Positions 1 through 64,000 of a stretch of 64,000 nt of DNA are shown here, in pieces; within the stretch, counting starts at the first letter, position 1, and every line of letters begins with the position of its first letter. The position numbers and the translations under genes were made by a program. Origin of the DNA: Candidatus Krumholzibacteriota bacterium (lineage in GTDB: Bacteria > Krumholzibacteriota > Krumholzibacteriia > Krumholzibacteriales > WJIX01); the NCBI GenBank assembly GCA_034520215.1, contig JAXHNR010000001.1, forward strand, positions 1,292,560-1,356,559, read 5' to 3'. The notes under the pieces were generated by a model that did not search any database, was not told the origin of the DNA, and was given only the letters and a program-made list of their open reading frames with translations.

Positions 1-189
1 AATTTTCTTATAAATGGGATATAGAAGGGTAACAAGGGTTGAAGCGAGTAAAATAGAAACAAGGAAACTTCTTACTACAGCCAGAAACAGACCGGACACC
101 AGAAAAAGAATGACAATAAGCGCTCTTCGGTTTAAGTTAAATTCTCCTCCGCCTTTTTCATCAGTCCGGTTCTCAGATCGGTCAGTCAC
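1..189 (-). CDS. AI-2E family transporter (PerM-like), N-terminal fragment
   Basis: A reading frame starts at GTG 189, with GGAGG a few bases upstream, and stays open to the left window edge (63 codons visible). After a hydrophilic start it reads one long hydrophobic stretch ending in LVTLLYPIYKKI. The pattern of a membrane helix, a short basic turn, a second helix and then a Pro followed by basic residues is typical of the N-terminus of AI-2E family (PerM/YtvI-like) permeases. It follows pcrA in the same direction with a gap of about 170 bases. The family assignment rests only on this N-terminal pattern; it could be another polytopic membrane protein. Confidence 0.5.
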   Translation of the reverse strand, partial: MTDRSENRTDEKGGGEFNLNRRALIVILFLVSGLFLAVVRSFLVSILLASTLVTLLYPIYKKI

Positions 190-274
190 ATATCCTCCGG
201 CTTTTTATTCAGGTTATCAAATCTCATACTTTTTCAGCCATCCTTTTACTCTCTGACATTGATAACTTCGTGAT

Positions 275-329
275 AAAAAACTCATACTCACAAACCCCGA
301 TATAGCATATCGAGATTAATACCGGGTTT
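275..329 (-). terminator. Possible terminator after pcrA
   Basis: AAACCC (292-297) can pair with GGGTTT (324-329). It encloses a perfect inner hairpin, CGATAT-AGC-ATATCG (298-312). On the minus strand a run of six T lies at 280-275, about 12 bases past the stem. Position after the pcrA stop fits a terminator, but the T-run is displaced, so the call is weak. Confidence 0.35.
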
Positions 330-356
330 TATTCTATCAAATTATAAAAACCGCCG

Positions 357-2510
357 CTATATAAAAGTAAAGGGGGCATAACAAGCCAGAAATTTTTTGC
401 TCCCGTGACCGGCGAAATACACAGTCACTTTCAAATCCCTGTTTCTGCCTTCAACTTCCTTTATTTTTCCAACTCCAAAGGTGGGATGTTTTACGGTAAC
501 CCCTTTTCTGTACCTTCCGTACCCGGCTGATAAAACTTTTTCATTATCGACACTATTATTTGAAGTGACAGTAAGAAGAAATCTGTCACTCGCGTGTTCT
601 CTTTCAACATTGCCAATTTCATTCTTAAGTGAATCAGGAATTTCATCGAGGAATCTCGACGGCATATTATTCTGCCAGTTTCCGAATTTCATCCTCGCGG
701 AAGATGTAAAAACAAATAGAAGCTCCTTCGCCCTTGTCATCCCCACATAAAAGAGCCTTCTTTCTTCTTCGAGCTCGCCTTCTGAATCAAAACTGGAATA
801 ATGCGGAAGCAGACCTTCCTCAAGTCCGGTAATCATAACAACCCTGTACTCGAGCCCCTTAGAATTATGAAGAGTCATAAGCGACACCGTATCCTCATTC
901 TTCATCGTATCAACCGCGCTGATAAGCGCTATCTCTTCAAGAAAATTAGCGAGTGAAGATTCCTCGGCGTCAGATACAAATCTTATCGTTTCATTAAGCA
1001 ACTCCTCTATATTCTCAAGTCTCGCCTGAGCTGTCTGGGGTTCTTTGCTTAAATATTTACGGTATCGGGTTTTTGAGATGACTTCCGAAAGAACCTCATG
1101 AGCGTTGCTCTTACGCGCGCCCAGTTCAAAAGCAGCCATCATTGTTGAAAATTTCTCCAGTTTTTCCTTCTGTAACCCGCTGAATCTTTTAAGTACGTTC
1201 TTATCTCTCAAGGATGGCAGTAAATTTCCTCCGCCGCTTTCTTCTTTGAGTTTTTCCAGTGTTACTTTACCTATCCCCCTTCGCGGAAGATTGACAACAC
1301 GGAGGAAATTAACGTCATCAGCCGGATTATTTATCAATTTGAGATATCCAAGCAGGTCTTTTATTTCCCTTCTCTCGTAAAATCTCACGCCGCCAATAAT
1401 CTGATACGGCAGTCCCCCTCGGTTCATCGACTGTTCCAAGGCTCTGGATTGAGCGTTTGTTCGGTACAAGACTGCTATTTCACTCCTTTTATATCCGTTT
1501 CTTATCAGATTTATTACAGTTTCTTTCACGGCATCGGCCTCTTCCTGTTCATCGTCGGCGAAAAACACCTGCAGAGGTCTTCCTTTACCATTATTCGACC
1601 AGAGTACTTTTCCCTTTCGCTCCGCGTTATTGGCTATAACCGAGTTAGCTGCTTTAAGAATAGTGTTGGTTGATCTATAATTCTTTTCAAGGCGGATGAT
1701 TTCGGCGTTAGTATATATACTGTCGAATTGCAGTATATTTTCAACAGCCGCGCCTCTCCACCCGTAAATTGATTGATCCTCATCCCCTACTACAAAGAGA
1801 TTCTCAGAATGGGAAGAAAGCATATCTATCATTACCATCTGTATCGGATTAGTATCCTGAAATTCGTCAACCAATACATATTTGAACTGTCTGGCGTACC
1901 GCTTCTTTATCTTTGGATTAGCTGTAAAAACCTCGACTGTCTTTGTAATCAAATCGTCAAAATCAAAGGCGTTGCACCCGCGAAGTGATAAATCATAAGC
2001 CTTATAAACTTCGGCCAGCTGTTCTTCTATATAATCAGAGGCGTCTTCATAGGCCTTATCAGGAGAAATAAGCTTATTCTTCCAGTTCGATATCTTATTC
2101 CTCGCTGAAGCATAGGGATAATCATTCAATCTCCAATTACCTTCTTTGATAATCTTTTTAACCATTCTCAATGAATCGTCTTCATCATAAATGGCGAAAT
2201 TATTTTTGAACCCTATGTGCTGCGCCTCTCTCCTCAATATCCTCAATCCCGTAGCGTGAAACGTACCGATCCAGAACGACAGGCTTCTCACATCGAGCTT
2301 TTCTTCAACTCTCGTTCTCATTTCACCTGCGGCCTTGTTTGTAAATGTAAAAGCAAGTATCCGCTCCGGTGAAACATTCTTTTCTCTTATTAAATAAGCA
2401 ATTCTTTCAGTAAGAACCTTGGTTTTCCCACTTCCCGCCCCGGCAAGAACAAGTACATACCCATCACCCGAGAGAACGGCTTCCCTTTGCTGCTTGTTAA
2501 GTATGCTCAT
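357..2510 (-). CDS. pcrA: ATP-dependent DNA helicase PcrA/UvrD
   Basis: A 717-aa superfamily 1A 3'-5' DNA helicase acting in repair and removal of recombination intermediates. The N-terminus has the Q-motif region (LNKQQREAV) and Walker A GAGSGKT. Motif II is DEFQDTNPIQ, motif III is EDQSIYGWRGA, the motif IV/V region contains LMTLHNSKGLEY, and motif VI is EERRLFYVGMTRA. The C-terminus carries the PcrA-type tail (VKHPTFGVGKI, then a basic strand ending near YAPFTFI), which binds RNA polymerase in known PcrA proteins. Length is usual for the family. The gene ends in TAG at a natural family end, which shows that TAG is a working stop codon here. It lies 50 bp downstream of the peptidase/barrel gene and is probably co-transcribed with it. 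Confidence 0.95.
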   Translation of the reverse strand: MSILNKQQREAVLSGDGYVLVLAGAGSGKTKVLTERIAYLIREKNVSPERILAFTFTNKAAGEMRTRVEEKLDVRSLSFWIGTFHATGLRILRREAQHIGFKNNFAIYDEDDSLRMVKKIIKEGNWRLNDYPYASARNKISNWKNKLISPDKAYEDASDYIEEQLAEVYKAYDLSLRGCNAFDFDDLITKTVEVFTANPKIKKRYARQFKYVLVDEFQDTNPIQMVMIDMLSSHSENLFVVGDEDQSIYGWRGAAVENILQFDSIYTNAEIIRLEKNYRSTNTILKAANSVIANNAERKGKVLWSNNGKGRPLQVFFADDEQEEADAVKETVINLIRNGYKRSEIAVLYRTNAQSRALEQSMNRGGLPYQIIGGVRFYERREIKDLLGYLKLINNPADDVNFLRVVNLPRRGIGKVTLEKLKEESGGGNLLPSLRDKNVLKRFSGLQKEKLEKFSTMMAAFELGARKSNAHEVLSEVISKTRYRKYLSKEPQTAQARLENIEELLNETIRFVSDAEESSLANFLEEIALISAVDTMKNEDTVSLMTLHNSKGLEYRVVMITGLEEGLLPHYSSFDSEGELEEERRLFYVGMTRAKELLFVFTSSARMKFGNWQNNMPSRFLDEIPDSLKNEIGNVEREHASDRFLLTVTSNNSVDNEKVLSAGYGRYRKGVTVKHPTFGVGKIKEVEGRNRDLKVTVYFAGHGSKKFLACYAPFTFI

Positions 2511-2560
2511 ACGAAAGATTCTCCTCTAAAATAAAAATGCGTGAAATCTATATTAAAAAT

Positions 2561-5500
2561 TCAAAATTGGGGGCCTATATAAAAATGAAAGGATGGACTT
2601 CCAGTGGAAGAGAAATCAGTAGGCCAACCGAGCTGAAAGTTAAGAATCAACATACCTACCCTCATATATAATCCGGCTCCAAAATCACTGTAAAATTTTA
2701 AATCATTTATTTCAATGGCTTCTATTCCCGGCGGGAGTTTTTCCACATAACGGTTTTCTCCCCAGACTGAACCGGAATCAAAAAACAAAGTACCTCCGAT
2801 ATTAGTTAAAGCCCACCTGCCGGGCCAACCAAATATTATAGCATCCACCAGAGGATATCTGTATTCCAGATTGAAAAGCATCATTCTTGAACCCTGAAAC
2901 TGCAGATAATCATACCCCCGCATTGTTACAGGTCCGCCCAGGAAGAAATATCTGGCATCCCTTCCGAGACTGGTACTTCCAACAGCTCTGAAAGCAAGAT
3001 AATTCCTGTAGAATAGCGGGATGTACTTTCTGTAATCATAAAAAGCGGTTGAACGCACAAGATCGTCTGATAAGAAGGACAGAGAACGCGACAAACTAAG
3101 CATCCATCTCGAGCCGATTACGGGACCGAACGAACCATAATACGCCGTATCATGGACGAGTGAAATAGCCGGCTGAAATAATCTGCGAGAATTCTTTTTT
3201 CCTGTTGGATAGTAATAACTTCCGTAATTATCAAAGAATTCTCTTTGAGAAACATAGGCCTGCATTTCCAGATCGAGTCTTGTAAATGTTGAAAAGGGAT
3301 AACTTACCATACCGAACAGACCGTAATTCCTTTCTGAAAACATGCGGTAATCAAGAAAGGCTTCTCCCAGTGAAGTTGTCCTTGAATTCAGGTAGCTTTT
3401 AAACTGGAATATTCCAAAAGCATAATCTAATCTTTTGCGCAGATAGTAATAGGATAACATGATATCGCTGTCTTCAATCGACCTGTGAATATTGAAAGAA
3501 AGATAGAGATGATGATTTCCGAGAAGATCACTGAAAGCAACCTGATTCATCAATCCAAACCCGAACCCTGTTGAATAAAGAAGCCCCATTCCGTTACCTA
3601 TATAATCAGCTGAAAATTTCGTTTCATATGGTTGTGTTGTGCCGACCTTTTTTTTCATTCTCTCCCGGAGAACTTTTAGTGTATCCGGATCCGCGTTTTT
3701 CCCTACGTCTTCATCAATTGCAACTTCAGGAAATTTTTCTGCTGAATCGGAGGACGAAATCTCCATGCCGTTATGATCCGCTTTTTTTCCTCCCTTCAGA
3801 CTATCCGATTCAGATCTAAAGGGTTCAAACACATCTTCATTCTTTTCGGCATCGATAACGTTAATTTCTCCGGCAACATCACCATCACCAACATCAGGAA
3901 AAACTTCATTAATTCTATCTTCCACGGAGACACGAGTAGAATCACCTTCGGGCCGTGTATATCCGCTGCCGCCGGACTGAAAAACATCAACACCGCCGGT
4001 AGAATATGATTTCTTCGATTTTTCCCCGAATGAATCAATCACAAAGATATCATAACCCGCCGAATTAAAAGCTGTAAACGCCAGCCTGTCGCTTTCTGCG
4101 CTGTATGTTGGACTATCTATACCCCCCAAAACATCTGTAAACCGGTAATACTTGCCCAGCTGAACACTGCCCCTGTAAAGATTCCATATTCCGCTCTCAT
4201 TAGATGAAAAGACAACCTGCTTTCCTTCATCTATAATTACAGGGGAACTATCGTCACCCTTCGTCTTTATAATTCTTTCCTTGTTGCCTGTAGCTATATC
4301 AACGCTCCATATATCACTTCGGTGAACATCCTTTTTTACTTTTGTATTAAAATAGTCAAAGCTTACTTTTTCCTTATCTTTTCCGGATTTACTGAATTGG
4401 GGGTTCGGAACAACCCTCTCTGACTTGCAGTATACCAATCTTTTTCCGTCCGGAAACCAGGAAGGATCTTTTTCATCCCCAACATCGCTTGTTAACCTGA
4501 CTAGACAATCTTCACTGATTTTATAGAGGTAGAGGTCTGTCTGACCTAATGTTACACCAACAACAGCAATTTCGTCCCCGCGGGGAGACCAGGCCGGGCT
4601 ATAAAAGAAATCAAGAGGGATCTCTATTTTATGGGTGACCTTTCCCCCTGGAATACTCATAATAAACAACTTATCGAGACCATCCGATTTTGCCACAAAA
4701 GCAATCTTGTTACCTTCCGGATTTATAGTCAGGTTAGATCTTATTATCCTTAATGATTCAAACTCTTCTGACAACTGACCCTTTAATAAAGTCTCTTCAA
4801 TTTCACCCGTCACCGCGTTCATCAGGAATATACCGTCGAGCCCCTCGCGGTCTGAATAGTAAATAATATGTTCCCCGCCGGGGGAAATAGCCGGTTTGAT
4901 ATTTCTGTAATGATGGTTTTTTTTATGATCAGTAACCCTTCTGCCGTATTCTTCGGGTTCCATTTTATCCGCGTAGAGGGGCCAGTATTTTCTACGTATA
5001 CTTTTAGCCCATTCATGAGTCAGATCTTCTGTAGATATACCTATCGTTTCGTTAAGAGCCCTTTCAATCGACCGGGTCGAGCCAAGGCGGTTCATTATAT
5101 CTATAATTTTGCGCTTTCCGTATGTTCTGACAATGTAGTCAATTACTGACTGTCCGGCTTTATAAGCCATGTAGCCGCCAGTAAACTCGAGATTTCGAGG
5201 AAGATAATCGAAGATTGCCGCGTCACGCATAAACATCTCGCCTTCATCGTCATATCCCTTAGAATAGTATTCCGAACACCCTTCAGCGAACCAGAGAGGT
5301 ATCCGAAAAAGCATACTCCTCGAAAAAACGGAACGCAGCAGATTGCCATAGATGATATCAAATTCAAATATATGAATCAGTTCATGTACGGCAGTGTTTC
5401 TGTAATCTTCGTTTGATCCGCTAAAATGCAGCACAATACGTCCCCTGTTGGGTTCCGCGAACGCTTGAACACCTTCAGGAATCAAACTCCACGTTGTATT

Positions 5501-5848
5501 GGTCTGCTGAAAAGCTGAATGACTTCCATAAACAATAACGGGAATCCTGGACTTAATATCATGCTCAAAACTCCCGGACAAATCCCTGTATCCATCTTCG
5601 AGCATTGCTCCCGTTCGGGCCGCAAGATTCCTGTATCCTTTACTAAAATGAATGTCAAAATGAGGTGTTTTCAAAATTTGCCATTCAAACTGATCATACT
5701 GAACTTTATTTTTACCAAAACTCCATGCCTGCGCCCCCGCTTCCCCGTTAAAAAAAGAAATAGCAAGGATAAACAGAATAAAAAGGATTATCCTGTAAAA
5801 GTAATTATCACTCGTCTTATATAATCTTGGTCCTGCTTTAGAAAACAT
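2561..5848 (-). CDS. Secreted metallopeptidase-like, TolB-type propeller and Omp85-type barrel fusion protein
   Basis: A 1095-aa predicted outer-membrane protein. A signal sequence (hydrophobic core about residues 19-34, ending near AGAQA) leads into a gluzincin-like domain with HELIH at about 155-159 and a third ligand in WFAEGCSEYY (Glu about 189). Several WD40/PD40 TolB-like repeats follow (about 300-640), with signatures such as IIYYSDREGLDGIFLMN and PSWFPDGKRLVY. An acidic linker follows (about 640-730). The last 350 or so residues resemble an Omp85/BamA surface-antigen barrel, including GGPVTMRGYDYLQFQG (the RGY loop-6 motif) and a C-terminal aromatic strand ending in F. It starts 6 bp after tamB, in the tamA-tamB unit. 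Domain identities follow known families; the combined function is inferred, for example an envelope quality-control or export factor. Whether the peptidase is active cannot be seen. Confidence 0.75.
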   Translation of the reverse strand: MFSKAGPRLYKTSDNYFYRIILFILFILAISFFNGEAGAQAWSFGKNKVQYDQFEWQILKTPHFDIHFSKGYRNLAARTGAMLEDGYRDLSGSFEHDIKSRIPVIVYGSHSAFQQTNTTWSLIPEGVQAFAEPNRGRIVLHFSGSNEDYRNTAVHELIHIFEFDIIYGNLLRSVFSRSMLFRIPLWFAEGCSEYYSKGYDDEGEMFMRDAAIFDYLPRNLEFTGGYMAYKAGQSVIDYIVRTYGKRKIIDIMNRLGSTRSIERALNETIGISTEDLTHEWAKSIRRKYWPLYADKMEPEEYGRRVTDHKKNHHYRNIKPAISPGGEHIIYYSDREGLDGIFLMNAVTGEIEETLLKGQLSEEFESLRIIRSNLTINPEGNKIAFVAKSDGLDKLFIMSIPGGKVTHKIEIPLDFFYSPAWSPRGDEIAVVGVTLGQTDLYLYKISEDCLVRLTSDVGDEKDPSWFPDGKRLVYCKSERVVPNPQFSKSGKDKEKVSFDYFNTKVKKDVHRSDIWSVDIATGNKERIIKTKGDDSSPVIIDEGKQVVFSSNESGIWNLYRGSVQLGKYYRFTDVLGGIDSPTYSAESDRLAFTAFNSAGYDIFVIDSFGEKSKKSYSTGGVDVFQSGGSGYTRPEGDSTRVSVEDRINEVFPDVGDGDVAGEINVIDAEKNEDVFEPFRSESDSLKGGKKADHNGMEISSSDSAEKFPEVAIDEDVGKNADPDTLKVLRERMKKKVGTTQPYETKFSADYIGNGMGLLYSTGFGFGLMNQVAFSDLLGNHHLYLSFNIHRSIEDSDIMLSYYYLRKRLDYAFGIFQFKSYLNSRTTSLGEAFLDYRMFSERNYGLFGMVSYPFSTFTRLDLEMQAYVSQREFFDNYGSYYYPTGKKNSRRLFQPAISLVHDTAYYGSFGPVIGSRWMLSLSRSLSFLSDDLVRSTAFYDYRKYIPLFYRNYLAFRAVGSTSLGRDARYFFLGGPVTMRGYDYLQFQGSRMMLFNLEYRYPLVDAIIFGWPGRWALTNIGGTLFFDSGSVWGENRYVEKLPPGIEAIEINDLKFYSDFGAGLYMRVGMLILNFQLGWPTDFSSTGSPSFHFYIGPQF

Positions 5849-5854
5849 AGATTA

Positions 5855-8800
5855 TCAGAATTCCCACCTGACTTTAATGTCAAAATTTACTTCATCACTG
5901 TTACTTCTGCTCTCCCCAATGAATGCTCTATCTGAATGCATATATTCTGAACGTATCATAAAAAGATCGCTGATTCTATATTCTACTTCAAAATTTCGTT
6001 CGGTAAATACCGTTAATCCTTGTTTATACTTGACATATAATCCCTGTGAAAGATATTTACCTACGGCTAACATCGTTTCTTTCTCACCTGCCGTACTATG
6101 TGAATTCAAACTCTGGGTGTTTTGCTCAAGAGAAACGGTAAATCCCTCCATTTGTGAATTCAGGACATTCTCGAAATAATTGGCGGCCAGGTTTTGTGCT
6201 GTTCCAAGGGCGTCCCACTCGTCTTTGTTTCCATCCCTTGACCCTACGATTCCACCTCCCAACATCTTCCAAATATCCGTTTCACTATATCCGCTATCTT
6301 CATGATGAAGTGACAACCTGGGCTGAGGGTCATCTTCATCCCATAAAATAGTCAAATAGATCCTTTTTCCCTCAGGGTCAAGTGTCTCGGCTTCAATGTC
6401 CACAATCGGTCTGAATTGGCCGGCATTGGCAAAAACGAGAGTTCCCGAAATTATTCTGAATTTATTATTGTAAATATTATACCATCCCCGATGGAGCCGA
6501 AGTGTTCCTCTTATATACGTCCCGTTCCTGTCATGAAACAGAACAACTTCTCCGAGGAATTCAACGTTTGCATCGGGAGTGCGTATTCGCGCGTCTCCTT
6601 CTATATCAAGGTTTATTTCAGCTAACCAGGAAGGGACATTGATATTCATACCATTCCCCCCTTCTCCCATTTTAGCAAGATCATAATATAACTCAACCTT
6701 GTTAATTTTGAGATCACCCGTCAACGATGGTATTATGCTGTTTTCAATTTCTTTATTTCCTATCATCAACCTTCCGCTTACAACCGCCATAACATCTCTT
6801 ATTCCGGCAACGAGAACTTTGTCTAAGTCTATTGACACATCATAATTGACAGGTTTCCACTCCCGTAAAACAATATTCCCGGAGCAATTGAATTTACCAT
6901 TCTTGCCTTCTTTACCTCTGAGACTATTAATCTTTATCAATGTATCTTCCAGGCTTATTTGGGAATTTACATCCCAAAATCTTTCTTCCAAACCGGCCGG
7001 TCTAAATCCCGCGTTTAAGAGTGATATGCTGCCTGACAAATCCGGGTCGTTTATACTGCCTTCAACACTAAACCTCAATGAACCAACTCCGTCCGCTTCC
7101 GCCACAAGATCTGATATATCATCCACTTTATCAAGATCACAATCGGGTAATACAAGATTAAAATTAACAGGCTTTTCCTTATCAAGAGAATAGAACCACT
7201 TCTTCTTCCGCAGGGGCAAAAATCCGTCCAACTTGCCTTCCCCTGAAGGCGGCACGAATATTGTTCCGCCAAAATTAATCCGGTCTCCCCTTGCCCAGGC
7301 GTGCACATCCACCCTGGGAATAATAATGTGACGCAAAGCCAGATCATTGATCGCTCCGTCAAAATATATTTCAGGATGCGCGAGTGAATCAGTTAAAACG
7401 AGTTTTCCGGTAAAAGTTCCGTCTGAAAAGGGAACGTTGCCGAAATATTCGGCGAAGGGTTTCATCTTCAATTTTGCTGAATAGATCTCTAAGTCAACAA
7501 CAGCATGTCGGAAAGCATCAACCCCATTCTCCTTAATCTCCTTCCAGGAAGTCCCCTCTATTGTTCCGCTTGCGAACCCAAATCCGGCTGTAGTCGATAA
7601 ACTAAGCGAATCGATCTCGCAGAACCCGTCTCTGTAAGAAGCATTAACGGCAAGAGACTTTACAGTCAAGGTGTCAACTGCCCCCTCTGATAATCCCAGA
7701 TCAATCTTAACCGACGGATCGGATATGTCTCCGGTAAAAGTAAGGGCTCCACGCGCCTTACCCTCCAGCGGGACCGATATTAATCCGGAACGGTTTAAGA
7801 GTGATGCGTCCAGCCTGTCAAAACTGAATTTGCCATTCAGTGTATTTGCTGATTTGTTTAGTGTACCTCCAAAATATAAAGCACCGAGTTTCGAATGAAA
7901 CTGAAGATCGTCAAAAAGCATTGTTGAATCACCAATAACAATATCAAAATTGCCGCTGCTCATCCATTCTTCACCCAGGGTTTCAAGAAGAACATCTCTG
8001 AACGCGAATTTTGTCAGATCTCCATCTTTTATTATTTCGCCCCACATACTTGCCTTGAAATCGGATCCTCTAAGATTAAGCCTTTTTATGTTGGCCCTTC
8101 CCCCGGAATAATCAAGAGATAATTCTATTCCGGAAAACTCAAAGGGATCTATATAACAACTATCTCCTGAAAGATCCAGAAAGAGACTGTCGTGTTCAGC
8201 CCTTTTCATTGCAAGTTTAATTTGTCCATCGGGAATTAAAACATTCCTATATTCAAAATTTCTGCATTCTCCGCTTACACGCAAATCCCAGGAATCAAAA
8301 GTACCCCGCCATAATCCTCTTACATTAATTCCGGACCTGTACTGCTCAATATTGAAATAGGGAAACAGGGTGTCAGATGCTTCACATTGAACATCAACAA
8401 AGAGGTTTACTTCATCTTTCCCCGTTATGCTTCCGTGTATGTCTGCAGTATGAGTTGGCGACACCATCCGGACGTTCTTAAGAAACAGACTGTCCGCTCT
8501 ATAAATACCGTAAATATCAGCATGTTCAAAAGGGAATCTTCTAAAATGACCCTTTTTAAGCTCAAACCGGAGTTTCATTTCACCATTTGAGAAATAATAT
8601 TCAATCCCCATTTTACCGGTAAAATCAGTTTCCGGAAGGCCGATTCCGGGATAAAAACCCTTTGAAAGATCAACGTTCTCAACTTTTAAGCTGATATTTA
8701 ACATCTTCTTTGCATCAAATAAATAAACACCGTCACCTTCCACGTATGCTCCGTTAAGTCCTCCTTTAAAGTGATTGAACCTGACAGTAGAATCTTTCGC

Positions 8801-9745
8801 GGTTATATCAAAATCGAAATTCTCGAGGGCAAAACCTCCAATTATTCCACCCGTTTCCCCCTTTAAATCCAAACTATCCCCCTCTGAGCGCAGGTCAAAA
8901 ACACCGGTCAGTCTCCCTCTGGTTTCAGTTTCAAAATTAAGAGCCCGGGTTAATTCCTCAAAATCAAAGGGGGTGGCATTCACGTGTAAATTTATATTCA
9001 TAGAGCGCGGATCAAAACTTCCTTCAAACTTCAGTTTGGAGGTACCCGTGCGAACTGAATAATTTTCAAGTGATATACTGCTTCCCGTATCTCTTTTCTT
9101 TTCAGCGGGTTTCCATACTATATCTCCCTTCATTTCATTTATATTTATCTTTCTGGTAATAAAATCGCAGGAACCGTTCAGCGTATGGAGATAAACCGCT
9201 TCTTCTTCCGAGACTACAGAAGCGAGAAGATCGATATTCTTAACAGCTTCCGCTGTATTTGACCCCTGGTATATTACCTGACCATTAGAAATAAGCAGTT
9301 CTTCAACCGTAAATCTGAATAATCTGCCCAATACCTCACTCCCACCGGGAATTCTGTCAGCTTTGGCGGGGCTGGGTTTAATCCATAAATGAGGACTAAA
9401 AAAAGACAGCTTTTCCAAATTATGTTTACTTCCAAGGAGAGAAACAAGATCGAACTGACAGTAAATTTTATCTATTCTTATTACATCGTATGAGAAATCT
9501 TCACCTGCGTAACGAACGATAACATTCCGGATTGTAAGCCTGTTGAGAGGATTTCCGCTAATTTTGCCTATTTCCAGTTTATAGTCAGTCCCATGTAAAT
9601 AGTAACTACCCAGGACACCCGCCGCTCTATCGGCGAAAAAACCGGTATGCATAAAGAGCACACCAATAGTTAACGCCAGGATCACCAAGATAATCACAGA
9701 GGAAATAGAGAGAAGGATCCTTTTTTTTATTATTTTTTTAGTCAT
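5855..9745 (-). CDS. tamB: TamB-like translocation and assembly module protein (DUF490)
   Basis: A 1296-aa protein with one N-terminal membrane anchor (IIKKRILLSISSVIILVILALTIG, about residues 4-27). A very long beta-rich region of AsmA/TamB-like repeats follows, and the C-terminus is of DUF490 type (MLGGGIVGSRDG, then GLYVKYKQGLTVF and a final strand ending in WEF). Known TamB proteins span the periplasm as a hydrophobic groove. They work with the Omp85 protein TamA in outer-membrane protein insertion and/or phospholipid transport. The adjacent upstream gene encodes an Omp85 protein with 15 bp between them, which supports a TamA-TamB pair. Sequence conservation is low, as is usual for the family, so the call rests on architecture, C-terminus and context. 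Confidence 0.85.
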   Translation of the reverse strand: MTKKIIKKRILLSISSVIILVILALTIGVLFMHTGFFADRAAGVLGSYYLHGTDYKLEIGKISGNPLNRLTIRNVIVRYAGEDFSYDVIRIDKIYCQFDLVSLLGSKHNLEKLSFFSPHLWIKPSPAKADRIPGGSEVLGRLFRFTVEELLISNGQVIYQGSNTAEAVKNIDLLASVVSEEEAVYLHTLNGSCDFITRKININEMKGDIVWKPAEKKRDTGSSISLENYSVRTGTSKLKFEGSFDPRSMNINLHVNATPFDFEELTRALNFETETRGRLTGVFDLRSEGDSLDLKGETGGIIGGFALENFDFDITAKDSTVRFNHFKGGLNGAYVEGDGVYLFDAKKMLNISLKVENVDLSKGFYPGIGLPETDFTGKMGIEYYFSNGEMKLRFELKKGHFRRFPFEHADIYGIYRADSLFLKNVRMVSPTHTADIHGSITGKDEVNLFVDVQCEASDTLFPYFNIEQYRSGINVRGLWRGTFDSWDLRVSGECRNFEYRNVLIPDGQIKLAMKRAEHDSLFLDLSGDSCYIDPFEFSGIELSLDYSGGRANIKRLNLRGSDFKASMWGEIIKDGDLTKFAFRDVLLETLGEEWMSSGNFDIVIGDSTMLFDDLQFHSKLGALYFGGTLNKSANTLNGKFSFDRLDASLLNRSGLISVPLEGKARGALTFTGDISDPSVKIDLGLSEGAVDTLTVKSLAVNASYRDGFCEIDSLSLSTTAGFGFASGTIEGTSWKEIKENGVDAFRHAVVDLEIYSAKLKMKPFAEYFGNVPFSDGTFTGKLVLTDSLAHPEIYFDGAINDLALRHIIIPRVDVHAWARGDRINFGGTIFVPPSGEGKLDGFLPLRKKKWFYSLDKEKPVNFNLVLPDCDLDKVDDISDLVAEADGVGSLRFSVEGSINDPDLSGSISLLNAGFRPAGLEERFWDVNSQISLEDTLIKINSLRGKEGKNGKFNCSGNIVLREWKPVNYDVSIDLDKVLVAGIRDVMAVVSGRLMIGNKEIENSIIPSLTGDLKINKVELYYDLAKMGEGGNGMNINVPSWLAEINLDIEGDARIRTPDANVEFLGEVVLFHDRNGTYIRGTLRLHRGWYNIYNNKFRIISGTLVFANAGQFRPIVDIEAETLDPEGKRIYLTILWDEDDPQPRLSLHHEDSGYSETDIWKMLGGGIVGSRDGNKDEWDALGTAQNLAANYFENVLNSQMEGFTVSLEQNTQSLNSHSTAGEKETMLAVGKYLSQGLYVKYKQGLTVFTERNFEVEYRISDLFMIRSEYMHSDRAFIGESRSNSDEVNFDIKVRWEF

Positions 9746-9760
9746 CGTTTCCCTCTCCCA

Positions 9761-11692
9761 TTAAAAAAGATGTCCGAGGCTTATATGAATCCAGTAGTCG
9801 GGATTAATGTAAGCTGCCTTATTAACGGGAAATCCGGCATCGACCCTTATCGGTCCGATCGGCGTATAATATCTTAATCCGAAACCGCAACTATACTTAT
9901 AATCAGATAAAGTAATTTCATGAGAATCCTTAAAAATATTGAATTTATTTAATGATAAATCTGTGATGCTATCCCAGACATTACCGCCGTCAAGAAAAAC
10001 CACCCCTCCTATATTTAAATCAGATAAACCGGGAATGTAGAATCTCAATTCAACATTTGTTAACAACAAGACCTGTCCGCCGACCGGTTCACCCCCGGCC
10101 TCAGGGCCGAGAGAATTCTCCTCATAACCTCTAACAGAATTTCCACCACCAATGAAAAACCTGCTTTCTATAGGCAGTCCACTTGAACCAGTCGATGAAA
10201 AGGGTTCAACGTATCCAGCTCTAATCCTATACGCCAAAACTGTCTCATCAAAAATAATATTATAATTCCTATAGGAAGAAATAGCGGAATAGTAATTATC
10301 ATCCCCGCCCAGAAGCCCACCGGAGTATCTCAGCTCCATATTAAAATAATTGCCCTTCTTCGGATTGAAGTAATATTTTCTCGTATCCCTTCTGTACTTT
10401 AGTTTCAGTGAACGTCTTCCCGACTCGCTCGCTTGACCCGTAACGGGATTCCTCTTTATATGCTCAAAAGCATAACTTAACAGAATTAATGTCTGACGGG
10501 AAACATTTCTGGAAATCGCGGCTGTATAACTCATTGAACTGAAAACAGCCGGTAATATCGTAGCATCATCTTCATAATATGCTCCCAGTGAGAATGTGTT
10601 CCATGTCGACAAAATATGCGGAAAACGCAGCTCACCCTCGTACCTGACATATTTTCTATCAAAAACCATATCTGAAAAATTTATTTCATTTTCCTGAAAG
10701 AGGCTAAAAGAATAGGAAGATGTCAATCTCAAACCATATCCTCTATTCAGTAAGTTTCTCTGACCCCATTCAAGAAACATATGGCTCGCGTGAACATTGC
10801 CAACTCCTATTCCTGCCTCAATATAGCCCATTTCTCTTTCGCGCACAGCCAGGTGCAAATCAACAATCCCCTCTTCAAGGTTGAGATCTTCGGGTTGAAT
10901 ATCGACAGATGAGAAACAGCCGGTATTGTACAAATTCTGTTTACTTTGCTGGATTTTCTTAAGGTCGAAATAATCGCCTGGATGTATTGTTAGTTCCCTG
11001 GATACAATCTCCGTGTCTACCTTGCTGTTTCCGGTTATACTAATAGAATCAATCTTAGCTTTTTCCCCGGTCTTTATCTTCCAGATTAGATCAACCTCTG
11101 TAGAATCGATATTAACGTCGTATGAAACACCTGTTCCCAGATACCCCTTCTGAACAAAGAGATTAAATATAGCGTACTGGTCCGTTTTAACTAAATTAGG
11201 ATTGTAAGGATGTCCCACTGTCAATTCCAGAACATCTCTAATTAAACTTTCTGAAATTACTTTGGGATCCTCGATTTCAAGACTTCTGATTCTGGTGCGC
11301 TCCCCTTCATCGATGATAATCTTTATTATAACAGAGTTGCTTTTCTCATCTCTAACCAGTGAACTGAGATTTACTTCAGTCTTGAAAAAGCCTTTCTTTT
11401 TGTAAAAGGACTTAATTCTTTCCAGATCCCGTATCAGGAAGTCTTTTCTGTATCTTGGTTTATTAAAGAAACTTATAAACCCCTTTTCTTTTGTCTGCAT
11501 TTTACTTTTAAGAGTTTTATCATCGAACGTGCGGTTTCCAAGTATAATAATCCGATCTACAACCGGCAGTTCATCATCAAACCCTTCAGCTAAAACATTA
11601 GAGAAGAAACAGACTTCTCCCGAGAAGATTATAAAACTGAGAATGGCTGTTGACAGCGCTTTCCTGATTTTATATAGCATTGAGATTGACAT
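9761..11692 (-). CDS. tamA: Omp85 family outer-membrane assembly protein (TamA/BamA-like)
   Basis: A 643-aa outer-membrane protein taken from ATG 11692. A longer frame to 11794 exists, but its extra residues precede a clear signal sequence (KIRKALSTAILSFIIFSGEV), and that region holds the start of the divergent lipoprotein gene. After the signal come POTRA-type modules (IDRIIILGNRTFDDKTL; the following module near IRSLEIEDPKVISESLI; KIDSISITGNSKVDTEIVS). A C-terminal 16-strand-type barrel follows, with the loop-6 signature GGGNSVRGYEENSLG and a last strand ending in F. The few POTRA domains and the adjacency to tamB favour TamA. With no other copy visible, BamA remains possible. A TTGACG sequence at 11764-11769 is a candidate -35, but a matching -10 is unclear. 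Confidence 0.85.
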   Translation of the reverse strand: MSISMLYKIRKALSTAILSFIIFSGEVCFFSNVLAEGFDDELPVVDRIIILGNRTFDDKTLKSKMQTKEKGFISFFNKPRYRKDFLIRDLERIKSFYKKKGFFKTEVNLSSLVRDEKSNSVIIKIIIDEGERTRIRSLEIEDPKVISESLIRDVLELTVGHPYNPNLVKTDQYAIFNLFVQKGYLGTGVSYDVNIDSTEVDLIWKIKTGEKAKIDSISITGNSKVDTEIVSRELTIHPGDYFDLKKIQQSKQNLYNTGCFSSVDIQPEDLNLEEGIVDLHLAVREREMGYIEAGIGVGNVHASHMFLEWGQRNLLNRGYGLRLTSSYSFSLFQENEINFSDMVFDRKYVRYEGELRFPHILSTWNTFSLGAYYEDDATILPAVFSSMSYTAAISRNVSRQTLILLSYAFEHIKRNPVTGQASESGRRSLKLKYRRDTRKYYFNPKKGNYFNMELRYSGGLLGGDDNYYSAISSYRNYNIIFDETVLAYRIRAGYVEPFSSTGSSGLPIESRFFIGGGNSVRGYEENSLGPEAGGEPVGGQVLLLTNVELRFYIPGLSDLNIGGVVFLDGGNVWDSITDLSLNKFNIFKDSHEITLSDYKYSCGFGLRYYTPIGPIRVDAGFPVNKAAYINPDYWIHISLGHLF

Positions 11693-11792
11693 TCTTTTAT
11701 TCCGGTAGTAACATTTCTGATAGATGAAGAATAAACAATTGAATAATATGAATAATAATGCCTCGTCAAACAAATCATACCGTGAATCAAGC

Positions 11793-12146
11793 ATGTTTTT
11801 TCAACTGTATGGAAAGCGTAAACCTACCCTGATCTTTCTTACAATTATCTTTATGCTAACCATATGCTGTTCAGAAAAAACAAACACCGATAAAGAAATA
11901 ACACGAACTCTTACTTCAGGCGAACGCTATCTCGTTCAGACATATATTAAAATACATAAATTTGAAAGAAATCTCCAAAACAATCCCGAAGAACTGACAA
12001 AAAAACTGAATGAAATAAAAGAAGACACAGATTATAAAAGAATAGAGCTGGTGATATCGAAACTTGAAAAAGAGCCGATAAGGTGGCTCGCGATCTACAA
12101 TAGAATAAACATATTGCTGACAAGAGACTCAAAAAACCCGGAATAA
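11793..12146 (+). CDS. Small putative lipoprotein, unknown function
   Basis: One of only two credible plus-strand genes in the window. From ATG 11793 it encodes 117 aa. A basic N-terminus and hydrophobic core (TLIFLTIIFMLTICC) end at Cys residues that could serve as a lipoprotein lipidation site, although the box is not canonical (Ile before Cys). The remainder is charged and helix-prone, with many Lys, Glu and Asn residues, and matches no family I recognise. An in-frame ATG at 11724 would lengthen it but would place hydrophilic residues before the signal. No convincing Shine-Dalgarno sequence precedes either start. It diverges from the tamA-like gene and converges on rseP, with 63 bp between the stops. 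Coding status is inferred from the signal and composition. Confidence 0.55.
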   Translation: MFFQLYGKRKPTLIFLTIIFMLTICCSEKTNTDKEITRTLTSGERYLVQTYIKIHKFERNLQNNPEELTKKLNEIKEDTDYKRIELVISKLEKEPIRWLAIYNRINILLTRDSKNPE

Positions 12147-12209
12147 TTAGCCCTGATTGTTTAAAATCTCCCTCAAATCAACGCAGAGAAACTACTGAAT
12201 CATCACAAT

Positions 12210-13589
12210 TTAATTGAACACATTGAAAAGATCCATAGCAGTTATCAAAACCATTAATATAATAAGAATTACAAAACCTGCCTGCATCATCACATTTTTT
12301 ACCTTCGGATTAACGGGTCTGCCCGATACTAATTCAACCAGATAGAGCACAAAATGCCCTCCGTCAAACGGTAAAATAGGAAGGAGATTGAATATAGCAA
12401 GATTCAAGGAAAAGAAAGCAATAAAGAGAGACAGGCGCCCAAAACCCCATCTGGCCATATCACCGGCCATTTGCCCAATTCGAATCGGTCCTCCAAGGGC
12501 TTTCATAGACGCGTTTCCGGTTACAAGTTTTTTAAGAAACCCTAAAATAGCAACGGTCATCCTTCCATAGGCGCCGGAGCCCCTTACAACAGCATTAAAA
12601 AAGGATATTTCACGCACTTCATAGTATTGCCCAATCCCGATACCGCCCGCTTCAATAACTTCCAGTTTTTCTCCACTCCCCTTGGGAATATCAATTGACT
12701 CGGGGATAATAACAGCGGATTGTTTTGCACCACTCTGAATCCATACAAATTCGAGCTTCCGGCCGAGGCTATTGTGTATTTTATCTGTAAGATCAGTAAA
12801 TGAAATTATTGACGTATCATTGATTGTCTGTATATACGCCCCGGGTCTTATACCTGCTTCCCACGCGGGGCTGTCGCGCTTTACATCTCCAATTTTAGGC
12901 GGGAATCGCAGATAATACGACAGTCCCAATCTGTATTCGCCGGTTTCCCCGTTAAACTCCGGTGTTACATCTATAGAAAGAGTATCGCCTCTTCTTAGAA
13001 CTTTAAATACCATCTTATTGTCTTTATTGTTTTTAACCAAATAAGACAAATCAGTACCGGCCCTGAAATCTTCACCGTCTACTTCAAGGATTCTGTCTCC
13101 TCTTTCGAAGCCCGCTATCATAGCGGGGGAATTCTCTTTTACATCTCCCACTATCCCAACCCTATTTTCTATAGGAACTCCCTGAGCCCAAACACTTCCG
13201 ATATAAATAAGGAGCCCCAGCAGAGCGTTCATAAGCGGCCCGGCGACGACTATCTGCATTTTCTGAAAGGGTGATTTTGCTCTGAATGTGCGTTCTTCAG
13301 GAACATCATATTCTATATCCGCCTCTTTTGATTCTCCGCCGTATTCCTTCTCATCATTTTCATCTTCCTCGTCATTTTCACCGGCAAACTTGCAATAACC
13401 TCCGAATGGTATAACAGAAATGGCATACTCTGTTTCACCCCATCTTTTCTTAAGCAGTTTTGGCCCAAATCCAAGAGAAAAAGTAACGACATATACATTA
13501 TTAAGCTTTGCCACAATAAAATGTCCAAACTCATGTATGAACACAACCACACTCAGTACAAATAAGAACGCCACGATTGTAAGAAACAT
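12210..13589 (-). CDS. rseP: RseP-type site-2 zinc metalloprotease
   Basis: A 459-aa intramembrane protease that cleaves membrane-anchored anti-sigma factors or signal-peptide remnants. The first membrane helix carries HEFGH (about residues 19-23). Two PDZ domains occupy the middle (VKENSPAMIAGFERGDRI and VKRDSPAWEAGIRPGAYI). The C-terminal membrane region has NLLPILPFDGGH, which supplies the third zinc ligand. GGPIRIGQMAG precedes it, as usual. A notable feature is a strongly acidic stretch of roughly 30 residues (near GENDEEDENDEKEYGGESKE) between the first helix and the PDZ domains. It is last in the rplM-to-rseP run, 10 bp after dxr, the common dxr-rseP arrangement. Confidence 0.95.
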   Translation of the reverse strand: MFLTIVAFLFVLSVVVFIHEFGHFIVAKLNNVYVVTFSLGFGPKLLKKRWGETEYAISVIPFGGYCKFAGENDEEDENDEKEYGGESKEADIEYDVPEERTFRAKSPFQKMQIVVAGPLMNALLGLLIYIGSVWAQGVPIENRVGIVGDVKENSPAMIAGFERGDRILEVDGEDFRAGTDLSYLVKNNKDNKMVFKVLRRGDTLSIDVTPEFNGETGEYRLGLSYYLRFPPKIGDVKRDSPAWEAGIRPGAYIQTINDTSIISFTDLTDKIHNSLGRKLEFVWIQSGAKQSAVIIPESIDIPKGSGEKLEVIEAGGIGIGQYYEVREISFFNAVVRGSGAYGRMTVAILGFLKKLVTGNASMKALGGPIRIGQMAGDMARWGFGRLSLFIAFFSLNLAIFNLLPILPFDGGHFVLYLVELVSGRPVNPKVKNVMMQAGFVILIILMVLITAMDLFNVFN

Positions 13590-13599
13590 ATATCCTCCA

Positions 13600-14766
13600 T
13601 TATATAATTATTGCTTCATTGTGCCTGCCGGCGAGGAAATCTCTCGTCCACCTGTCAGCGGAAAGCACATCTGCCACATCAGTAACAGGTTTACAGTTAT
13701 GCGCTGAAAGCGCCTCTTCAAGCCAATCAATTATCGTCAAGTATCCAATTTTACCCGATAAGAACGTTTCAACGGCAATTTCATCAGCTGCATTCAGTAC
13801 AGCGGGAGCTGTGCCTCCTAACCGTGCCGCTTTCATAGCCAGGTTGAAGGCCGGGAACTTATCTCTTTTGAACTCAATAAACTCCAGAGTTCCAAGTTCT
13901 CCGGGATTTAAAGTTTCCCACGGGAATCGCTGAACCTCGGGATAGTATAACGCGCTCATAATTGGAAGTTTCATGTCAGCCGGAGCCATATGCGCGGACA
14001 GAGATCCGTCCTTCATACGAACAAGGGAATGCACAATAGACTGAGGGTGAATCACGACTCCAATTTTATCATAGGGAAATCCAAACAGCCAGTGTGCTTC
14101 AATTACTTCCAGTCCCTTATTCAAGAGAAGAGCTGAATCAACAGTAACCTTTTTACCCATATCCCATGTTGGATGATCCAGAACACTCTCAACTTTGACG
14201 TTTCTTAGAGAAGCTGAATCCCTTTTATAAAACGGACCGCCCGAAGCGGTTAAAAAGATATTATCAACACCTTCGTTACCACCGGATAGAAGACGAGATA
14301 ATGAAAAATGCTCGCTGTCAACCGGAATTATCCTGTCCAGGATATCATCTAACCTTTTATCGAGTATTTCTCCAGCTGTAACGAGTGTTTCTTTATTAGC
14401 CAGCGCCACTCTACTCCCGGATTCCAAAGCAACAATAGTAGGTACAAGTCCTGAGATACCAACCATCGCGTTTACCACAATATCAGGGGAAAGCTCGGAC
14501 AACAAATCAGTTATACCTTTCTGCCCGTATCCTGCAGCTCTGTCAGTAAGCTCCGGGGTGTCTTTAGTAATCCTGTTAAGGGCTTCTTTGCTCCCCAAAG
14601 CGAAGGAGGCGTGTTTGAAAAGAACAAGCTGTTTTTTAAGCTCTTCTATATTGCTGCCCGCTACCAAGCCGACAACCTTAAATTCATCAACTTGGTAATT
14701 TCTGATTACTTCAACGGTCGATCTTCCTATCGAACCCGTTGATCCAAGTACAACAACAGTTTTCAA
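13600..14766 (-). CDS. dxr: 1-deoxy-D-xylulose 5-phosphate reductoisomerase
   Basis: A 388-aa cytosolic enzyme that converts DXP to MEP with NADPH in the non-mevalonate isoprenoid pathway. The N-terminal Rossmann motif GSTGSIG (residues 8-14) binds NADPH. Metal- and substrate-binding elements include IPVDSEHFS, LTASGGPF and NKGLEVIEAHWLF. Length is normal. It lies between cdsA and rseP with short gaps (14 and 10 bp). Together with uppS upstream it groups isoprenoid supply with undecaprenyl phosphate synthesis. Confidence 0.97.
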   Translation of the reverse strand: MKTVVVLGSTGSIGRSTVEVIRNYQVDEFKVVGLVAGSNIEELKKQLVLFKHASFALGSKEALNRITKDTPELTDRAAGYGQKGITDLLSELSPDIVVNAMVGISGLVPTIVALESGSRVALANKETLVTAGEILDKRLDDILDRIIPVDSEHFSLSRLLSGGNEGVDNIFLTASGGPFYKRDSASLRNVKVESVLDHPTWDMGKKVTVDSALLLNKGLEVIEAHWLFGFPYDKIGVVIHPQSIVHSLVRMKDGSLSAHMAPADMKLPIMSALYYPEVQRFPWETLNPGELGTLEFIEFKRDKFPAFNLAMKAARLGGTAPAVLNAADEIAVETFLSGKIGYLTIIDWLEEALSAHNCKPVTDVADVLSADRWTRDFLAGRHNEAIII

Positions 14767-14780
14767 ATCAACGTCCTCTC

Positions 14781-15668
14781 TCAGCCTTCGAGAAGAAAAT
14801 ATTTCAAAATATAGTATATTACCGGCGCGTTAAACAGCATAGAATCGAAACGGTCGAGAATCCCTCCATGTCCAGGGATGGTATTGGATGAATCTTTTAT
14901 ATTAACATCTCTTTTTATCATCGATTCGACAAGATCTCCAAGTTGGGATACAACAGAACCAATCACAGCTAATCCGACGGCCTCCCATATGGTTATGGAT
15001 GAGAAAATATATTCCCTGGCAACCAGAATTCCAATAATAGAGAGAAGCAGACCCCCAAAAGCCCCTTCTAAGGTCTTCCCGGGAGAAATACCTGGAAATA
15101 ATTTATGTCTTCCCGCTATCGTTCCTAAAGTATATGCGCCGCTATCATAACACCAGGTTAATATAAAAACCAGTATAACAAAAAGAAATCCGTTTTTGTA
15201 ATCGAGATTCATTGAAATGGGTAATTCTCTGAGCATCAAAAGATAGCTGCCCAGCAAGCCAACGTATAGTACTCCGAAAATAGTTACTGAAATATGATAT
15301 AGAGCATAATCTCTTTTTCCCCTTCCGAGTTCTATTATCATAACGGCTATAAAGATAATAACTAACAGGAAAAGAAGATTGTCCGTTTTTCCTTTGGAAA
15401 AGAACACATAAAATGGAATTATAATACCGGCTGTTATTCCAGTTAACTTAGAAGGTTTAATCCCTTTTGCTTCAACCATTCTATAGAATTCCCACAAACC
15501 GGAGATAATCAATATGGTTACAAGAACAAGAAAATACAATCCCCCTTTTCTGGTTATCAACAATATAAAGGGCAAGAATATTATCGATATTATTATTCTT
15601 TTCAGAATAGAACGGGTGCTTACGGAATCACTCTTTTTGTTGCCTTTTATAATCTCATTTTCAGACAT
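14781..15668 (-). CDS. cdsA: Phosphatidate cytidylyltransferase
   Basis: A 295-aa integral membrane enzyme that makes CDP-diacylglycerol from phosphatidate and CTP. It has several hydrophobic helices and the C-terminal CdsA signature SQLGDLVESMIKRDVNIKDS followed by PGHGGILDRFDS, which carry the metal-binding Asp residues. The first 20 or so residues are hydrophilic. It sits 6 bp downstream of uppS in the frr-uppS-cdsA-dxr-rseP order common to many bacteria. Confidence 0.95.
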   Translation of the reverse strand: MSENEIIKGNKKSDSVSTRSILKRIIISIIFLPFILLITRKGGLYFLVLVTILIISGLWEFYRMVEAKGIKPSKLTGITAGIIIPFYVFFSKGKTDNLLFLLVIIFIAVMIIELGRGKRDYALYHISVTIFGVLYVGLLGSYLLMLRELPISMNLDYKNGFLFVILVFILTWCYDSGAYTLGTIAGRHKLFPGISPGKTLEGAFGGLLLSIIGILVAREYIFSSITIWEAVGLAVIGSVVSQLGDLVESMIKRDVNIKDSSNTIPGHGGILDRFDSMLFNAPVIYYILKYFLLEG

Positions 15669-15674
15669 AATTCG

Positions 15675-16436
15675 CTATTCAGATTTAACTCGCCCAAATC
15701 TTCGCTCACGTCCGAGGTATTCACGGATTGAGTCTAACAATTCCAGTCCCCTGAAGTCAGGCCAGAAGATGTCACTTACGACGATCTCGGTATAGGCAAG
15801 CTGCCAGAGTAAAAAGTTACTGATTCTGAATTCTCCTCCCGTTCTAATAAGAAGGTCTGGATCACAGAGCTTAGGTGAATAAAGATAGTTTGAGAAGAGT
15901 TTCTCACCTATTGAGTCAACATCGATACTGCCGTTCTTTACATCCGAGCCAATCTTCTTTACAGCGTCTATGATCTCCGCTTTCCCGCTGTAACTCAAAC
16001 AGAGATTTAGAATGGTCCCTGTGTTGTCTGATAGTTTCTTTATAGTTTTTTCAAGAACTCTTCTGGTATTGCCGGGCAGCATATCGAGTCTTCCCATAGC
16101 CTCAAGTTTGATATTATTATTTTTGAGTTCAAGAAATTCAGACTCCAACGCCTTTTCAAGAAATTTCATTAAGGCTTTTACTTCCCCGGCCGGCCTGTTC
16201 CAGTTTTCAATCGAAAATGTGTACAATGATAAGATTGGAATATCCAGCTTGGCACATGTACTTATAACAGCGCGTACAGACTCTATCCCCGCTTTGTGCC
16301 CTGAAATTCTGGGGAGCATACGCTCCTTGGCCCATCTCCCGTTCCCATCCATTATTATAGCTATATGCCGCGGAAGATTATCTTCAGTTTTGAGTTCTGC
16401 AATATCTTGATCAATTTTTGAGTTCTTCTCTGACAA
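15675..16436 (-). CDS. uppS: Isoprenyl (undecaprenyl diphosphate) synthase
   Basis: A 253-aa cis-prenyltransferase that makes the lipid carrier for cell-wall and polysaccharide precursors. Catalytic region HIAIIMDGNGRWAKER is followed by the GHKAG element. SIENWNRP and the C-terminal DLLIRTGGEFRISNFLLWQ are family hallmarks. The frame begins at TTG 16436 with a purine-rich GAGATGG upstream. No in-frame ATG precedes the catalytic motif, and an upstream ATG is out of frame. It follows frr by 27 bp. Confidence 0.96.
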   Translation of the reverse strand: MSEKNSKIDQDIAELKTEDNLPRHIAIIMDGNGRWAKERMLPRISGHKAGIESVRAVISTCAKLDIPILSLYTFSIENWNRPAGEVKALMKFLEKALESEFLELKNNNIKLEAMGRLDMLPGNTRRVLEKTIKKLSDNTGTILNLCLSYSGKAEIIDAVKKIGSDVKNGSIDVDSIGEKLFSNYLYSPKLCDPDLLIRTGGEFRISNFLLWQLAYTEIVVSDIFWPDFRGLELLDSIREYLGRERRFGRVKSE

Positions 16437-16463
16437 AATTACCCATCTCTATGCAGCAACAAT

Positions 16464-17027
16464 CTAGAACTGCATAATTTCTTTCTCCTTAACCTCACAA
16501 ATCTTATCAAGCTCATTGATAGAATTATTTGTCATCTTCTGCACGTCATCCTCGTACCTGTAGTAATCATCTTCGGAAATACTATGGTCCTTTTCCAGTT
16601 TTTTAAATTCTTCGTTTGTTTGTCGTCTGACATTTCTTATGGCAATTCGACCCTCTTCAACAATTGCTTTTATTCTCTTAACCAGTTCTTTCCTCCGTTC
16701 CTCTGTGAGAGACGGCAGAGGTATACGGATAAAGCCTCCGTCATTCTGTGGATTCAATCCGATATTGGCTGTTTGTATGGCCTTTATAATTTCCGGAGCG
16801 ATCTGCTTTTCCCATGGCTGCACGGTAATAAGACTGGGGTCGGGGACGGCAATACTCGCTACTTGTTTCAAAGGAACTTTTGCCCCGTAATACTCAACCC
16901 TGACACTATCTAAAAGATTTGGGGATGCTTTTCCCGTACGCACGGCGGAAATTTCTTCTTCTGTTTTATCAATAGATTTCTTCATATGAGCTTCAGCTTC
17001 ATTGAATATTTTATCAACCGAATCCAT
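16464..17027 (-). CDS. frr: Ribosome recycling factor
   Basis: A 187-aa protein that with EF-G splits post-termination ribosomes. It shows the three-helix-bundle and beta domain pattern: RTGKASPNLLDSVRVEYYGAKVPLKQVASI, then PEIIKAIQTANIGLNPQNDG and a charged C-terminal helix. Length is exactly family-typical. It lies 11 bp after pyrH, the classical pyrH-frr pair. Confidence 0.97.
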   Translation of the reverse strand: MDSVDKIFNEAEAHMKKSIDKTEEEISAVRTGKASPNLLDSVRVEYYGAKVPLKQVASIAVPDPSLITVQPWEKQIAPEIIKAIQTANIGLNPQNDGGFIRIPLPSLTEERRKELVKRIKAIVEEGRIAIRNVRRQTNEEFKKLEKDHSISEDDYYRYEDDVQKMTNNSINELDKICEVKEKEIMQF

Positions 17028-17038
17028 CGTATACCTCC

Positions 17039-17752
17039 TTATTTTACAATCGTACCCATAGGTTTCCCTTCCAACACCTTTTTCAAATTACCATTCTTCA
17101 GTATATTGAATACCGTAATGGCTATTTTGTTCTCGCGGCAAAGAGCAACCGCGGTCGAATCCATCACTTTCAGTTTCCTTTCCAGTATATCAGTATAACT
17201 GAGAGAAGCTATCATTTCCGCGTCTTTATTAACAACAGGATCTGAATCGTATATACCGTCAACTTTCGTTCCCTTCAGAACAGCTTCCGCGCCAATTTGG
17301 GCAGCTCTAAGGGCCGCGGCGGTATCAGTTGTAAAAAAAGGATTCCCCGTGCCGCCTGCAAGAATAAGTATCTTGCCTTCCTTCAGATACTCAAGAGCTC
17401 TGTGGCTGGTGAATAATTCGGCTACCTGTTCCATAGGTATAGCTGTCAGTACTTCTGAATCGGCTTTAATCCCTTCAAGAGCACTTTTAAGTACCAGAGA
17501 GTTAATTACCGTGGCAAGCATTCCCATATAATCCGCCCTGCATCTGTCTGAATTACCAACGCTGTACTGAGCTCCTCTTAATATATTACCTCCTCCCACA
17601 ACAATCGCTATCTGGATATCGGATTCAGATGCTTCCTTTAACTGAAGGGCTAACTTCTCTATCCGTTCTGAATCAAAAATAACATTTTCACTTCCGAAGA
17701 TTTCACCACTTATCTTGAGCAGCACCCTTCTATAACGGTCGGCTTTCACCAA
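17039..17752 (-). CDS. pyrH: Uridylate kinase
   Basis: A 237-aa amino-acid-kinase-fold enzyme that phosphorylates UMP to UDP. Motifs include LLKISGE (phosphate binding), VVGGGNILRG, the UMP-site region NSDRCRADYMGMLATVIN, and AGGTGNPFFTTDTAAALRA. The frame opens with TTG followed directly by GTG (17752 or 17749); an upstream GAGAGGG could serve either. The gap of about 100 bp to tsf contains no other gene. Confidence 0.96.
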   Translation of the reverse strand: MVKADRYRRVLLKISGEIFGSENVIFDSERIEKLALQLKEASESDIQIAIVVGGGNILRGAQYSVGNSDRCRADYMGMLATVINSLVLKSALEGIKADSEVLTAIPMEQVAELFTSHRALEYLKEGKILILAGGTGNPFFTTDTAAALRAAQIGAEAVLKGTKVDGIYDSDPVVNKDAEMIASLSYTDILERKLKVMDSTAVALCRENKIAITVFNILKNGNLKKVLEGKPMGTIVK

Positions 17753-17854
17753 TTCTCAATCCCTCTCTTTTATAAAAAAACGCAGGAACAAGCAAATCCC
17801 GCGCTTTTTCAGACATAAACTTATTTATTGCTTAAAATAGTATTCAGGGCTTCA

Positions 17855-18448
17855 CTACTCCCCAACTTCAAACCTGGCAAAACGCTTAATTGCAATATTT
17901 TCACCAAGTTTACCAATTACTTCCTTTACAAGTTCTTCAATTGTTTTTTTATCATCTTTTACAAAGGGCTGTCCGAGTAAACACACTTCATCATAGAACT
18001 TCTCGGTTCTACCTTCAATGATTTTTTCCAAAACCTTCTCGGGTTTACCTGATTTGAGGGCCTGATTTCTGAAGATTTCTCTTTCATTCTCTATTACCTC
18101 GGAACTGATATCCTCCCTCGTAACCGCAATTGGAGACGTTGCGGCAACTTGCATCGCGATATCTTTGCCCAGATTTTGAAATTCCTCTGTACGGGCAACA
18201 AAATCCGTTTCACAGTTTAATTCAACCATTACGGCAATCTGAGCGCCTGGATGAACGTAGGAAAATATTCTGCCCTCGCTTACATCTCTCCCTGAACGCT
18301 TAGCAGCTGCAGATAATCCCTTTTCACGAAGCACTTTGATAGCTTCCTCAATATCACCGTCTGACTCCTGCAGAGCCTTTTTGCAATCCATCATCCCCGA
18401 ACCTGTTCTTTGGCGTAATTCCTTTACCTGTTTAGCATCAATGCTCAT
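17855..18448 (-). CDS. tsf: Elongation factor Ts (short form)
   Basis: A 197-aa nucleotide exchange factor for EF-Tu. The start is set at ATG 18448, preceded by GGAGG at good spacing. The open frame extends to 18505, but those codons are lysine-rich filler overlapping the end of rpsB. The N-terminal UBA-like domain reads [19 protein letters not shown], and the core motif is [10 protein letters not shown]. The protein is the short type seen in Thermus-like EF-Ts, lacking the long C-terminal module of the E. coli protein. It follows rpsB, the standard rpsB-tsf pair. Confidence 0.97.
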
Positions 18449-18473
18449 TGTAATCCTCCGGATCCATAAATTA

Positions 18474-19307
18474 CTATTTATCTTTTTTTTCTTTTTTATC
18501 CTCATCTGTAGATTTCGAAGTAACTTCTTTCTCTACGGAATCTTTTTCCCTTTTTGATTCTAATTCTTTTTCGGTTTTCTTCTTTTCTTTTTCTTTCTTT
18601 TCCAGAAAATCCTTATTTTTTAAATATCTGCTTCTTCCCTCGATAATCGCGTCGGCGAAAACCCTGGTAAATAACTTTACCGATCTTATAGCATCATCAT
18701 TAGCGGGAATCGCTATATCCGCGTCATCAGGATCACAATTCGTGTCTACCAAAGCTATAATAGGAATATTCAGTTTCTTCGCTTCTTTTACGGCAATCGA
18801 TTCTTTTTTAATATCAAAAGCCAGAAGGCAAGAAGGCATTTTCTTCATATCTCTAATACCGGAAAAAAGCTTTAAGAGTTTTTCTTTCTTTTTACTTATA
18901 TCAAGTCTCTCTTTTTTGGAAAGCTTCTCCCAATCCCCGCTCTCTTCCATCGCGTCTATTTCATCAAGTTTGTCAGCACTCTTCCTTATCGTGTTAAAAT
19001 TTGTAAGAGTTCCGCCAAGCCATCTTTCGGCAACATAGTACATTCCGCATCTTGCAGCGTCTTCCTTCACACTTTTCTTTGCCTGTTTCTTTGTCCCCAC
19101 AAACACCATGTATTTTCCTTCAGATGCTAATGATAGTATTTTCTCATAGGCCTTCTTCAATCTCTCAAGTGTTATCCTGACATCAATTATGTATATTCCG
19201 TTTTGTTCTTTATAAATATAGGGTTTCATTTTGGGGTCCCATCGCCTCTTCTGATGCCCGAAATGAACACCCGCCTCAAGCAGATCCTCTATTTTAATAT
19301 CCAACAA
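18474..19307 (-). CDS. rpsB: 30S ribosomal protein S2
   Basis: A 277-aa small-subunit protein. Family motifs: [42 protein letters not shown], and [24 protein letters not shown]. The last 40 or so residues are a Lys/Glu-rich extension beyond the usual S2 fold. No in-frame ATG is available: AGGAGG at about 19314 is followed by an out-of-frame ATG (19312) and then by TTG 19307, the best start. The ATG opens only a 7-codon frame ending in TAG. The unusual start may bear on translation control. Confidence 0.96.
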
Positions 19308-19414
19308 TTCATCCTCCTGTATGGTTTATCCTCCATCTCCCTATAAAACAAACCAATCCCGTAAAATCCCGGAACACCACGGTTCGCAAAAAAGAGATGT
19401 GTGAAATTTGAAAT

Positions 19415-19807
19415 CTATCTTTTGGAGAACTGGAACTTTTTCCTGGCACCAGGCTGACCGTATTTCTGACGTTCTTTAGCCCTGGAATCCCTCGTCAGAA
19501 AACCGTTTTCCTTGAGTACTTTCCGGTGAGAATCGTCATCCAGTAGAATCGCTCTAGCGATGCCCAATCTGATAGCGCCAGCCTGCCCCGATGTGCCTCC
19601 GCCTTTGACATTAACCTTAATGTCGTAATGCCCTTCAGTACCGGTAACAACGAACGGCTGATTAATCATGTTAATCAAATTCTGATGTTTCAGATAATCC
19701 TGAAGCTCTTTACCGTTAACCTTGATCTTGCCGGTACCTCCAGATAAATGCACACGGGCTATTGATTTCTTTCTTCTTCCAACAGTACATAAACCTGTTT
19801 TTGCCAA
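19415..19807 (-). CDS. rpsI: 30S ribosomal protein S9
   Basis: A 130-aa small-subunit protein whose basic C-terminal tail reaches the P-site tRNA. It has GRRKKSIARVHLSGGTGKI near the start, GGGTSGQAGAIRLGIARAIL centrally, and the conserved terminal KKFQFSKR ending in Lys-Arg. It follows rplM by 56 bp, the universal rplM-rpsI pair. The 107 bp between rpsI and rpsB contain no other gene. Confidence 0.98.
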   Translation of the reverse strand: MAKTGLCTVGRRKKSIARVHLSGGTGKIKVNGKELQDYLKHQNLINMINQPFVVTGTEGHYDIKVNVKGGGTSGQAGAIRLGIARAILLDDDSHRKVLKENGFLTRDSRAKERQKYGQPGARKKFQFSKR

Positions 19808-19863
19808 ACTTTCACCTCCTTGTATGTTCTAACCATTTAATCCTATAACTTAAACAACAAATT

Positions 19864-20295
19864 TTATAACTCAAGCAATTCCGGCTTTTGAGCCTCGTGA
19901 AGATGCTCGGCGTCGGGATAGACTTTGAGTTTTTTCAACATTCTTCTGCCCAATTTATTATGAGGCAACATACCCTTTACAGCGTTTTTAACGGCAAATG
20001 TCGGATCCTTCTTCATCATCTCTTCATAATTTATTTGTTTAAGACTGCCAAGATACCCGCTATGCCGCCAGTATTTCTTTTCTACACGTTTGTTTCCCGA
20101 AACATATACTTTCCTTGCATTTACAACGATCACAAAATCGCCTGTATCCATATGCGGGCTGAAATAAGGCTTGGTTTTACCCCTGAGAAGCGAAGCAATA
20201 TCCGAAGCCATACGTCCCAGTGTCTTTCCTGCCGCATCTACAACATACCATTTTTTTTCAATTTCTTCATCGCGAGCTATTCTCGTATTTTTCAT
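19864..20295 (-). CDS. rplM: 50S ribosomal protein L13
   Basis: A 143-aa large-subunit protein that is first in the ribosomal/isoprenoid operon. Recognisable by [33 protein letters not shown], and the C-terminal [20 protein letters not shown] good SD (AAGGAG) lies just upstream of ATG 20295. A sigma70-type promoter is visible about 50-80 bp upstream. Confidence 0.98.
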
Positions 20296-20344
20296 TGTTC
20301 TCCTTACGTATACATACTTCTACAACTATATATTCTGAGGTTGA

Positions 20345-20373
20345 AATATATATCCCTTATACGTTCCCGTCAA
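20345..20373 (-). promoter_or_regulatory. Sigma70-type promoter of the rplM operon
   Basis: Read on the minus strand: TTGACG (20373-20368), a 17-nt spacer, and TATATT (20350-20345). It lies about 50 bp upstream of the rplM start with a purine-rich SD in between, in a short gap after mtnA. The good match and position support a strong growth-related promoter. Confidence 0.65.
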
Positions 20374-20444
20374 GTAACTATTACATAGAAGCTTCCACAA
20401 TTACTTATATGAAGCTAAAGAGGATATGACCAGAATCCAACCCT

Positions 20445-21557
20445 CTATTTAAGCCGCATAAAAGAAGATATTTTTTCCCTTCCCGGATTCTCGATAACAC
20501 CTCTCTCAGTTATAATAGAAGTGATATATTTAGAGGGCGTTACATCAAAAGCGGGGTTATAAATATTTGTATTTTCAGGAACAATTCTCTTGCGGGCAAA
20601 GTTGGATAATTCGTCACCTGAACGCTGTTCAACGGGAATATCCTCCCCTTTTGATATATTCATATCAAAAGTTGAAAGTGGTGCTGCTATGTAGAAAGGC
20701 TTACGATAAACCCGGCATAGAATCGCCAATCCAAGTGTGCCTATCTTATTTGCCGCGTCTCCGTTCGAGGCTATTCTATCGGCTCCAACTATAACAGCAT
20801 CGATCCTGCCGGCAGCGAAGAGGGAAGCAGCGGCGTCATCACAAAGAAGGCTGACATCAATTCCGTTCTTATCAAGTTCCCAGACAGTAAGCCGCGCTCC
20901 CTGAAGAAGAGGACGCGTTTCATCAGCATAGACGGAAAATCTCTTTCCCTCTTTCTTTGCCGTATACAATACAGCCAGAGCTGTCCCATAACCGGCAGTC
21001 GCCAATCCTCCCGCATTACAATGCGTCAGGATGTTCATTCCGTCTCTAATGAACGGCGCTCCATTTTCACCTATTTTAAGTTCTGTTTCTATTTCATCGC
21101 TGAATATTTTAAAAGCTTTCCGAGCGATAAATTCACACAGACGTCTGGGATTATCCTCTTCTGTACCAAACACGGAAAACATCCTCTCAAGGGCCCAGAA
21201 AAGATTTACGGCGGTCGGTCTCGTTCCTTCAAGTTTCTTTCTCGCTTCCAAACACCAGCCTTTAATATCAGAAGAGGAAATATCGGGAAATGAAAATGAT
21301 CTCATTCCCTCTTCTCTGTCAAAAGCATATTCGAGACTGCCGGTTGATTTCGAGCGGATCATATTATCAAGATGAAGCAACAACCCGTATGAGGCGGCAA
21401 TCCCGATAGCCGGCGCTCCCCTTATTCTCAACGAACAAATCGCCTCGGCAACTTCATCAAGTGTGCAAAGGTCAATAAATTTCTCATCCTCAGGGAGCAG
21501 GGTTTGATCTATGATTCTAATGACCCCCTTTTTATAATCAATTGTTTCAATTAACAT
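20445..21557 (-). CDS. mtnA: S-methyl-5-thioribose-1-phosphate isomerase family protein
   Basis: A 370-aa aIF2B-like sugar-phosphate isomerase; family members interconvert MTR-1-P and MTRu-1-P in methionine salvage. Motifs: LRIRGAPAIGIAASYGL, ILTHCNAGGLATAGYGTAL, the catalytic-region VYADETRPLLQGARLTVWEL, and VGADRIASNGDAANKIGT. The chosen start is ATG 21557, with GGAGAG about 10 bases upstream; a TTG at 21575 would put that SD inside the gene. The SD lies in the 3' end of the interrupted yjbQ frame. No other methionine-salvage gene is nearby, so a related ribose-1,5-bisphosphate-type isomerase is a lesser possibility. Confidence 0.9.
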   Translation of the reverse strand: MLIETIDYKKGVIRIIDQTLLPEDEKFIDLCTLDEVAEAICSLRIRGAPAIGIAASYGLLLHLDNMIRSKSTGSLEYAFDREEGMRSFSFPDISSSDIKGWCLEARKKLEGTRPTAVNLFWALERMFSVFGTEEDNPRRLCEFIARKAFKIFSDEIETELKIGENGAPFIRDGMNILTHCNAGGLATAGYGTALAVLYTAKKEGKRFSVYADETRPLLQGARLTVWELDKNGIDVSLLCDDAAASLFAAGRIDAVIVGADRIASNGDAANKIGTLGLAILCRVYRKPFYIAAPLSTFDMNISKGEDIPVEQRSGDELSNFARKRIVPENTNIYNPAFDVTPSKYITSIITERGVIENPGREKISSFMRLK

Positions 21558-21564
21558 CGGGTAT

Positions 21565-21984
21565 TCACTCTCCAATTATATTTACCAGAACTTTCCTCTC
21601 ACGAGGCCTGTTATCAAAATCGATAAACACAATCTGCTACCATGTTCCTGTAAGCAGCTTACCGTCAGATACAGGTATTGTAACTGAAGGGCCCACAAGA
21701 GCGGCTCTAAGGTGAGAAAAACCATTTCCATCACCCCAGGTCTCATCATGCATGTATTTAACATTCGATGGAATTATTTTTTCAAAAAAATCGGGCAGAT
21801 CACTTAAAAGTCCCGGCTCATACTCTATTGTTGTTACCGCCGCGGTAGAACCGGGAACGAAAACTGCTGCATGCCCATCACGTATTTCACTTTCAAGAAC
21901 AGTTGCTGAAATTCTGTCACTAAGGTCAATAATAGTTCCATCACCTTCAGTTGAAAACTTATATTCATCGTTATAAACAACCAC
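21565..21984 (-). pseudogene. yjbQ: YjbQ/UPF0047 family protein interrupted by an in-frame TAG
   Basis: The frame opens at GTG 21984 with AAGGGGG upstream and gives 115 aa with the family core: VFVPGSTAAVTTIEYEPGL, YMHDETWGDGNG and GPSVTIPVSDGKLLTGTW. Translation then meets TAG (21639-21637) exactly where the family normally has Gln after GTW. The same frame continues without shift as QIVFIDFDNRPRERK and on to VLVNIIGE, then TGA (21567-21565); this is the typical family C-terminus. One C-to-T change explains the stop. From memory the family also has His in the GDGNGHSH element, where this protein has Phe. Related proteins have been linked to thiamine-phosphate-synthase activity. It may be a pseudogene, a truncated protein, or a sequencing/assembly error. 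Confidence 0.75.
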
Positions 21985-22019
21985 TGCAAACCCCCTTCTT
22001 TTCTAATCCCCCAATAAGA

Positions 22020-22613
22020 TCATAAAGAATCTGATTCTTTTAACATTCTAAATAGAAGCCCAACCGGCAAACCTACAACATTAAAATAACATCCCTCTAT
22101 TTTAGAAATAAAAGGTGCTGCTAATCCCTGTATCGCGTATCCCCCCGCCTTATCAAAAGGTTCGGCAGTATCGGTATAAACCTCTATCTCTCCTGGGCTG
22201 AGATCCTTAAAGTACACCTTTGTACTCTCATAATCGGTTATCATTTTATTTCCCGGAGCAACAACCACAACGCCAGTTACAACTTCATGAGGTTTACCGG
22301 AGAGAAAGGCAAGCATCTTAACCGCTTCACTTTTGTTAGCCGGTTTACCCAGTTCTTGATTCCGGCAGATAACCACAGTGTCAGCCCCTATGATTCTTTT
22401 TCCGGGACAGAATCTCTGAGCATAAGCGGCTTTCAATTCGGCCAGTTCAGTCGCTTTCCTGATCGGATTATCTCCTGATATTTCATCCTCCTTAATCCCT
22501 GACACAAAGATCTCGAAATCGAATCCAAGTTCTTCAAGAATCTTCCTCCGGCGTGGTGAGCCTGAAGCAAGAACCAGATTATCCTGCGAGCTTATTGAAA
22601 GAAATGGGTTCAT
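22020..22613 (-). CDS. maf: Maf family nucleotide pyrophosphatase
   Basis: A 197-aa house-cleaning enzyme; Maf proteins hydrolyse dTTP/UTP or modified nucleotides. The N-terminus LVLASGSPRRRKILEELGF is the substrate/phosphate loop. GADTVVICRNQELGKP and the C-terminal YAIQGLAAPFISKIEGCYFNVVGLP follow the dTTP/UTP-ase (YhdE-like) pattern. It lies 8 bp after dtd and 35 bp before yjbQ, likely one transcript. Confidence 0.93.
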   Translation of the reverse strand: MNPFLSISSQDNLVLASGSPRRRKILEELGFDFEIFVSGIKEDEISGDNPIRKATELAELKAAYAQRFCPGKRIIGADTVVICRNQELGKPANKSEAVKMLAFLSGKPHEVVTGVVVVAPGNKMITDYESTKVYFKDLSPGEIEVYTDTAEPFDKAGGYAIQGLAAPFISKIEGCYFNVVGLPVGLLFRMLKESDSL

Positions 22614-22621
22614 AAATTATA

Positions 22622-23074
22622 TCAAGAAATATTTTTGTTTCTGTTGATAATCAAAGTTACTGGACCATTATTTACTAGTTTCACTTTCATTTTAGCACCA
22701 AAAACACCCTCTGAAACCCTTGGATAATAACGACTCATAATTTCAATAAATTCTCTGTATAATTCCTGGGCTTCGTGTGAGGGGGCGCTTTCAGTATAAG
22801 CGGGCCTTCTTCCCTTATTACAATTTCCATATAGAGTGAATTGCGAAACGACTAGAATTTCACCTTCCATATCAAGCACCGACAGATTCATTTTACCATC
22901 TTTATCCTCAAATATTCTAAGCCCCAGACATTTTCTTGCCATCCAGTCAAGTTCAGCAGTGGAATCGCCCTTTCTAAAAGCTGCCAGAATAAGTACCCCA
23001 TTATTAATAGAAGCCACGTTTCTTCCGTCAACTTCAACACCGGCTTCGGACACCCTCTGAACTACTACCCTCAT
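22622..23074 (-). CDS. dtd: D-aminoacyl-tRNA deacylase
   Basis: A 150-aa proofreading enzyme that removes D-amino acids (and mischarged Gly) from tRNA. Start is ATG 23074 with GGAGG five bases upstream; an ATG at 23086 lies before that SD. Motifs: MRVVVQRVSEAGVEV, the catalytic-pocket SQFTLYGNCNKGRRP, and the terminal VNNGPVTLIINR with the conserved Gly-Pro element. Length is normal. It lies between recJ (61 bp) and maf (8 bp). Confidence 0.95.
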   Translation of the reverse strand: MRVVVQRVSEAGVEVDGRNVASINNGVLILAAFRKGDSTAELDWMARKCLGLRIFEDKDGKMNLSVLDMEGEILVVSQFTLYGNCNKGRRPAYTESAPSHEAQELYREFIEIMSRYYPRVSEGVFGAKMKVKLVNNGPVTLIINRNKNIS

Positions 23075-23135
23075 TACTACCTCCATAAAAGAACTTCAAA
23101 TTGGAATATACTTGAAATATTAAAGGGAAAGAGGA

Positions 23136-24881
23136 TTATTTCAAAGATTTATCGTACAATTCACTAAGACAGAGATCTAGAACTATGAATTGTTTTTCTA
23201 ATTTTCCTCTGTAATAATTCTTACGGAAATTAACCAGTATATCAAGTTTCTGACCATAAATATCATGTGTTCTCCATGCACTTCCTTTAAAAAACCCAAT
23301 AAAGTCGACAAGTTTAGATGAATTCTGCGTTCCATTGAATTTAAGATGCCTCCTTCCCACAATGCGGCATTTATCTCCGACATCAACTCCCCTCAGAAGG
23401 AAAAGAGGCTCAGTATTACCGGGTCCAAAAGGCGCCATAAGTTCAATGAATGATAAGAGCTCCGTATCGAATTCATCAATTGATATTTCCATATCGGCTT
23501 CATAAACAGACGCAGGTATATCATCCCCGGTAAATTCTCCTACGACACTGTCGAACATATTCGTAAAACTCGCTATCTTTTCTTCCAGAAGGCTGAACCC
23601 TCCTGCTTCTTTGTGCCCCCCGAAAGCTATAAGCAGTGATGAACATCTTTCAAGCGCTGCTTTTACATTTATGGTTCCCGCGGACCTCACTGAACCTTTA
23701 CACACACCATTATCCTGAACTGATATAAGAGCTGAAGGCAATCCGTATCTCTCGGCCAATCTCGCGGCCCCGATTCCGACCACTCCCTGGTGCCAGTCGG
23801 GTGATGAGAAAACAAGCGCGTTCGGGTTACTTCTTTTCAAAAACATATCCGCGAGATAATAAGCCTGTTCAGTCACTCTTCTATCTCTAAATTTGCGCTG
23901 GCTGTTTTTCTCTTCTATTTCATTGACCAAATTCAATATCCCCTCACTGTCATTTTCGATTAAAAGTTTTACAACTTCACGCGCGCTTCCTATACGTCCG
24001 GGAGAATTAAGCCTGGGAATTATGGTGAAACAAACCTGCCTGGCATTAAAGTCCTTACTGTTCAATCCGGATTTAGATCTCAAAGCTTCCAGACCGGGCC
24101 GTGACCATTCAGACATTGCCTTTAACCCTAAAGAGACAAATATTCTATTCTCATCGCAAAGAGGCATATAGTCAGCCAGCGTTCCGAGAGCTACCAGATC
24201 AAGATACTTCTGTGTGGGAATATCAACTTCAATAGATTTTGCCAGAGCTTGAACAAGCTTAAACGCCACTCCAACTCCCGCAAGATCCCTGAACGGATAT
24301 TTTTCAGGCGGGTATTTCGGATTAATAAAAGCATCAGCGCCAACTCTTGAATTCGTCTCGTGATGGTCAGTTATTAATACCGCCACTCCTTTTTCCTTAA
24401 GGAAAGAAACAACTTCATCATCGTTTGACCCACAATCAACCGAAACAACCAGTTTCAAACCTTTTTGGACACCTTTTTTCATAACTCTCATTGCCAGGCC
24501 ATAACCGTCCTTCTTTCGACTGGGAACAAAATAGCTGACATTAGCACCTGCTTCCTTCAGAAACTGAAAAAGAAGAGCGGTTCCGGTTACGCCATCAGCG
24601 TCAAAATCTCCATGAACAAGGATTAAATCCTCATTCCTGATAGCTTCAAGAACAAGTGAAACCGCCTTTTCCATTTCATTGAACTGGAAAGGATCGTAGA
24701 GTCGGTCGAAAGAGGGGTTGAGGAAAAGATTAATCTCTTCTGAGTTCCTGAACCCTCTGCACCATAGCAAATGAGCTTGAATTGTTGTAAGGGCACATTC
24801 TTCGGAAAGTCTTTTTATACCAAGTCTGTCTACATTTTTTAATACCCACTTATTCTTTTTCCCGGGATTTTTTCTTCTCAC
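23136..24881 (-). CDS. recJ: Single-stranded-DNA-specific exonuclease RecJ
   Basis: A 581-aa DHH/DHHA1 5'-3' exonuclease acting in recombination and mismatch repair. Motifs: VHGDFDADGVTGTALL (motif I), VSVDCGSND, the DHH signature TDHHETNS, NPKYPPEKYPFRDLAGVGVAFKL, and the DHHA1 region near FGGHKEAGGFSL. The start is placed at GTG 24881 with GAGGAG seven bases upstream. The frame is open to 25037, but that stretch is the 3' part of the RNase P RNA gene. Length from GTG 24881 fits the family. Confidence 0.93.
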   Translation of the reverse strand: MRRKNPGKKNKWVLKNVDRLGIKRLSEECALTTIQAHLLWCRGFRNSEEINLFLNPSFDRLYDPFQFNEMEKAVSLVLEAIRNEDLILVHGDFDADGVTGTALLFQFLKEAGANVSYFVPSRKKDGYGLAMRVMKKGVQKGLKLVVSVDCGSNDDEVVSFLKEKGVAVLITDHHETNSRVGADAFINPKYPPEKYPFRDLAGVGVAFKLVQALAKSIEVDIPTQKYLDLVALGTLADYMPLCDENRIFVSLGLKAMSEWSRPGLEALRSKSGLNSKDFNARQVCFTIIPRLNSPGRIGSAREVVKLLIENDSEGILNLVNEIEEKNSQRKFRDRRVTEQAYYLADMFLKRSNPNALVFSSPDWHQGVVGIGAARLAERYGLPSALISVQDNGVCKGSVRSAGTINVKAALERCSSLLIAFGGHKEAGGFSLLEEKIASFTNMFDSVVGEFTGDDIPASVYEADMEISIDEFDTELLSFIELMAPFGPGNTEPLFLLRGVDVGDKCRIVGRRHLKFNGTQNSSKLVDFIGFFKGSAWRTHDIYGQKLDILVNFRKNYYRGKLEKQFIVLDLCLSELYDKSLK

Positions 24882-24927
24882 AAATCCACTCCTCACAAAT
24901 CCGACGGTTAAATCAATAAAAGAACCC

Positions 24928-25294
24928 GGTGGTAGAGTAAAGCTGTAAGCCGAATCCTGTTCCGACCTTCCAAGAGGCCGGCTGTGATCATTTATCTCAG
25001 AATCACCGTTACCGGGGATCTCAAGCAACCTACCCAAGAGTCAAACGAAGCGGGCAACTTCTCCTCTGCTATTTGGTCTTTCTCCGGATGGGGTTTGCCA
25101 GCTGCCGCCGTCACCGGCGGCACTGGTGAGCTCTTACTTCACCTTTTCACCCTTACCTCTCAAAGAGGCGGTATATTTTCTGTGGCACTTTCCTTGGGTC
25201 ACCCCACTGGGTATTACCCAGCATCCCGCCCTGTGGAGTTCGGACTTTCCTCGAGTGATATAACACCCGCGATCACACGCTTAACTCCGCCACC
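24928..25294 (-). ncRNA. rnpB: RNase P RNA (type A)
   Basis: The minus strand shows the hallmark core elements of the RNase P catalytic RNA in order. GAGGAAAGTCCGAACTCC (P4/CR-I region) comes first. AAGGAAAGTGCCACAGAAA, GGTAAGGGTGAAAAGGTG, GTAAGAGCTCACCAG and GGCAAACCCC follow. Near the 3' end is ACAGGATTCGGCTTACAG (CR-V). The ends pair as helix P1: GGTGGCGGAGTTAAGC at 25294 downward against GCTTTACTCTACCACC ending at 24928. Known role: 5' maturation of tRNAs. It lies between rnhA and recJ, whose apparent longer frame reads into it. Exact ends are estimated from P1 pairing. Confidence 0.95.
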
Positions 25295-25301
25295 GGTTAG
25301 T

Positions 25302-25356
25302 TTTATACAAAAATTACGGTTAGGGCTAATATAGCAAAGCAGCTCAAAAATATCAA
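25302..25356 (-). promoter_or_regulatory. Promoter region of rnpB
   Basis: Two candidates on the minus strand. TTGATA (25356-25351), a 17-nt spacer and TATATT (25333-25328) give the better -35/-10 pair. A second -10, TATAAA (25307-25302), would start transcription almost exactly at the predicted rnpB 5' end but has a poor -35. One or both may act. Confidence 0.5.
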
Positions 25357-25375
25357 AGAAGATAAATTGACAGTT

Positions 25376-25990
25376 TTAATCCTCACTGCCCGCCAGTAAA
25401 TCCCCGGCAAGTTTATCGGCTTCCTTATTTCTGGATCTGGAGATATGAGAATATTTACACTCATCAAATGTTTTCTCCATTTTCTTTACCTTTTGAGCAA
25501 GAACTTTGAGGTTGTCGTCTTTTATTCTGTACTCACCGGTTAATTGCCTTACAACCAATTGACTATCAAGATTGAAATTAACCTTTTTCGCGCCAAGATC
25601 TTTTGCCAGAATTATTCCAAGAATCAGCGCCTCATATTCGGCCACATTATTCGTAGCTCGTCCAAGTTTTTTTGCCCTCGATGAAAGCATTACTCCGGAT
25701 TTCAGATATGCTACCGCAGCGGCAGAAGCAGGTCCGGGGTTGCCTTTAGAAGCACCGTCACAATAAATATCAAGCGAAATCGGTTTCTGATTACTATTAA
25801 CCGTATCGGCGACTTCCTGCTTTTTCGAAGATTCCGTGCCTGAGACCTTTGCATACTCTTTAACACGATCAGACAAATCAAGCAAACTTCTTCTTACCTC
25901 ATCCAAAGATTCAAAACCGGCCTTTCCCGCCGCTTCATCAAAGCTCTTGCCGCTTGAAATCTCTATAATAAATTTCTTAAGTCGATTCAT
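25376..25990 (-). CDS. rnhA: Ribonuclease HI family protein with N-terminal extension
   Basis: A 204-aa protein from ATG 25990, which overlaps the stop of the upstream gene by 14 bp and suggests translational coupling. The C-terminal 130 residues are an RNase H fold. DIYCDGASKGNPGPASAAA carries the first catalytic Asp, NVAEYEALILGI the Glu, and NFNLDSQLVVRQLTGEY the next Asp. SRSRNKEADKLAGDLL supplies the last acidic position. This is the reverse-transcriptase-like/archaeal-type RNase HI. The first 70 or so residues form a helical extension of unknown role. It degrades the RNA strand of RNA-DNA hybrids. Neighbours rnpB and recJ fit a nucleic-acid metabolism group. Confidence 0.9.
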   Translation of the reverse strand: MNRLKKFIIEISSGKSFDEAAGKAGFESLDEVRRSLLDLSDRVKEYAKVSGTESSKKQEVADTVNSNQKPISLDIYCDGASKGNPGPASAAAVAYLKSGVMLSSRAKKLGRATNNVAEYEALILGIILAKDLGAKKVNFNLDSQLVVRQLTGEYRIKDDNLKVLAQKVKKMEKTFDECKYSHISRSRNKEADKLAGDLLAGSED

Positions 25991-26723
25991 AATTTTCAGT
26001 TTTTTGATCCTCCGGATAGTAGACAATTATTCTGCCACAGAATTCACATTTTATTATCTTGTTGTTTTTGCGAACTTCATGCGCCTTTTGAGGAGGCAAT
26101 TTGGAGAAACATCCCTGGCAGACATCACCGACAAGATTGCCGATAGCGGTATCTCCCTTCGCTTTAAGAATTCTCTGGTATTCTCTCCTCACCTTTTCAG
26201 ACAGGTGAGGGAGAATCCTCAATTTCTCATCTTCAATCATTTCATATTGTTCGCGGCTATTTCCTATTTCCTTCTCCAATTCATTTTTTTCCATCAGCAG
26301 TTTTTCTTTCTTACCCGCGACATCATCAGAAAACTGTGATATTTCATCCTCTTCCCGATCAATCTTTTCCAACAGTCCAAGCATCCTTTCCTCATGTGTG
26401 TCAAGTTTACCTGCCAGATACTTTACCTCATGTTCCCATGCCCTATAAGCCGCGTTAGTTTTTATTTTATTCTCTTCAGCCTTTTTCTTTTGAATCTTAT
26501 CATTTTCAGATTTAATAACACCATTGAGGTGACGTTCTTCTTTTTTCATTTCTTCAAGCTTTTCTTCCTTCTCTTTCAATTTATCATCCAGAACCGATAT
26601 CATTTTATCGATTTCTTTTATCTTAAACGGATTACTTTCAAGAACATCCTTGTTCTCCTTTATCTTCAAGTCCTTTTGCAAAAGTTTTATAAGATATTGA
26701 ATATCCTCGCCGGCATTATTCAT
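25977..26723 (-). CDS. Coiled-coil protein with C4-type zinc ribbon
   Basis: A 248-aa protein. Residues about 1-190 are almost entirely charged coiled-coil helix (runs of K/E-rich heptads such as LDDKLKEKEEKLEEMKKEE). The C-terminus is a zinc ribbon with VCQGCFSKLPPQ and IKCEFCGRIIVYYPE, giving CxxC...CxxC. This is the DUF164/CdsZ-like family, conserved in many bacteria; a nucleic-acid or ribosome-associated role is proposed for relatives. SD GGAAGGTGA precedes ATG 26723. Just upstream an intrinsic-terminator hairpin sits inside the leader, so read-through control is possible. Confidence 0.85.
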   Translation of the reverse strand: MNNAGEDIQYLIKLLQKDLKIKENKDVLESNPFKIKEIDKMISVLDDKLKEKEEKLEEMKKEERHLNGVIKSENDKIQKKKAEENKIKTNAAYRAWEHEVKYLAGKLDTHEERMLGLLEKIDREEDEISQFSDDVAGKKEKLLMEKNELEKEIGNSREQYEMIEDEKLRILPHLSEKVRREYQRILKAKGDTAIGNLVGDVCQGCFSKLPPQKAHEVRKNNKIIKCEFCGRIIVYYPEDQKTENYEST

Positions 26724-26747
26724 ATCTATTCACCTTCCAGTAAACTA

Positions 26748-26772
26748 TAAAAAAACCTCCCCGAAAGGAGGT
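26748..26772 (-). terminator. Intrinsic terminator or attenuator before the zinc-ribbon gene
   Basis: Minus strand: ACCTCC, loop TTTCGG, GGAGGT (26772-26755), then seven T (26754-26748). It lies about 25 bp before the ATG of the downstream gene and about 115 bp after a sigma70-like promoter. It can therefore end a short RNA or act as an attenuator. Confidence 0.7.
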
Positions 26773-26888
26773 ATAGCTGATATTAACCTATATGTCTTAG
26801 CGACTCTAAGACAAGATATAATTTCTTTTTTTCTCGTTTTATCCCAATTGACTCTCTCATACCCATCCACTCTTTAAAGTTTAAGAAA
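26748..26888 (-). ncRNA. Candidate small RNA or attenuated leader (about 140 nt)
   Basis: Bounded by a strong promoter (-10 at 26900-26895) and an intrinsic terminator. Inside is a perfect 7-bp hairpin, GTCTTAG-AGTCG-CTAAGAC (26812-26794). Near the expected transcription start lies an inverted repeat, ACTCTTT/AAAGAGT (26869-26892). No open frame of note. I recognise no known RNA family. It could be an independent sRNA or the leader of the zinc-ribbon/rnhA transcript. Confidence 0.4.
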
Positions 26889-26894
26889 GAGTGA

Positions 26895-26923
26895 ATTCTA
26901 CTAATAATGAGATAGCTAGTCAA
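26895..26923 (-). promoter_or_regulatory. Sigma70-type promoter of the leader/sRNA
   Basis: Minus strand: TTGACT (26923-26918), exactly 17 nt, TAGAAT (26900-26895). The inverted repeat ACTCTTT-N10-AAAGAGT at 26869-26892 overlaps the predicted +1 and could be an operator. Confidence 0.6.
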
Positions 26924-26999
26924 TAATTTTTTGACTTAATTTACCAAATAGTTTATGCGCGATCTTCTAAAGAATATTCGGTTTTTTGTATCTATCAAA

Positions 27000-28085
27000 C
27001 TACTGCTCATCAGAGATTCTATCAGTACATTTTTCCCAGGGAAGCTTTTGTAATGTCCAATTATCACCACCGTCCGTGGTCTTTAGAACAATTGAATAAA
27101 CATACAAATTACCGTCGATCACTTCTTCCGGACCTCTTCCAACAATCCAACCGTAATTATCGTCAACGAAATATATATCCCTCATATCAACTATTCTCTC
27201 ATCTTCAGGCATAATTTCCGTCCAGGTGTTTCCTCCATCTACCGTTTTGATAATTTTATCATTTCCCACCGCGAAACCGTTCATATGATTCTTGAAGAAA
27301 AATCGCCTGATCTCAGCGTTATTCAATTGAGATACCCATGTTTTTCCTCCATCTTCTGTTTTAAGAAGAACCGAACCACCTCCCCATCCTGTATTCGCGT
27401 CTACAAAATTGATCGTCAATAATCCCCTTAAAGCAGAAAAGTTCGTTCCATCTACCGTTTCCCAACTCCTGCCGCCATTTTCTGTCTTATACATAATTTC
27501 AGGATCAGATTCATTAAACATACTCCCAAGCATATAGGCATGATTTGAATCAATTATACTCATACCCCACGCGTTACGTTCCTGGACAACGGAATTCCAG
27601 TTATTCTCCCAGGTTGCGCCCTTATCTTCGGTTCTATACACCCCATGTGTACCAAGTACAAAACCCAGGGAATCATTCACAAATTCAACTCCGTAGAGAT
27701 CATCATCTGTAAAATCATCGAAGGATATAGGCATCCATTCAACTCCTCCATCTTCTGTCCTGTATATATTCCCATCCTCACCAACTATCCAGCCGTTATC
27801 ACTGTCTAGAAAATAAACGCCGAAAAGATTACCGCATTCAATCCTGCTTCCGATCCAGTTTTTGCCACCATCAGCAGTTCTGGCGACAGTCCCTTCCTCC
27901 CCTACAATCCATCCGTTATCTTTATCAACAAAGAAAACATTGTTTGCTTTATACAGCACCCCTTCAGGCTTTTCAGAACTCATGTCCGGAGCAGTCACAC
28001 TATCCTCTGAACATGAATGTATCTCAAAATAAATGAAGAATATTATCAAAAGCGCGAGAAGAATATTCCTTCTTCTGTCTCTCAT
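27000..28085 (-). CDS. YCF48/BNR-type beta-propeller lipoprotein
   Basis: A 361-aa exported protein. Start is ATG 28085 with GGAGGACAAA upstream; a TTG at 28097 would include that SD. The N-terminus has basic residues and a hydrophobic stretch (ILLALLIIFFIYFEIHSC) ending at a Cys that may be lipidated. The rest is seven or so repeats with the BNR/YCF48 signature: ARTADGGKNW, YRTEDGGVEW, YRTEDKGATW, YKTENGGRSW, LKTEDGGKTW, IKTVDGGNTW and LKTTDGGDNW. This predicts a propeller on the membrane surface. Related proteins include the photosystem assembly factor YCF48 and many secreted proteins without known roles. It stands alone between tRNA-CAU and the zinc-ribbon leader. Confidence 0.8.
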   Translation of the reverse strand: MRDRRRNILLALLIIFFIYFEIHSCSEDSVTAPDMSSEKPEGVLYKANNVFFVDKDNGWIVGEEGTVARTADGGKNWIGSRIECGNLFGVYFLDSDNGWIVGEDGNIYRTEDGGVEWMPISFDDFTDDDLYGVEFVNDSLGFVLGTHGVYRTEDKGATWENNWNSVVQERNAWGMSIIDSNHAYMLGSMFNESDPEIMYKTENGGRSWETVDGTNFSALRGLLTINFVDANTGWGGGSVLLKTEDGGKTWVSQLNNAEIRRFFFKNHMNGFAVGNDKIIKTVDGGNTWTEIMPEDERIVDMRDIYFVDDNYGWIVGRGPEEVIDGNLYVYSIVLKTTDGGDNWTLQKLPWEKCTDRISDEQ

Positions 28086-28300
28086 TTTGTCCTCCAAACT
28101 GCAATTACAATGTGTAAAACGCCTGATCCAACAAAAATGTTAACAACCATCTAATACGCAACATGTTGTTTATTAATCAGTTATGCCTAATTCATTTTAA
28201 AGGCCTCATTTTATGAAACGCAGAAGAATGAAAAGCAATCTTTAGTCCAACTTTAGGTTATCTTCTTTTGTGATATAAATTTAGAAAAAGGAAGGTGTCC

Positions 28301-28375
28301 TGGTGGGCCCAGCAGGATTTGAACCTGCGACCGACCGGTTATGAGCCGGGAGCTCTACCGCTGAGCTATGGGCCC
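28301..28375 (-). tRNA. tRNA with CAU anticodon (tRNA-Ile2 or tRNA-Met)
   Basis: A 75-nt cloverleaf on the minus strand with perfect acceptor GGGCCCA/TGGGCCC, anticodon loop CTCATAA (CAU at 28343-28341), T-arm GCAGG-TTCGAAT-CCTGC and an encoded CCA. The anticodon arm GGCTCATAACC closely resembles the B. subtilis tRNA-Ile2 (CAU converted to lysidine by TilS), so isoleucine identity is as likely as elongator Met. Initiator features (unpaired 1-72, three GC pairs in the anticodon stem) are absent. Flanks 28098-28300 and 28376-28505 hold no gene I can support. Confidence 0.93.
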
Positions 28376-28505
28376 CTTATCTATTGAAATTTTATCAGAA
28401 GTCAATCTAACATTTGAAAATTTATTAATCAACCCTTTTGTGTTATGCCGGCAATAATTTTAACCTGATTAGTCCTTCCCCGGCCCTTTAATTCTATTCA
28501 GGCAG

Positions 28506-30254
28506 TTACACATCGATATATCCCTGCAGCTTTCTGCTTCGGCTCGGATGAGTTAATTTGCGGAGAGCTTTAGCTTCAATTTGCCTGACTCTTTCTCTTG
28601 TGACTTTGAATATTTTACCAACTTCTTCCAGTGTTCTCGGAGTTCCGTCGCCGAGACCGAATCTCAGTCTTACAACCTTTTCTTCTCTCGGGGTCAACGT
28701 GGCCAGCACTCTTGCGACCTGATCGGTCAGCATTGAGTGAGCGGCATTTCGGTCAGGTGATATTGATTCGTCATCTTCAATAAAGTCGCTCAACTTACTG
28801 TCATCATCATCACCAACAGGACGGTCAAGAGAGATAGGCTCCACACCCGCCTTCATAACACTTTTAACCTTATGGACAGGGTAATCAAGTTTCTTTGCCA
28901 CTTCCTCGGCAGTCGGCGCGCGGCCAAAAAGCTGTAGAAGCTCCCGTCTGGTTCTTGAAACTTTGTTAATAGCTTCAATCATATGCACCGGGACTCTTAT
29001 TGTCCTTGCCTGGTCGGCTATCGACCTCGTGATAGCCTGTCTGATCCACCAGGTAGCATATGTACTGAATTTGTAACCCTTCCTGTAGTTGAATTTCTCT
29101 ACAGCACGCATCAAACCACTGTTACCTTCCTGGATAAGATCCAGAAATTCAAGCCCTCTGTTCGTATAACGTTTGGCAATTGAAATAACGAGTCTGACAT
29201 TTGCTTCTATCATATTCTGCTTTGCTCTCTCAGCTGCTAATTCACCTCTATTTATCTTCTTTACTGTCGATTTGAGAAACTCATATTCTACCCTATTCTT
29301 ATCCTCAATCGTTCTTATTCTGCGCCTGATGTCCTTTATCTTCTTTTTAAAATCTTTTAAGTTAGACAGATCCCAATCAAGATTCTTCTCCAGTTCCTTT
29401 TTCTTCTTCCCTTCCCCTTTTAGTATTTTAATTGCCGCATTGATCTCTGTATAATTCATGCCGGCAAACTTTTCATACTCTTTTATTTCTTTATAATCAT
29501 TTTTCAGCTGTTCGTAACAAAATCTTATATTTTCAACGATCCGGTCAATTTGTTTTGGATGCAGCCTTAACTTCTTGTTGCACTTAAAATTATCCTGTTT
29601 TACTTTATCCAGCTCCGCGTTGATCTTGTTCTCTTTATTTTTAGATATTTTCTTTTTTAAGATTGTTCTGAGCTCATCAGCTTTGCGGCGAAGTTCAATA
29701 TTCTTTTTCATTAACGTCAAATATTTACTCATTTCCTTCTTGCCTACTAAATGAGGATGCAGCCCGCCCGTTTCAAGCTTGATGACGTTTTCAAGTCTAA
29801 TTTCTCCTTTTTCAAGTTGATCTACAAAACCCTGTAGTTCATCCGCCATAATGGGAAGTTCGAAGAGAGCGGACAAGACAACATTATTACCGGATTCAAT
29901 CCTTTTGGCTACTTCGACTTCACCTTCCCTGTCAAGGAGGGGAACTTTCCCCATTTCCCTGAGGTACATGCGCACAGGATCATCGTATTTGATCCTGCTC
30001 TTCATTGCTTTGGCATCCTTCTTGGCCTCTTTCTTTTCCCTTTTGTCTTTAGCCTTTATTTTTAGTGAAGCTTTCTCTTCACTTTCAAAGAACTCGATAT
30101 TCGCGTCACTCAAACGGTCATAGAGTTCAATTATTTCTTTTGGATTGACATCATCATTTAAGAAGGAATCGATTTCATCATTTAAGATGTACCCTTTTTC
30201 TTTTGAGATTTTCTTTATCTTTTTGACTATTTTTTCATTCTTCTCTTTGCTCAT
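28506..30254 (-). CDS. rpoD: RNA polymerase primary sigma factor (sigma70/RpoD)
   Basis: A 582-aa housekeeping sigma factor. Region 1.2 reads [25 protein letters not shown]. After a long charged non-conserved segment come region 2 ([58 protein letters not shown]), region 3, and region 4 ([29 protein letters not shown], then [17 protein letters not shown]). Two ATGs compete. ATG 30266 touches the AAGGAGG SD directly, whereas ATG 30254 has a 12-base spacer; I favour 30254. It is last in the yqeY-cvpA-mutS2-dnaG-rpoD run, overlapping or abutting dnaG as in the classical macromolecular-synthesis operon. Confidence 0.97.
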
Positions 30255-30262
30255 CAGAGTTA

Positions 30263-32023
30263 TCATCCTCCTTGCAACCCAAGTTTCCCAAGTTCCCTGG
30301 CTATTTTTCGGTAGGCCTCAGCGATTTCGATCTCCTCGGCGGAATTCCCGGTACCGGAAATCGAGTGAAGTTCGTCCAGTCTCTCCTTCATCATTACCAT
30401 TTCCCGCCTTAAAGCCAAGCGTTTCAACCAAAGCAATGTATCGTCAAGCAATTTTTCAGCCGGTCCAGGCGGCGGCTGGATAAATGCGATCTGTGTCGCT
30501 AGACCGGATAGCTCGGGATCCTTGATTTTTCCAAAAAATTCCGCGCTATTCAATTCTACTCCATTTTTTACCGCTTCCTGAAAACACCGGTAGTACTTCC
30601 TGAAAACCTCCCCCTTTAGATCATCTTCCAAAAGATTGTTTAGAATCCTCTTAGCGGAACGCTCATTTTTCAATCCAATACTGAAGAGTAATTTCTGGTT
30701 CTGAGCTACTTTGTTATCAAATGATTTTTTAGTTTCTTGCTTTTTCTTTCTGCGTTTCCCCGGTTTAAATCCAGCCCTGAGATCATCCAGTGGTATATTA
30801 AAAATATCCGATATTTCTTGAAGATACAGATTCCTGTCAACTCTGTCACGAACAAGTGAAACGGTATCAATCAAGTGCTTAATAATCCGGCTCTTTCGTG
30901 CTCTTTGTTCTTTTCCTTTCTTGGAAATTTTGCTGAGATAAACAAAATAATCGTCAGCAGAGTTCAATAAACTCCGAAACGCGTCCGCTCCATTCTTATC
31001 TACATAGCTATCGGGATCCTCACCCCTTGGTAATACAACTATTTTAATAGTAAGGCCTTCAATCAATAACTGATCAGCCGACCTCACAGCGGCAAGCATG
31101 CCCGCTCTGTCACCGTCATTGATAATATAAACACGTTTTGCGTATCTCGCAAGTAATCGCGCCTGTTCTTTTGTAAAAGATGTACCGCATACGGCGCATA
31201 CATTCCTGAAACCAGCCTTCCAGAGCATCAGTAAATCCATATAACCCTCAACTAGCAAAGCAGTTTTAGACTTCCTGATAAATTTTTTGGACTTATTTAA
31301 TCCGTAAAGTATTTTTCCTTTAGAATATACTGGGCTCTCAGAAGTATTAAGATATTTTGGTTCCGATTTGTCAAGAACCCTTCCCGCGAAACCAACTGTT
31401 CGATTGGTTAATGTATATATCGGATAGATTATTCTATTCCTGAAATAATCTCTGTACCCGCCCCTGCTTCTCATAACCAATTTCAATTTCAGCAGAATAT
31501 CCCTCGACAGGCCGTCTTCAGCGGAGCTTTTATATAAACTATCCCACCCGGGGGGCGCGAAACCTAAATTAAAATCTTCTATCAAATTATTATCAATCCC
31601 CCTTTTATTGAGATATTCAACAGCATTTTTCCCGGACTCGGTTCTTAATAACATCCTTTTATAGTATTTTTCCGTATAATTCAAAGCGTTGTAAAGAGGA
31701 TCCAGTCTCTTCCTACTCTTCCCCTTATTTAAATAGACGTCAATATCAATTCCGAGTTTAGCGGCAAGTTTTCTTGCAGCTTCAATAAAGCTGACCCCTT
31801 CATAATCCATAAGAAAACTAAAAACATTTCCCCCTTTGCCACACCCAAAACAGTGATAAATCTGTTTATCGGGACTGACAACAAAACTGGGGGTTTTTTC
31901 ATCGTGAAAGGGACAGAGAGCTTTGAAATTCATACCTGATTTCTTTAAATCAAGCACGGAACCGATAACATCAACAATATCCGATCTGTCGCGTATTTCG
32001 TTTATTTTTTCTTCCGGAATCAT
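30263..32023 (-). CDS. dnaG: DNA primase
   Basis: A 586-aa primase that lays RNA primers for replication. The N-terminal zinc-binding domain reads [15 protein letters not shown] followed by [14 protein letters not shown]. The TOPRIM core has [17 protein letters not shown], the [10 protein letters not shown] metal site and [11 protein letters not shown]. The C-terminal helicase-interaction region is less conserved. Length is normal. It is followed immediately by rpoD. Confidence 0.97.
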
Positions 32024-32108
32024 CTAATTAATTAACCGCCGGTTAAATATTATTTATTTCAGTTCTCAAGAAAATGCCCGCAAAATAACAAAATACTTAA
32101 AAACAGAG

Positions 32109-34496
32109 TTACTTTAATTCCACAACTGCCACACCATCTCCACCTATCGCCGCTTCACCCGGATGAATTTCCTTAACACGGGGGTCATCTCTCAATCTAT
32201 TGTAGACGGCGCGCTTAAGAATCCCTTTTCCTATTCCGTGGATTATCCTCACACTCCCCAGTCCCTGGAGAACGGCGCGGTCTATCAGGCGATCTATTCT
32301 TTCAAGAGCTTCAACTCTCTCGAGTCCTCTTATCATAATTTCAGGGTAGACAGGATCTGCTGAGGCAGCCCAATTTATCTTTCTACTTTTCCTCCCCCTG
32401 TCAGCTTTTTTCTTTAAGATAAGAAGGTCTCCTACATCGGTTTCTACCCTGATCCCTCCCTCGAGTTCCACAAACACCTTTCCTGAATCAGTTGTGGAAA
32501 TCACTTTAGCCTCTTTACCTAAACTTAATATTTTTACCCAGTTACCCTGTTTAATGTCACCGGGCGAGGTATTTTTAACTTCCTTATCCCTCTTTACCCT
32601 TTCCTCAAGAATACGCTTTCTTTTGGAAACTTGTTCCTTAGCCCTCTTAATTGACTTTTTATCCGCTTGGGTCGCGCGAATATCATTTACAAGCCCCTCA
32701 ATATCCGCTCTCGCGTCGGAGACAACTTTTAAAGCTTTCTCTCGGGCTTCACTCTTATATTTCTCAATATTTTTGTTTAAATCATCTAAACGCCTGCCGT
32801 AATCGGCAGCTAGATCAGTTAACTTTTTCTCTTTATCCTCAGTTTTACGCAAACTCTTTTCAAGTAATTGCCTTTTTACTTCCAGATATGCCAACAACTC
32901 CTCCAAATCCTGCGAGGCGTCATCAAGATTGCTCTCCGCTTTATTTACAATATCAGGGTCTAACCCAAGCCTGCGGGCAGTTTCAAGTCCCCAGCTCCTG
33001 CCGGGTACACCTAATTTTAATTTATACAAGGGTTTCAGATCAACAGGATCAAATACCATACTGGCATTAATAACCCCGTTTTCCCTATGCGCCCAACCCT
33101 TTAAACCGGTAAAATGAGTTGTAACGACAACTCTGCCACAAATTCCTTTTAGTCTTGTCAGCACTGCCTCGGCTAGAGCCTGACCTTCTTCATGTGACGT
33201 TCCGTCCCCTATTTCGTCGATAATTACGATTGATCGACTGTTTGCAACACTTAAGATCCTTTTAATTCTCAACATTCTCGAAGAAAAAGTACTCAGTGAT
33301 TCTTTTATTGACTGGTCATCTCCTATATCAACAAATACATTATTATAATCTGGTATTACAGTACCTTCCATTGCGGGAACCAGCAACCCTGAACGGTCCA
33401 TTAGAATAATCAGTCCTATCGTTTTAAGAACAATTGTCTTTCCACCGGCATTAGGACCTGAAATTACTATAACCTTAAGATCTTTGTATGCGTCGAGATC
33501 GAGTCCTACAGTTTTTTCCCCTTTGTTTTCCTCTTCAAGCTGTTTCTGCAGAAGCGGATGTCTCGCTTGCCTCAGAATCAAACGGCCGTCTGAAGAATGA
33601 CAGGGGCTGGAGCAATGGTACTGACGCGCGAATTGGGCAGAAGCGTTTATAACATCGAATTCGCACAATATATCCTGATTCTTCTCAAGATTGGTAATTT
33701 TTTCACGAATATTGTCAGTCAGATTCCGCAATATTCTGAATATCTCTTTTCTCTCATCCTGGAAAAGTGCTTCAAGCCTGTTATTATCCTCTATAAGTTC
33801 TAACGGCTCTATGAATACTGACGCTCCGCTGCTGCTCTCATGGTGCACAATCCCTTTAATATCAGCCGCGCTACTTCTCGCGAGTGACACTACATATCTA
33901 TTCCCGCGTACGGTTACAAATTCCCGTCCTCCCCCTCCTTCGCCGGCGGTGGCAAGAGCGGCAAACTTCTTTCTCAAGTTTTTTTGAAAACTTCTAATCT
34001 CACTTCTCAGTTTAGAAAGCCTTTTGCTGGCATCATCAACAATTTCGTAATCATCGCCTATCACTGATAATATTCTGGCTGCAAGCTCTTTATTAAGATC
34101 AAACTCACTTGAATAATTTGTCAGGACTGGAAAATTCTCTGAATTTTTCGAGAAATATTCCTTAACTTTCTGAGCCCGGTTCTCGCCCCACGCTATTTGA
34201 ACTATTTTCCTGTTTTCAACAACAGTCCCCTTGGAAGATATCTCCTTTAAAACATCTTTGCTGTCTTCCCAGCCGGCTAAAGGTATAGATTTGCCTATAT
34301 CGAGGAAATTTACAAGCTCAAAAACTTCTCTCTGATTGCGCTCTATATCCTCCGTGGAATTCAGAGGTTTGGTTGAATATATTTTTTCTCTTGCCCTGTC
34401 AGACCGGGCGTACCCGGCAATTATTCCCAGTACAGAGTCAAATTCCAGTTTCTTTGAGGTGTGAAAGAATTCTTCTTCCATGAGCGAAGTATACAC
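32109..34496 (-). CDS. mutS2: Endonuclease MutS2
   Basis: A 795-aa MutS-like ATPase with a C-terminal Smr domain; family members suppress recombination or rescue stalled ribosomes. The ATPase has Walker A GPNAGGKT, VDIGDDQSIKESLSTFSSRM, and Walker B SIVIIDEIGDGTSHEEGQAL. Long coiled coil follows, then the Smr domain near the end (LDRAVLQGLGSVRIIHGIGKG). In many Smr domains this loop reads HGKGTG; here it is HGIGKG. The start is GTG 34496 with AAGGA upstream; an in-frame ATG at 34481 has no SD. Confidence 0.94.
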   Translation of the reverse strand: MYTSLMEEEFFHTSKKLEFDSVLGIIAGYARSDRAREKIYSTKPLNSTEDIERNQREVFELVNFLDIGKSIPLAGWEDSKDVLKEISSKGTVVENRKIVQIAWGENRAQKVKEYFSKNSENFPVLTNYSSEFDLNKELAARILSVIGDDYEIVDDASKRLSKLRSEIRSFQKNLRKKFAALATAGEGGGGREFVTVRGNRYVVSLARSSAADIKGIVHHESSSGASVFIEPLELIEDNNRLEALFQDERKEIFRILRNLTDNIREKITNLEKNQDILCEFDVINASAQFARQYHCSSPCHSSDGRLILRQARHPLLQKQLEEENKGEKTVGLDLDAYKDLKVIVISGPNAGGKTIVLKTIGLIILMDRSGLLVPAMEGTVIPDYNNVFVDIGDDQSIKESLSTFSSRMLRIKRILSVANSRSIVIIDEIGDGTSHEEGQALAEAVLTRLKGICGRVVVTTHFTGLKGWAHRENGVINASMVFDPVDLKPLYKLKLGVPGRSWGLETARRLGLDPDIVNKAESNLDDASQDLEELLAYLEVKRQLLEKSLRKTEDKEKKLTDLAADYGRRLDDLNKNIEKYKSEAREKALKVVSDARADIEGLVNDIRATQADKKSIKRAKEQVSKRKRILEERVKRDKEVKNTSPGDIKQGNWVKILSLGKEAKVISTTDSGKVFVELEGGIRVETDVGDLLILKKKADRGRKSRKINWAASADPVYPEIMIRGLERVEALERIDRLIDRAVLQGLGSVRIIHGIGKGILKRAVYNRLRDDPRVKEIHPGEAAIGGDGVAVVELK

Positions 34497-34529
34497 AACT
34501 GTTTATTCCTTATATATATCTTATTGTAA

Positions 34530-35162
34530 TTATGATTGTAAAGGATCTGTTCCCGGAACGGTTTCATTGATCTTATCTTTCTTTCTATCAATGTTATCTC
34601 TGATTTCTTGCATTTTCTTTCTGCTCTTTTCTATAAAGTGATTTTTAGATCGAGTTATTCTGTCAAAATCCAGTTCTCCAGGGCCTATAGAGGCTACCGC
34701 GTCAAAAAGTACCGGCAATACGGGCTTAACGAATGAAATTAATCTATCTTTTTGAAGCTCTTTCTTAAAACCAGGATTAATCGGAAGACTGAAAAGAATA
34801 ACAAGAATCAAGCTCGAACATAACAACCCCTTAATCGCGCCGAACAGACCACCCATGATTCTATCGAAAGGACCGAGAATAGTCATATTAATTAATTTTT
34901 TTAAAGTCAGGGATATAAAATGAAAAAGTATAATAATTCCAACGAATAAAATCACCGCTGAAATTATCAGGGAAATATTATAAGAAAGTTCCATGCTTGA
35001 TTCCAGATACGCGGCTAAACGATGGGCCAAATAAAATGAACCGATAAAAGCGGCGATAATGCCTACAACATCCAGGACTTGCCTTATAAGCCCGCGCCTG
35101 ATTCCCGAGAGAAGAAAAAAGAAGATTATAATACTTATTACTATGTCAATTAAGGATTTCAA
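34530..35162 (-). CDS. cvpA: CvpA family membrane protein
   Basis: A 210-aa inner-membrane protein with four hydrophobic helices and the family signature near the N-terminus, FFFLLSGIRRGLIRQVLDVVG, plus ILGPFDRIMGGLFGAIKGLL. The C-terminal 60 residues are charged and soluble. The family was named for colicin V production; relatives affect envelope stress and purine-linked phenotypes, but the exact function is unsettled. It frequently sits next to mutS2, as here (33 bp upstream of it). Confidence 0.85.
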   Translation of the reverse strand: MKSLIDIVISIIIFFFLLSGIRRGLIRQVLDVVGIIAAFIGSFYLAHRLAAYLESSMELSYNISLIISAVILFVGIIILFHFISLTLKKLINMTILGPFDRIMGGLFGAIKGLLCSSLILVILFSLPINPGFKKELQKDRLISFVKPVLPVLFDAVASIGPGELDFDRITRSKNHFIEKSRKKMQEIRDNIDRKKDKINETVPGTDPLQS

Positions 35163-35168
35163 TATAAA

Positions 35169-35630
35169 CTACTCACCGGCTTTTAAAATATCAATTGCCA
35201 TTTGTTTAACCAGACTGCCGTCGACTCTCCCCTTGAATTTGCTCATTATAGGTCCCATAACACGCCCCATATCCCTCGGGGTTGAAGCCCCTGTCTTTTC
35301 GATGATCTTCTCAAGCTCAATACGAATTTCATTTTCATCAAGCTGTTCAGGGAGATAGGCGGTTACAATTTCAAGTTCGGCGCGTTCATTAGAAACAAGG
35401 TCTTCTCTTGCGCCTTTTTGAAATTCCGCTATAGATTCGCGGCATTTCCTGGCATAGCTCGAGATAACTTCAATTTCCTTTTCTTCATCCAGCTCTCCGC
35501 CCTGCTCAATCTGGGCATTCTTCAAAGCACTGAGAAGCATCCGCAGTACTTTCAATTTCACCTTTTCTTTACCTCTAATAGCATCCTTCAAATCTTCCTG
35601 AATTCCAGCGGCAAGTTTATTTCCGGCCAT
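35169..35630 (-). CDS. yqeY: YqeY/GatB-like domain protein
   Basis: A 153-aa protein from ATG 35630 (AAAGGAAA upstream; a longer frame to 35654 lacks support). Helical pattern with LKVLRMLLSALKNAQIE, YARKCRESIAEF, AYLPEQLDENEI and MGRVMGPIMSKFKGRVDGSLV, the typical YqeY family ending. It resembles the tRNA-binding tail of GatB; biochemical role not firmly known. It heads the run through rpoD, in line with the common yqeY-dnaG-rpoD order. The usual rpsU is absent upstream. Confidence 0.92.
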   Translation of the reverse strand: MAGNKLAAGIQEDLKDAIRGKEKVKLKVLRMLLSALKNAQIEQGGELDEEKEIEVISSYARKCRESIAEFQKGAREDLVSNERAELEIVTAYLPEQLDENEIRIELEKIIEKTGASTPRDMGRVMGPIMSKFKGRVDGSLVKQMAIDILKAGE

Positions 35631-35668
35631 AATTTTCCTTTGAATATAAACCAAATTTACAATAATTT

Positions 35669-35698
35669 AATATACCCCCGTAAGTCATCTTATGTCAA
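35669..35698 (-). promoter_or_regulatory. Sigma70-type promoter of the yqeY-rpoD operon
   Basis: Minus strand: consensus TTGACA (35698-35693), 18-nt spacer and TATATT (35674-35669); shifting the -10 by one base gives GTATAT at 17. It lies 39 bp before the yqeY ATG, with no gene between it and rsmE. Confidence 0.65.
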
Positions 35699-35811
35699 CT
35701 GCGCAGTTTAAAATATAAACTCCAGGATATCTTATTTAATTATGATTTGAGGAATTTCTCTGAAATATAAATATTGCGGCCGGGTTGGGACGATACTTAT
35801 GTATCTCTTTA

Positions 35812-36531
35812 TTATTCACAGAATATTCTCATGTAAAATACCAGGCATATCGCCGCGGTTTCGCTTCGCAGCCTTGAATTCCCCAATGAAACAGGGATAG
35901 CTCCCCTCTCTTGAAGCATATTCTCCTCGTTCTTTGTAAGCCCGCCTTCAGGACCTGTGATTCCAAGAACCTTATCCGAAGTCACGCCATTTTCTGCTTT
36001 GCGCGTCCCGCCTCTTCGCGCCAGATATACTCTTTCATACTCATCAATTATATTTAAAAGATCATTAAAACAGATTATAGATTCAACTTCGGGGAAATAG
36101 GCCTGCCCCGACTGTTTGCAGGCGGCAATAACTTTACGATTTAATCTCTCTTTCTTCTTTGCCGCCTCTTTCTTCTCACCGCGCCATATAGTTCTCTCCG
36201 ACAGATAAGGTATTATTCTACGCGCTCCAAGTTCGGCAGATTTTTCAACAGCAACATCCATCCTGTTTGCTCTTATAAGGGGTATAGCTATATCGGGCCT
36301 GAATAAAACTTCTGACTTTTTCTTGCATGTTATTTCAACAAGAGTCTTACGCGCGTCAGACTGCTTGACTCTCGCGTGGTATATACCCCCGCGGCCATCG
36401 AGCAGTTTAACTCTTTCACCCTTTTTGATTCTGCTGACTACAGACAGGTGGTGCGACTCACTCTCGGAAAGATACACATTCTTACTATCAATATTATCCT
36501 CTGAGAGATAAAAATAACGACTATCTGCCAT
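35812..36531 (-). CDS. rsmE: 16S rRNA (uracil-1498-N3)-methyltransferase
   Basis: A 239-aa SPOUT-class methyltransferase. The N-terminal PUA-like part has ESHHLSVVSRIKKGERVKLLDG. The catalytic half has KSAELGARRIIPYLSERT, ACKQSGQAYFPEVESI, and the knot motif LGITGPEGGLTKNEENML, then SLGNSRLRSETAAI. Length is normal. It lies about 70 bp after dnaJ, a common order (dnaJ-prmA-rsmE with prmA missing here). Confidence 0.95.
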   Translation of the reverse strand: MADSRYFYLSEDNIDSKNVYLSESESHHLSVVSRIKKGERVKLLDGRGGIYHARVKQSDARKTLVEITCKKKSEVLFRPDIAIPLIRANRMDVAVEKSAELGARRIIPYLSERTIWRGEKKEAAKKKERLNRKVIAACKQSGQAYFPEVESIICFNDLLNIIDEYERVYLARRGGTRKAENGVTSDKVLGITGPEGGLTKNEENMLQERGAIPVSLGNSRLRSETAAICLVFYMRIFCE

Positions 36532-36599
36532 TTTGACTCTGCGTATTTATTGTTAAAGAAAGGGCCATAAGGACAACAAGCTACTTGGTTAACTGACTG

Positions 36600-37757
36600 T
36601 CATGAATAGATCTTCTTCCCGCATTTTGGGAGTTTGCTATTAATATTCTTATCAAGTTCTTTAAAATACTCTTTATCCTTCTGGCTGAGGTTTTGAGGAG
36701 TCCAGGCAACGATACGTACTAACTGATCACCACGGCGTCTTGACTTCAATACGGGAATCCCCTTACCTTTCAATCTTAATATCTTATGAGAATGAGTTCC
36801 CTCGGGAATTTTTATAACCACCTTACCGGACAATGTTGGTATTTCAACACGGTCGCCTAGAGCTAATTGAGAAAATGTTACAGGCAAATTACACAAAATA
36901 TCATAACCGTGTCTTTCAAATACCTCATCTTCCAACTCATCGATAATTATATTAAGAGTACCCGGGGGACCCCCTTTTGGGCCCGCATCCCCTTCTCCCC
37001 TGAGCGAAATATAGTTTCCTGAAGTCACTCCCGCCGGTATTTTGACTTCAACTGTTTTTGTACCTTTAACTCTGCCTTCTCCGCCGCATTTAGTACACGG
37101 ATTTTCTATTACAACTCCTTCACCGCTGCAAGTTGGGCAAACTGAAACATTTATGAACTGTCCAAACAGAGAACTGGAAGTCTGTTTAACTTCTCCCCTT
37201 CCCCCGCATGTCGGGCAGGTCTGTTTGGAAGATCCCTTCGCGGCACCTGAACCCTCACAGGCTTTACATGGAACCATTTTCTTAACTTTAATCTTCTTTG
37301 TAATACCCTCTGCTACTTCCTTAAGTGTGAGCTTGAGTTTTATCTGAAGATCTCTTCCCCTTCTGACTCTACGTCCCCCTCTGCTTCTTCCACCGCCGAA
37401 AAATTCCTCAAACCCACCACCGAACCCCCCTCCACCGCCAAAATCACGCATAAACGCTCTTAAGGCATCACTTATATCAAATCCGCCTCCACCTCCAAAA
37501 CCTTCAAAGCCCGAAGCGCCGCTTGCGGCACCTGAAAGACCCGCGTGGCCGAATTGATCATATTTGGCTCTGCTTTTAGTGTCCTTGAGGACTTCATAGG
37601 CTTCTGTGGCTTCTTTAAACTTCTCTTCAGCTTCCTTGTCACCGGGATTCTTATCCGGATGATATTTTATCGCCAATTTGCGGTAGGCCTTTTTTATCTC
37701 ATCGGTTCCGGCACTTTTGTCAACGCCTAGAACCTCATAATAATCTCTTTTTCCCAT
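36600..37757 (-). CDS. dnaJ: Chaperone protein DnaJ
   Basis: A 385-aa type I Hsp40. J domain with HPD at [10 protein letters not shown], then a Gly/Phe-rich stretch, four CxxCxGxG-type zinc repeats ([42 protein letters not shown]), and the C-terminal substrate-binding domain. It stimulates DnaK ATPase in protein folding. A 165-bp gap separates it from grpE; TTGATA-16-TATTAA on the minus strand in that gap could be a separate promoter. dnaK, its usual neighbour, is not here. Confidence 0.97.
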
Positions 37758-37922
37758 ATCTTAATAATTCTCTATTAATTTAGTCGAAAAATCAAAATTT
37801 ACTCTTTAAAAGCGAACGAATTGATTTTATTACTTATCATTAATATCTGCACTGCTCAATATATCAATATTCCTGCTTTATTGCTAACCTTTATTTCTTT
37901 GTTATCCACCTGATAAAAACAT

Positions 37923-38627
37923 TTAACAGTTATTTTCCTTCTTTTTCGCGACTATTACTTTCGCGGGCCGTATTACCATTCCATCAAACGTATAACCTTT
38001 CAAAACCACATGAGCCACATTGCCTGATTCAACCCCTTCACTCTCAACTTCACCCATAGCCTCGTGATATTCAGGATTGAATCGATTTCCTTCAGCATCG
38101 ATTTCCTTAATACCCAGCTTCTCAAGAATACCGTTTAATCTGTTATGTATTAGTTTTATTCCCTTTGTAAAATCATCTCCGTGATTTTTTTCTATTTCAA
38201 ACGCGCGATCAAAATCATCCAGAACCGGGAGAATATTTTCTAAGACATCAGCGTACATACGTTTTCTCCGCAAATCCTGTTCCCTGCCTATCCTCTTTCT
38301 GAAATTATCAAATTCAGCAATCATTCTAAGCAGTCTGTCCTCTTTATTTTTTAACAATTGTTTCGTTTCTTCGAGCTCATCCCGCATCTCCTCGATTATC
38401 TCATCCTTTTCATTTAAAGCGCGGACAAGCTCTTTATCACCTTTTTTATCAACTGACTTTTCCGATTTCTTGCTATTCGGACTTTTCTTTTCTTTACCCT
38501 TCTTGATGCCCGGAGAATTTTCAAAAACCTTGTTATTAACAGGTTTTTCTTTCTTTTTTACATTCTTATCCTTATCTTTTTTCCTCAATTTATTTTCTTT
38601 TCTAGATCTATCTTTTCCTTTAACCAC
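37923..38627 (-). CDS. grpE: Nucleotide exchange factor GrpE
   Basis: A 234-aa cochaperone that releases ADP from DnaK. The first 70 or so residues are a low-complexity Lys-rich tail. Then come the long dimer helix and the family motif region LLRMIAEFDNFRKRIGREQ, VLENILPVLDDFDRAFE, and the beta-wing FNPEYHEAMGEVESEG with GYTFDGMVIRPAKVIV. The start is GTG 38627 after a GGGGG-rich SD; the nearby ATG is out of frame. It follows hrcA by 53 bp. Confidence 0.95.
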   Translation of the reverse strand: MVKGKDRSRKENKLRKKDKDKNVKKKEKPVNNKVFENSPGIKKGKEKKSPNSKKSEKSVDKKGDKELVRALNEKDEIIEEMRDELEETKQLLKNKEDRLLRMIAEFDNFRKRIGREQDLRRKRMYADVLENILPVLDDFDRAFEIEKNHGDDFTKGIKLIHNRLNGILEKLGIKEIDAEGNRFNPEYHEAMGEVESEGVESGNVAHVVLKGYTFDGMVIRPAKVIVAKKKENNC

Positions 38628-38680
38628 TTAATCATACCCCCGCTTACTTAGAAAAATCATATTTAAATAACAACACAAAA

Positions 38681-39703
38681 TTATTGTTTGCCCAGTTCCT
38701 TGACCATTCTGTCAAGAATTGGTAAGACCAATTTATAACTCATCCTAGTCGGACCCACTATACCAAGAAGTCCTTTGTTATCCCGTCTGCAAAAACTATG
38801 CGTTACAACAGATAATCTGTTCAATTCCACAGCCTGATTTTCACTGCCTATTGTAACCACGAAATTATGACGCATCCTCTTTTTCATTATCTTCAGCATT
38901 AATTCCCTTTGTCCCATTATTGCAACTAGATTCTTCAGGACAATCGGGTCCTCGAATTCAGGTGTATGCCGGGGAAGGTCCATATTTCCTATATAGTACT
39001 TTAAATCATAAGACCAATCGAAGAGATTGCCGGCTTCTTTAGTTACACACTCTGTAATCTCTCTTTCCACTCCCGCGCTTTCCCTTATAAAACTTCTTAA
39101 CCTTCCGGCGGCTTCCTCAAGAGGACATTCAGATATTCTTTCATTAATTATACGGTTAGCCTCTTTTAAAACATAATAGGGATACTGTTTTGGAAATTCA
39201 ATATATACACTTTTTCTCATGCCGGATGATAATTTTAAAATTATTACTCCACTCTTTCTTTCCTTCGGAATAATATCCAGTCTTATTATATGTCCGTAAG
39301 AGTGTAAGACCCCCATCATCAAACCCATGTAGTTTGTTAATTCCCCAAGCAACCTTGAAGCACTAAGCATGATATCACGCAAATCTCCAAAATCTTCCCC
39401 GATTCCATTATTTATTTCTTCTATAATGCTTTTCTTCAGCTCGCCTCTCTGCTTAATAGAATCAACATAGAATCTGTAGCCTGAATCGGTAGGAATCCTT
39501 CCAGCTGAAACATGAGGTTTGAAAAGAAATTCTTTTTCTTCCAGAGCGTGGAAAATTGTACGGATATTCGCGGTGCTGACAGGGAGTTTATACCTGTTTT
39601 TCAACGCCTTTGAACTAACCGGCCTGCCCTTCTTAATATACAGATCTACGGCTTTTGTCAGTATTTCCGATTCTGAAGAACTCATTTCCATGTAGTCAAT
39701 CAT
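38681..39703 (-). CDS. hrcA: Heat-inducible transcription repressor HrcA
   Basis: A 340-aa repressor that binds CIRCE operators and is titrated by GroEL in known systems. The N-terminal winged helix reads ILTKAVDLYIKKGRPVSSKAL followed by VSTANIRTIFHALEEKEFLFKPHVSAGRIPTDSGYRFYV. The GAF-like core and C-terminal SVVTHSF...LGIVGPTRM are typical. ATG 39703 is chosen because it lies just behind a CIRCE element whose downstream half includes GGAGAG, usable as SD. The longer frame to 39784 would place codons across the operator. Confidence 0.95.
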   Translation of the reverse strand: MIDYMEMSSSESEILTKAVDLYIKKGRPVSSKALKNRYKLPVSTANIRTIFHALEEKEFLFKPHVSAGRIPTDSGYRFYVDSIKQRGELKKSIIEEINNGIGEDFGDLRDIMLSASRLLGELTNYMGLMMGVLHSYGHIIRLDIIPKERKSGVIILKLSSGMRKSVYIEFPKQYPYYVLKEANRIINERISECPLEEAAGRLRSFIRESAGVEREITECVTKEAGNLFDWSYDLKYYIGNMDLPRHTPEFEDPIVLKNLVAIMGQRELMLKIMKKRMRHNFVVTIGSENQAVELNRLSVVTHSFCRRDNKGLLGIVGPTRMSYKLVLPILDRMVKELGKQ

Positions 39704-39705
39704 TG

Positions 39706-39732
39706 TTAGCACTCTCCATGCCTGACTGCCAA
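39706..39732 (-). promoter_or_regulatory. CIRCE operator upstream of hrcA
   Basis: On the plus strand TTAGCACTC (39706-39714), nine bases, GACTGCCAA (39724-39732). The first half matches the CIRCE consensus fully and the second half 7 of 9. It ends two bases before the hrcA ATG and overlaps its SD, so HrcA binding could block transcription and, at DNA level, the start site region. Confidence 0.9.
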
Positions 39733-39743
39733 ACAGCTCGATA

Positions 39744-39772
39744 AAGTTAATCTTTCTTATACTCCTTGTCAA
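39744..39772 (-). promoter_or_regulatory. Likely hrcA promoter
   Basis: Minus strand TTGACA (39772-39767), 17-nt spacer, TAACTT (39749-39744). The -35 is consensus, the -10 is weak. Predicted transcription starts just before the CIRCE element, the usual geometry. Confidence 0.5.
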
Positions 39773-39884
39773 GTTTGATAACAAAGAGCATCATCAACCG
39801 GGAATAAAATCTGAACAAATTAAATGCCTTAAACCTCTAGAAAAAACCTTCAGCATAACGGGCTGTCTAAGTGTAACATATCCC

Positions 39885-40493
39885 TTATTTAATCAGATCA
39901 CCTATTCTGCTGAACCTAGGCCAGTGGTTTTGATAATCAATGGAAAAATATAGAAAAAGGGCTTCTCCTCTCAGGAGCTTCTTATCCAGGGGGCCCCAGA
40001 AACGTGAGTCATAACTATTATCCCGATTGTCTCCAAGTACAAATATGTGTCCTTCGGGCACACGCGCAGGTCCATAATCTTTCTTCCCGCCCCGAATATA
40101 TTTTGTGTAATCCTCTTCCAGCTTCTTACCATCGATATAAACACTCTTTCCCTTTATTTCCACAACCTCACCGGGTAGAGCAATGCACCTTTTGATATAA
40201 TCTGTTTTTCTGTCACCGGGAAATTTAAAAATAACAACATCCCCCCTCTCCGGTTCTCTCACTGCTGGAAGCCTCCAGTCAACAAAAGGAACTTTTGCTC
40301 CATAAATAAATTTAGTAGCGAAGAGAAAATCACCCTTAAGAAGGGTATCTTTCATAGAACCTGAAGGTATATGATAACTTTGAATAATAAATGTTCTAAC
40401 TATGAGGGCCAAAAAAACCGCGGTAACAATAATCTCGATATATTCTCTGATCTTTGATCTGTGTTTGGGCTTTCTGCTTTCTTTTTTAGCCAT
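39885..40493 (-). CDS. lepB: Signal peptidase I
   Basis: A 202-aa membrane-anchored serine/lysine protease that removes signal peptides. One N-terminal membrane helix (about residues 16-36) is followed by the catalytic Ser motif SYHIPSGSMKDTLLKGD. The lysine motif is GDRKTDYIKRCIALPGE, and the family box is FVLGDNRDNSYDSRFWGPL. Length is normal. It stands between hrcA and a DUF5683-like gene with gaps of 182 bp and 78 bp. Confidence 0.96.
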   Translation of the reverse strand: MAKKESRKPKHRSKIREYIEIIVTAVFLALIVRTFIIQSYHIPSGSMKDTLLKGDFLFATKFIYGAKVPFVDWRLPAVREPERGDVVIFKFPGDRKTDYIKRCIALPGEVVEIKGKSVYIDGKKLEEDYTKYIRGGKKDYGPARVPEGHIFVLGDNRDNSYDSRFWGPLDKKLLRGEALFLYFSIDYQNHWPRFSRIGDLIK

Positions 40494-40571
40494 AATATCC
40501 TTTCTACTTAACTTCGATCACTATTTTTGCCGTTATAGCAGTTTTCCGATAACCTATGCGGTCTATGACAT

Positions 40572-41240
40572 TTAAAAATCAATACTTATCTGGAAACCCG
40601 GAGTTTGCTCAATACTGACGCTCTCTACCTTAAAATCCATACCATGCAAATGCGCGTCCACATAAGCGTCGAAAATTAATATAACAAGAATTCCGGACGA
40701 CCACCATAACCAATCAATCTTACGTGCTTTATATTCATTATACCAGGCGTTGTGATAACGCCAGCTTGAACTAATATAGTTATCTCCTGTATCAGATTCT
40801 ATCCATTTATCGTAACTGTCCCGAATTTTCTTTTCCCTTTTTTCTTGGCGATAATTTAAAAGTATAGTGGTTAAGTACCAGGTTTCCAGTCCCATGGCGA
40901 GAGCCGCTTTTACAGGTCTTTCATTGTACATCTGACCCAGGCCTGGGAAAATTAGGGCACACAGCATAGCAACACGCGCGTTCTTTTTATCCTTCCAGTC
41001 AAGTTCTTCTTCCCCTCTGCCACCCGTTTCATTTGACAGTACTTCCTTTAACTCCTCCATTGTCCAGCCGGTTTTATGGGGTGATTCTCCTGTAGAATCA
41101 CCCCTGGAAATTGATGAAAGTTCCGAGGAAATTCCCGATTGACAATATAGTCCTTCAAAAGCCATAGGGCTACGCGTAGTAATCAATAAAAAAAGTGGAA
41201 GAAACAAAAGGGTAAGAAGAAATCTAATAACAGTTTTCAT
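40572..41240 (-). CDS. DUF5683-like membrane protein
   Basis: A 222-aa protein with a signal sequence (VIRFLLTLLFLPLFLLITT, about residues 4-22) and a Ser/Thr-rich linker. Two or more membrane segments follow around ARVAMLCALIFPGLGQMYNERPVKAALAMG and WLWWSSGILVILIFDAYVDAHL. The PGLGQMYNERPVKA pattern is typical of DUF5683 and related small-membrane domains (TM2-like), whose function is unknown. It precedes lepB in the same direction. Confidence 0.7.
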   Translation of the reverse strand: MKTVIRFLLTLLFLPLFLLITTRSPMAFEGLYCQSGISSELSSISRGDSTGESPHKTGWTMEELKEVLSNETGGRGEEELDWKDKKNARVAMLCALIFPGLGQMYNERPVKAALAMGLETWYLTTILLNYRQEKREKKIRDSYDKWIESDTGDNYISSSWRYHNAWYNEYKARKIDWLWWSSGILVILIFDAYVDAHLHGMDFKVESVSIEQTPGFQISIDF

Positions 41241-41351
41241 ATATATCAGCCCGCAAGTTATAGTATGAACAGACTACTGCTGCTTTTTCCATTATAAAAC
41301 CGCTTTATATGACAAATATGATACAATAAAAAAATCCCAGTCATTAATAAT

Positions 41352-41450
41352 GGCGGGAACGTGTGGGAATCGAACCCACCCCGGATGGTTTTAGCACCCG
41401 GCAGAAGGATTTGAAGTCCTCGGGATTCACCAGAACCCATCCATTCCCGC
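41352..41450 (-). tRNA. selC: tRNA-Sec (selenocysteine, anticodon UCA)
   Basis: A 99-nt RNA on the minus strand with an 8-bp acceptor stem (GCGGGAAT/GTTCCCGC) and anticodon arm GAGGACTTCAAATCCTTC (loop CTTCAAA, anticodon TCA). It has a long variable arm (CTGCCGGG...) and a 5-bp T-arm GTGGG-TTCGATT-CCCAC. It aligns throughout with the known E. coli selC pattern. CCA is not encoded. A run of seven T (41334-41328) downstream, behind a short GGGA stem, may terminate it. Its presence implies UGA-directed selenocysteine insertion in this organism; no selA/selB/selD lie in the window. Confidence 0.93.
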
Positions 41451-41554
41451 GAGTCCACTAAAGCTGTCCAATTCAGGAATAAGCGCGATAAAAACCACTC
41501 AGCCCCTATTTACAACAAGAAAAGTCTTGAAGGTAAAATAACAGCTTTGAATCT

Positions 41555-41932
41555 TTATTCAAAATACGCGACAGCTTCAATTTCGACTAAGGCTCCCAGG
41601 GGAAGTTTAGATACCTCATATGCTGCTCTTGCAGGAGGATCTTCCTTGAAATACTTCATATAAACATTATTCATTTCCTTAAAGTCGTCCATTGAATCAA
41701 GCATTACAGTAGTTTTTACTATTGATTGAAGCCCCCCTCCGGCAGCTTCAGCTACTGCTTTGAGGTTATGTATAACCCGCTCAACCTGACTTGACAGATC
41801 TTCAGCCAATTTTCCGCTATCGGGATCCATACCAAGTTGGCCTGAGATAAAAAGGAAATTTCCCGCACGAACAGCCTGATTGTAGGGTCCTATTGCTGCT
41901 GGAGCCGACTCGGTTCTAATAACTTCTTTCAT
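41555..41932 (-). CDS. ridA: RidA family imine/enamine deaminase
   Basis: A 125-aa small trimeric enzyme that hydrolyses reactive 2-aminoacrylate-type imines. Family features: SAPAAIGPYNQAVRAGNFLFISGQLG and the catalytic Arg in DPPARAAYEVSKLPLGALVEIEAVAY. A good SD (AGAAGGG) lies before ATG 41932. It is flanked by tRNA-Sec and glmS, each with separate gaps of 100-150 bp. Confidence 0.96.
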   Translation of the reverse strand: MKEVIRTESAPAAIGPYNQAVRAGNFLFISGQLGMDPDSGKLAEDLSSQVERVIHNLKAVAEAAGGGLQSIVKTTVMLDSMDDFKEMNNVYMKYFKEDPPARAAYEVSKLPLGALVEIEAVAYFE

Positions 41933-42078
41933 ACTTTTACCCTTCTTCTATAATCTGTACAACCAAAAATAACAAAAATATTATACCCTTATAACTAAAA
42001 CAATAATAGAAGAAAAACTCACTTATTGAAAAATCTCTCCTATCTCAAACACAATATAACAAATTATTAACTTATTCC

Positions 42079-43911
42079 CTACTCAACCGTTACACTCTTA
42101 GCGAGATTCCTGGGTTGATCAACATGACATCCTCTCAGGACAGCAATATGATAAGCTATTAATTGTAGAGGGATTATCGAAAGAATTGGATAGAGAAAGT
42201 CAAGTGTCTCGGGTATGTAAATTACATGATCAGCCATATTAATAATTTCTTTGTCCCCCTCGGTAGTTACAGCGATAATTTTTCCCTTTCGAGCTTTAAC
42301 TTCATTGATATTTCCCAGTATTTTCTGGTAAGCGCTGTCTCGGGGACAAATTATAACAACCGGCATATTTTCATCTATCAGGGCAATAGGTCCGTGTTTC
42401 ATCTCCGCCGCGGGATAACCCTCAGCGTGAACGTATGATATCTCCTTGAGCTTTAAAGCGCCTTCGAGGGCCACCGGATAGTTCGGTCCTCTCCCGAGAT
42501 AAAGAAAGTTGTTATGGTAACAACATTTCTCGGAAATAGTCTTAATCTCCTCGTTTTTATCAAGAATTTGTGATACCTGCATTGGTAATTTCTCCAGGGC
42601 TTCGATTATTCTACGCCCCTCTGATAATGATATATTGCGCATCCTCCCCAGCATTATTGAAAGGAGACTCAAAACAGTAATCTGTGACGTGAACGCCTTT
42701 GTTGACGCGACACCAATCTCCGGCCCGGCATGAATATAAACACCGCTTCCGGATTCACGCGCTATGGTACTTCCCACTACATTGCAAATTCCCATACACC
42801 GGGCGCCTTTCTCATGCGCTTCCCTCATAGCCGCCAGAGTGTCAACTGTTTCACCTGATTGACTGATTGCCATTACGAGTGTTTTATCCTCAATTATTGG
42901 ATTCTTGTAGCGGAATTCACTCGCGTATTCCACTTCAACAGGTATACGGGCCTTTTCTTCGATCATATATTCACCTATAAGAGCCGAGTGCCAGCTCGTT
43001 CCGCAGGCAATAAATACAATTCGTTCAATTTCTCTCAACTCCTCATCAGACATATTTAAACCGCCAAGTTTTGACATCCCCGTTTCAGCCAGAATTCGGC
43101 CTCTCATAGCGTTTCTTATTGTTTCGGGCTGCTCAAATATCTCTTTCAGCATAAAATGGTCAAATCCGCTTTTTTCAATCATATCGAGATCCCAATCAAC
43201 CATCTCGACAACATGGTCTACAGATTCGTTCCTTATAGTCATTGTAGAAAAATGCTCCGGGGTTGCTACCACCATCTGCTGGTCCTTAAGATATATGACC
43301 TGTCTTGTGTGCTTGAGTATAGCCGCGACATCACTGGCGATAAAATATTCATCTTCGCCGATTCCTACTATAACCGGAGAACCGTTTCGCGCGCTTACAA
43401 GTTTCTCAGGCTCAGAAGAAGAGATAACGAGTATTCCATACGTTCCTTCAACTAAATCCAAGGCCTTCTGAACGGCTTCTTCCAGTTTATCGCCATTATA
43501 AAATTCTTCGATCAGGTGCGCTAATACCTCTGTGTCTGTCTCCGTTACGAATTTATGGCCTTCGGCTTGAAGGGAGGTTTTCAAAGTCTGATAATTTTCA
43601 ATAATGCCATTATGTACAAGCGCGATCCTCCCGCTGCAGTCTGTGTGAGGGTGGGCGTTCCGTGTAGTTGGCGGACCGTGCGTGGCCCATCTTGTATGTC
43701 CTATCCCAAGAGTCCCATTCAAATCAGACTCGATCAATTTTTCCTCAAGTTTCCTTATTTTCCCTTCAGTTTTTTTAATTAATAACGAGTCATCTTTGGC
43801 AATTGCTAAACCCGCGGAATCATACCCGCGGTACTCCAGTCGCTTCAAACCCTCGATGAGTATTTCACCAACTCGATTATTTTTCCCGATATATCCGATA
43901 ATGCCGCACAT
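42079..43911 (-). CDS. glmS: Glutamine-fructose-6-phosphate aminotransferase
   Basis: A 610-aa enzyme that makes glucosamine-6-phosphate for peptidoglycan and LPS. Catalytic Cys follows the initiator Met (MCGIIGYIG). The glutaminase domain has GLKRLEYRGYDSAGLA and GHTRWATHGPP. Two SIS domains have ACGTSWHSA, ISQSGETVDTLA and GRGPNYPVALEGALKLKEISY. The C-terminus ends LAKSVTVE, as usual. It follows the glmM-like gene by 54 bp. The upstream gap is too short for a glmS ribozyme. Confidence 0.97.
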   Translation of the reverse strand: MCGIIGYIGKNNRVGEILIEGLKRLEYRGYDSAGLAIAKDDSLLIKKTEGKIRKLEEKLIESDLNGTLGIGHTRWATHGPPTTRNAHPHTDCSGRIALVHNGIIENYQTLKTSLQAEGHKFVTETDTEVLAHLIEEFYNGDKLEEAVQKALDLVEGTYGILVISSSEPEKLVSARNGSPVIVGIGEDEYFIASDVAAILKHTRQVIYLKDQQMVVATPEHFSTMTIRNESVDHVVEMVDWDLDMIEKSGFDHFMLKEIFEQPETIRNAMRGRILAETGMSKLGGLNMSDEELREIERIVFIACGTSWHSALIGEYMIEEKARIPVEVEYASEFRYKNPIIEDKTLVMAISQSGETVDTLAAMREAHEKGARCMGICNVVGSTIARESGSGVYIHAGPEIGVASTKAFTSQITVLSLLSIMLGRMRNISLSEGRRIIEALEKLPMQVSQILDKNEEIKTISEKCCYHNNFLYLGRGPNYPVALEGALKLKEISYVHAEGYPAAEMKHGPIALIDENMPVVIICPRDSAYQKILGNINEVKARKGKIIAVTTEGDKEIINMADHVIYIPETLDFLYPILSIIPLQLIAYHIAVLRGCHVDQPRNLAKSVTVE

Positions 43912-43965
43912 AACTCCCCCTGGATTCTAAATTGATTTCAAAGTCAAATGAAGGATATTAAGATT

Positions 43966-45312
43966 CTAACTGAACAAGTGATCAGCTCTCCTTAGAATAT
44001 CCTCAGTCATTTTCTCTGAACGCGCTTCAGCGATAACCCTTACAACGGGTTCCGTATTCGATATTCTCAAATGTATCCATCCTTTATCCATATCAATTCT
44101 TATGCCATCGGTAGTATTTATTTTTCCATTAAAGAGTTTTTCAGCTTCTTTCATTAAAACTGAAAAATCTCCTTCATAAGTATGCTTTTTCTTCACAATG
44201 TGATAACGGGGCATTTTACTCAATTTCTCTCCGAGTGTAAGACCCTGATTAGACAGTAATTGAAGTATTAACGCTATGCCTGTAGCGGCGTCACGTCCGT
44301 AATGAACTTCAGGATATATAACTCCCCCATTCCCTTCTCCGCCGATAACAGCGTTTGTTCTTTTCATAAGTTCTATTACGTTTGCTTCTCCAACGCTGGA
44401 TCTGTGTAGTGATACATTATAAAGCTCCGCTATATCATCCATGAGTCTGGTTGTGGAGAGATTTGCTACGACGGGACCTTTCTCGAAGGTTAGAACAAAT
44501 TCAGCGGCAAGAGAAAGTGTTAATTCCTCGCTGCAAACTGAACCACTTTCATCAACAAGAACAAGTCTGTCAGCATCCGGATCACAAGCAAATCCTATGT
44601 CGGCCTTTTCCCTGACAACGGCCTTCGAGAGATCACCGAGGTTCGCGGGTGTCGGTTCCGGTATATGTGGAAACGGCGCGTCAACATCCGTGTAGAGCTC
44701 AACTACGGTAACACCAAGTTTTCCAAGAAGCGATGGTATAATCCTGCTCCCGGCTCCATTAACACAATCAACAACGGCTTTTACATTCGACGACTTAATC
44801 TGTTCTATATCTATACAGTCAAGTTTGAGTATCCGGTTTATATGCACAGTATCACTATTTTCGTAAGGCTTACATTGACCGAACATATCAGGCTCAGAAA
44901 ACAAATGTTCATCACTTTCTACACGCTGTTTAATTTTATCTATTTCTTCAGAAGATAAAAACTCTCCGTTACTGTCTAGGAATTTCAGGGCGTTCCAGTC
45001 CGGTCCATTATGGCTGGCTGTAACGATTATTCCACCTTCAGCTTTGAGTTCATCTACCATTATCTCAACCGTGGGAGTGGCTGCAATGCCCAGATTCACA
45101 ACATCAAACCCCATAAATTGCAGAGAAGAACAAACGGCAGACATAAGAGAAGCCCCGGAAGCCCTGGCATCCCTCCCTACAATCACCCTTCCCTGATTTA
45201 ATTCAGCCGCGTAAGCTGCGGTAAATCTCGATACTGTTTCAGGGTTCATACCACTGCTCAGCAACCCCCGGATACCGGAAATACTTATCATAAGTGACTT
45301 GTCGATCTTCAC
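43966..45312 (-). CDS. glmM: Phosphoglucosamine mutase/phosphomannomutase family protein
   Basis: A 448-aa alpha-D-phosphohexomutase. The active-site Ser loop is IIVTASHNGPDWNALKF. The metal-binding loop is CDPDADRLVLVDE. Sugar-binding GEGNGGVIYPEVHYGRDA and phosphate-binding RISNTEPVVRVIAEA are also present. It starts at GTG 45312 with AAGGAGAG upstream. Being directly upstream of glmS, it most likely converts GlcN-6-P to GlcN-1-P. The TASHNGPDWNALKF form is shared with phosphomannomutase-like relatives, so substrate is inferred from context. Confidence 0.88.
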   Translation of the reverse strand: MKIDKSLMISISGIRGLLSSGMNPETVSRFTAAYAAELNQGRVIVGRDARASGASLMSAVCSSLQFMGFDVVNLGIAATPTVEIMVDELKAEGGIIVTASHNGPDWNALKFLDSNGEFLSSEEIDKIKQRVESDEHLFSEPDMFGQCKPYENSDTVHINRILKLDCIDIEQIKSSNVKAVVDCVNGAGSRIIPSLLGKLGVTVVELYTDVDAPFPHIPEPTPANLGDLSKAVVREKADIGFACDPDADRLVLVDESGSVCSEELTLSLAAEFVLTFEKGPVVANLSTTRLMDDIAELYNVSLHRSSVGEANVIELMKRTNAVIGGEGNGGVIYPEVHYGRDAATGIALILQLLSNQGLTLGEKLSKMPRYHIVKKKHTYEGDFSVLMKEAEKLFNGKINTTDGIRIDMDKGWIHLRISNTEPVVRVIAEARSEKMTEDILRRADHLFS

Positions 45313-45360
45313 CCTTACTCTCCTTTAAAATCTTCTGTGAGTCCTTAAAAACAATGCTTA

Positions 45361-45389
45361 AGAGTAATAAATATTGCCGTTGGTGTCAA
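45361..45389 (-). promoter_or_regulatory. Possible promoter of the glmM-glmS unit
   Basis: Minus strand TTGACA (45389-45384), 17-nt spacer, TACTCT (45366-45361). The -35 is consensus and the -10 poor (3 of 6). Location about 50 bp before the GTG start fits. Confidence 0.4.
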
Positions 45390-45455
45390 TTGCTCACAAT
45401 GTGGAGTTTTCCCAATTTTTATAACCTATAAGGTAGTCGATGATTTGTAACAGTA

Positions 45456-45605
45456 TGCGGCTGATTGATATTTTCAAAATCGTGGTCGATTTCCCCGGCG
45501 AGGAAACCGCCACTCCCGCCTCGGGCTCGCTCTTTCTGCCCCTTCGGGTCAGAAATCCTTGCCCGCTCGCCCTCCGGAGGGTTTTGAAAATATCAATCAG
45601 CCGCA
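45456..45605. repeat. 150-bp nested palindromic element
   Basis: Two perfect 24-bp inverted arms (45456-45479 and 45582-45605; outer end TGCGGCTGATTG) enclose 102 bp that are clearly richer in GC than the surroundings. The interior contains CCTCCGGAGG (45571-45580) and TTTCTG...CAGAAA (45534-45556, with a GC inner stem). It also contains TTTCC...GGAAA (45490-45506). As RNA it would fold into a closed multi-hairpin. It sits in the 568-bp gap between glmM and acs. The minus strand is open through the whole element from ATG 45606, but the peptide resembles nothing. The rest of this gap holds the glmM promoter candidate and the acs terminator. The element looks like an interspersed repeat or MITE-like unit; copy number is unknown. 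Confidence 0.8.
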
Positions 45606-45821
45606 CTCATCAGCAATGAAAGCCCTATTCCACTTACCAATCCTGATAACTAATTGTATCTCGCAATGTTATTACAATACTTGCCGAATTTTCGGGGGAA
45701 CTCCAACTCACAATCTGCAGCTACCCCAATTTTACTTAGTATATTCAATATATTTTAACGCGGCATAAGGGTTGAAAAATAAAATATTTATTGTATCTAA
45801 AAATAATCACATATTTAAAAT

Positions 45822-45855
45822 ATAAAAAGGGGAGGAAATACAAACTTCCTCCCCT
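45822..45855 (-). terminator. Intrinsic terminator of acs
   Basis: Minus strand AGGGGAGGAA (45855-45846), 8-nt loop, TTCCTCCCCT (45837-45828), followed by a T-rich tail (45827-45822 and beyond). It begins 26 bp after the acs stop. A perfect 10-bp stem and T-run make it convincing. Confidence 0.85.
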
Positions 45856-45880
45856 GATAATCTGTGCTTAACAGACCCTT

Positions 45881-47842
45881 TTACTTGCGTTCTTCCAACA
45901 GATGCTCTACTACGGAAGGATCCGCCAGTGTTGTTGTATCACCCACATCTTCCTTACCTTCCGCGATAGTCCTGAGTATCCTTCTCATAATCTTACCGCT
46001 GCGGGTCTTGGGAAGAGCGTCGGCATACTGAATCTTATCCGGTTTAGCTATAGGACCGATCTCAGTGCTTACATGCTTACGAAGCTCCTGAATGAGTTCG
46101 TCTGTCTTTTCCACTCCGTCACGCAGGGTTACAAAGGCATATAATCCCTGACCCTTAATCTCGTGAGGCATAGGAACAACAGCCGCTTCGGCAACGCTGT
46201 CGTGGCTTACAAGGGCGCTCTCGACTTCCATAGTGCCGATTCTATGACCGGACACGTTAATAACATCGTCCACACGGCCCATAATCCAGAAATAGCCGTC
46301 CTCGTCCTGCCTGGCGCCGTCGCCTGTAAAGTAAAGATCCTTAAAACGGCTGAAATAGGTCTGCTTGTATCTTTCATCATCACCCCAGATAGTTCTGAGC
46401 ATGGCGGGCCATGGTTTTTCGATAATCAGATAGCCGCCCTCGTTGACGTCGCACTCTGAACCATCTTCCCTGACTACCTTAGGGAAAATTCCGGGGAAGG
46501 GCAGAGTTGCAGATCCCGGTTTGAGAGGATAAGCACCCGGCATAGGAGTAATCATGATTCCTCCGGTCTCTGTCTGCCACCATGTATCTACTATCGGGCA
46601 GCGGCCGCCGCCAATCTTATTGTAATACCACATCCAGGCCTCAGGATTTATAGGTTCTCCAACTGTCCCAAGGAGCCTCAAGGATGAAAGATCGTGCTTT
46701 TCAGGCCACTCGTCGCCACTCTTCGCTATAGCCCTGATCGCCGTGGGAGCAGTATAGAAAATGTTTACCTTGTACTTCTCTACAACATCCCAGAAACGGT
46801 CCGGTTCAGGATAGCTTGGAACACCCTCGAACATGAGGGTTGTGGCTCCAAGACTCAACGGTCCGTAAACGATATATGAATGACCTGTAATCCATCCGAT
46901 ATCAGCTGTACACCAGAAGACATCGTCATCCTTAATATCGAAAATCAGCTTTGACGTAAGGGTTACATAAAGAAGATATCCGCCTGTTGTATGTACTACA
47001 CCCTTCGGCTTACCGGTAGTTCCGCTTGTATAAAGGATAAAGGATACATCTTCAGCGTCCATTTCCTCTACAGGGCAGTCCGGACTGGCATCTTTCATCT
47101 CGTCATGCCACCAGAGGTCTCTTCCTTCAACCATTTCGATATCATTCTTGGTTCTCTGAACAACGATCACATTCTCAATCGTGGAAGTCCCCTTGAGAGC
47201 ATTGTCAGCGTTATTCTTAAGCGGAATTGTCTTTCCGTTTCTGAAAGAACCGTCTGAAGTAACAAGGAGCTTTGCTTCCGCGTCAATGATACGGTCTTTA
47301 AGTGATTCCGCGCTGAAACCGCCGAATACTATGCTGTGGATAGCGCCAATTCTTACAGTGGCGAGCATAGCGATGGCAAGTTCCGGAATCATCGGCATAT
47401 AAAGGCAAACGCGGTCGCCTTTCTTTATACCGTGCTTCTTTAAAACATTGGCGAATTTGCTTACTTCAACTTTAAGATCCTTAAAGGTATATTCTATCGC
47501 GTCATCTTCAGGTTCCCCTTCCCAGATAATCGCTTTTTTGTCGCCGCGTCCATTCTCAATGTGACGGTCAATACAATTATAAGAGATATTCAGTTTACCG
47601 CCTTGAAACCATTTCGCGAAAGGGGGCTTCCAGTCGAGAACCTTATCCCAAGGTTTAGACCAGTCTATGTATTCCTCAGCTTGTTCAGCCCAGAAACCTT
47701 CAAGATCTTCTTTGGATTTATTGTAAATCGCCTTGTACTCATCAAGGTTTTTTACATATGCATTACTCGAAAACTCCTCAGAAGGCTCTATTTTCCTTTT
47801 TTCGTCGAGCATCGAGGTGATAGTTTTCTTTTCCTCACTCAT
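45881..47842 (-). CDS. acs: Acetyl-coenzyme A synthetase
   Basis: A 653-aa AMP-forming ligase that activates acetate to acetyl-CoA. Motifs: [20 protein letters not shown] (P-loop), [52 protein letters not shown], and the acetylation/catalytic Lys region [11 protein letters not shown]. Length and order are standard for Acs. A -35/-10 pair lies about 80-100 bp upstream and a strong terminator downstream, so it is probably monocistronic. Confidence 0.97.
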
Positions 47843-48210
47843 GTGTTACCTCCCATACGTGGTAAATAAAAATAAATACAAACAAACTGCTTCTGATTAT
47901 ACCCCAACTCAAGGAATATAATACTAATTCGGACAATCCATCATGTCAAGAACTTGCAATCTAATAGTCCTTTTTTATGATAAATAATCGAACAACTAAT
48001 GGGTTTATAACGGCAATACTATTTAATCAGCCGAAACAACTATTCCGCGCACTTTACTGAACGCGCCGGATTTATAAAATCACGTTTCTAAATAAAACAA
48101 AATCGGAAGGACTTTTCAAGCCTTGACACAAAAAAAAATATGATTTAAAAGTTTTATAATGAACTATATTTAGCATTCTCAAACAAACAGCACAAAATCG
48201 GGAGGAAACA
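47843..48210. other. Divergent intergenic region between acs and citF
   Basis: 368 bp without a gene. The left part carries the acs SD and promoter. The right part has the citF SD (GGGAGGAAAC just before ATG 48211) and a consensus TATAAT at 48155-48160. A TTGACA at 48123-48128 is 26 bp from that TATAAT, too far for a standard sigma70 pair. No hairpin or recognisable riboswitch is seen. Confidence 0.6.
47921..47949 (-). promoter_or_regulatory. Likely acs promoter
   Basis: Minus strand TTGACA (47949-47944), 17-nt spacer, TAGTAT (47926-47921). It leaves a leader of about 75 nt ending in the GGGAGG SD. Confidence 0.5.
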
Positions 48211-49815
48211 ATGGATTTTACACACAATGCCATCGGCAGAAAAGTTCCCACTAAAGTCAATGGAAGAAAGAAGAAACCATTCAAAGAAGCATTTGATCCC
48301 GAATACAACGACCCGCTGGCCGGCCGGCCCGGAAACGCCAGCATGCACACTGGTGAAAGCAAGGTAACTACACTTGCTAATGTAATGGAACTTATTGAAG
48401 ACGGCGACACAATCTCATATCCGCATTACTACCGCCTCGGAGATGTATGCCTTAAAATTATCATAGATAAGCTGAGGGAAACCGGCAAAAAGGATATACG
48501 CATACTCGGCAACGCCTTTTTTGACAATTGTGTTCCATGGCTTCCGGAAGCCTTCAAGGATGGAACTGTCAGCGGAATTACAGGCAGCTGCTACAGAGCT
48601 ATGGGCAAACATGTAATGGCGGGAGATTTTCTCCCCTGGGTCATAAACCGCTACGGACACGGCAACCGCGTAAGACGGTTCCATACCGGGGAAGAAAGAG
48701 TAAAAGTAGCTTTCGGGCCCGTTCCTATAGCTGACAAGTGGGGAAACGCAAACGGATTGATGGGTAAGCCCGATTCATGGGTCGGTCCCCTCGGACTCTT
48801 CCTGGCCGACACGCTTTGGGCTGAAAATGTATGCCTTCTGGCGGGAGAGGTCTCCGACCGTTATCTTTTTCCTCGTTCGCTCTCCATGGTCGATGTTGAT
48901 TTTGTAGTACCGGTTGAAGATCCCGGCGACAGCTCGGGAATAGGTTCCGGGACACTGAACCTTGATAAAATAAGAGCCAATAAATTCAACTCGGTAATCG
49001 CGAGGCAGGTACTTGACGTAATGCAGGCCGCGGAGACGATCTTTAACGGTTTTAATTTCCAGGTAGGCTCGGGGGCCGGACTGATAGTTTTGGATGAAAT
49101 CAAGAAGATCCTTAAAGAGAAAGATATCAAAGCCGGATTCGCCATAGGCGGCTGCACATCTCTTCATGTGGAGATGCTTCAGGCGGGGCTGATTGAAAAT
49201 CTTCTGCACGGCCAATGCTTCGAAACTTCAGAGAAAGTAATAAAGTCTATGCTGTACGACCACAACCACTATGAGATTTCCACCGGAGAATATGAAGATG
49301 TGGCAAACAGGGAAAATACGGTTAACATGCTTGATGTCGCCGTCCTGACGGCTCTTGAAGTAGACACGAAATTCAATGTCAACAGTATCTGCGCTAATGG
49401 ACGTATACTCGGCGGAATAGGCGGAGCGCAGGGTGTAGCGGCAGGTTCAGACCTTACGATCATGTTTCTGCCTCTCGCGACAGGGAAAAAGGAAAAATCC
49501 CTTGGCTTTCCAAAAATAGTCGAAGATGTCTACACAGTATCTGTGCCGGGAGAGGTGATTGACGTAGTTGTCACGGAAGACTATATCGCGGTAAACCCCG
49601 AAAGTAAATCAAGCCATATTGACGCTCTCACTTCCAACGCGGATAAGTTTAACCTCGATATCGTAGGTATTGACGATTTGCGGAAATTGTCCGATAAAAA
49701 GGGCGCGGAGTATGGTAAAACTCCGCCTCGCCCGGAACTGACGGATATTCCGGTTGAAGCAATCGAATGGCGCGACGGCACACTGCTTGACACAATCTTT
49801 AAACCCGCTGAATGA
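48211..49815 (+). CDS. citF: Citrate lyase alpha subunit (CitF)-like CoA transferase
   Basis: A 534-aa plus-strand protein. It follows CitF from end to end: N-terminal NAIGRKVPTKVNGRKKKPF, DGDTISYPHYYRLGDVCL, GPVPIADKWGNANGLMG, VVPVEDPGDSSGIGSG, GFNFQVGSGAGLIVLDEI, and the terminal AIEWRDGTLLDTIF. CitF transfers acyl-carrier groups between acetyl-ACP and citrate. No citE (lyase), citD (ACP), citC or citX lies in this window, so it may act as a free CoA transferase on citrate or another di/tricarboxylate. The start has an ideal SD (GGGAGGAAAC). It diverges from acs and shares a bidirectional terminator with the PFOR gene. Confidence 0.85.
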   Translation: MDFTHNAIGRKVPTKVNGRKKKPFKEAFDPEYNDPLAGRPGNASMHTGESKVTTLANVMELIEDGDTISYPHYYRLGDVCLKIIIDKLRETGKKDIRILGNAFFDNCVPWLPEAFKDGTVSGITGSCYRAMGKHVMAGDFLPWVINRYGHGNRVRRFHTGEERVKVAFGPVPIADKWGNANGLMGKPDSWVGPLGLFLADTLWAENVCLLAGEVSDRYLFPRSLSMVDVDFVVPVEDPGDSSGIGSGTLNLDKIRANKFNSVIARQVLDVMQAAETIFNGFNFQVGSGAGLIVLDEIKKILKEKDIKAGFAIGGCTSLHVEMLQAGLIENLLHGQCFETSEKVIKSMLYDHNHYEISTGEYEDVANRENTVNMLDVAVLTALEVDTKFNVNSICANGRILGGIGGAQGVAAGSDLTIMFLPLATGKKEKSLGFPKIVEDVYTVSVPGEVIDVVVTEDYIAVNPESKSSHIDALTSNADKFNLDIVGIDDLRKLSDKKGAEYGKTPPRPELTDIPVEAIEWRDGTLLDTIFKPAE

Positions 49816-49843
49816 TTTTAACTCAAGCGGAAAGATTATTAAT

Positions 49844-49877
49844 AGAAAGGCGCCGAGATTCAATCCGGCGCCTTTCT
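49844..49877. terminator. Bidirectional terminator between citF and PFOR
   Basis: A perfect 12-bp stem, AGAAAGGCGCCG (49844-49855) and CGGCGCCTTTCT (49866-49877), with a 10-nt loop. It lies between two converging genes, 29 bp after citF and 64 bp after the PFOR stop. Short T-rich tails are present on both strands. Confidence 0.8.
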
Positions 49878-49940
49878 AAATCTCAGTATTACCCAAACAT
49901 TCAACAATCCGTAAAAGTCACCCCATACGAAAACAGGATT

Positions 49941-52900
49941 CTACTTATCACCATTACCTGTTCCCGGCATTGCCGCCCAAGTTTCATAAATTTTCCATCT
50001 TCTATCCGTCTCCTTCTGGGCATTCCTTAAGAGTTTGGATGCTACCTCGGGATTCGATTTCTTTAATGATTTGTATCTGTTTTCGTTATACATATAGTCC
50101 TCAAGCGGTATACTCGGGGCTTTTGAATCGAGTTGGAACGGGTTTTTCCCCTCGTCGATCAGATTCGGATTAAACCTGACCAATGGCCATAAACCCGATT
50201 TTACTGCCGCCTTCTGCTGATCGGGACCGTTAACCAGATTGTATCCCTGACCAATACAATGCGAATAAGCTATAATCAAAGAAGGTCCGTTATAGCTTTC
50301 AGCTTCCAGGAAGGCCTTTATAGTCTGACTTTCGTTTGACCCGATTGCCACTCTGGCAACATAAGCGCTGCCGTAGATCATTGCCATCATCGCCAAATCT
50401 TTCTTATATGTCGGTTTGCCTCCCGCGGCGAACTTGGCTATCGCTCCCATAGGGGTTGCCTTAGACATCTGCCCGCCGGTATTGGAATAGGTTTCTGTGT
50501 CAAGTACGAGTATGTTTACATCACGCTGCTGAGCTATTACATGGTCAAGTCCGCCGTATCCTATATCGTATGCCCAACCGTCGCCTCCCAGGATCCACAC
50601 GCTTTTCTTTATCAACACATCGGCGAGTCCCAGAAGGTCCTTTCCTTCGGGAGATTTAATTCCCTCGAGTTTCTTTTTAAGCTCTTCAACATTTTTTCTC
50701 TGCTGAATTATACCCGACTCTGTCGACTGATCACAATTTTTGATCTTACTTACAAGTTGATCTCCGATTGAAGATGAAAGCTTATCTAAGAGCTCGGCGG
50801 CATATTCTTTCTGTTTGTCAAGGCCGAGGCGCATTCCGAAACCGAATTCCGCGTTATCCTCAAACAGCGAATTATTCCAGGCGGGGCCCTTGCCTTCTTT
50901 GTTGAACGTATATGGCGTGGCGGGCAGGTTGCCGCCGTATATTGAACTGCAGCCGGTAGCGTTTCCAATCAAAGCTCTGTCTCCGAACAGCTGTGTTAGC
51001 AGCTTAACATAAGGCGTTTCACCGCATCCCGCGCAGGCGCCTGAGAACTCAAATAACGGTTCAAGAAACTGCACTCCTCTTGTAGCTTTGTGATTTACAT
51101 TCTCTCTGGAGATGTAGGGAATATCGAGGAAAAACTTCCAATTTTCCTTTTCCGCTTCCCTTATTGGAGACTGAAGCTCCATATTTATCGCCTTCTTGTC
51201 AGGGTTGGACTTGTTCTTGGCGGGACAACCCTTAACACACTGACCGCAGTTTACGCAGTCCTCAGGAGCAACCTGGACTGTATATTTCATACCTTTATAT
51301 TCTTTCGCCTTCGCGTCAATTGACTTAAACGCTGAAGGGGCGTTTGAAAGAATCTCGGGATCATAGACCTTGGCTCTGATAGCGGCATGGGGACAAACAA
51401 GAACACATTTTCCACATTGAATGCAAGTTTCCGGGTCCCACACAGGTATCTCAAGCGCTATATTTCTCTTCTCCCACTTAGTAGTGCCGCTTGGAAAGGT
51501 TCCGTCAGGTTCAAACACGCTTGAAGGCAGGTCATCTCCTTCTTTGGCAATCATCTTCGCGGTAACATTCTGTACATACTCGGGAGCTTCTTCAGGTACT
51601 GTGGGAATCATTTCCCGACTGCCGGTCGCTTTTTCCGGAACTTTAATCTCTTTGAGATTCTCAGGAGCACTGTCTACGGCGGCATAATTCATCTTAACGA
51701 TTTCTTCACCCTTACTTCCGTATGTCTTTTTGATAAATTTTTTGATCAGCTTCATTGCTTCATCCGAGGGAATAACATCACTGAGCGCGAAGAAACAAGC
51801 CTGCATAATCGTGTTGATCCTCGGACCGAGACCGATCTTCTTGGCAATTTTGTAGGCGTCAATGACATAGAATTTGAGCTTCTTGTCAATTATTGTCTGC
51901 TGTACTTCGCGCGGAAGTCTGTCCCATGTTTCATCTGTGGGATAGGGGCTGTTGAGGAGAAATGTGGCTCCTTCCCTTGCGATCTTAAGGACATCAAGCC
52001 TTTCGATAAAGGCAAACTGATGAAGACCCACAAAATCAGCTTTACTTATCAGATAAGGTGAATGTATCGGTTCAGGGCCGAATCTCAGGTGCGAGACTGT
52101 AAGCGATCCCGCTTTTCTCGAATCATATACGAAATACCCTTGAGCATAATTATCAGTCTGTTCTCCGATTATCTTGATCGAATTTTTATTGGCGCCTACG
52201 GTCCCATCCGATCCCAATCCATAAAACACGGCTTTTGTAAGCCCTTCATATTCAAGGCCGAATTCCTTGTCATATTCGATACTTGTATTTGTGACATCCT
52301 CATTAATTCCCACCGTAAAGTGTATCTTAGGTTTATCCTTCTTCATTTCATCAAAGACACCCTTAGCCATCGCGGGGGTAAATTCCTTTGAAGAGAGTCC
52401 GTATCTTCCCCCCGTAACCCCTGGAATCTTTTCGAAATGCTCAGGGGCGGCGCTTCCCTCTTCATGAAGAGCTGTTACGATATCTTCATAGAGAGGTTCG
52501 CCGAGACTTCCCGGTTCTTTTGTTCTGTCAAGAGCTGTGATAAGTTTAACGGTTGAGGGGAGCGCTTCGATAAAATGCCTGCCCGAAAACGGCCTGTATA
52601 GCCGCACTTTAAGAAGCCCTACCTTTTCACCTTTTTCCATCAAATGATTTACAACTTCATAGACAGGTTCTGCGCCTGAACCAATTACCGCGATTACTCG
52701 CTCGGCGTCAGGGGCTCCGTAATACTGGAATATCTTGTACTTTCTTCCCACAATATTTTCGAATTTCTCCATCGTTTTGATAACAATCCCGGGGCAGGCG
52801 TTATAAAATGGATTCACCGTCTCACGAGCCTGGAAAAATGTGTCCGGGTTCTGAGCCGTCCCTCTAATAAATGGGTTGTCGGGTGAAAGAGCCCTTTCGC

Positions 52901-53510
52901 GATGAGCCCTTACGAGATCGTCATCGATCATGGCTCTTATATCTTCCTCTCCTAAGAGTTCAACCTTTGCTATTTCATGAGATGTTCTGAACCCTTCGAA
53001 GAAATGCAGAAAAGGAACTCTAGACTCGAGTGAAGCTGCTTGAGCAATCAGAGCCATATCCATAGTTTCCTGTACAGAATTAGATGCCAGAAGCGCGAAA
53101 CCCGTCGACCTTGTGGCCATAACATCACTGTGATCTCCGAATATCGAAAGGGCGTGTGTAGCAACGGTCCTCGCCGAAACATTAAAAACGGTAGATGTCA
53201 ATTCTCCGGCAATCTTGAACATATTGGGAATCATCAGAAGGAGGCCTTGAGAAGCAGTGAAAGTTGTCGTAAGAGCTCCTCGTTGAAGAGCGCCGTGCAC
53301 CGCCCCCGACGCTCCACCCTCACTCTGCATCTCGGTTACCTGGGGTATAGATCCCCAAATATTCTTCTTACCCTCGGATGACCACTTATCAGCAAGTTCC
53401 CCCATTGGCGAAGACGGAGTAATAGGATATATGGCAATTACTTCATTTATTTTATGCGCTGAATATGTGGTGGCTTCGTTTCCGTCGATCGTAACTTTCT
53501 TCTTTTTCAT
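49941..53510 (-). CDS. nifJ: Pyruvate:ferredoxin (flavodoxin) oxidoreductase
   Basis: A 1189-aa single-chain PFOR that oxidises pyruvate to acetyl-CoA and CO2, reducing ferredoxin; it may also run in the carboxylating direction. Domains in order: N-terminal TPP/pyruvate-binding (AHKINEVIAIYPITPSSPMGE; GALTTTFTASQGLLLM), domain II/III, and the EKR region. Two 4Fe-4S motifs follow (CIQCGKCVLVCPHAAI and CVNCGQCVKGCPAKNK). The C-terminal TPP domain carries CAGCGETPYVKLLTQLFG, GNATGCSSIYGG and GGDGWAYDIGYGGLDHV. Length matches NifJ/PorA fusions. It supplies acetyl-CoA or pyruvate to the adjacent carbon genes. Presence suggests anaerobic metabolism. Confidence 0.97.
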   Translation of the reverse strand: MKKKKVTIDGNEATTYSAHKINEVIAIYPITPSSPMGELADKWSSEGKKNIWGSIPQVTEMQSEGGASGAVHGALQRGALTTTFTASQGLLLMIPNMFKIAGELTSTVFNVSARTVATHALSIFGDHSDVMATRSTGFALLASNSVQETMDMALIAQAASLESRVPFLHFFEGFRTSHEIAKVELLGEEDIRAMIDDDLVRAHRERALSPDNPFIRGTAQNPDTFFQARETVNPFYNACPGIVIKTMEKFENIVGRKYKIFQYYGAPDAERVIAVIGSGAEPVYEVVNHLMEKGEKVGLLKVRLYRPFSGRHFIEALPSTVKLITALDRTKEPGSLGEPLYEDIVTALHEEGSAAPEHFEKIPGVTGGRYGLSSKEFTPAMAKGVFDEMKKDKPKIHFTVGINEDVTNTSIEYDKEFGLEYEGLTKAVFYGLGSDGTVGANKNSIKIIGEQTDNYAQGYFVYDSRKAGSLTVSHLRFGPEPIHSPYLISKADFVGLHQFAFIERLDVLKIAREGATFLLNSPYPTDETWDRLPREVQQTIIDKKLKFYVIDAYKIAKKIGLGPRINTIMQACFFALSDVIPSDEAMKLIKKFIKKTYGSKGEEIVKMNYAAVDSAPENLKEIKVPEKATGSREMIPTVPEEAPEYVQNVTAKMIAKEGDDLPSSVFEPDGTFPSGTTKWEKRNIALEIPVWDPETCIQCGKCVLVCPHAAIRAKVYDPEILSNAPSAFKSIDAKAKEYKGMKYTVQVAPEDCVNCGQCVKGCPAKNKSNPDKKAINMELQSPIREAEKENWKFFLDIPYISRENVNHKATRGVQFLEPLFEFSGACAGCGETPYVKLLTQLFGDRALIGNATGCSSIYGGNLPATPYTFNKEGKGPAWNNSLFEDNAEFGFGMRLGLDKQKEYAAELLDKLSSSIGDQLVSKIKNCDQSTESGIIQQRKNVEELKKKLEGIKSPEGKDLLGLADVLIKKSVWILGGDGWAYDIGYGGLDHVIAQQRDVNILVLDTETYSNTGGQMSKATPMGAIAKFAAGGKPTYKKDLAMMAMIYGSAYVARVAIGSNESQTIKAFLEAESYNGPSLIIAYSHCIGQGYNLVNGPDQQKAAVKSGLWPLVRFNPNLIDEGKNPFQLDSKAPSIPLEDYMYNENRYKSLKKSNPEVASKLLRNAQKETDRRWKIYETWAAMPGTGNGDK

Positions 53511-53676
53511 AAGAACCCTCGCGTTGTTAATAAATAAAAATATCTTAAGTGATTAAATTACTTACAGTAGATTTAACAATCCTTCCGATCAAATCCTACA
53601 TGAAAAGGATAATAATTATTTTTCGCATGTCGAGGAAAAAATTATCTTTAATCGGGGATTTATCTGTTTGTTCGGC

Positions 53677-53700
53677 AAAAATGGATTCAACAACTATCCA
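53677..53700 (-). terminator. Weak terminator after the LeuD-like gene
   Basis: Minus strand TGGAT-(9 nt)-ATCCA followed by five T (53681-53677). It overlaps the last codons and stop of the upstream gene. Only five base pairs, so weak. Confidence 0.35.
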
Positions 53701-54203
53701 ATCTTTCCCTTTGTATATTCTACCAGCCCTCCCGCTTCGAATATTTCGAGAGCTTTCCCGCTAAGGGGTGAAAAGTTGAAAACCTTTTCTCCGAAGGCAA
53801 TCTTTCCGTCCAGCGGGCTTAAAGAAATTTCACTCTTTTCAAGCTCTTTGGAATGATCTCTCGCATATCTGGAAGCATCGGGGCATTCAATAGGATAAAG
53901 AGCTTGATTAATTGCATTTCTATAATAGATCCTCGCGAATGAAGCTGCTATCACGGCTTTCACACCGGCGTATTTGAGGCAGGTTACGGCTTGTTCCCTT
54001 GACGAACCGCAACCGAAGTTGCCGCCGGCGACAATCATGTCACCTTCGCGAACATTCTCGGCAAAGTCCGGATCAAAATCCTCGAGGGCGTGGCTGGCCA
54101 TTTCCTCTTCAGAGAAGAGTTCATAAGTATACTTACCGGGATATATCACATCGGTGTTTATATCATCGTCATCGAGTATCCATATACGTCCCTCTAACTT
54201 CAT
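53694..54203 (-). CDS. leuD: Aconitase-family small (swivel) subunit, LeuD-like
   Basis: A 169-aa swivel-domain protein of the isopropylmalate/homoaconitate dehydratase type. Key elements: DDDINTDVIYPGKYTY at the N-terminus, GGNFGCGSSREQAVTCLKYAG (substrate-binding Ser/Arg loop), ASFARIYYRNAINQALYPI, and a terminal GGLVEYTKGKIG. Ends in TAG at the natural family end. It follows the large subunit by 95 bp. Homologues include LeuD, homoaconitase and dimethylmalate dehydratase subunits; with no leuA/leuB nearby the true substrate is open. Confidence 0.88.
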   Translation of the reverse strand: MKLEGRIWILDDDDINTDVIYPGKYTYELFSEEEMASHALEDFDPDFAENVREGDMIVAGGNFGCGSSREQAVTCLKYAGVKAVIAASFARIYYRNAINQALYPIECPDASRYARDHSKELEKSEISLSPLDGKIAFGEKVFNFSPLSGKALEIFEAGGLVEYTKGKIG

Positions 54204-54298
54204 ATCTACCTCCCCTTATTTTCATTCTCGCTCAAACGGTTGACAACCTGGAAATGGCAAAAATCATAATCATATATCGCTTAAAAGCGGGTTCTATC

Positions 54299-55549
54299 TT
54301 AAAAATAAGATACTATCCTTCCCTCAAGAGCCGAAGCCGCGACAGTGGCAGGGCTGGCAAGATATACTCCAGTATCATCTTTGCAACCCATTCTCCCCTT
54401 GAAATTTCTGTTGGCAGTTGAAACACAATTCTCTCCCGGCGCGAGAATTCCACCATACGCCCCAAGGCATGGACCGCAAGCAGGAACGGCCAGCTGGGCG
54501 CCTGACTCGATGAGAACGCTGATTATCCCCTCATCTAAAGCTTCCTTTAGCACTTTCCTTGAAGCCGGATAAACAAGCAGCCTCACACCAGGGGAAATCC
54601 TTTTCCCCCTTAGAACGTCCGCGGCCTGTCTTAGATCTTCAAGCCTGCCGTTTGTACATGTTCCAAGAAGTGCAACGTCAATCTTTGTCCGATCAAGTTC
54701 CGAGACGGGAACCACGTTGTCTACCTTGTGGGGTCTTGCAACCTGAGGGGTTATCTTCGAACAGTCTATATCCAGCACTTTCTCGTACACAGCGTCATCA
54801 TCCGGGAAAAGGGGCGAATACTCTTCGTCTGTAACCCTTTCCAGCCAGTCCTCCGTTATTGAATCGTATGGAACCATCGCGGCTTTCGCTCCCATCTCAG
54901 CAGCCATATTACAGAGAGTCATCCTTCCGCTCATATCCATCTTTTCGGCTACAGAACCGTGAAATTCAACAGCTCTATAAGTAGCGCCGTCAGCGGTAAC
55001 TCTGCCTATTATATATAGAATAATATCCTTTGGTGTCACTCCCTCTCTGACCTTGCCATTAAGCTCTAATTTTAAAGTAGGTGGAACCTTCAGCCACGTC
55101 TCTCCAAGCGCCCATACACTGGCTGTTTCAGTTCTTCCTATAGGTATTCCGGCTGCTCCGAAAGCCCCATGCGTGGTAGTATGAGAATCCGAACCGAAGA
55201 TTACTACACCGGGAAGTACATGTCCAAATTCAGGAAGCACCTGATGGCAGATTCCCGTCCCCCCCTCATAAAAATAGCGTATCCCCTGCTCTCTTACAAA
55301 ATCTCTTATCATAGTATGGCTTTTAGCTTTCTTTGCGTCCGGCGGGGGTACCGCGTGATCAAGGGCGATAAATATCCCGTCTTGATCCCAGACTTTTTTG
55401 CCGCCGAGTTTCTTGAATATTCCAAGTATCGCCGCTGAATTATCATGGGAAAGAATTCTATGCGGCCGGGCAAAGAGTATATCTCCGACTGATGCCGATT
55501 CTTTGCCTGAAGATCGAGCCAGAATTTTTTCGATCATTGTTGACCCCAT
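54299..55549 (-). CDS. leuC: Aconitase-family large subunit, LeuC-like
   Basis: A 416-aa Fe-S hydro-lyase subunit. It has EKILARSSGKESASVGDI, FIALDHAVPPPDAKKAK, GVVIFGSDSHTTTHGAFGAAG, LLGTCTNGRLEDLR (first cluster Cys) and CGPCLGAYGGILAPGE (remaining two Cys), then ANRNFKGRMG. This is the archaeal/HacA-type LeuC pattern. ATG 55549 is chosen because AAGGAG lies nine bases upstream; ATG 55558 touches the SD. It starts one base after the stop of the upstream aconitase, indicating tight coupling. Confidence 0.9.
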   Translation of the reverse strand: MGSTMIEKILARSSGKESASVGDILFARPHRILSHDNSAAILGIFKKLGGKKVWDQDGIFIALDHAVPPPDAKKAKSHTMIRDFVREQGIRYFYEGGTGICHQVLPEFGHVLPGVVIFGSDSHTTTHGAFGAAGIPIGRTETASVWALGETWLKVPPTLKLELNGKVREGVTPKDIILYIIGRVTADGATYRAVEFHGSVAEKMDMSGRMTLCNMAAEMGAKAAMVPYDSITEDWLERVTDEEYSPLFPDDDAVYEKVLDIDCSKITPQVARPHKVDNVVPVSELDRTKIDVALLGTCTNGRLEDLRQAADVLRGKRISPGVRLLVYPASRKVLKEALDEGIISVLIESGAQLAVPACGPCLGAYGGILAPGENCVSTANRNFKGRMGCKDDTGVYLASPATVAASALEGRIVSYF

Positions 55550-55550
55550 A

Positions 55551-57488
55551 TTAGTCATCTCCTTTTAAATAGCCGAATAGCCCTCCCGATCTGTAAATGT
55601 CAAGCTGTACTGAAGGAGGAGAAGCTGCCTGAATAACTTCACCGTTGGAACGAGTGATTTTTCCTTTCGAAAAATCAACTTCGATTTGCTCTCCATCTTC
55701 TATACCTGACTCTTTCAAACCTGAAGCCTCGAGAAATGGAAAGCCGGAATTAATAATATTCCTTTTGTAGATAGCTCCCGTGGATTGTGTGATCACCATG
55801 GAAACACCCAATGAAATAAAACAATCAACAGCCTGCTGCCTCGATGAACCGGACCCGAAATTAGAGCCGGCGATTATAATATCCCCACTCTTTACTGTGG
55901 ACGCGAAATCGCCGTATCCCTCGAGCGTTTCAAAAGTGTGCTGTCCCATTTTGTCAATCTCAGTAATAGAGAGGTATTTGTTGTGAAAAATCATATCAGT
56001 ATCAATATCATCCATCAGAGAGCCGTCCGGAGTTGTAATCAATCTCGCTCTTCCTGTTATTACATCGCCTGAAAAGGATCCTTTATCAACTCCGGCAGCA
56101 GACTCTTTGGGAAGAACAGGACTTGAGCTGTCAGTTACTTTGCTTTCATCGCGCCATGAGATAAAAGACAAATCAGGGTAGCCGGTAAATTCTTCATCCG
56201 GAATGAAATCAATAAGCTTGGGGGCTAAATCGACCGGCGAAGAAATCTCTCCGGCTATAACAGATGCCGCGGCAGTAGAAGGACTTACAAGATATGTCTC
56301 CCCTTTTCCCTGCTTGCCAGCAAAATTCCGATTGGAAGTGCTAAGCTGTATCTCTCCCTCTCCAATCATACCGATCTGACCCGACGCGCAGCCTCCACAA
56401 CCGGGATTGCTTATAAGAGCACCGGCTTCGATGAATATTTCAATAATTCCTTCTTTCAGCATTCTAAGATATACTTCATTAGTGGCTGGAACTACTTTAA
56501 GACTAACTCCTTCTTTTATTCTTTTACCTTTCAGTATCGAAGCGGCGTGAACCATATCCTCAAATCTGCCGTTCGTGCATGATGCCAGGACCGCTGTGTC
56601 TATCCTGGTTCCTTTGATTTCAGAGACTTTTTTGACATTTGAAGGACTAAAGGGGCAAGCTGCCATTGGTTCGACCTTTCCAAGATCAATCTTCAATGTT
56701 CTGCCGTACTGAGCCTCTTCGTCGGGACTAATATCCTCGGTAAGCTCTGTTCCCGAGCGGGAAGCTATGTAGTTTTTAATGCTACTGCTGAGAGGTATCA
56801 TTGCCGCGACAGCTCCCATCTCAGTAGCCATAGAGGCCAATGTTATCCTGCCGGCAAGACTAAGCTCCCGGGCGCCCTTACCCGAAAACTCTATGACTTT
56901 ACCGAGAGCTCCTGATGAACCAAGCTGCTGAATCACGGTAAGAACAATATCTTTTGCTGTTACGGGATATTCTATCGTGCCTTCCAGTATAACCCTCATC
57001 GAAGCGGGAACTTCGAACCAGTTCTGACCTTGAGCCCAGATATAGGATATATCACGATCTCCCATACCCTGCCCAAAACATCCTACAGCTCCCATGATAT
57101 TGAGGTGACTATCTGTTCCAACAAATATCTCCCCGGGTTTTACAAGTCCTCTTTCAATTGCCACGTGAGAACCAATACCAGCCGCTACATCGAAAACCCT
57201 GATCCCCGTTTCTTTCGCGAAATCCCTGCATATCTGCTGATTTTCAGCGTAGCCGATGTCTTTCGCGGGAACATTACAGTCAAAGGTGAAAAATGTCTTG
57301 CTACGATCATTTACAAAGGGAGGGTTGTAATATTTCTTAAGATTATGAACAACGCTCGCTCCGCCGAAATCCCTCGCGGTTCTCTTGTCAATATCTATCC
57401 AGACAACATCCCCGGCCTTTACTTCCCTGCCGGAATGAGCTGAAAGAATCTTTTCTATTATTGTACCGGCGATTTTGACCACCTCCAA
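55551..57488 (-). CDS. acn: Aconitate hydratase, Aquifex-type (fused large and swivel domains)
   Basis: A 645-aa aconitase-superfamily enzyme. The N-terminal 420 or so residues are the Fe-S domain: GEIFVGTDSHLNIMGAVGCFGQG, VLASCTNGRFEDMVHAA and NPGCGGCASGQIGMIGEG, followed by STSNRNFAGKQG. After a linker, the C-terminal 190 residues are the swivel domain with DDIDTDMIFHNKYLSI and GSNFGSGSSRQQAVDCF. It interconverts citrate and isocitrate in known relatives. The frame begins at a TTG next to a GGAGG that lies within it, so the true start is uncertain within a few codons. It is followed without gap by the LeuC/LeuD-like pair. Confidence 0.88.
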   Translation of the reverse strand: MEVVKIAGTIIEKILSAHSGREVKAGDVVWIDIDKRTARDFGGASVVHNLKKYYNPPFVNDRSKTFFTFDCNVPAKDIGYAENQQICRDFAKETGIRVFDVAAGIGSHVAIERGLVKPGEIFVGTDSHLNIMGAVGCFGQGMGDRDISYIWAQGQNWFEVPASMRVILEGTIEYPVTAKDIVLTVIQQLGSSGALGKVIEFSGKGARELSLAGRITLASMATEMGAVAAMIPLSSSIKNYIASRSGTELTEDISPDEEAQYGRTLKIDLGKVEPMAACPFSPSNVKKVSEIKGTRIDTAVLASCTNGRFEDMVHAASILKGKRIKEGVSLKVVPATNEVYLRMLKEGIIEIFIEAGALISNPGCGGCASGQIGMIGEGEIQLSTSNRNFAGKQGKGETYLVSPSTAAASVIAGEISSPVDLAPKLIDFIPDEEFTGYPDLSFISWRDESKVTDSSSPVLPKESAAGVDKGSFSGDVITGRARLITTPDGSLMDDIDTDMIFHNKYLSITEIDKMGQHTFETLEGYGDFASTVKSGDIIIAGSNFGSGSSRQQAVDCFISLGVSMVITQSTGAIYKRNIINSGFPFLEASGLKESGIEDGEQIEVDFSKGKITRSNGEVIQAASPPSVQLDIYRSGGLFGYLKGDD

Positions 57489-57516
57489 TCGATATCGAGT
57501 TCACTATTACATTCTA

Positions 57517-58863
57517 CTACTTAACAGGAAGTTTTATGAACCCTTCATTCTGAAGACATTCGAAAGATTCGCGGGCATTCCTGATGACTCTTGACGCCTT
57601 ATCATAAATTTCCTGTTTTGTAAGATCCAAACGGGCTACGCCCTGTTCTATCGCTTTACTCCCCACTGCCGCCGCTTCCCGGGGGAAAACTTCCCATTCA
57701 TCCATTGTCGGAATAAGATAATCCTCATTCATGCCCTTATCCTCAGCGCACTTTGCCAGTTCTCGAGCGGCTGCAATGCACATCTCGTCTGTTATTGTTT
57801 TAGCCATCACATCGAGAGTCCCCCTGAAAATCCCCGGAAACCCCAGTGAATTATTAACCTGATTTGAGAAATCGCTTCTTCCCGTAGCTACAACTCTCGC
57901 GCCGGCTTCCTTGGCATCCCAAGGCCAGATTTCAGGAATAGGATTCGCGCAGGCAAAAACAATCGCGTCATCGGCCATAGAGGCAATCCATTCCTTCTTG
58001 ATCGTATTCGGACCAACCTTTGACAGCGCGATAACTACATCGGAATCCTGCATCGCTTCCGGAATCCCCCCCGTCTTTCCCTCACTATTTGTCTTCTGCG
58101 CTAATTCCCATTTCTCTTTGTACTTATCCCTAAGCTCCTCTTCCCTGCTTTCATGAAGGATGCCTTTACTGTCGCACATGACTATATTCCCGGGAGTAAC
58201 TCCCGCGACTATAATCATCCTGGCGATACAGATATTAGCTGAGCCTGCGCCTACCATTGCCACTTTAACTCTGGAAATATCCTTGCCGACTATCTTCAGG
58301 GCGTTTATCAAACCCGCGACTGTTACAGCGGCCGTTCCCTGCTGATCATCATGCCAAACGGGTATTTCACATTCCTCCCTTAATGTATCGAGGATTTTGA
58401 AACATTTAGGCTGTGAGATATCTTCAAGATTGATTCCACCGTATGTTGGCTGAAGTAGTTTAACAATTTCTATAAGCTTATCAGGATCCTTAGTATCCAG
58501 GCAAATTGGAACAGCATCAACTCCGCCCAGATATTTGAACAGAAGAGCTTTACCTTCCATAACGGGCATAGCCCCGGCGGGACCAATATCGCCTAGTCCA
58601 AGCACTCTCGTGCCGTCGGAGACCACTGCTATCATATTCGCCTTATTAGTGTGCTGAAATACTTTCTCGGGATTGTCCCTTATGTCAATACACGGTTTCG
58701 CGACGCCCGGAGTATACCATATAGCAAAATCATCAATGCTGCGAATACAGCACTTAGGCATTACTCCGATTTTTCCCTTATAAAAAGGATGAAGTTTCAT
58801 GGCATCTTCACCCGGTTTTTTTGCTTTTTCAAGAAGCTCTTCTTTAGTAACCTTCTCCGCCAT
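57517..58863 (-). CDS. maeB: Malic enzyme (malate dehydrogenase, decarboxylating)
   Basis: A 448-aa malic enzyme that converts malate to pyruvate and CO2 with NAD(P). Motifs: [13 protein letters not shown] (catalytic Tyr), [27 protein letters not shown] (catalytic Lys region), [19 protein letters not shown], the dinucleotide-binding [17 protein letters not shown], and [13 protein letters not shown]. It lacks the C-terminal phosphotransacetylase domain of longer MaeB proteins. A good promoter with a 14-bp palindrome lies upstream, so it may be separately regulated. Cofactor choice cannot be told safely. Confidence 0.94.
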
Positions 58864-58935
58864 TGATTAACCCCCCAAGACTTTCATTAATAAACAATTC
58901 TAATAATCAACTATTTGATTCACGCGCACAGGGGA

Positions 58936-58964
58936 AGTATACATAAAACAGCTGCAGCTGTCAG
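58936..58964 (-). promoter_or_regulatory. Promoter of the malic enzyme gene with palindromic operator candidate
   Basis: Minus strand CTGACA (58964-58959), 17-nt spacer, TATACT (58941-58936). A perfect 14-bp palindrome, ACAGCTGCAGCTGT (58948-58961), overlaps the -35 and spacer, where a dimeric repressor would block polymerase. Gap 58864-59117 has nothing else I can support. Confidence 0.55.
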
Positions 58965-59117
58965 CAATCTTTTTGTTTTACCCTTAATTTTACCCTGTTT
59001 TCGTACGATCGGTGATTGATATCGCGAGATTCCAGGTGGAAGACGAAAGGGTATAATTTTTTTATTTGCATCAGGAAATCAAAAAGACCGAGAGGGCAAT
59101 ATGTACGGATGGTGATT

Positions 59118-59193
<76 letters not shown>

Positions 59194-59234
59194 TCCATAA
59201 TAGTTAAGGCTAAAGGAGCTTCCCATAGTAATTC

Positions 59235-59262
59235 AATATATTAGCTTGTCTTCTCTTTTCAA
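59235..59262 (-). promoter_or_regulatory. Possible tRNA-Thr promoter
   Basis: Minus strand TTGAAA (59262-59257), 16-nt spacer, TATATT (59240-59235), about 40 bp before the tRNA 5' end. Confidence 0.45.
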
Positions 59263-59338
59263 GGAGATTTTTTCCTGTTTACTTTCCGGCAATAAACTAA
59301 ATGGATGGTCCAGAATACCATTTAAGTCAAAATCGTTC

Positions 59339-60508
59339 TTACTTAAGAGTTTCGGACCGTTTTGAATGGAAATCACGATAAAAGGAGAGAGAATCGAAAA
59401 TTTCCTGATCGATCTGGGGCTTTCCTCTGATTATTAGAGAAGCGATATTCCTGGCTACCCCCGGCCCGAGCATAAATCCCTGTCCACACATTCCAACCGC
59501 CAGATAAAACCCTGTCACCTCCCTTACACGGTCGAGAATAATTATTCCGTCGGGAGTCATTGGGTAAAGACCTCTCCACACTCGCCGCACCAGAGTATTT
59601 TTAAGTCTCGGAAGGAGAGATATCAATCTTCGCGAAACAACGGGCATGAACTCAGAGGTTGAAGATCTGTTCTCGCCCGTAAAGGACTCGGCCGGAGTGT
59701 AACAGAATATAATCTGCCCCAGATCGTTCTGCCCAAAGTAGAAATTAGCCGTCTTTCCGTCTTTACCGGGCCTTATATCCACAACTAGTGGTTTCAAAAA
59801 CTGCACAACTGGAGAAGTTATACCCGCTTCGTGACTTTCCGGGACAACGGGGATATCTATACCCGCCATGCGGCCGATTTCCTTTGCCCCTGAGCCCGCG
59901 GCATTTACTACAACTGGTGAATAATATTTTCCCTTATTCGTTCTTACTCCCTCTATTCTGCCGCTGCCTATAATCAAATCCGTTACTTTTTCGTTGAACC
60001 TGAATTCCGCTCCTCTCTTCCTGCTCTCCTTCCAAAAAGCGGCTGACGCGATAAGCGGAGATATCTGTCCATCTCCCGGAGAGTATGTTCCACCGCGCAG
60101 ACCCCCGGTATTAATACCGGGAATCAGTCTTTCAACTTCATCAGGGACAACCCAGTCTATCTCCAGTCCGTAACTTTTCTGAACAGGGAGAAGTTCCTTC
60201 AAAACTTTTTCGTCTTTCTCCCTGTATACTGGATAACAATACCCCCCGCCCTTCCAGCCAATATCGGTTCCATATATCTTACGCCAATTCGTAAAAAGTT
60301 CTATACTCTGAAGACAGAGTGATATTTTAGCGGGGTCGGAATGAGTCGCCCTAACACCTCCTATAGCCGCTTTATTTTGTCCCTGACCCGGTGAATGTTC
60401 ACTGTCGACAACCAGCACCCTAAGGTCTTCGAGGCTTAGAAAATAAGCCGTTGGACATCCAACGCTTCCCGCGCCAATAATTATAGCATCAAAGTTATTC
60501 CGCGTCAT
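59339..60508 (-). CDS. FAD-dependent amine dehydrogenase subunit (DAO/SoxB/HcnC-like)
   Basis: A 389-aa flavoprotein of the D-amino-acid-oxidase fold, related to sarcosine oxidase beta, HcnC and dye-linked proline dehydrogenase beta. N-terminal FAD motif FDAIIIGAGSVGCPTAYFL, then GQGQNKAAIGGVRATHSDP, GGLRGGTYSPGDGQISPL, and C-terminal YPMTPDGIIILDRVREVTGFYLAVGMCGQGFMLGPGVA. It overlaps the end of the upstream FeS-flavoprotein gene, implying a two-subunit complex. ATG 60508 is chosen (GGTGAGG three bases upstream); ATG 60520 and 60535 are alternatives. The amine substrate (glycine, sarcosine, proline or other) is unknown. Confidence 0.85.
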   Translation of the reverse strand: MTRNNFDAIIIGAGSVGCPTAYFLSLEDLRVLVVDSEHSPGQGQNKAAIGGVRATHSDPAKISLCLQSIELFTNWRKIYGTDIGWKGGGYCYPVYREKDEKVLKELLPVQKSYGLEIDWVVPDEVERLIPGINTGGLRGGTYSPGDGQISPLIASAAFWKESRKRGAEFRFNEKVTDLIIGSGRIEGVRTNKGKYYSPVVVNAAGSGAKEIGRMAGIDIPVVPESHEAGITSPVVQFLKPLVVDIRPGKDGKTANFYFGQNDLGQIIFCYTPAESFTGENRSSTSEFMPVVSRRLISLLPRLKNTLVRRVWRGLYPMTPDGIIILDRVREVTGFYLAVGMCGQGFMLGPGVARNIASLIIRGKPQIDQEIFDSLSFYRDFHSKRSETLK

Positions 60509-62588
60509 TCTCCTCACCATCTTTAGTTCCGGCAAAAGTGGAAAGCGGAATTTCTGCTACAAAGGGCCTGTCTGTAGGAGGTGTTACCTCTGAAAGTTCA
60601 ACGCCGCATTCTCTAAATAATCTTAAAATAAGATCGGTACACGTCTTCCCCCCGCATGATCCCATACCGGTTCGCAGGGTCGCTTTTAGAACATTCATAT
60701 CCCTTACACCGCTTAATATCTCTTTCTTTATTTCGCCGGCTGTTACGCGTTCACATCTGCACACGATAGTATCATCGTCTGTATATTCCATTTCCTTTTC
60801 CTCGGGGATGACTTCTTCAGGCTCCTGGATCCTTATACCGGCAACGTCGAGTGCTGTTTTATCGGGTACTTCCAGTGTAACAAGCAGGCGCCTTTTATCG
60901 TCAGGGGACCTCCTGAACTTCACTATCTCGGCTTTACCCAGCGGGGCCCCTTTCATCCCCACACTCATAACCTTTTTCCCCTCAGCAAGCAGTTCCTCTT
61001 CAAGTTCAAATGGAATTACAACGTGAGATTTACCCCTTTTCTCAGAGGGTCGAATCAGAGTAATGGCAAGCGCGGGACAAGAGGAAACGCATTTCATGCA
61101 TCCTATGCAATTACCGTCGAAAACGGGCAGCCCCATAATTGAATCACCCCTTAGACTAATAGAATGTACGGGGCATGAATGTACACAGGGGTCGCATGGA
61201 ATTTCCTCGACGCATCGAATAATCGGATAGGTATCTATAGTACATTCTTCAGGTTTAAAATCTATCGTCTCTCCCGGTTCACTGCGCAGTACCCTTTCTG
61301 TATCATTCCACTCCTTAGGGATAGTTGTACTATTGCCGAGAAAGCGAGCTACTTTTCTGCCGGTTATTTTGCCGCTAAATATTGCCGCGGAAGCTTCGGA
61401 TATATCCTCGGAATCTCCACACGTAAAAACTTCAATACCAAACTCTTTCAGTTTCAGATATAATTCATTAACGGGCGACAGGCCCACGGCAATCAGAAGA
61501 GTGTCAACTTCATAAGTCCTGAAAGTACCCCGCAGGGGATTAAAATTACTGTCTATCCCGGCGACGGTAATCCTCTCGAGCTGCTCTGAGCCTTCAGCTT
61601 CGACTACAGTATGGGACGTAAATACAGGAACACCAAGCCTGAGTAATTTATCGAGGTGTACCTTGTACCCTCCGCAGCTTTGAAGCGCCTCGGCGAGTCC
61701 AACAACTTTAATCCCGGCCTGAATCGCGTGATATCCGGCGATGAGTCCAACATTGCCTCCACCTACTATGAAAAGCCTTTCTGTTGGACGAATCAAATCG
61801 CGGTTCAGCAAAGTCTGAAAAGCTCCGGCTCCATAGATTCCGGGCAGGTCACAGCCGGGGAACGCGAGACTTTTCTCTCTAGCGCCGCATGAAACTACCG
61901 CTGCTTTCGGAGATACCAGAATATAACGTCCATCTTTATACAAACCGACGACTTTATCGTCAAACGCTCCAACCGCAATTGTGGAGTTAAATACCTTAAC
62001 ATTATTATACTTTTCCAATTCTCCGGTGATTTTCTCAGCGATATCGATTCCCCTCTCGCCGGCATAGCAATCCTCAGTTGAACCAAAAAACGGATGAGTC
62101 TGCAGGGTAAGTTTACCGCCAAGTTCTTTCTTGTCATCTACGATAAGAACATCCGCCCCCAGCTTTCCAAGTTCAATAGCGGCATTTATACCGGCAGGGC
62201 CGCCTCCTATGATCAAAACTTCCGTTTCGATCATTTCCGTTTCCCGGAAGCTGGCTGCCGCATCATCCTCAGGTAAAGGGGGAACCCCCTCACAACTCGT
62301 AACTCTCATGCCGGGGCGAGCAACGGTCATACACGATTTTAAGGGAACACCATCGACAAGAACCGTACACTGACTGCACTGTCCGTTAGCACAAAAGATG
62401 CCCTGAGGCGCTCCGTCAACACTGTGATGCCCGAATACCCTAATACCGTTCGCGAACAGGGCTGAAGAGAGCATCTCACCCTTCAGGGCAAAGATACGCT
62501 GACCATTATAAGTAAATGGTATCTCTTCACTTTCTTTGACGCTCAAAATGGGATGAGACTTTAATCTGAAAAGTCGGCGATCTATCAA
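60495..62588 (-). CDS. Multidomain FeS flavoprotein, fused HcnA/HcnB-like alpha subunit
   Basis: A 697-aa protein. Residues about 20-110 form a plant-type 2Fe-2S domain (Cys 66, 71, 74 and 86; GIFCANGQCSQCTVLVDG). A pyridine-nucleotide-disulfide-type FAD domain follows (VLIIGGGPAGINAAIELG; second nucleotide motif LFIVGGGNVGLIAGYHA; ATPs such as LLIAVGLSP). A dicluster 4Fe-4S ferredoxin module comes next (CDPCVHSCPVHSI and CIGCMKCVSSCPALAI). The C-terminal BFD-like 2Fe-2S domain has IVCRCERVTAGEI and GMGSCGGKTC. HcnA/HcnB or SoxA-like subunits are usually separate and lack the 4Fe-4S insert. With the next gene it likely oxidises an amine and passes electrons to ferredoxin or quinone; inferred. 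Confidence 0.85.
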   Translation of the reverse strand: MIDRRLFRLKSHPILSVKESEEIPFTYNGQRIFALKGEMLSSALFANGIRVFGHHSVDGAPQGIFCANGQCSQCTVLVDGVPLKSCMTVARPGMRVTSCEGVPPLPEDDAAASFRETEMIETEVLIIGGGPAGINAAIELGKLGADVLIVDDKKELGGKLTLQTHPFFGSTEDCYAGERGIDIAEKITGELEKYNNVKVFNSTIAVGAFDDKVVGLYKDGRYILVSPKAAVVSCGAREKSLAFPGCDLPGIYGAGAFQTLLNRDLIRPTERLFIVGGGNVGLIAGYHAIQAGIKVVGLAEALQSCGGYKVHLDKLLRLGVPVFTSHTVVEAEGSEQLERITVAGIDSNFNPLRGTFRTYEVDTLLIAVGLSPVNELYLKLKEFGIEVFTCGDSEDISEASAAIFSGKITGRKVARFLGNSTTIPKEWNDTERVLRSEPGETIDFKPEECTIDTYPIIRCVEEIPCDPCVHSCPVHSISLRGDSIMGLPVFDGNCIGCMKCVSSCPALAITLIRPSEKRGKSHVVIPFELEEELLAEGKKVMSVGMKGAPLGKAEIVKFRRSPDDKRRLLVTLEVPDKTALDVAGIRIQEPEEVIPEEKEMEYTDDDTIVCRCERVTAGEIKKEILSGVRDMNVLKATLRTGMGSCGGKTCTDLILRLFRECGVELSEVTPPTDRPFVAEIPLSTFAGTKDGEENDAE

Positions 62589-62612
62589 AACTTCTGATTA
62601 ACTCCTCTATGA

Positions 62613-64000
62613 TTATTGCGCAATTATTAATAATGCCTGATTTTTCTCTACGGAATTTCCTGGAGGAATCCTGATTGATTTTACAATTCCTTTTACATTG
62701 GAAGTTACACTATTTCGCATTTTCATGGCTTCAAGAGTCAAAAGAAGGTCTCCTACATCTACTTTATCCCCTTCTTTTACGTTATATTCGAGTATCATTC
62801 CAGGCATCGGCGCTGTCAGGACAAACTCTCCTCTTTCTGAACCTGCCGAGTTTTCCTCAGACTCAGCCTTTTTCTTTTCTGACCCCTTCTTCTTATCCTT
62901 CTTAATAATAGGTTCAGTTCCCCCTGTACCTTTGAATTTAACTTTTCCGCCTACTTCTTCAACTTCAACATTAAAGTATTCTTCGCCTACGAACACATTG
63001 AAACTTCTTGTATCTTTCCCTTTTAACTCTCTTTTCGAGGAACTATTTATATTATAATCACCGCTCTTTACGCGCTCGACTAGTTCTTCTTCTTCTATTA
63101 CCTCCTGGATTGTTTTAGGTTTTACTTCCTTCGGAGGATCCTCCAGCCCATATTTCCACCGCAGGAATCTTAACCCCGCGGTAGGGTACAAAGCACATAT
63201 CAGTACATCACGCGTATCTTTGGCGATTCCCTTGCTGATTTCCGAGGCTTTACCCAATTCCGGTTCGATAATATCCGCGGCCCTGCAGGTTATCGGTTTT
63301 TCACCCTTGGGATATCCCTTCAAGGCTTTCTTGCGAATCTTTTCATCCATAGGCAAAGGTGGCCTGCCGTATAAACCATAAGCGTAATCTTTTACCTGCC
63401 CTGTGATCATCTTGTAACGTCCGAATAACACATTCTGCACCGCCTGAATCCCGACAATCTGACTTGTAGGGGTGACGAGAGGAGGACAACCCAGCTCCAT
63501 CCTTGTAACCGGCAGCTCACGGTAAACATCCTCTATCCTGTCAAGTGCTTCGGCCTGTTTAAGCTGGCTGACAAGATTTGTAAGCATTCCTCCTGGAATC
63601 TGATGCTTGATTACACCCGTATCTATTACGGACATGCGGGTTGTATTTAGATAATCCCGATACTTTGGAACTACCTCTTCAAGGTATGAGCCGAGTTTGA
63701 ACAATTTTTGAAGGTCCAACCCGGGATCCATGTCAGTTCCTCTCAAGGCGGCGATCATGGATTCCACTGAAGGCTGTGAAGTCCTTAGAGCAAACGGCGC
63801 GAGAGTACAGTCAACAACATCCACGCCGGCTTCGATTGCCTTCATATAGGTCATCGACGCCATTCCGCTTGTATAATGACAATGAAGTTGCAGAGGAATA
63901 TCTATAGTATCTTTTAATGCGGAAACAAGATCATAAGCATCGTAAGGGTTTAGAAGACCCGCCATATCTTTTATGCAAAGTGAATCAGCGCCGAGCTCTT
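62613..64000 (-). CDS. pycB: Pyruvate carboxylase subunit B/oxaloacetate decarboxylase alpha, partial
   Basis: The frame runs open through the right window edge; the N-terminal part of the TIM-barrel is missing. The visible start reads GADSLCIKDMAGLLNPYDA, with the carboxylated Lys and metal-site element. PLQLHCHYTSGMASMTYMKA (metal His residues) and CPPLVTPTSQIVGIQAVQNV follow, then the conserved carboxylase domain, a Lys/Glu-rich linker and a biotinyl domain with LEAMKMRNSV. The enzyme transfers CO2 between biotin and pyruvate/oxaloacetate. The ATG at 63965 is internal, not the start. Biotin carboxylase or membrane beta subunit partners must lie outside the window, so carboxylase versus Na+-pumping decarboxylase is unresolved. 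Confidence 0.92.
   Translation of the reverse strand, partial: ELGADSLCIKDMAGLLNPYDAYDLVSALKDTIDIPLQLHCHYTSGMASMTYMKAIEAGVDVVDCTLAPFALRTSQPSVESMIAALRGTDMDPGLDLQKLFKLGSYLEEVVPKYRDYLNTTRMSVIDTGVIKHQIPGGMLTNLVSQLKQAEALDRIEDVYRELPVTRMELGCPPLVTPTSQIVGIQAVQNVLFGRYKMITGQVKDYAYGLYGRPPLPMDEKIRKKALKGYPKGEKPITCRAADIIEPELGKASEISKGIAKDTRDVLICALYPTAGLRFLRWKYGLEDPPKEVKPKTIQEVIEEEELVERVKSGDYNINSSSKRELKGKDTRSFNVFVGEEYFNVEVEEVGGKVKFKGTGGTEPIIKKDKKKGSEKKKAESEENSAGSERGEFVLTAPMPGMILEYNVKEGDKVDVGDLLLTLEAMKMRNSVTSNVKGIVKSIRIPPGNSVEKNQALLIIAQ

Follow-up and report, generated by a model that had tools for sequence, protein, structure and literature searches.

Genes and features of the locus

The window, a 64,000-nucleotide stretch from a Candidatus Krumholzibacteriota bacterium, carries a gene for a 1095-amino-acid (aa) protein in which a gluzincin-type metallopeptidase domain, a TolB-like beta-propeller and an Omp85-type barrel follow one another. 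The plus strand of positions 2561..5848 is riddled with stop codons, and the 1095-aa open reading frame (ORF) reads on the minus strand only. On that strand the genes are ordered tsf, pyrH, frr, uppS, cdsA, dxr, rseP, an Omp85 gene with POTRA domains, tamB, the peptidase-barrel gene and uvrD. Only 6 bases separate tamB from the peptidase-barrel gene, and 50 bases separate the latter from uvrD; the largest gap in the cluster is the 415 bases between rseP and the Omp85 gene (11795-12209). The features are as follows.

357..2510, minus strand: uvrD/pcrA, downstream neighbour conserved in the phylum (profile match; synteny)
2561..5848, minus strand: whole gene of the 1095-aa peptidase-propeller-Omp85 protein (ORF calling, Pfam, AlphaFold2)
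2564..3628, minus strand: 16-strand Omp85-type barrel, residues 741-1095 (DSSP strands 745-1092, PF01103, Foldseek to BamA barrels)
2912..2920, minus strand: RGY of Omp85 loop 6, residues 977-979 (R977 and G978 invariant in two alignments of relatives)
3629..4033, minus strand: linker, residues 606-740, of which 616-704 are disordered and acidic (pLDDT about 30 over 616-704; composition)
4034..4912, minus strand: TolB-like beta-propeller, residues 313-605, 24 predicted strands (PD40, phmmer against PDB, Foldseek to TolB)
4949..5719, minus strand: gluzincin-type metallopeptidase domain, residues 44-300 (Peptidase_MA_2, AlphaFold2 domain model, Foldseek)
5270..5296, minus strand: LWFAEGCSE, residues 185-193, with the predicted third zinc ligand E189 (W186, E189, G190 and E193 invariant)
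5372..5386, minus strand: zinc-binding/catalytic motif HELIH, residues 155-159 (H155, E156 and H159 invariant among 33 syntenic relatives and in the 77-sequence domain alignment; inside helix 146-171)
5732..5848, minus strand: predicted signal peptide, residues about 1-39, ending at the junction of AGA and QAW (sequence; N-terminal helix 15-31 in the model)
5855..9745, minus strand: tamB, 6 bases upstream of the peptidase-barrel gene (PF04357, 107.6 bits)
9761..11794, minus strand: POTRA-bearing Omp85 protein, BamA-like, occupying the position of TamA (PF01103, three POTRA matches, TIGR03303)
12210..13589, minus strand: rseP, conserved upstream neighbour of the cluster (Peptidase_M50 and PDZ; synteny)

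Domain structure of the protein

The AlphaFold2 model of the 1095-aa protein, computed with 46 relatives (pLDDT 83.5, pTM 0.82), consists of an alpha/beta domain at residues of about 44-300, a propeller of 24 strands at residues 315-605, a disordered stretch at residues 616-704 and 16 barrel strands at residues 745-1092, counted by eye from the strand assignment. When the whole model was compared with known structures using Foldseek, TolB was retrieved first, followed by BamA barrels. Profile searches of the whole protein against Pfam matched Peptidase_MA_2 at residues 100-284 (35.5 bits; cut-off 32.4) and PD40 three times, and residues 376-552 matched TolB among PDB chains in a phmmer search (E-value of about 1e-9). 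Whole-protein hmmscan did not detect the Omp85 barrel, which was recovered in the profile search of the genome, where PF01103 scored 39 bits (cut-off 24).

The barrel and the RG[FY] motif of loop 6 are features of the Omp85 superfamily, and the protein has both: RGY is present in most of the aligned rows of relatives, with R977 and G978 invariant. POTRA domains are typical of Omp85 proteins but are not required of the WD40-Omp85 class discussed below. Here, no profile matched a POTRA, and the model has nothing like one between propeller and barrel. The disordered part of the linker (89 residues) has 21 aspartates and glutamates versus 8 lysines and arginines. From the N-terminal residues, we infer that signal peptidase I would cut the protein between AGA and QAW.

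Modelled alone from 77 sequences, the peptidase domain reached an AlphaFold2 pLDDT of 92. The top Foldseek matches of this model were the peptidase domains of M9 collagenases, followed by M1 aminopeptidases, all of which are gluzincins (best E-value of 3.6e-5; TM-scores to collagenases of 0.53-0.61), and a profile search of the domain against PDB sequences also placed collagenases first, with a weak match (E-value of 0.03). The two motifs are on separate predicted helices (HELIH on 146-171, the E189 segment on 185-197). As modelled, the domain has the gluzincin (clan MA) fold, with HExxH and, on a second helix, the accompanying glutamate. M9 collagenases and M1 aminopeptidases share with it the fold, HExxH and an EG.AEY-type glutamate helix, but identity is only 8-17 per cent among the listed fold matches, the TM-score is at most 0.61, and the collagenase accessory domains are absent.

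The original prediction had described an ORF with HELIH, WFAEGCSEYY, PD40/TolB repeats, an acidic linker and a barrel with RGY. All of these elements were found (Pfam, AlphaFold2 and Foldseek), on the minus strand, which the prediction had left unmentioned. Two of the checks that it had proposed came out in its favour: structure prediction yielded both a barrel and a gluzincin fold (AlphaFold2 and Foldseek), and the linkage to tamB was seen again in relatives.

Conservation of the active site and its loss in one clade

The segment WFAEGCSEYY lies downstream of HELIH, and 29 residues separate H159 from E189. Seven residues (H155, E156, H159, W186, E189, G190 and E193) do not vary among 33 syntenic relatives, nor do they in the 77-sequence alignment of the domain, which spans two phyla and identities of 28-81 per cent. 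The invariance of H155, E156, H159 and E189 in both alignments rules out that HELIH is a chance motif. The active site is intact in all 52 distinct sequences from the phylum Krumholzibacteriota in which it is readable, in the 30 best Bacteroidota matches, and in all 40 members of another Bacteroidota set, which partly overlaps with these matches.

One Bacteroidota clade of 21 sequences has lost HExxH and the third glutamate completely, and has kept the length, W186 and the remaining architecture. Judging from these sequences, its members are natural pseudo-peptidases without tamB linkage, as neither tamB nor RNase R was found near their genes in any of 20 loci. On the tree the loss is a single event (support 100), although the clade is on a long branch and its exact place is uncertain. 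Several of its genes are located near MBL-fold-like and PorU/PorV-like genes, which were named by reading their N-termini.

Because this clade keeps the protein with a destroyed active site, catalysis is not the only possible role. The protein may instead be mainly a structural assembly factor, in which barrel and propeller act like a fusion of BamA and BamB and the peptidase domain serves for binding and is catalytic in some cases only. The retention of W186 and of the remaining architecture in a whole clade without HExxH and the glutamate agrees with such a role, as does the interpretation given to the propeller-barrel class in PMC4104836. However, pure binding would not need four catalytic residues that are otherwise invariant across two phyla and in paralogues unlinked to tamB, and the active site was lost once, together with a change of neighbourhood. 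We consider a mainly structural role unlikely, while treating it as a serious alternative to that of a working peptidase.

Distribution and linkage to tamB

A strong relative is present in 54 of 80 genomes of the same phylum. Every one of the 80 has some match, which in 26 genomes, all of family f5, is at the level of the propeller only. In the Bacteroidota sample, matches with an E-value below 1e-60 turned up in 134 of 198 genomes (these presence counts, like those for the own phylum, were tallied by hand from search listings). With relatives across both phyla, the protein is not unique to this genome, and the three domains, which the original prediction had considered normally separate, are widely combined in this part of the tree.

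Within the phylum, tamB is immediately upstream and on the same strand in 26 distinct proteins, the window copy included, and in most of these the Omp85 gene and uvrD flank the pair (rseP-[bamA/tamA-like]-tamB-gene-uvrD). These 26 copies form one clade (support 100) with invariant catalytic residues; ten other relatives from the phylum with enough flanking sequence are without tamB. In Bacteroidota, 30 of the 54 distinct loci whose flanks were long enough show the order tamB-RNase R-gene, in a sample of the strongest and some spread matches that is not a census. The linkage of the peptidase-barrel gene to tamB is real and old.

As to the Omp85 neighbour, its adjacency to rseP suggested that it could be the main BamA of the genome. 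That candidate was rejected: a five-POTRA BamA (481 bits) lies elsewhere, in front of skp-lpxD-lpxC-lpxA, and the neighbour is therefore a BamA-like paralogue at the place where TamA would be expected. With NCBIfam models it scores 334 bits for BamA (TIGR03303; cut-off 297) and is far under the cut-offs for TamA (120; cut-off 625) and TamL (121; cut-off 400). The tamA-tamB run of the original prediction was thus right about tamB, which recurs beside the gene in relatives from both phyla, and wrong about tamA.

Away from tamB there are paralogues of about 940-1060 aa whose active sites are intact, and their linkers between propeller and barrel are often much shorter (median of 41 versus 130 residues). 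In family f5, tamB is directly followed by uvrD, with no peptidase-barrel gene between them, in 10 of 11 genomes checked; in the eleventh, the contig ends at that place. From the cluster rseP-Omp85-tamB-uvrD of this family the peptidase-barrel gene alone is missing, a clean natural absence. Since ten genomes keep the cluster without it, the gene is an optional module, and TamB does not need its product.

Proximity is weak evidence of partnership, because the cluster also holds the housekeeping genes rseP, uvrD and RNase R. These neighbours also fit a protease that processes or cleans up in the periplasm or outer membrane and is functionally unconnected with the translocation and assembly module (TAM), its gene order reflecting a large housekeeping cluster, and the intact-site paralogues away from tamB and the dispensability of the gene in family f5 point in the same direction. 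On the other hand, tamB recurs in two phyla while the other neighbours change (uvrD versus RNase R), and in the window just 6 bases lie between the two genes. We regard a protease with no tie to TAM as quite improbable and favour a partnership with TamB, supported by a linkage that is seen in two phyla although the genes in between differ.

Relationship to known proteins

The WD40-Omp85 class was named in 2014 by Heinz and Lithgow for proteins with a TolB-like propeller and a barrel, which the main text of their paper likens to a fusion of BamA and BamB (PMC4104836). The 1095-aa protein has the layout given there, an N-terminal TolB-like propeller followed by an Omp85 barrel without POTRA, and that main text mentions no peptidase, zinc or HExxH for the class (PMC4104836). 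Omp85 classes including WD40-Omp85 were still listed as uncharacterised in 2024 (PMC11116518).

The propeller matches TolB by sequence and by fold, but the protein scores 109.2 bits against the NCBIfam TolB equivalog, for which the cut-off is 343. The genome encodes a separate TolB-like protein of 419 aa (257 bits, itself under that cut-off). BepA belongs to peptidase family M48, and Pfam gave no Peptidase_M48 match in the 1095-aa protein; the M48 match of the genome is another ORF, of 277 aa. Replacement of TolB or BepA by the 1095-aa protein was considered and rejected, given the separate TolB-like protein and M48 peptidase. Its gluzincin domain is also distinct from PF00149, which we take to be the metallophosphoesterase family. 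In the main text of PMC4104836, PF00149 defines the 'Metallo' Omp85 subfamily, from which the 1095-aa protein differs in this respect.

Periplasmic zinc peptidase BepA promotes or degrades LptD at BAM (PMC8423444). It resembles the 1095-aa protein, for which we likewise propose a zinc peptidase working at a machine for outer-membrane assembly, but it is a separate protein with no architecture in common. The gene clusters described here resemble TAM (TamA-TamB) and TamL-TamB in combining tamB with an Omp85 partner, and differ in a third Omp85-type protein, without POTRA and without an NCBIfam match to TamA, that descriptions of TAM do not include. In Bacteroidota, TamL and TamB are important for homeostasis of the outer membrane (PMC12045153). 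That paper does not mention TolB, and 'signal peptidase' is its sole peptidase term; the paper on the Flavobacterium johnsoniae BAM mentions no peptidase, propeller or TolB. We found no description of a gluzincin fused to a propeller and an Omp85 barrel in the open-licence literature. As far as we searched, there appears to be no earlier report of the peptidase half, of the linkage to tamB or of the clade of pseudo-enzymes, whereas the propeller-barrel half has been known since 2014. The neglected WD40-Omp85 class thereby gains an unreported enzyme domain.

Proposed function

Proteolysis and the assembly of outer-membrane proteins are known to be coupled, but the two activities reside in different proteins, for example BepA and BAM. 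Here one widespread protein joins a peptidase and an assembly-type barrel, beside tamB in two phyla. Because this protein is found in many bacteria, frequently next to tamB, it is probably an outer-membrane assembly or quality-control protease, so far uncharacterised. More specifically, we propose that it is exported, belongs to the WD40-Omp85 proteins of the outer membrane and has an active-looking gluzincin that edits or clears substrates at a TAM-like machine, a proposal that we judge to have an even chance of being correct.

A barrel with an even number of strands has both ends in the periplasm. The barrel would sit in the outer membrane in this orientation, and because both of its ends would be periplasmic, the peptidase and propeller would be held in the periplasm by a flexible, acidic linker of about 135 residues. 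Docking of substrates or partners may fall to the propeller, and the peptidase may clip or remove faulty intermediates of outer-membrane proteins, or mature some of them. The site of action would be a TAM-like machine formed by TamB and its BamA/TamA-like Omp85 partner, and the mode could be like that of BepA on BAM, but built into an Omp85 protein that serves as an optional module of the machine.

The placement of the enzyme domain also has a parallel in PlpD, in which the enzyme domain precedes an Omp85 barrel and is periplasmic (PMC11116518), although PlpD is a patatin lipase that has a POTRA and forms homodimers, whereas the 1095-aa protein carries a peptidase and a propeller and has no POTRA. 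A self-secreted surface protease, with the barrel carrying the peptidase and propeller across the outer membrane as was once proposed for PlpD, would account for the N-terminal enzyme domain and the long flexible linker. We consider it very unlikely: about 560 residues of folded propeller and peptidase would need to get through the pore, translocating TpsB proteins have the POTRA that is lacking here, and the PlpD enzyme domain itself proved to be periplasmic (PMC11116518).

The original prediction, in which a peptidase-coupled factor for insertion or quality control would perhaps work with TamAB, survives, on architecture and gene order, as the leading hypothesis, qualified by the absences, the dead-site clade, the BamA-like neighbour and the wide occurrence of a combination whose propeller-barrel half was published in 2014. 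A bolder version, which we advance tentatively and lean against, is that the protein could be a third TAM component conserved in Bacteroidota and Krumholzibacteriota, with a peptidase that turned into a pseudo-enzyme in one lineage as the protein became separated from the tamB cluster. Because natural knockouts and active-site-dead versions both exist, the role of TAM outside Proteobacteria is directly testable.

The genome has a second pair of tamB and a BamA-like Omp85 gene, in the order tamB then Omp85 (C2:700500-714500). It has eight Omp85 (PF01103) loci overall, among them C1:1066546, C2:411398, C1:336413 and C1:1474503, and the set includes a 521-aa protein without a POTRA match and a 749-aa protein that looks patatin-like (PlpD-like) from its N-terminal sequence.

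Follow-up and report, generated by a model that had tools for sequence, protein, structure and literature searches.

The stretch of DNA analysed here (hereafter the window) comprises 64,000 nucleotides of a Candidatus Krumholzibacteriota contig, which also holds a class A RNase P RNA (24930-25288, minus strand) and a selenocysteine tRNA (41355-41448, minus strand). At positions 45456-45605 lies a GC-rich unit of 150 bp bounded by long inverted arms. A preliminary description made from the letters alone had taken this unit for an interspersed repeat or MITE-like element, or a structured RNA, and had likened it to palindromes that invade genes. We asked what the unit is, how far the repeat extends, what could have moved it, and whether it has counterparts in other bacteria.

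The repeat in the window

The arms are perfect as described, with 24/24 complementary positions between 45456-45479 (stem P1, 5' arm, plus strand) and 45582-45605 (3' arm, plus strand), 102 nt apart; among subfamilies the arm sequences differ with complementarity kept. The predicted folding energy of the 150 nt was -74.2 kcal/mol, whereas shuffles averaged -44.4 (z = -7.85; equalled by 0/200 shuffles), and the unit is 56.7% GC between 150-base flanks of 34.0% and 36.7%, so the structured interior and distinct base composition of the preliminary description also held. Its remark on an open minus strand stood for the window copy, where an ORF at 45394-45606 (70 aa) spans the unit, but not as a family trait. 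Among 103 related elements the open fraction was 0.29-0.37 on the complement strand (0.26 in dinucleotide shuffles) and 0.47-0.52 on the pattern strand (0.39 in shuffles). We rejected a coding role for the element, as open frames are about equally frequent in shuffled sequences.

The true repeat unit extends beyond these 150 bp. It is a MITE of ~305 bp at 45401-45706 (plus strand), running from GGAG at 45403 to CTCCA at 45705. It carries outer repeats of its own, GGAGTTTTCCC..GGGGGAACTCC, and is flanked by a target duplication of 8 bp. The left outer terminal inverted repeat GGAGTTTTCCCAATTTTTA occupies 45403-45421 (plus strand), and GAGTTYYCCCAATTTTT has 63 exact matches in the genome. The right outer repeat occupies 45687-45705 (minus strand; AATTTTCGGGGGAACTCCA on the plus strand) and was placed by the ends that copies share; at the right end, related copies share the reading GGGGAATGTCC with the IS4-like element L129. 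Comparing the flanks of complete copies placed the target-site duplication CTCACAAT at 45393-45400 and again at 45707-45714, and homologous flanks stop at the same points in other MITE copies as at the ends of the window copy.

Copies of the MITE in its own genome

Among 40 scored candidates, BLAST of the 150 bp against its own genome returned full-length copies at 91-100% identity. Exact matches to the core pattern TCGCTCTTN{12,40}CCNTGCCCGCTCG numbered 69 in this genome, and a reversed control pattern had 0. A single copy with no counterpart in relatives can be set aside because of these 69 matches and a further 8 in a sister-genus genome (G004). Across the class the core was found only in its own genome and G004 (with up to 39 candidates scored in each genome, which makes the counts there minimum values); the pattern had 0 matches in three genomes of the same genus, all of them fragmented drafts of 80-84% completeness.

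Homology between copies runs past the arms on both sides and stops at the outer inverted repeats. We delimited 45 complete MITEs in the fetched loci, a figure in which locus L101 counts twice, both of its ends being left-type. An identical duplication of 7-12 bp lies outside the ends in 36/45 complete MITEs compared with 29/2000 mismatched flanks, which confirmed the MITE-like nature suggested earlier. In 28/45 MITEs a TCAA lies in the 30 nt that precede the left end, against 15.1% of random 30-mers. The longer word GTCAA was seen within 30 nt upstream in 16/45 copies. MITE orientation was unbiased (19 to 17), and the copies are intergenic, with no ORF of at least 100 aa spanning any of the 69 in this genome.

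At least three subfamilies are present, with arms TGCGGCTGATTGATATTTTC, TCCGGCTATTGGTATTGTC and TCCAGTAGATTG, and L101 is a chimera, its left end coming from one subfamily and its core and remaining end from another. The inner unit is forward with respect to the outer ends in 32/45 copies and reversed in 12/45, and by the pattern used one of the 45 has no core; the simplest account of this flipping would be that the arms serve for inversion or exchange. The window copy is one of dozens (roughly seventy) of non-autonomous ~305-bp MITE copies with ends resembling those of an IS4-like DDE element.

The probable IS4-like partner

Locus L116 has the same outer end as the MITE followed by a transposase remnant, and intact relatives of this transposase occur in a genome of the same genus (G003, 421 aa) and in one of the same order (G010, 436 aa). 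End-linked remnants are present in the MITE's own genome, where no intact transposase was found: three matches had frames of 78-152 aa only. The partner transposase matches Pfam DDE_Tnp_1 above cut-off and the NCBIfam IS4 and IS701 models below cut-off. The MITE ends GGAGTTTCCCC / GGACATTCCCC are close to the L129 ends CAGGACATTCCCCAGTTTTTA and TAAAAAACTGGGGAATGTCC, and the IS4-like elements of G003 and G010 also have ends GGACATTCCCC, so that terminal inverted repeats are common to the MITE and the autonomous L129-type element. No clear target duplication was seen at the two intact IS copies, L129 and L127. Both of these end just upstream of a TTGACA-like box; promoter -35 boxes may perhaps be favoured as targets. 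Two further loci in the MITE's own genome (L131, L132) carry IS4-like transposase remnants near frames that by eye resemble an IS3-type integrase.

The core in other phyla

In G004 the core also occurs between other arms, and at locus L031 of that genome it lies 9 nt behind a stop codon with no outer end visible by eye in the 90-135 nt shown. A scan of the collection for the core returned at least 119 stretches. Among the matches listed in that scan, 65 of 80 loci matched R1 at E <= 1.2e-5. The other fifteen (L151, L163, L167, L175, L181, L189, L190, L191, L198, L202, L207, L213, L215, L222 and L226) had no R1 match at that threshold, looked coding or weak, and were rejected. We aligned 64 matches at E <= 1e-5 from 60 loci outside G004, representing 43 assemblies by record name (alignment A2); L166 and L206 (1.2e-5) and the G004 loci L177, L187 and L218 were left out. 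By record title the hosts include Patescibacteria groups, Omnitrophota, Deltaproteobacteria, Aminicenantes, WOR-3, one actinobacterial bin and others. The P1 arms have no evident sequence likeness between these groups, yet they are complementary. An independent set (A3), found with R2 in the phylum of genome G085, comprises 30 matches at 28 loci in 19 genomes.

Two loci carry more than a single simple copy. At L183, two elements (1183-1323 and 1353-1492) lie ~30 nt apart in opposite orientation, one of them diverged, and in the copy at L217:5781-5925 the core is separated from the 3' arm by an extra GC-rich hairpin CGCCCGTACCGAAACGGTACATTTCGGGCG, as though one hairpin were nested in another. 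Some deltaproteobacterial and Omnitrophota copies (L161, L216, L228; L155, L196, L223) appear by eye to have outer repeats of their own, and therefore the capture of the core by transposons may have happened more than once.

The core had no match in 20,395 E. coli records, and the 318-bp stretch had none in plasmids and phages. In viral contigs a lone pattern match (L105) was taken as chance because its surroundings do not resemble the element. No Rfam family reached its gathering score for the element in the window or in 19 loci, and a 331-base stretch searched at E <= 5 gave nothing above noise. We found no description of this element in open-licence PubMed Central articles, where the core word ATGCCCGCTCG had an unrelated match only.

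Structure and strand

The core is ~105 bp long and shares one fold, a three-way junction of P1, P2 and P3-P4, in several phyla. In the window, hairpin P2 spans 45481-45514 (plus strand), with a conserved loop region CCCC(A/G/T)GCG.GG and compensatory changes in its stem. Stem P3 (45523-45572, plus strand) pairs GGGC-TC-GC with GC-TC-GCCC, leaving a TC/TC internal loop that is GA/GA on the complement strand. The apical hairpin P4 (45533-45555, plus strand) is free to vary in sequence with pairing kept, and two-sided changes occur in 9/9 of its pairs. The most conserved stretch in the alignment across phyla is 45557-45569 (plus strand), CCTTGCCCGCTCG here and CCATGCCCGCTCG in most other phyla.

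Our structure model has 41 pairs and was built from 32 sequences of two genera, with two-sided changes in 23 pairs. Both larger alignments were fitted to this model, which biases them towards it, and slid or shuffled controls were made on the same alignments. Under the model 91.0% of 2382 A2 cells pair, and 864 cells carry double-sided changes compared with 252.9 when shuffled and at most 280 in slid versions. A3 pairs in 87.7% of cells with 430 double-sided changes compared with 133.4 when shuffled. Eight distorted A2 rows were dropped for the consensus fold. Compensatory changes therefore support the fold within the family, across phyla and in the independent Patescibacteria sample. A pseudoknot between the P2 loop AGCGAGG and CCTCGCT was dropped because by eye the loop variants fail to covary with their supposed partner. 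From the shared core and the site-varying but pairing arms, we conclude that the GC-rich interior of the MITE is a member of a multi-phylum palindromic family.

The pairing is almost wholly Watson-Crick. A2 has 45 G-U and 58 A-C cells of 2382 and A3 23 and 44 of 1143; in tRNAs from these loci, G-U accounts for 49 of 743 cells (the tRNA finder disallows A-C). Of the two strands, the complement of the pattern strand has the more stable fold in 78/79 elements and in 29/30 of the independent set, and in 56/56 with DNA parameters; by inspection, the reason is that the conserved internal loops, TC/TC on the pattern strand, are GA/GA on its complement. Usually this more stable strand is opposite to the mRNA of neighbouring genes. 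The folded molecule would then be one DNA strand, or an RNA opposite to the neighbouring genes; we favour the DNA strand because there is often little room for a promoter. L334, which ends at a contig end, was left out of the counts for strand stability, T runs, open frames and position in the independent set.

Signs of mobility outside the MITE

Each of the 30 genomes reached through the loci holds 1-27 copies. Presence is patchy: in the phylum of G085, 20/286 genomes were positive, G085 among them (at most 10 candidates scored per genome). At the 3' end of alaS, the element was present in G085 alone of 30 fetched loci, the match in L362 lying elsewhere in its locus. Seven sites were compared between G085 and a relative, G091, of 72-88% protein identity; six are empty in G091, a comparison not resolved to the base. 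The seventh, behind rluD, is filled in both genomes, with arms and core type different. In one genome the same core lies between different arms (L336, L341), a pattern that both core-only spread and gene conversion between cores fit. In G091, four of seven empty 3' regions contain an inverted repeat that no more than 2/60 shuffles equalled, none with the arms of the filled site; this is no more than suggestive of insertion into older hairpins. Two Vogelbacteria (L205, L221) have the element behind what is apparently the same 787-aa gene; this shared site and the doubly filled rluD site could reflect retention and count against a mobile reading. A different palindromic insert, with arms like TCCCGTTAGAA..TTCTAACGGGA, was seen behind a stop codon at L382 (G123) and L390 (G091), apparently at the ATGAA start of the next gene, with ATGAA repeated on both sides.

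Position relative to genes

Genes were called by ORF length alone for the position counts. Between co-directional genes in A2, the pattern strand is in the sense direction 29 times and opposite 4 times (one-sided binomial, 5e-6), and the upstream sense gene stops within -13 to +8 nt of the element in 20/42 cases. The independent set agrees, with 17 versus 4 in sense and upstream stops within -12 to +11 nt in 16/22. Host genes, named by eye from translations, include rnhB, rluD and alaS in G085 and alr, xerD, mraY and rpmE in G105.

Open frames of at least 190 codons enclose 6/94 elements of A2 and A3. Two in-frame copies are certain, both halves of the host protein lying in one frame: one in LepA of a Wolfebacteria bin (TIGR01393, 676.8 bits) and one in QueA of an Omnitrophota bin. 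In structure alignments the LepA query breaks at 222 and resumes at 269 as the chain passes from 260 to 265, and the QueA query passes from 280 to 332 as the chain passes from 269 to 274. A third in-frame copy, in a PMT_4TMC protein, is likely. The earlier comparison with gene-invading palindromes therefore holds for other bacteria because of the LepA and QueA copies, though not for the MITE's own genome, where an ORF of at least 100 aa spans 0/69 copies. The element thus adds peptides to housekeeping proteins, and a covariance model would be a gain for annotation.

These positions would also suit a working 3'-UTR structure of the host with a part in terminating, protecting or processing transcripts, the role suggested for REP elements, and the stop-codon placement, the orientation bias of both samples and the housekeeping hosts all speak for it. 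We nevertheless judge it unlikely, given that presence is patchy, that G-U pairs are few next to those of the tRNAs, that the mRNA-like strand is the less stable in 78/79 elements and that orientation is random in the MITE form. A run of at least four T follows within 12 nt in just 8/79 elements, and on this count we rejected an intrinsic terminator.

Integron attC sites follow stop codons, and their bottom strand folds. That the core is a folded DNA strand serving as a recombination site of this kind would fit its position, fixed orientation, more stable complement and Watson-Crick pairing, but its conserved core sequence is long, its hosts are housekeeping genes rather than cassettes, and arrays were not seen in the fetched loci, all of which makes this reading quite improbable. 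Least credible of all is a REP-like element moved by RAYT (Y1) transposases, which is already weakened: Y1_Tnp is present in 19/35 genomes searched and REPs, too, occur chiefly downstream of genes, with some copies inside genes, but G085 (20 copies), G109 (19), G084 (11) and the MITE's own genome have no Y1_Tnp match, the element is near 0/30 fetched Y1 loci, and REPs measure 20-40 bp and bear a GTAG or CGTC tag (REP properties from the excerpted text of PMC3733652).

Interpretation

We consider it probable that the locus has two layers, an IS4-like MITE and, carried within it, a selfish palindromic core family found in several phyla. On the outer layer, an IS4-like transposase would have moved the MITE, making duplications of 7-12 bp and preferring sites adjacent to TCAA/TTGA. 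The core itself may be a selfish palindromic element, one strand of which, when single-stranded, would fold for its own movement or copying. It would settle mostly just behind stop codons, where it is least harmful, and sometimes in-frame within genes. In the ancestry of the MITE's own genome, the core presumably came inside an IS4-type MITE and was carried to high copy number. No enzyme linked to the core was found outside that genome, with Y1 transposases examined.

More tentatively, one folded mobile family may have spread across phyla by a structure-directed route of its own, which we regard as possible rather than probable. One DNA strand would fold into the three-way junction with its tandem G-A motifs and enter or create hairpins behind stop codons, each copy would gain site-specific arms, and a DDE transposon would have captured the family in the window's genome. 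The stop-codon bias and the more stable strand opposite the message call for an explanation whether the core is selfish or a working part of the host transcript.

To our knowledge, small bacterial palindromic elements are usually limited to one genus or family, and little is known of how they move. The host range of this core family is unusually wide. With a single fold shared by several phyla, sites filled in one genome and empty in another, and arms peculiar to each site, such a family would make the question of movement testable.

Comparison with known systems

IS-family MITEs such as RUP with IS630-Spn1 have IS-like ends, a target duplication and no gene, according to the excerpted text of PMC2229807. 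By that description the present MITE is like them in all three features; it differs from them in its structured core, which spans phyla and is also found apart from these ends. REP/BIME share with the present element a palindromic make-up and a location for the most part downstream of genes, with occasional copies within genes (PMC3733652, in excerpt); compared with the REP properties given there (20-40 bp, tags, RAYTs) the present core is ~105 bp with no linked Y1 transposase. The 127-bp palindromic, intergenic ERIC/RU-1 resembles our element in that the complement of the printed ERIC strand also folds more stably. It has no nhmmer similarity to our alignments, and the core is without match in E. 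coli; neither the printed ERIC/RU-1 sequence nor that of YPAL/RU-2 matched the A1, A2 or A3 profiles, for which the window copy served as positive control.

YPAL/RU-2 of Yersinia is described in the excerpt of PMC2229807 as ~168 bp, not A+T-rich, with internal inverted repeats and targets lying across or next to dyad symmetry, and as found between genes, apart from some in-frame fusions. On that account it shares size class, a composition that is not A+T-rich, internal inverted repeats and both intergenic and in-frame sites with the present element. YPAL/RU-2 is known from enterobacteria, whereas the present core crosses phyla. Rickettsia palindromic elements (RPE) are given there as 105-146 bp with a long stem-loop, both intergenic and in-frame in conserved protein genes. 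The present element is likewise in-frame in conserved genes, namely LepA and QueA of other bacteria; unlike RPE, described for Rickettsia and compared here by the excerpted description rather than by sequence, its core occurs in several phyla. We therefore file the window copy as an IS4-like MITE and its core as a palindromic family unnamed in our search, since ERIC and YPAL sequences were unmatched and, by our comparison, RPE and YPAL are closest to it in behaviour.
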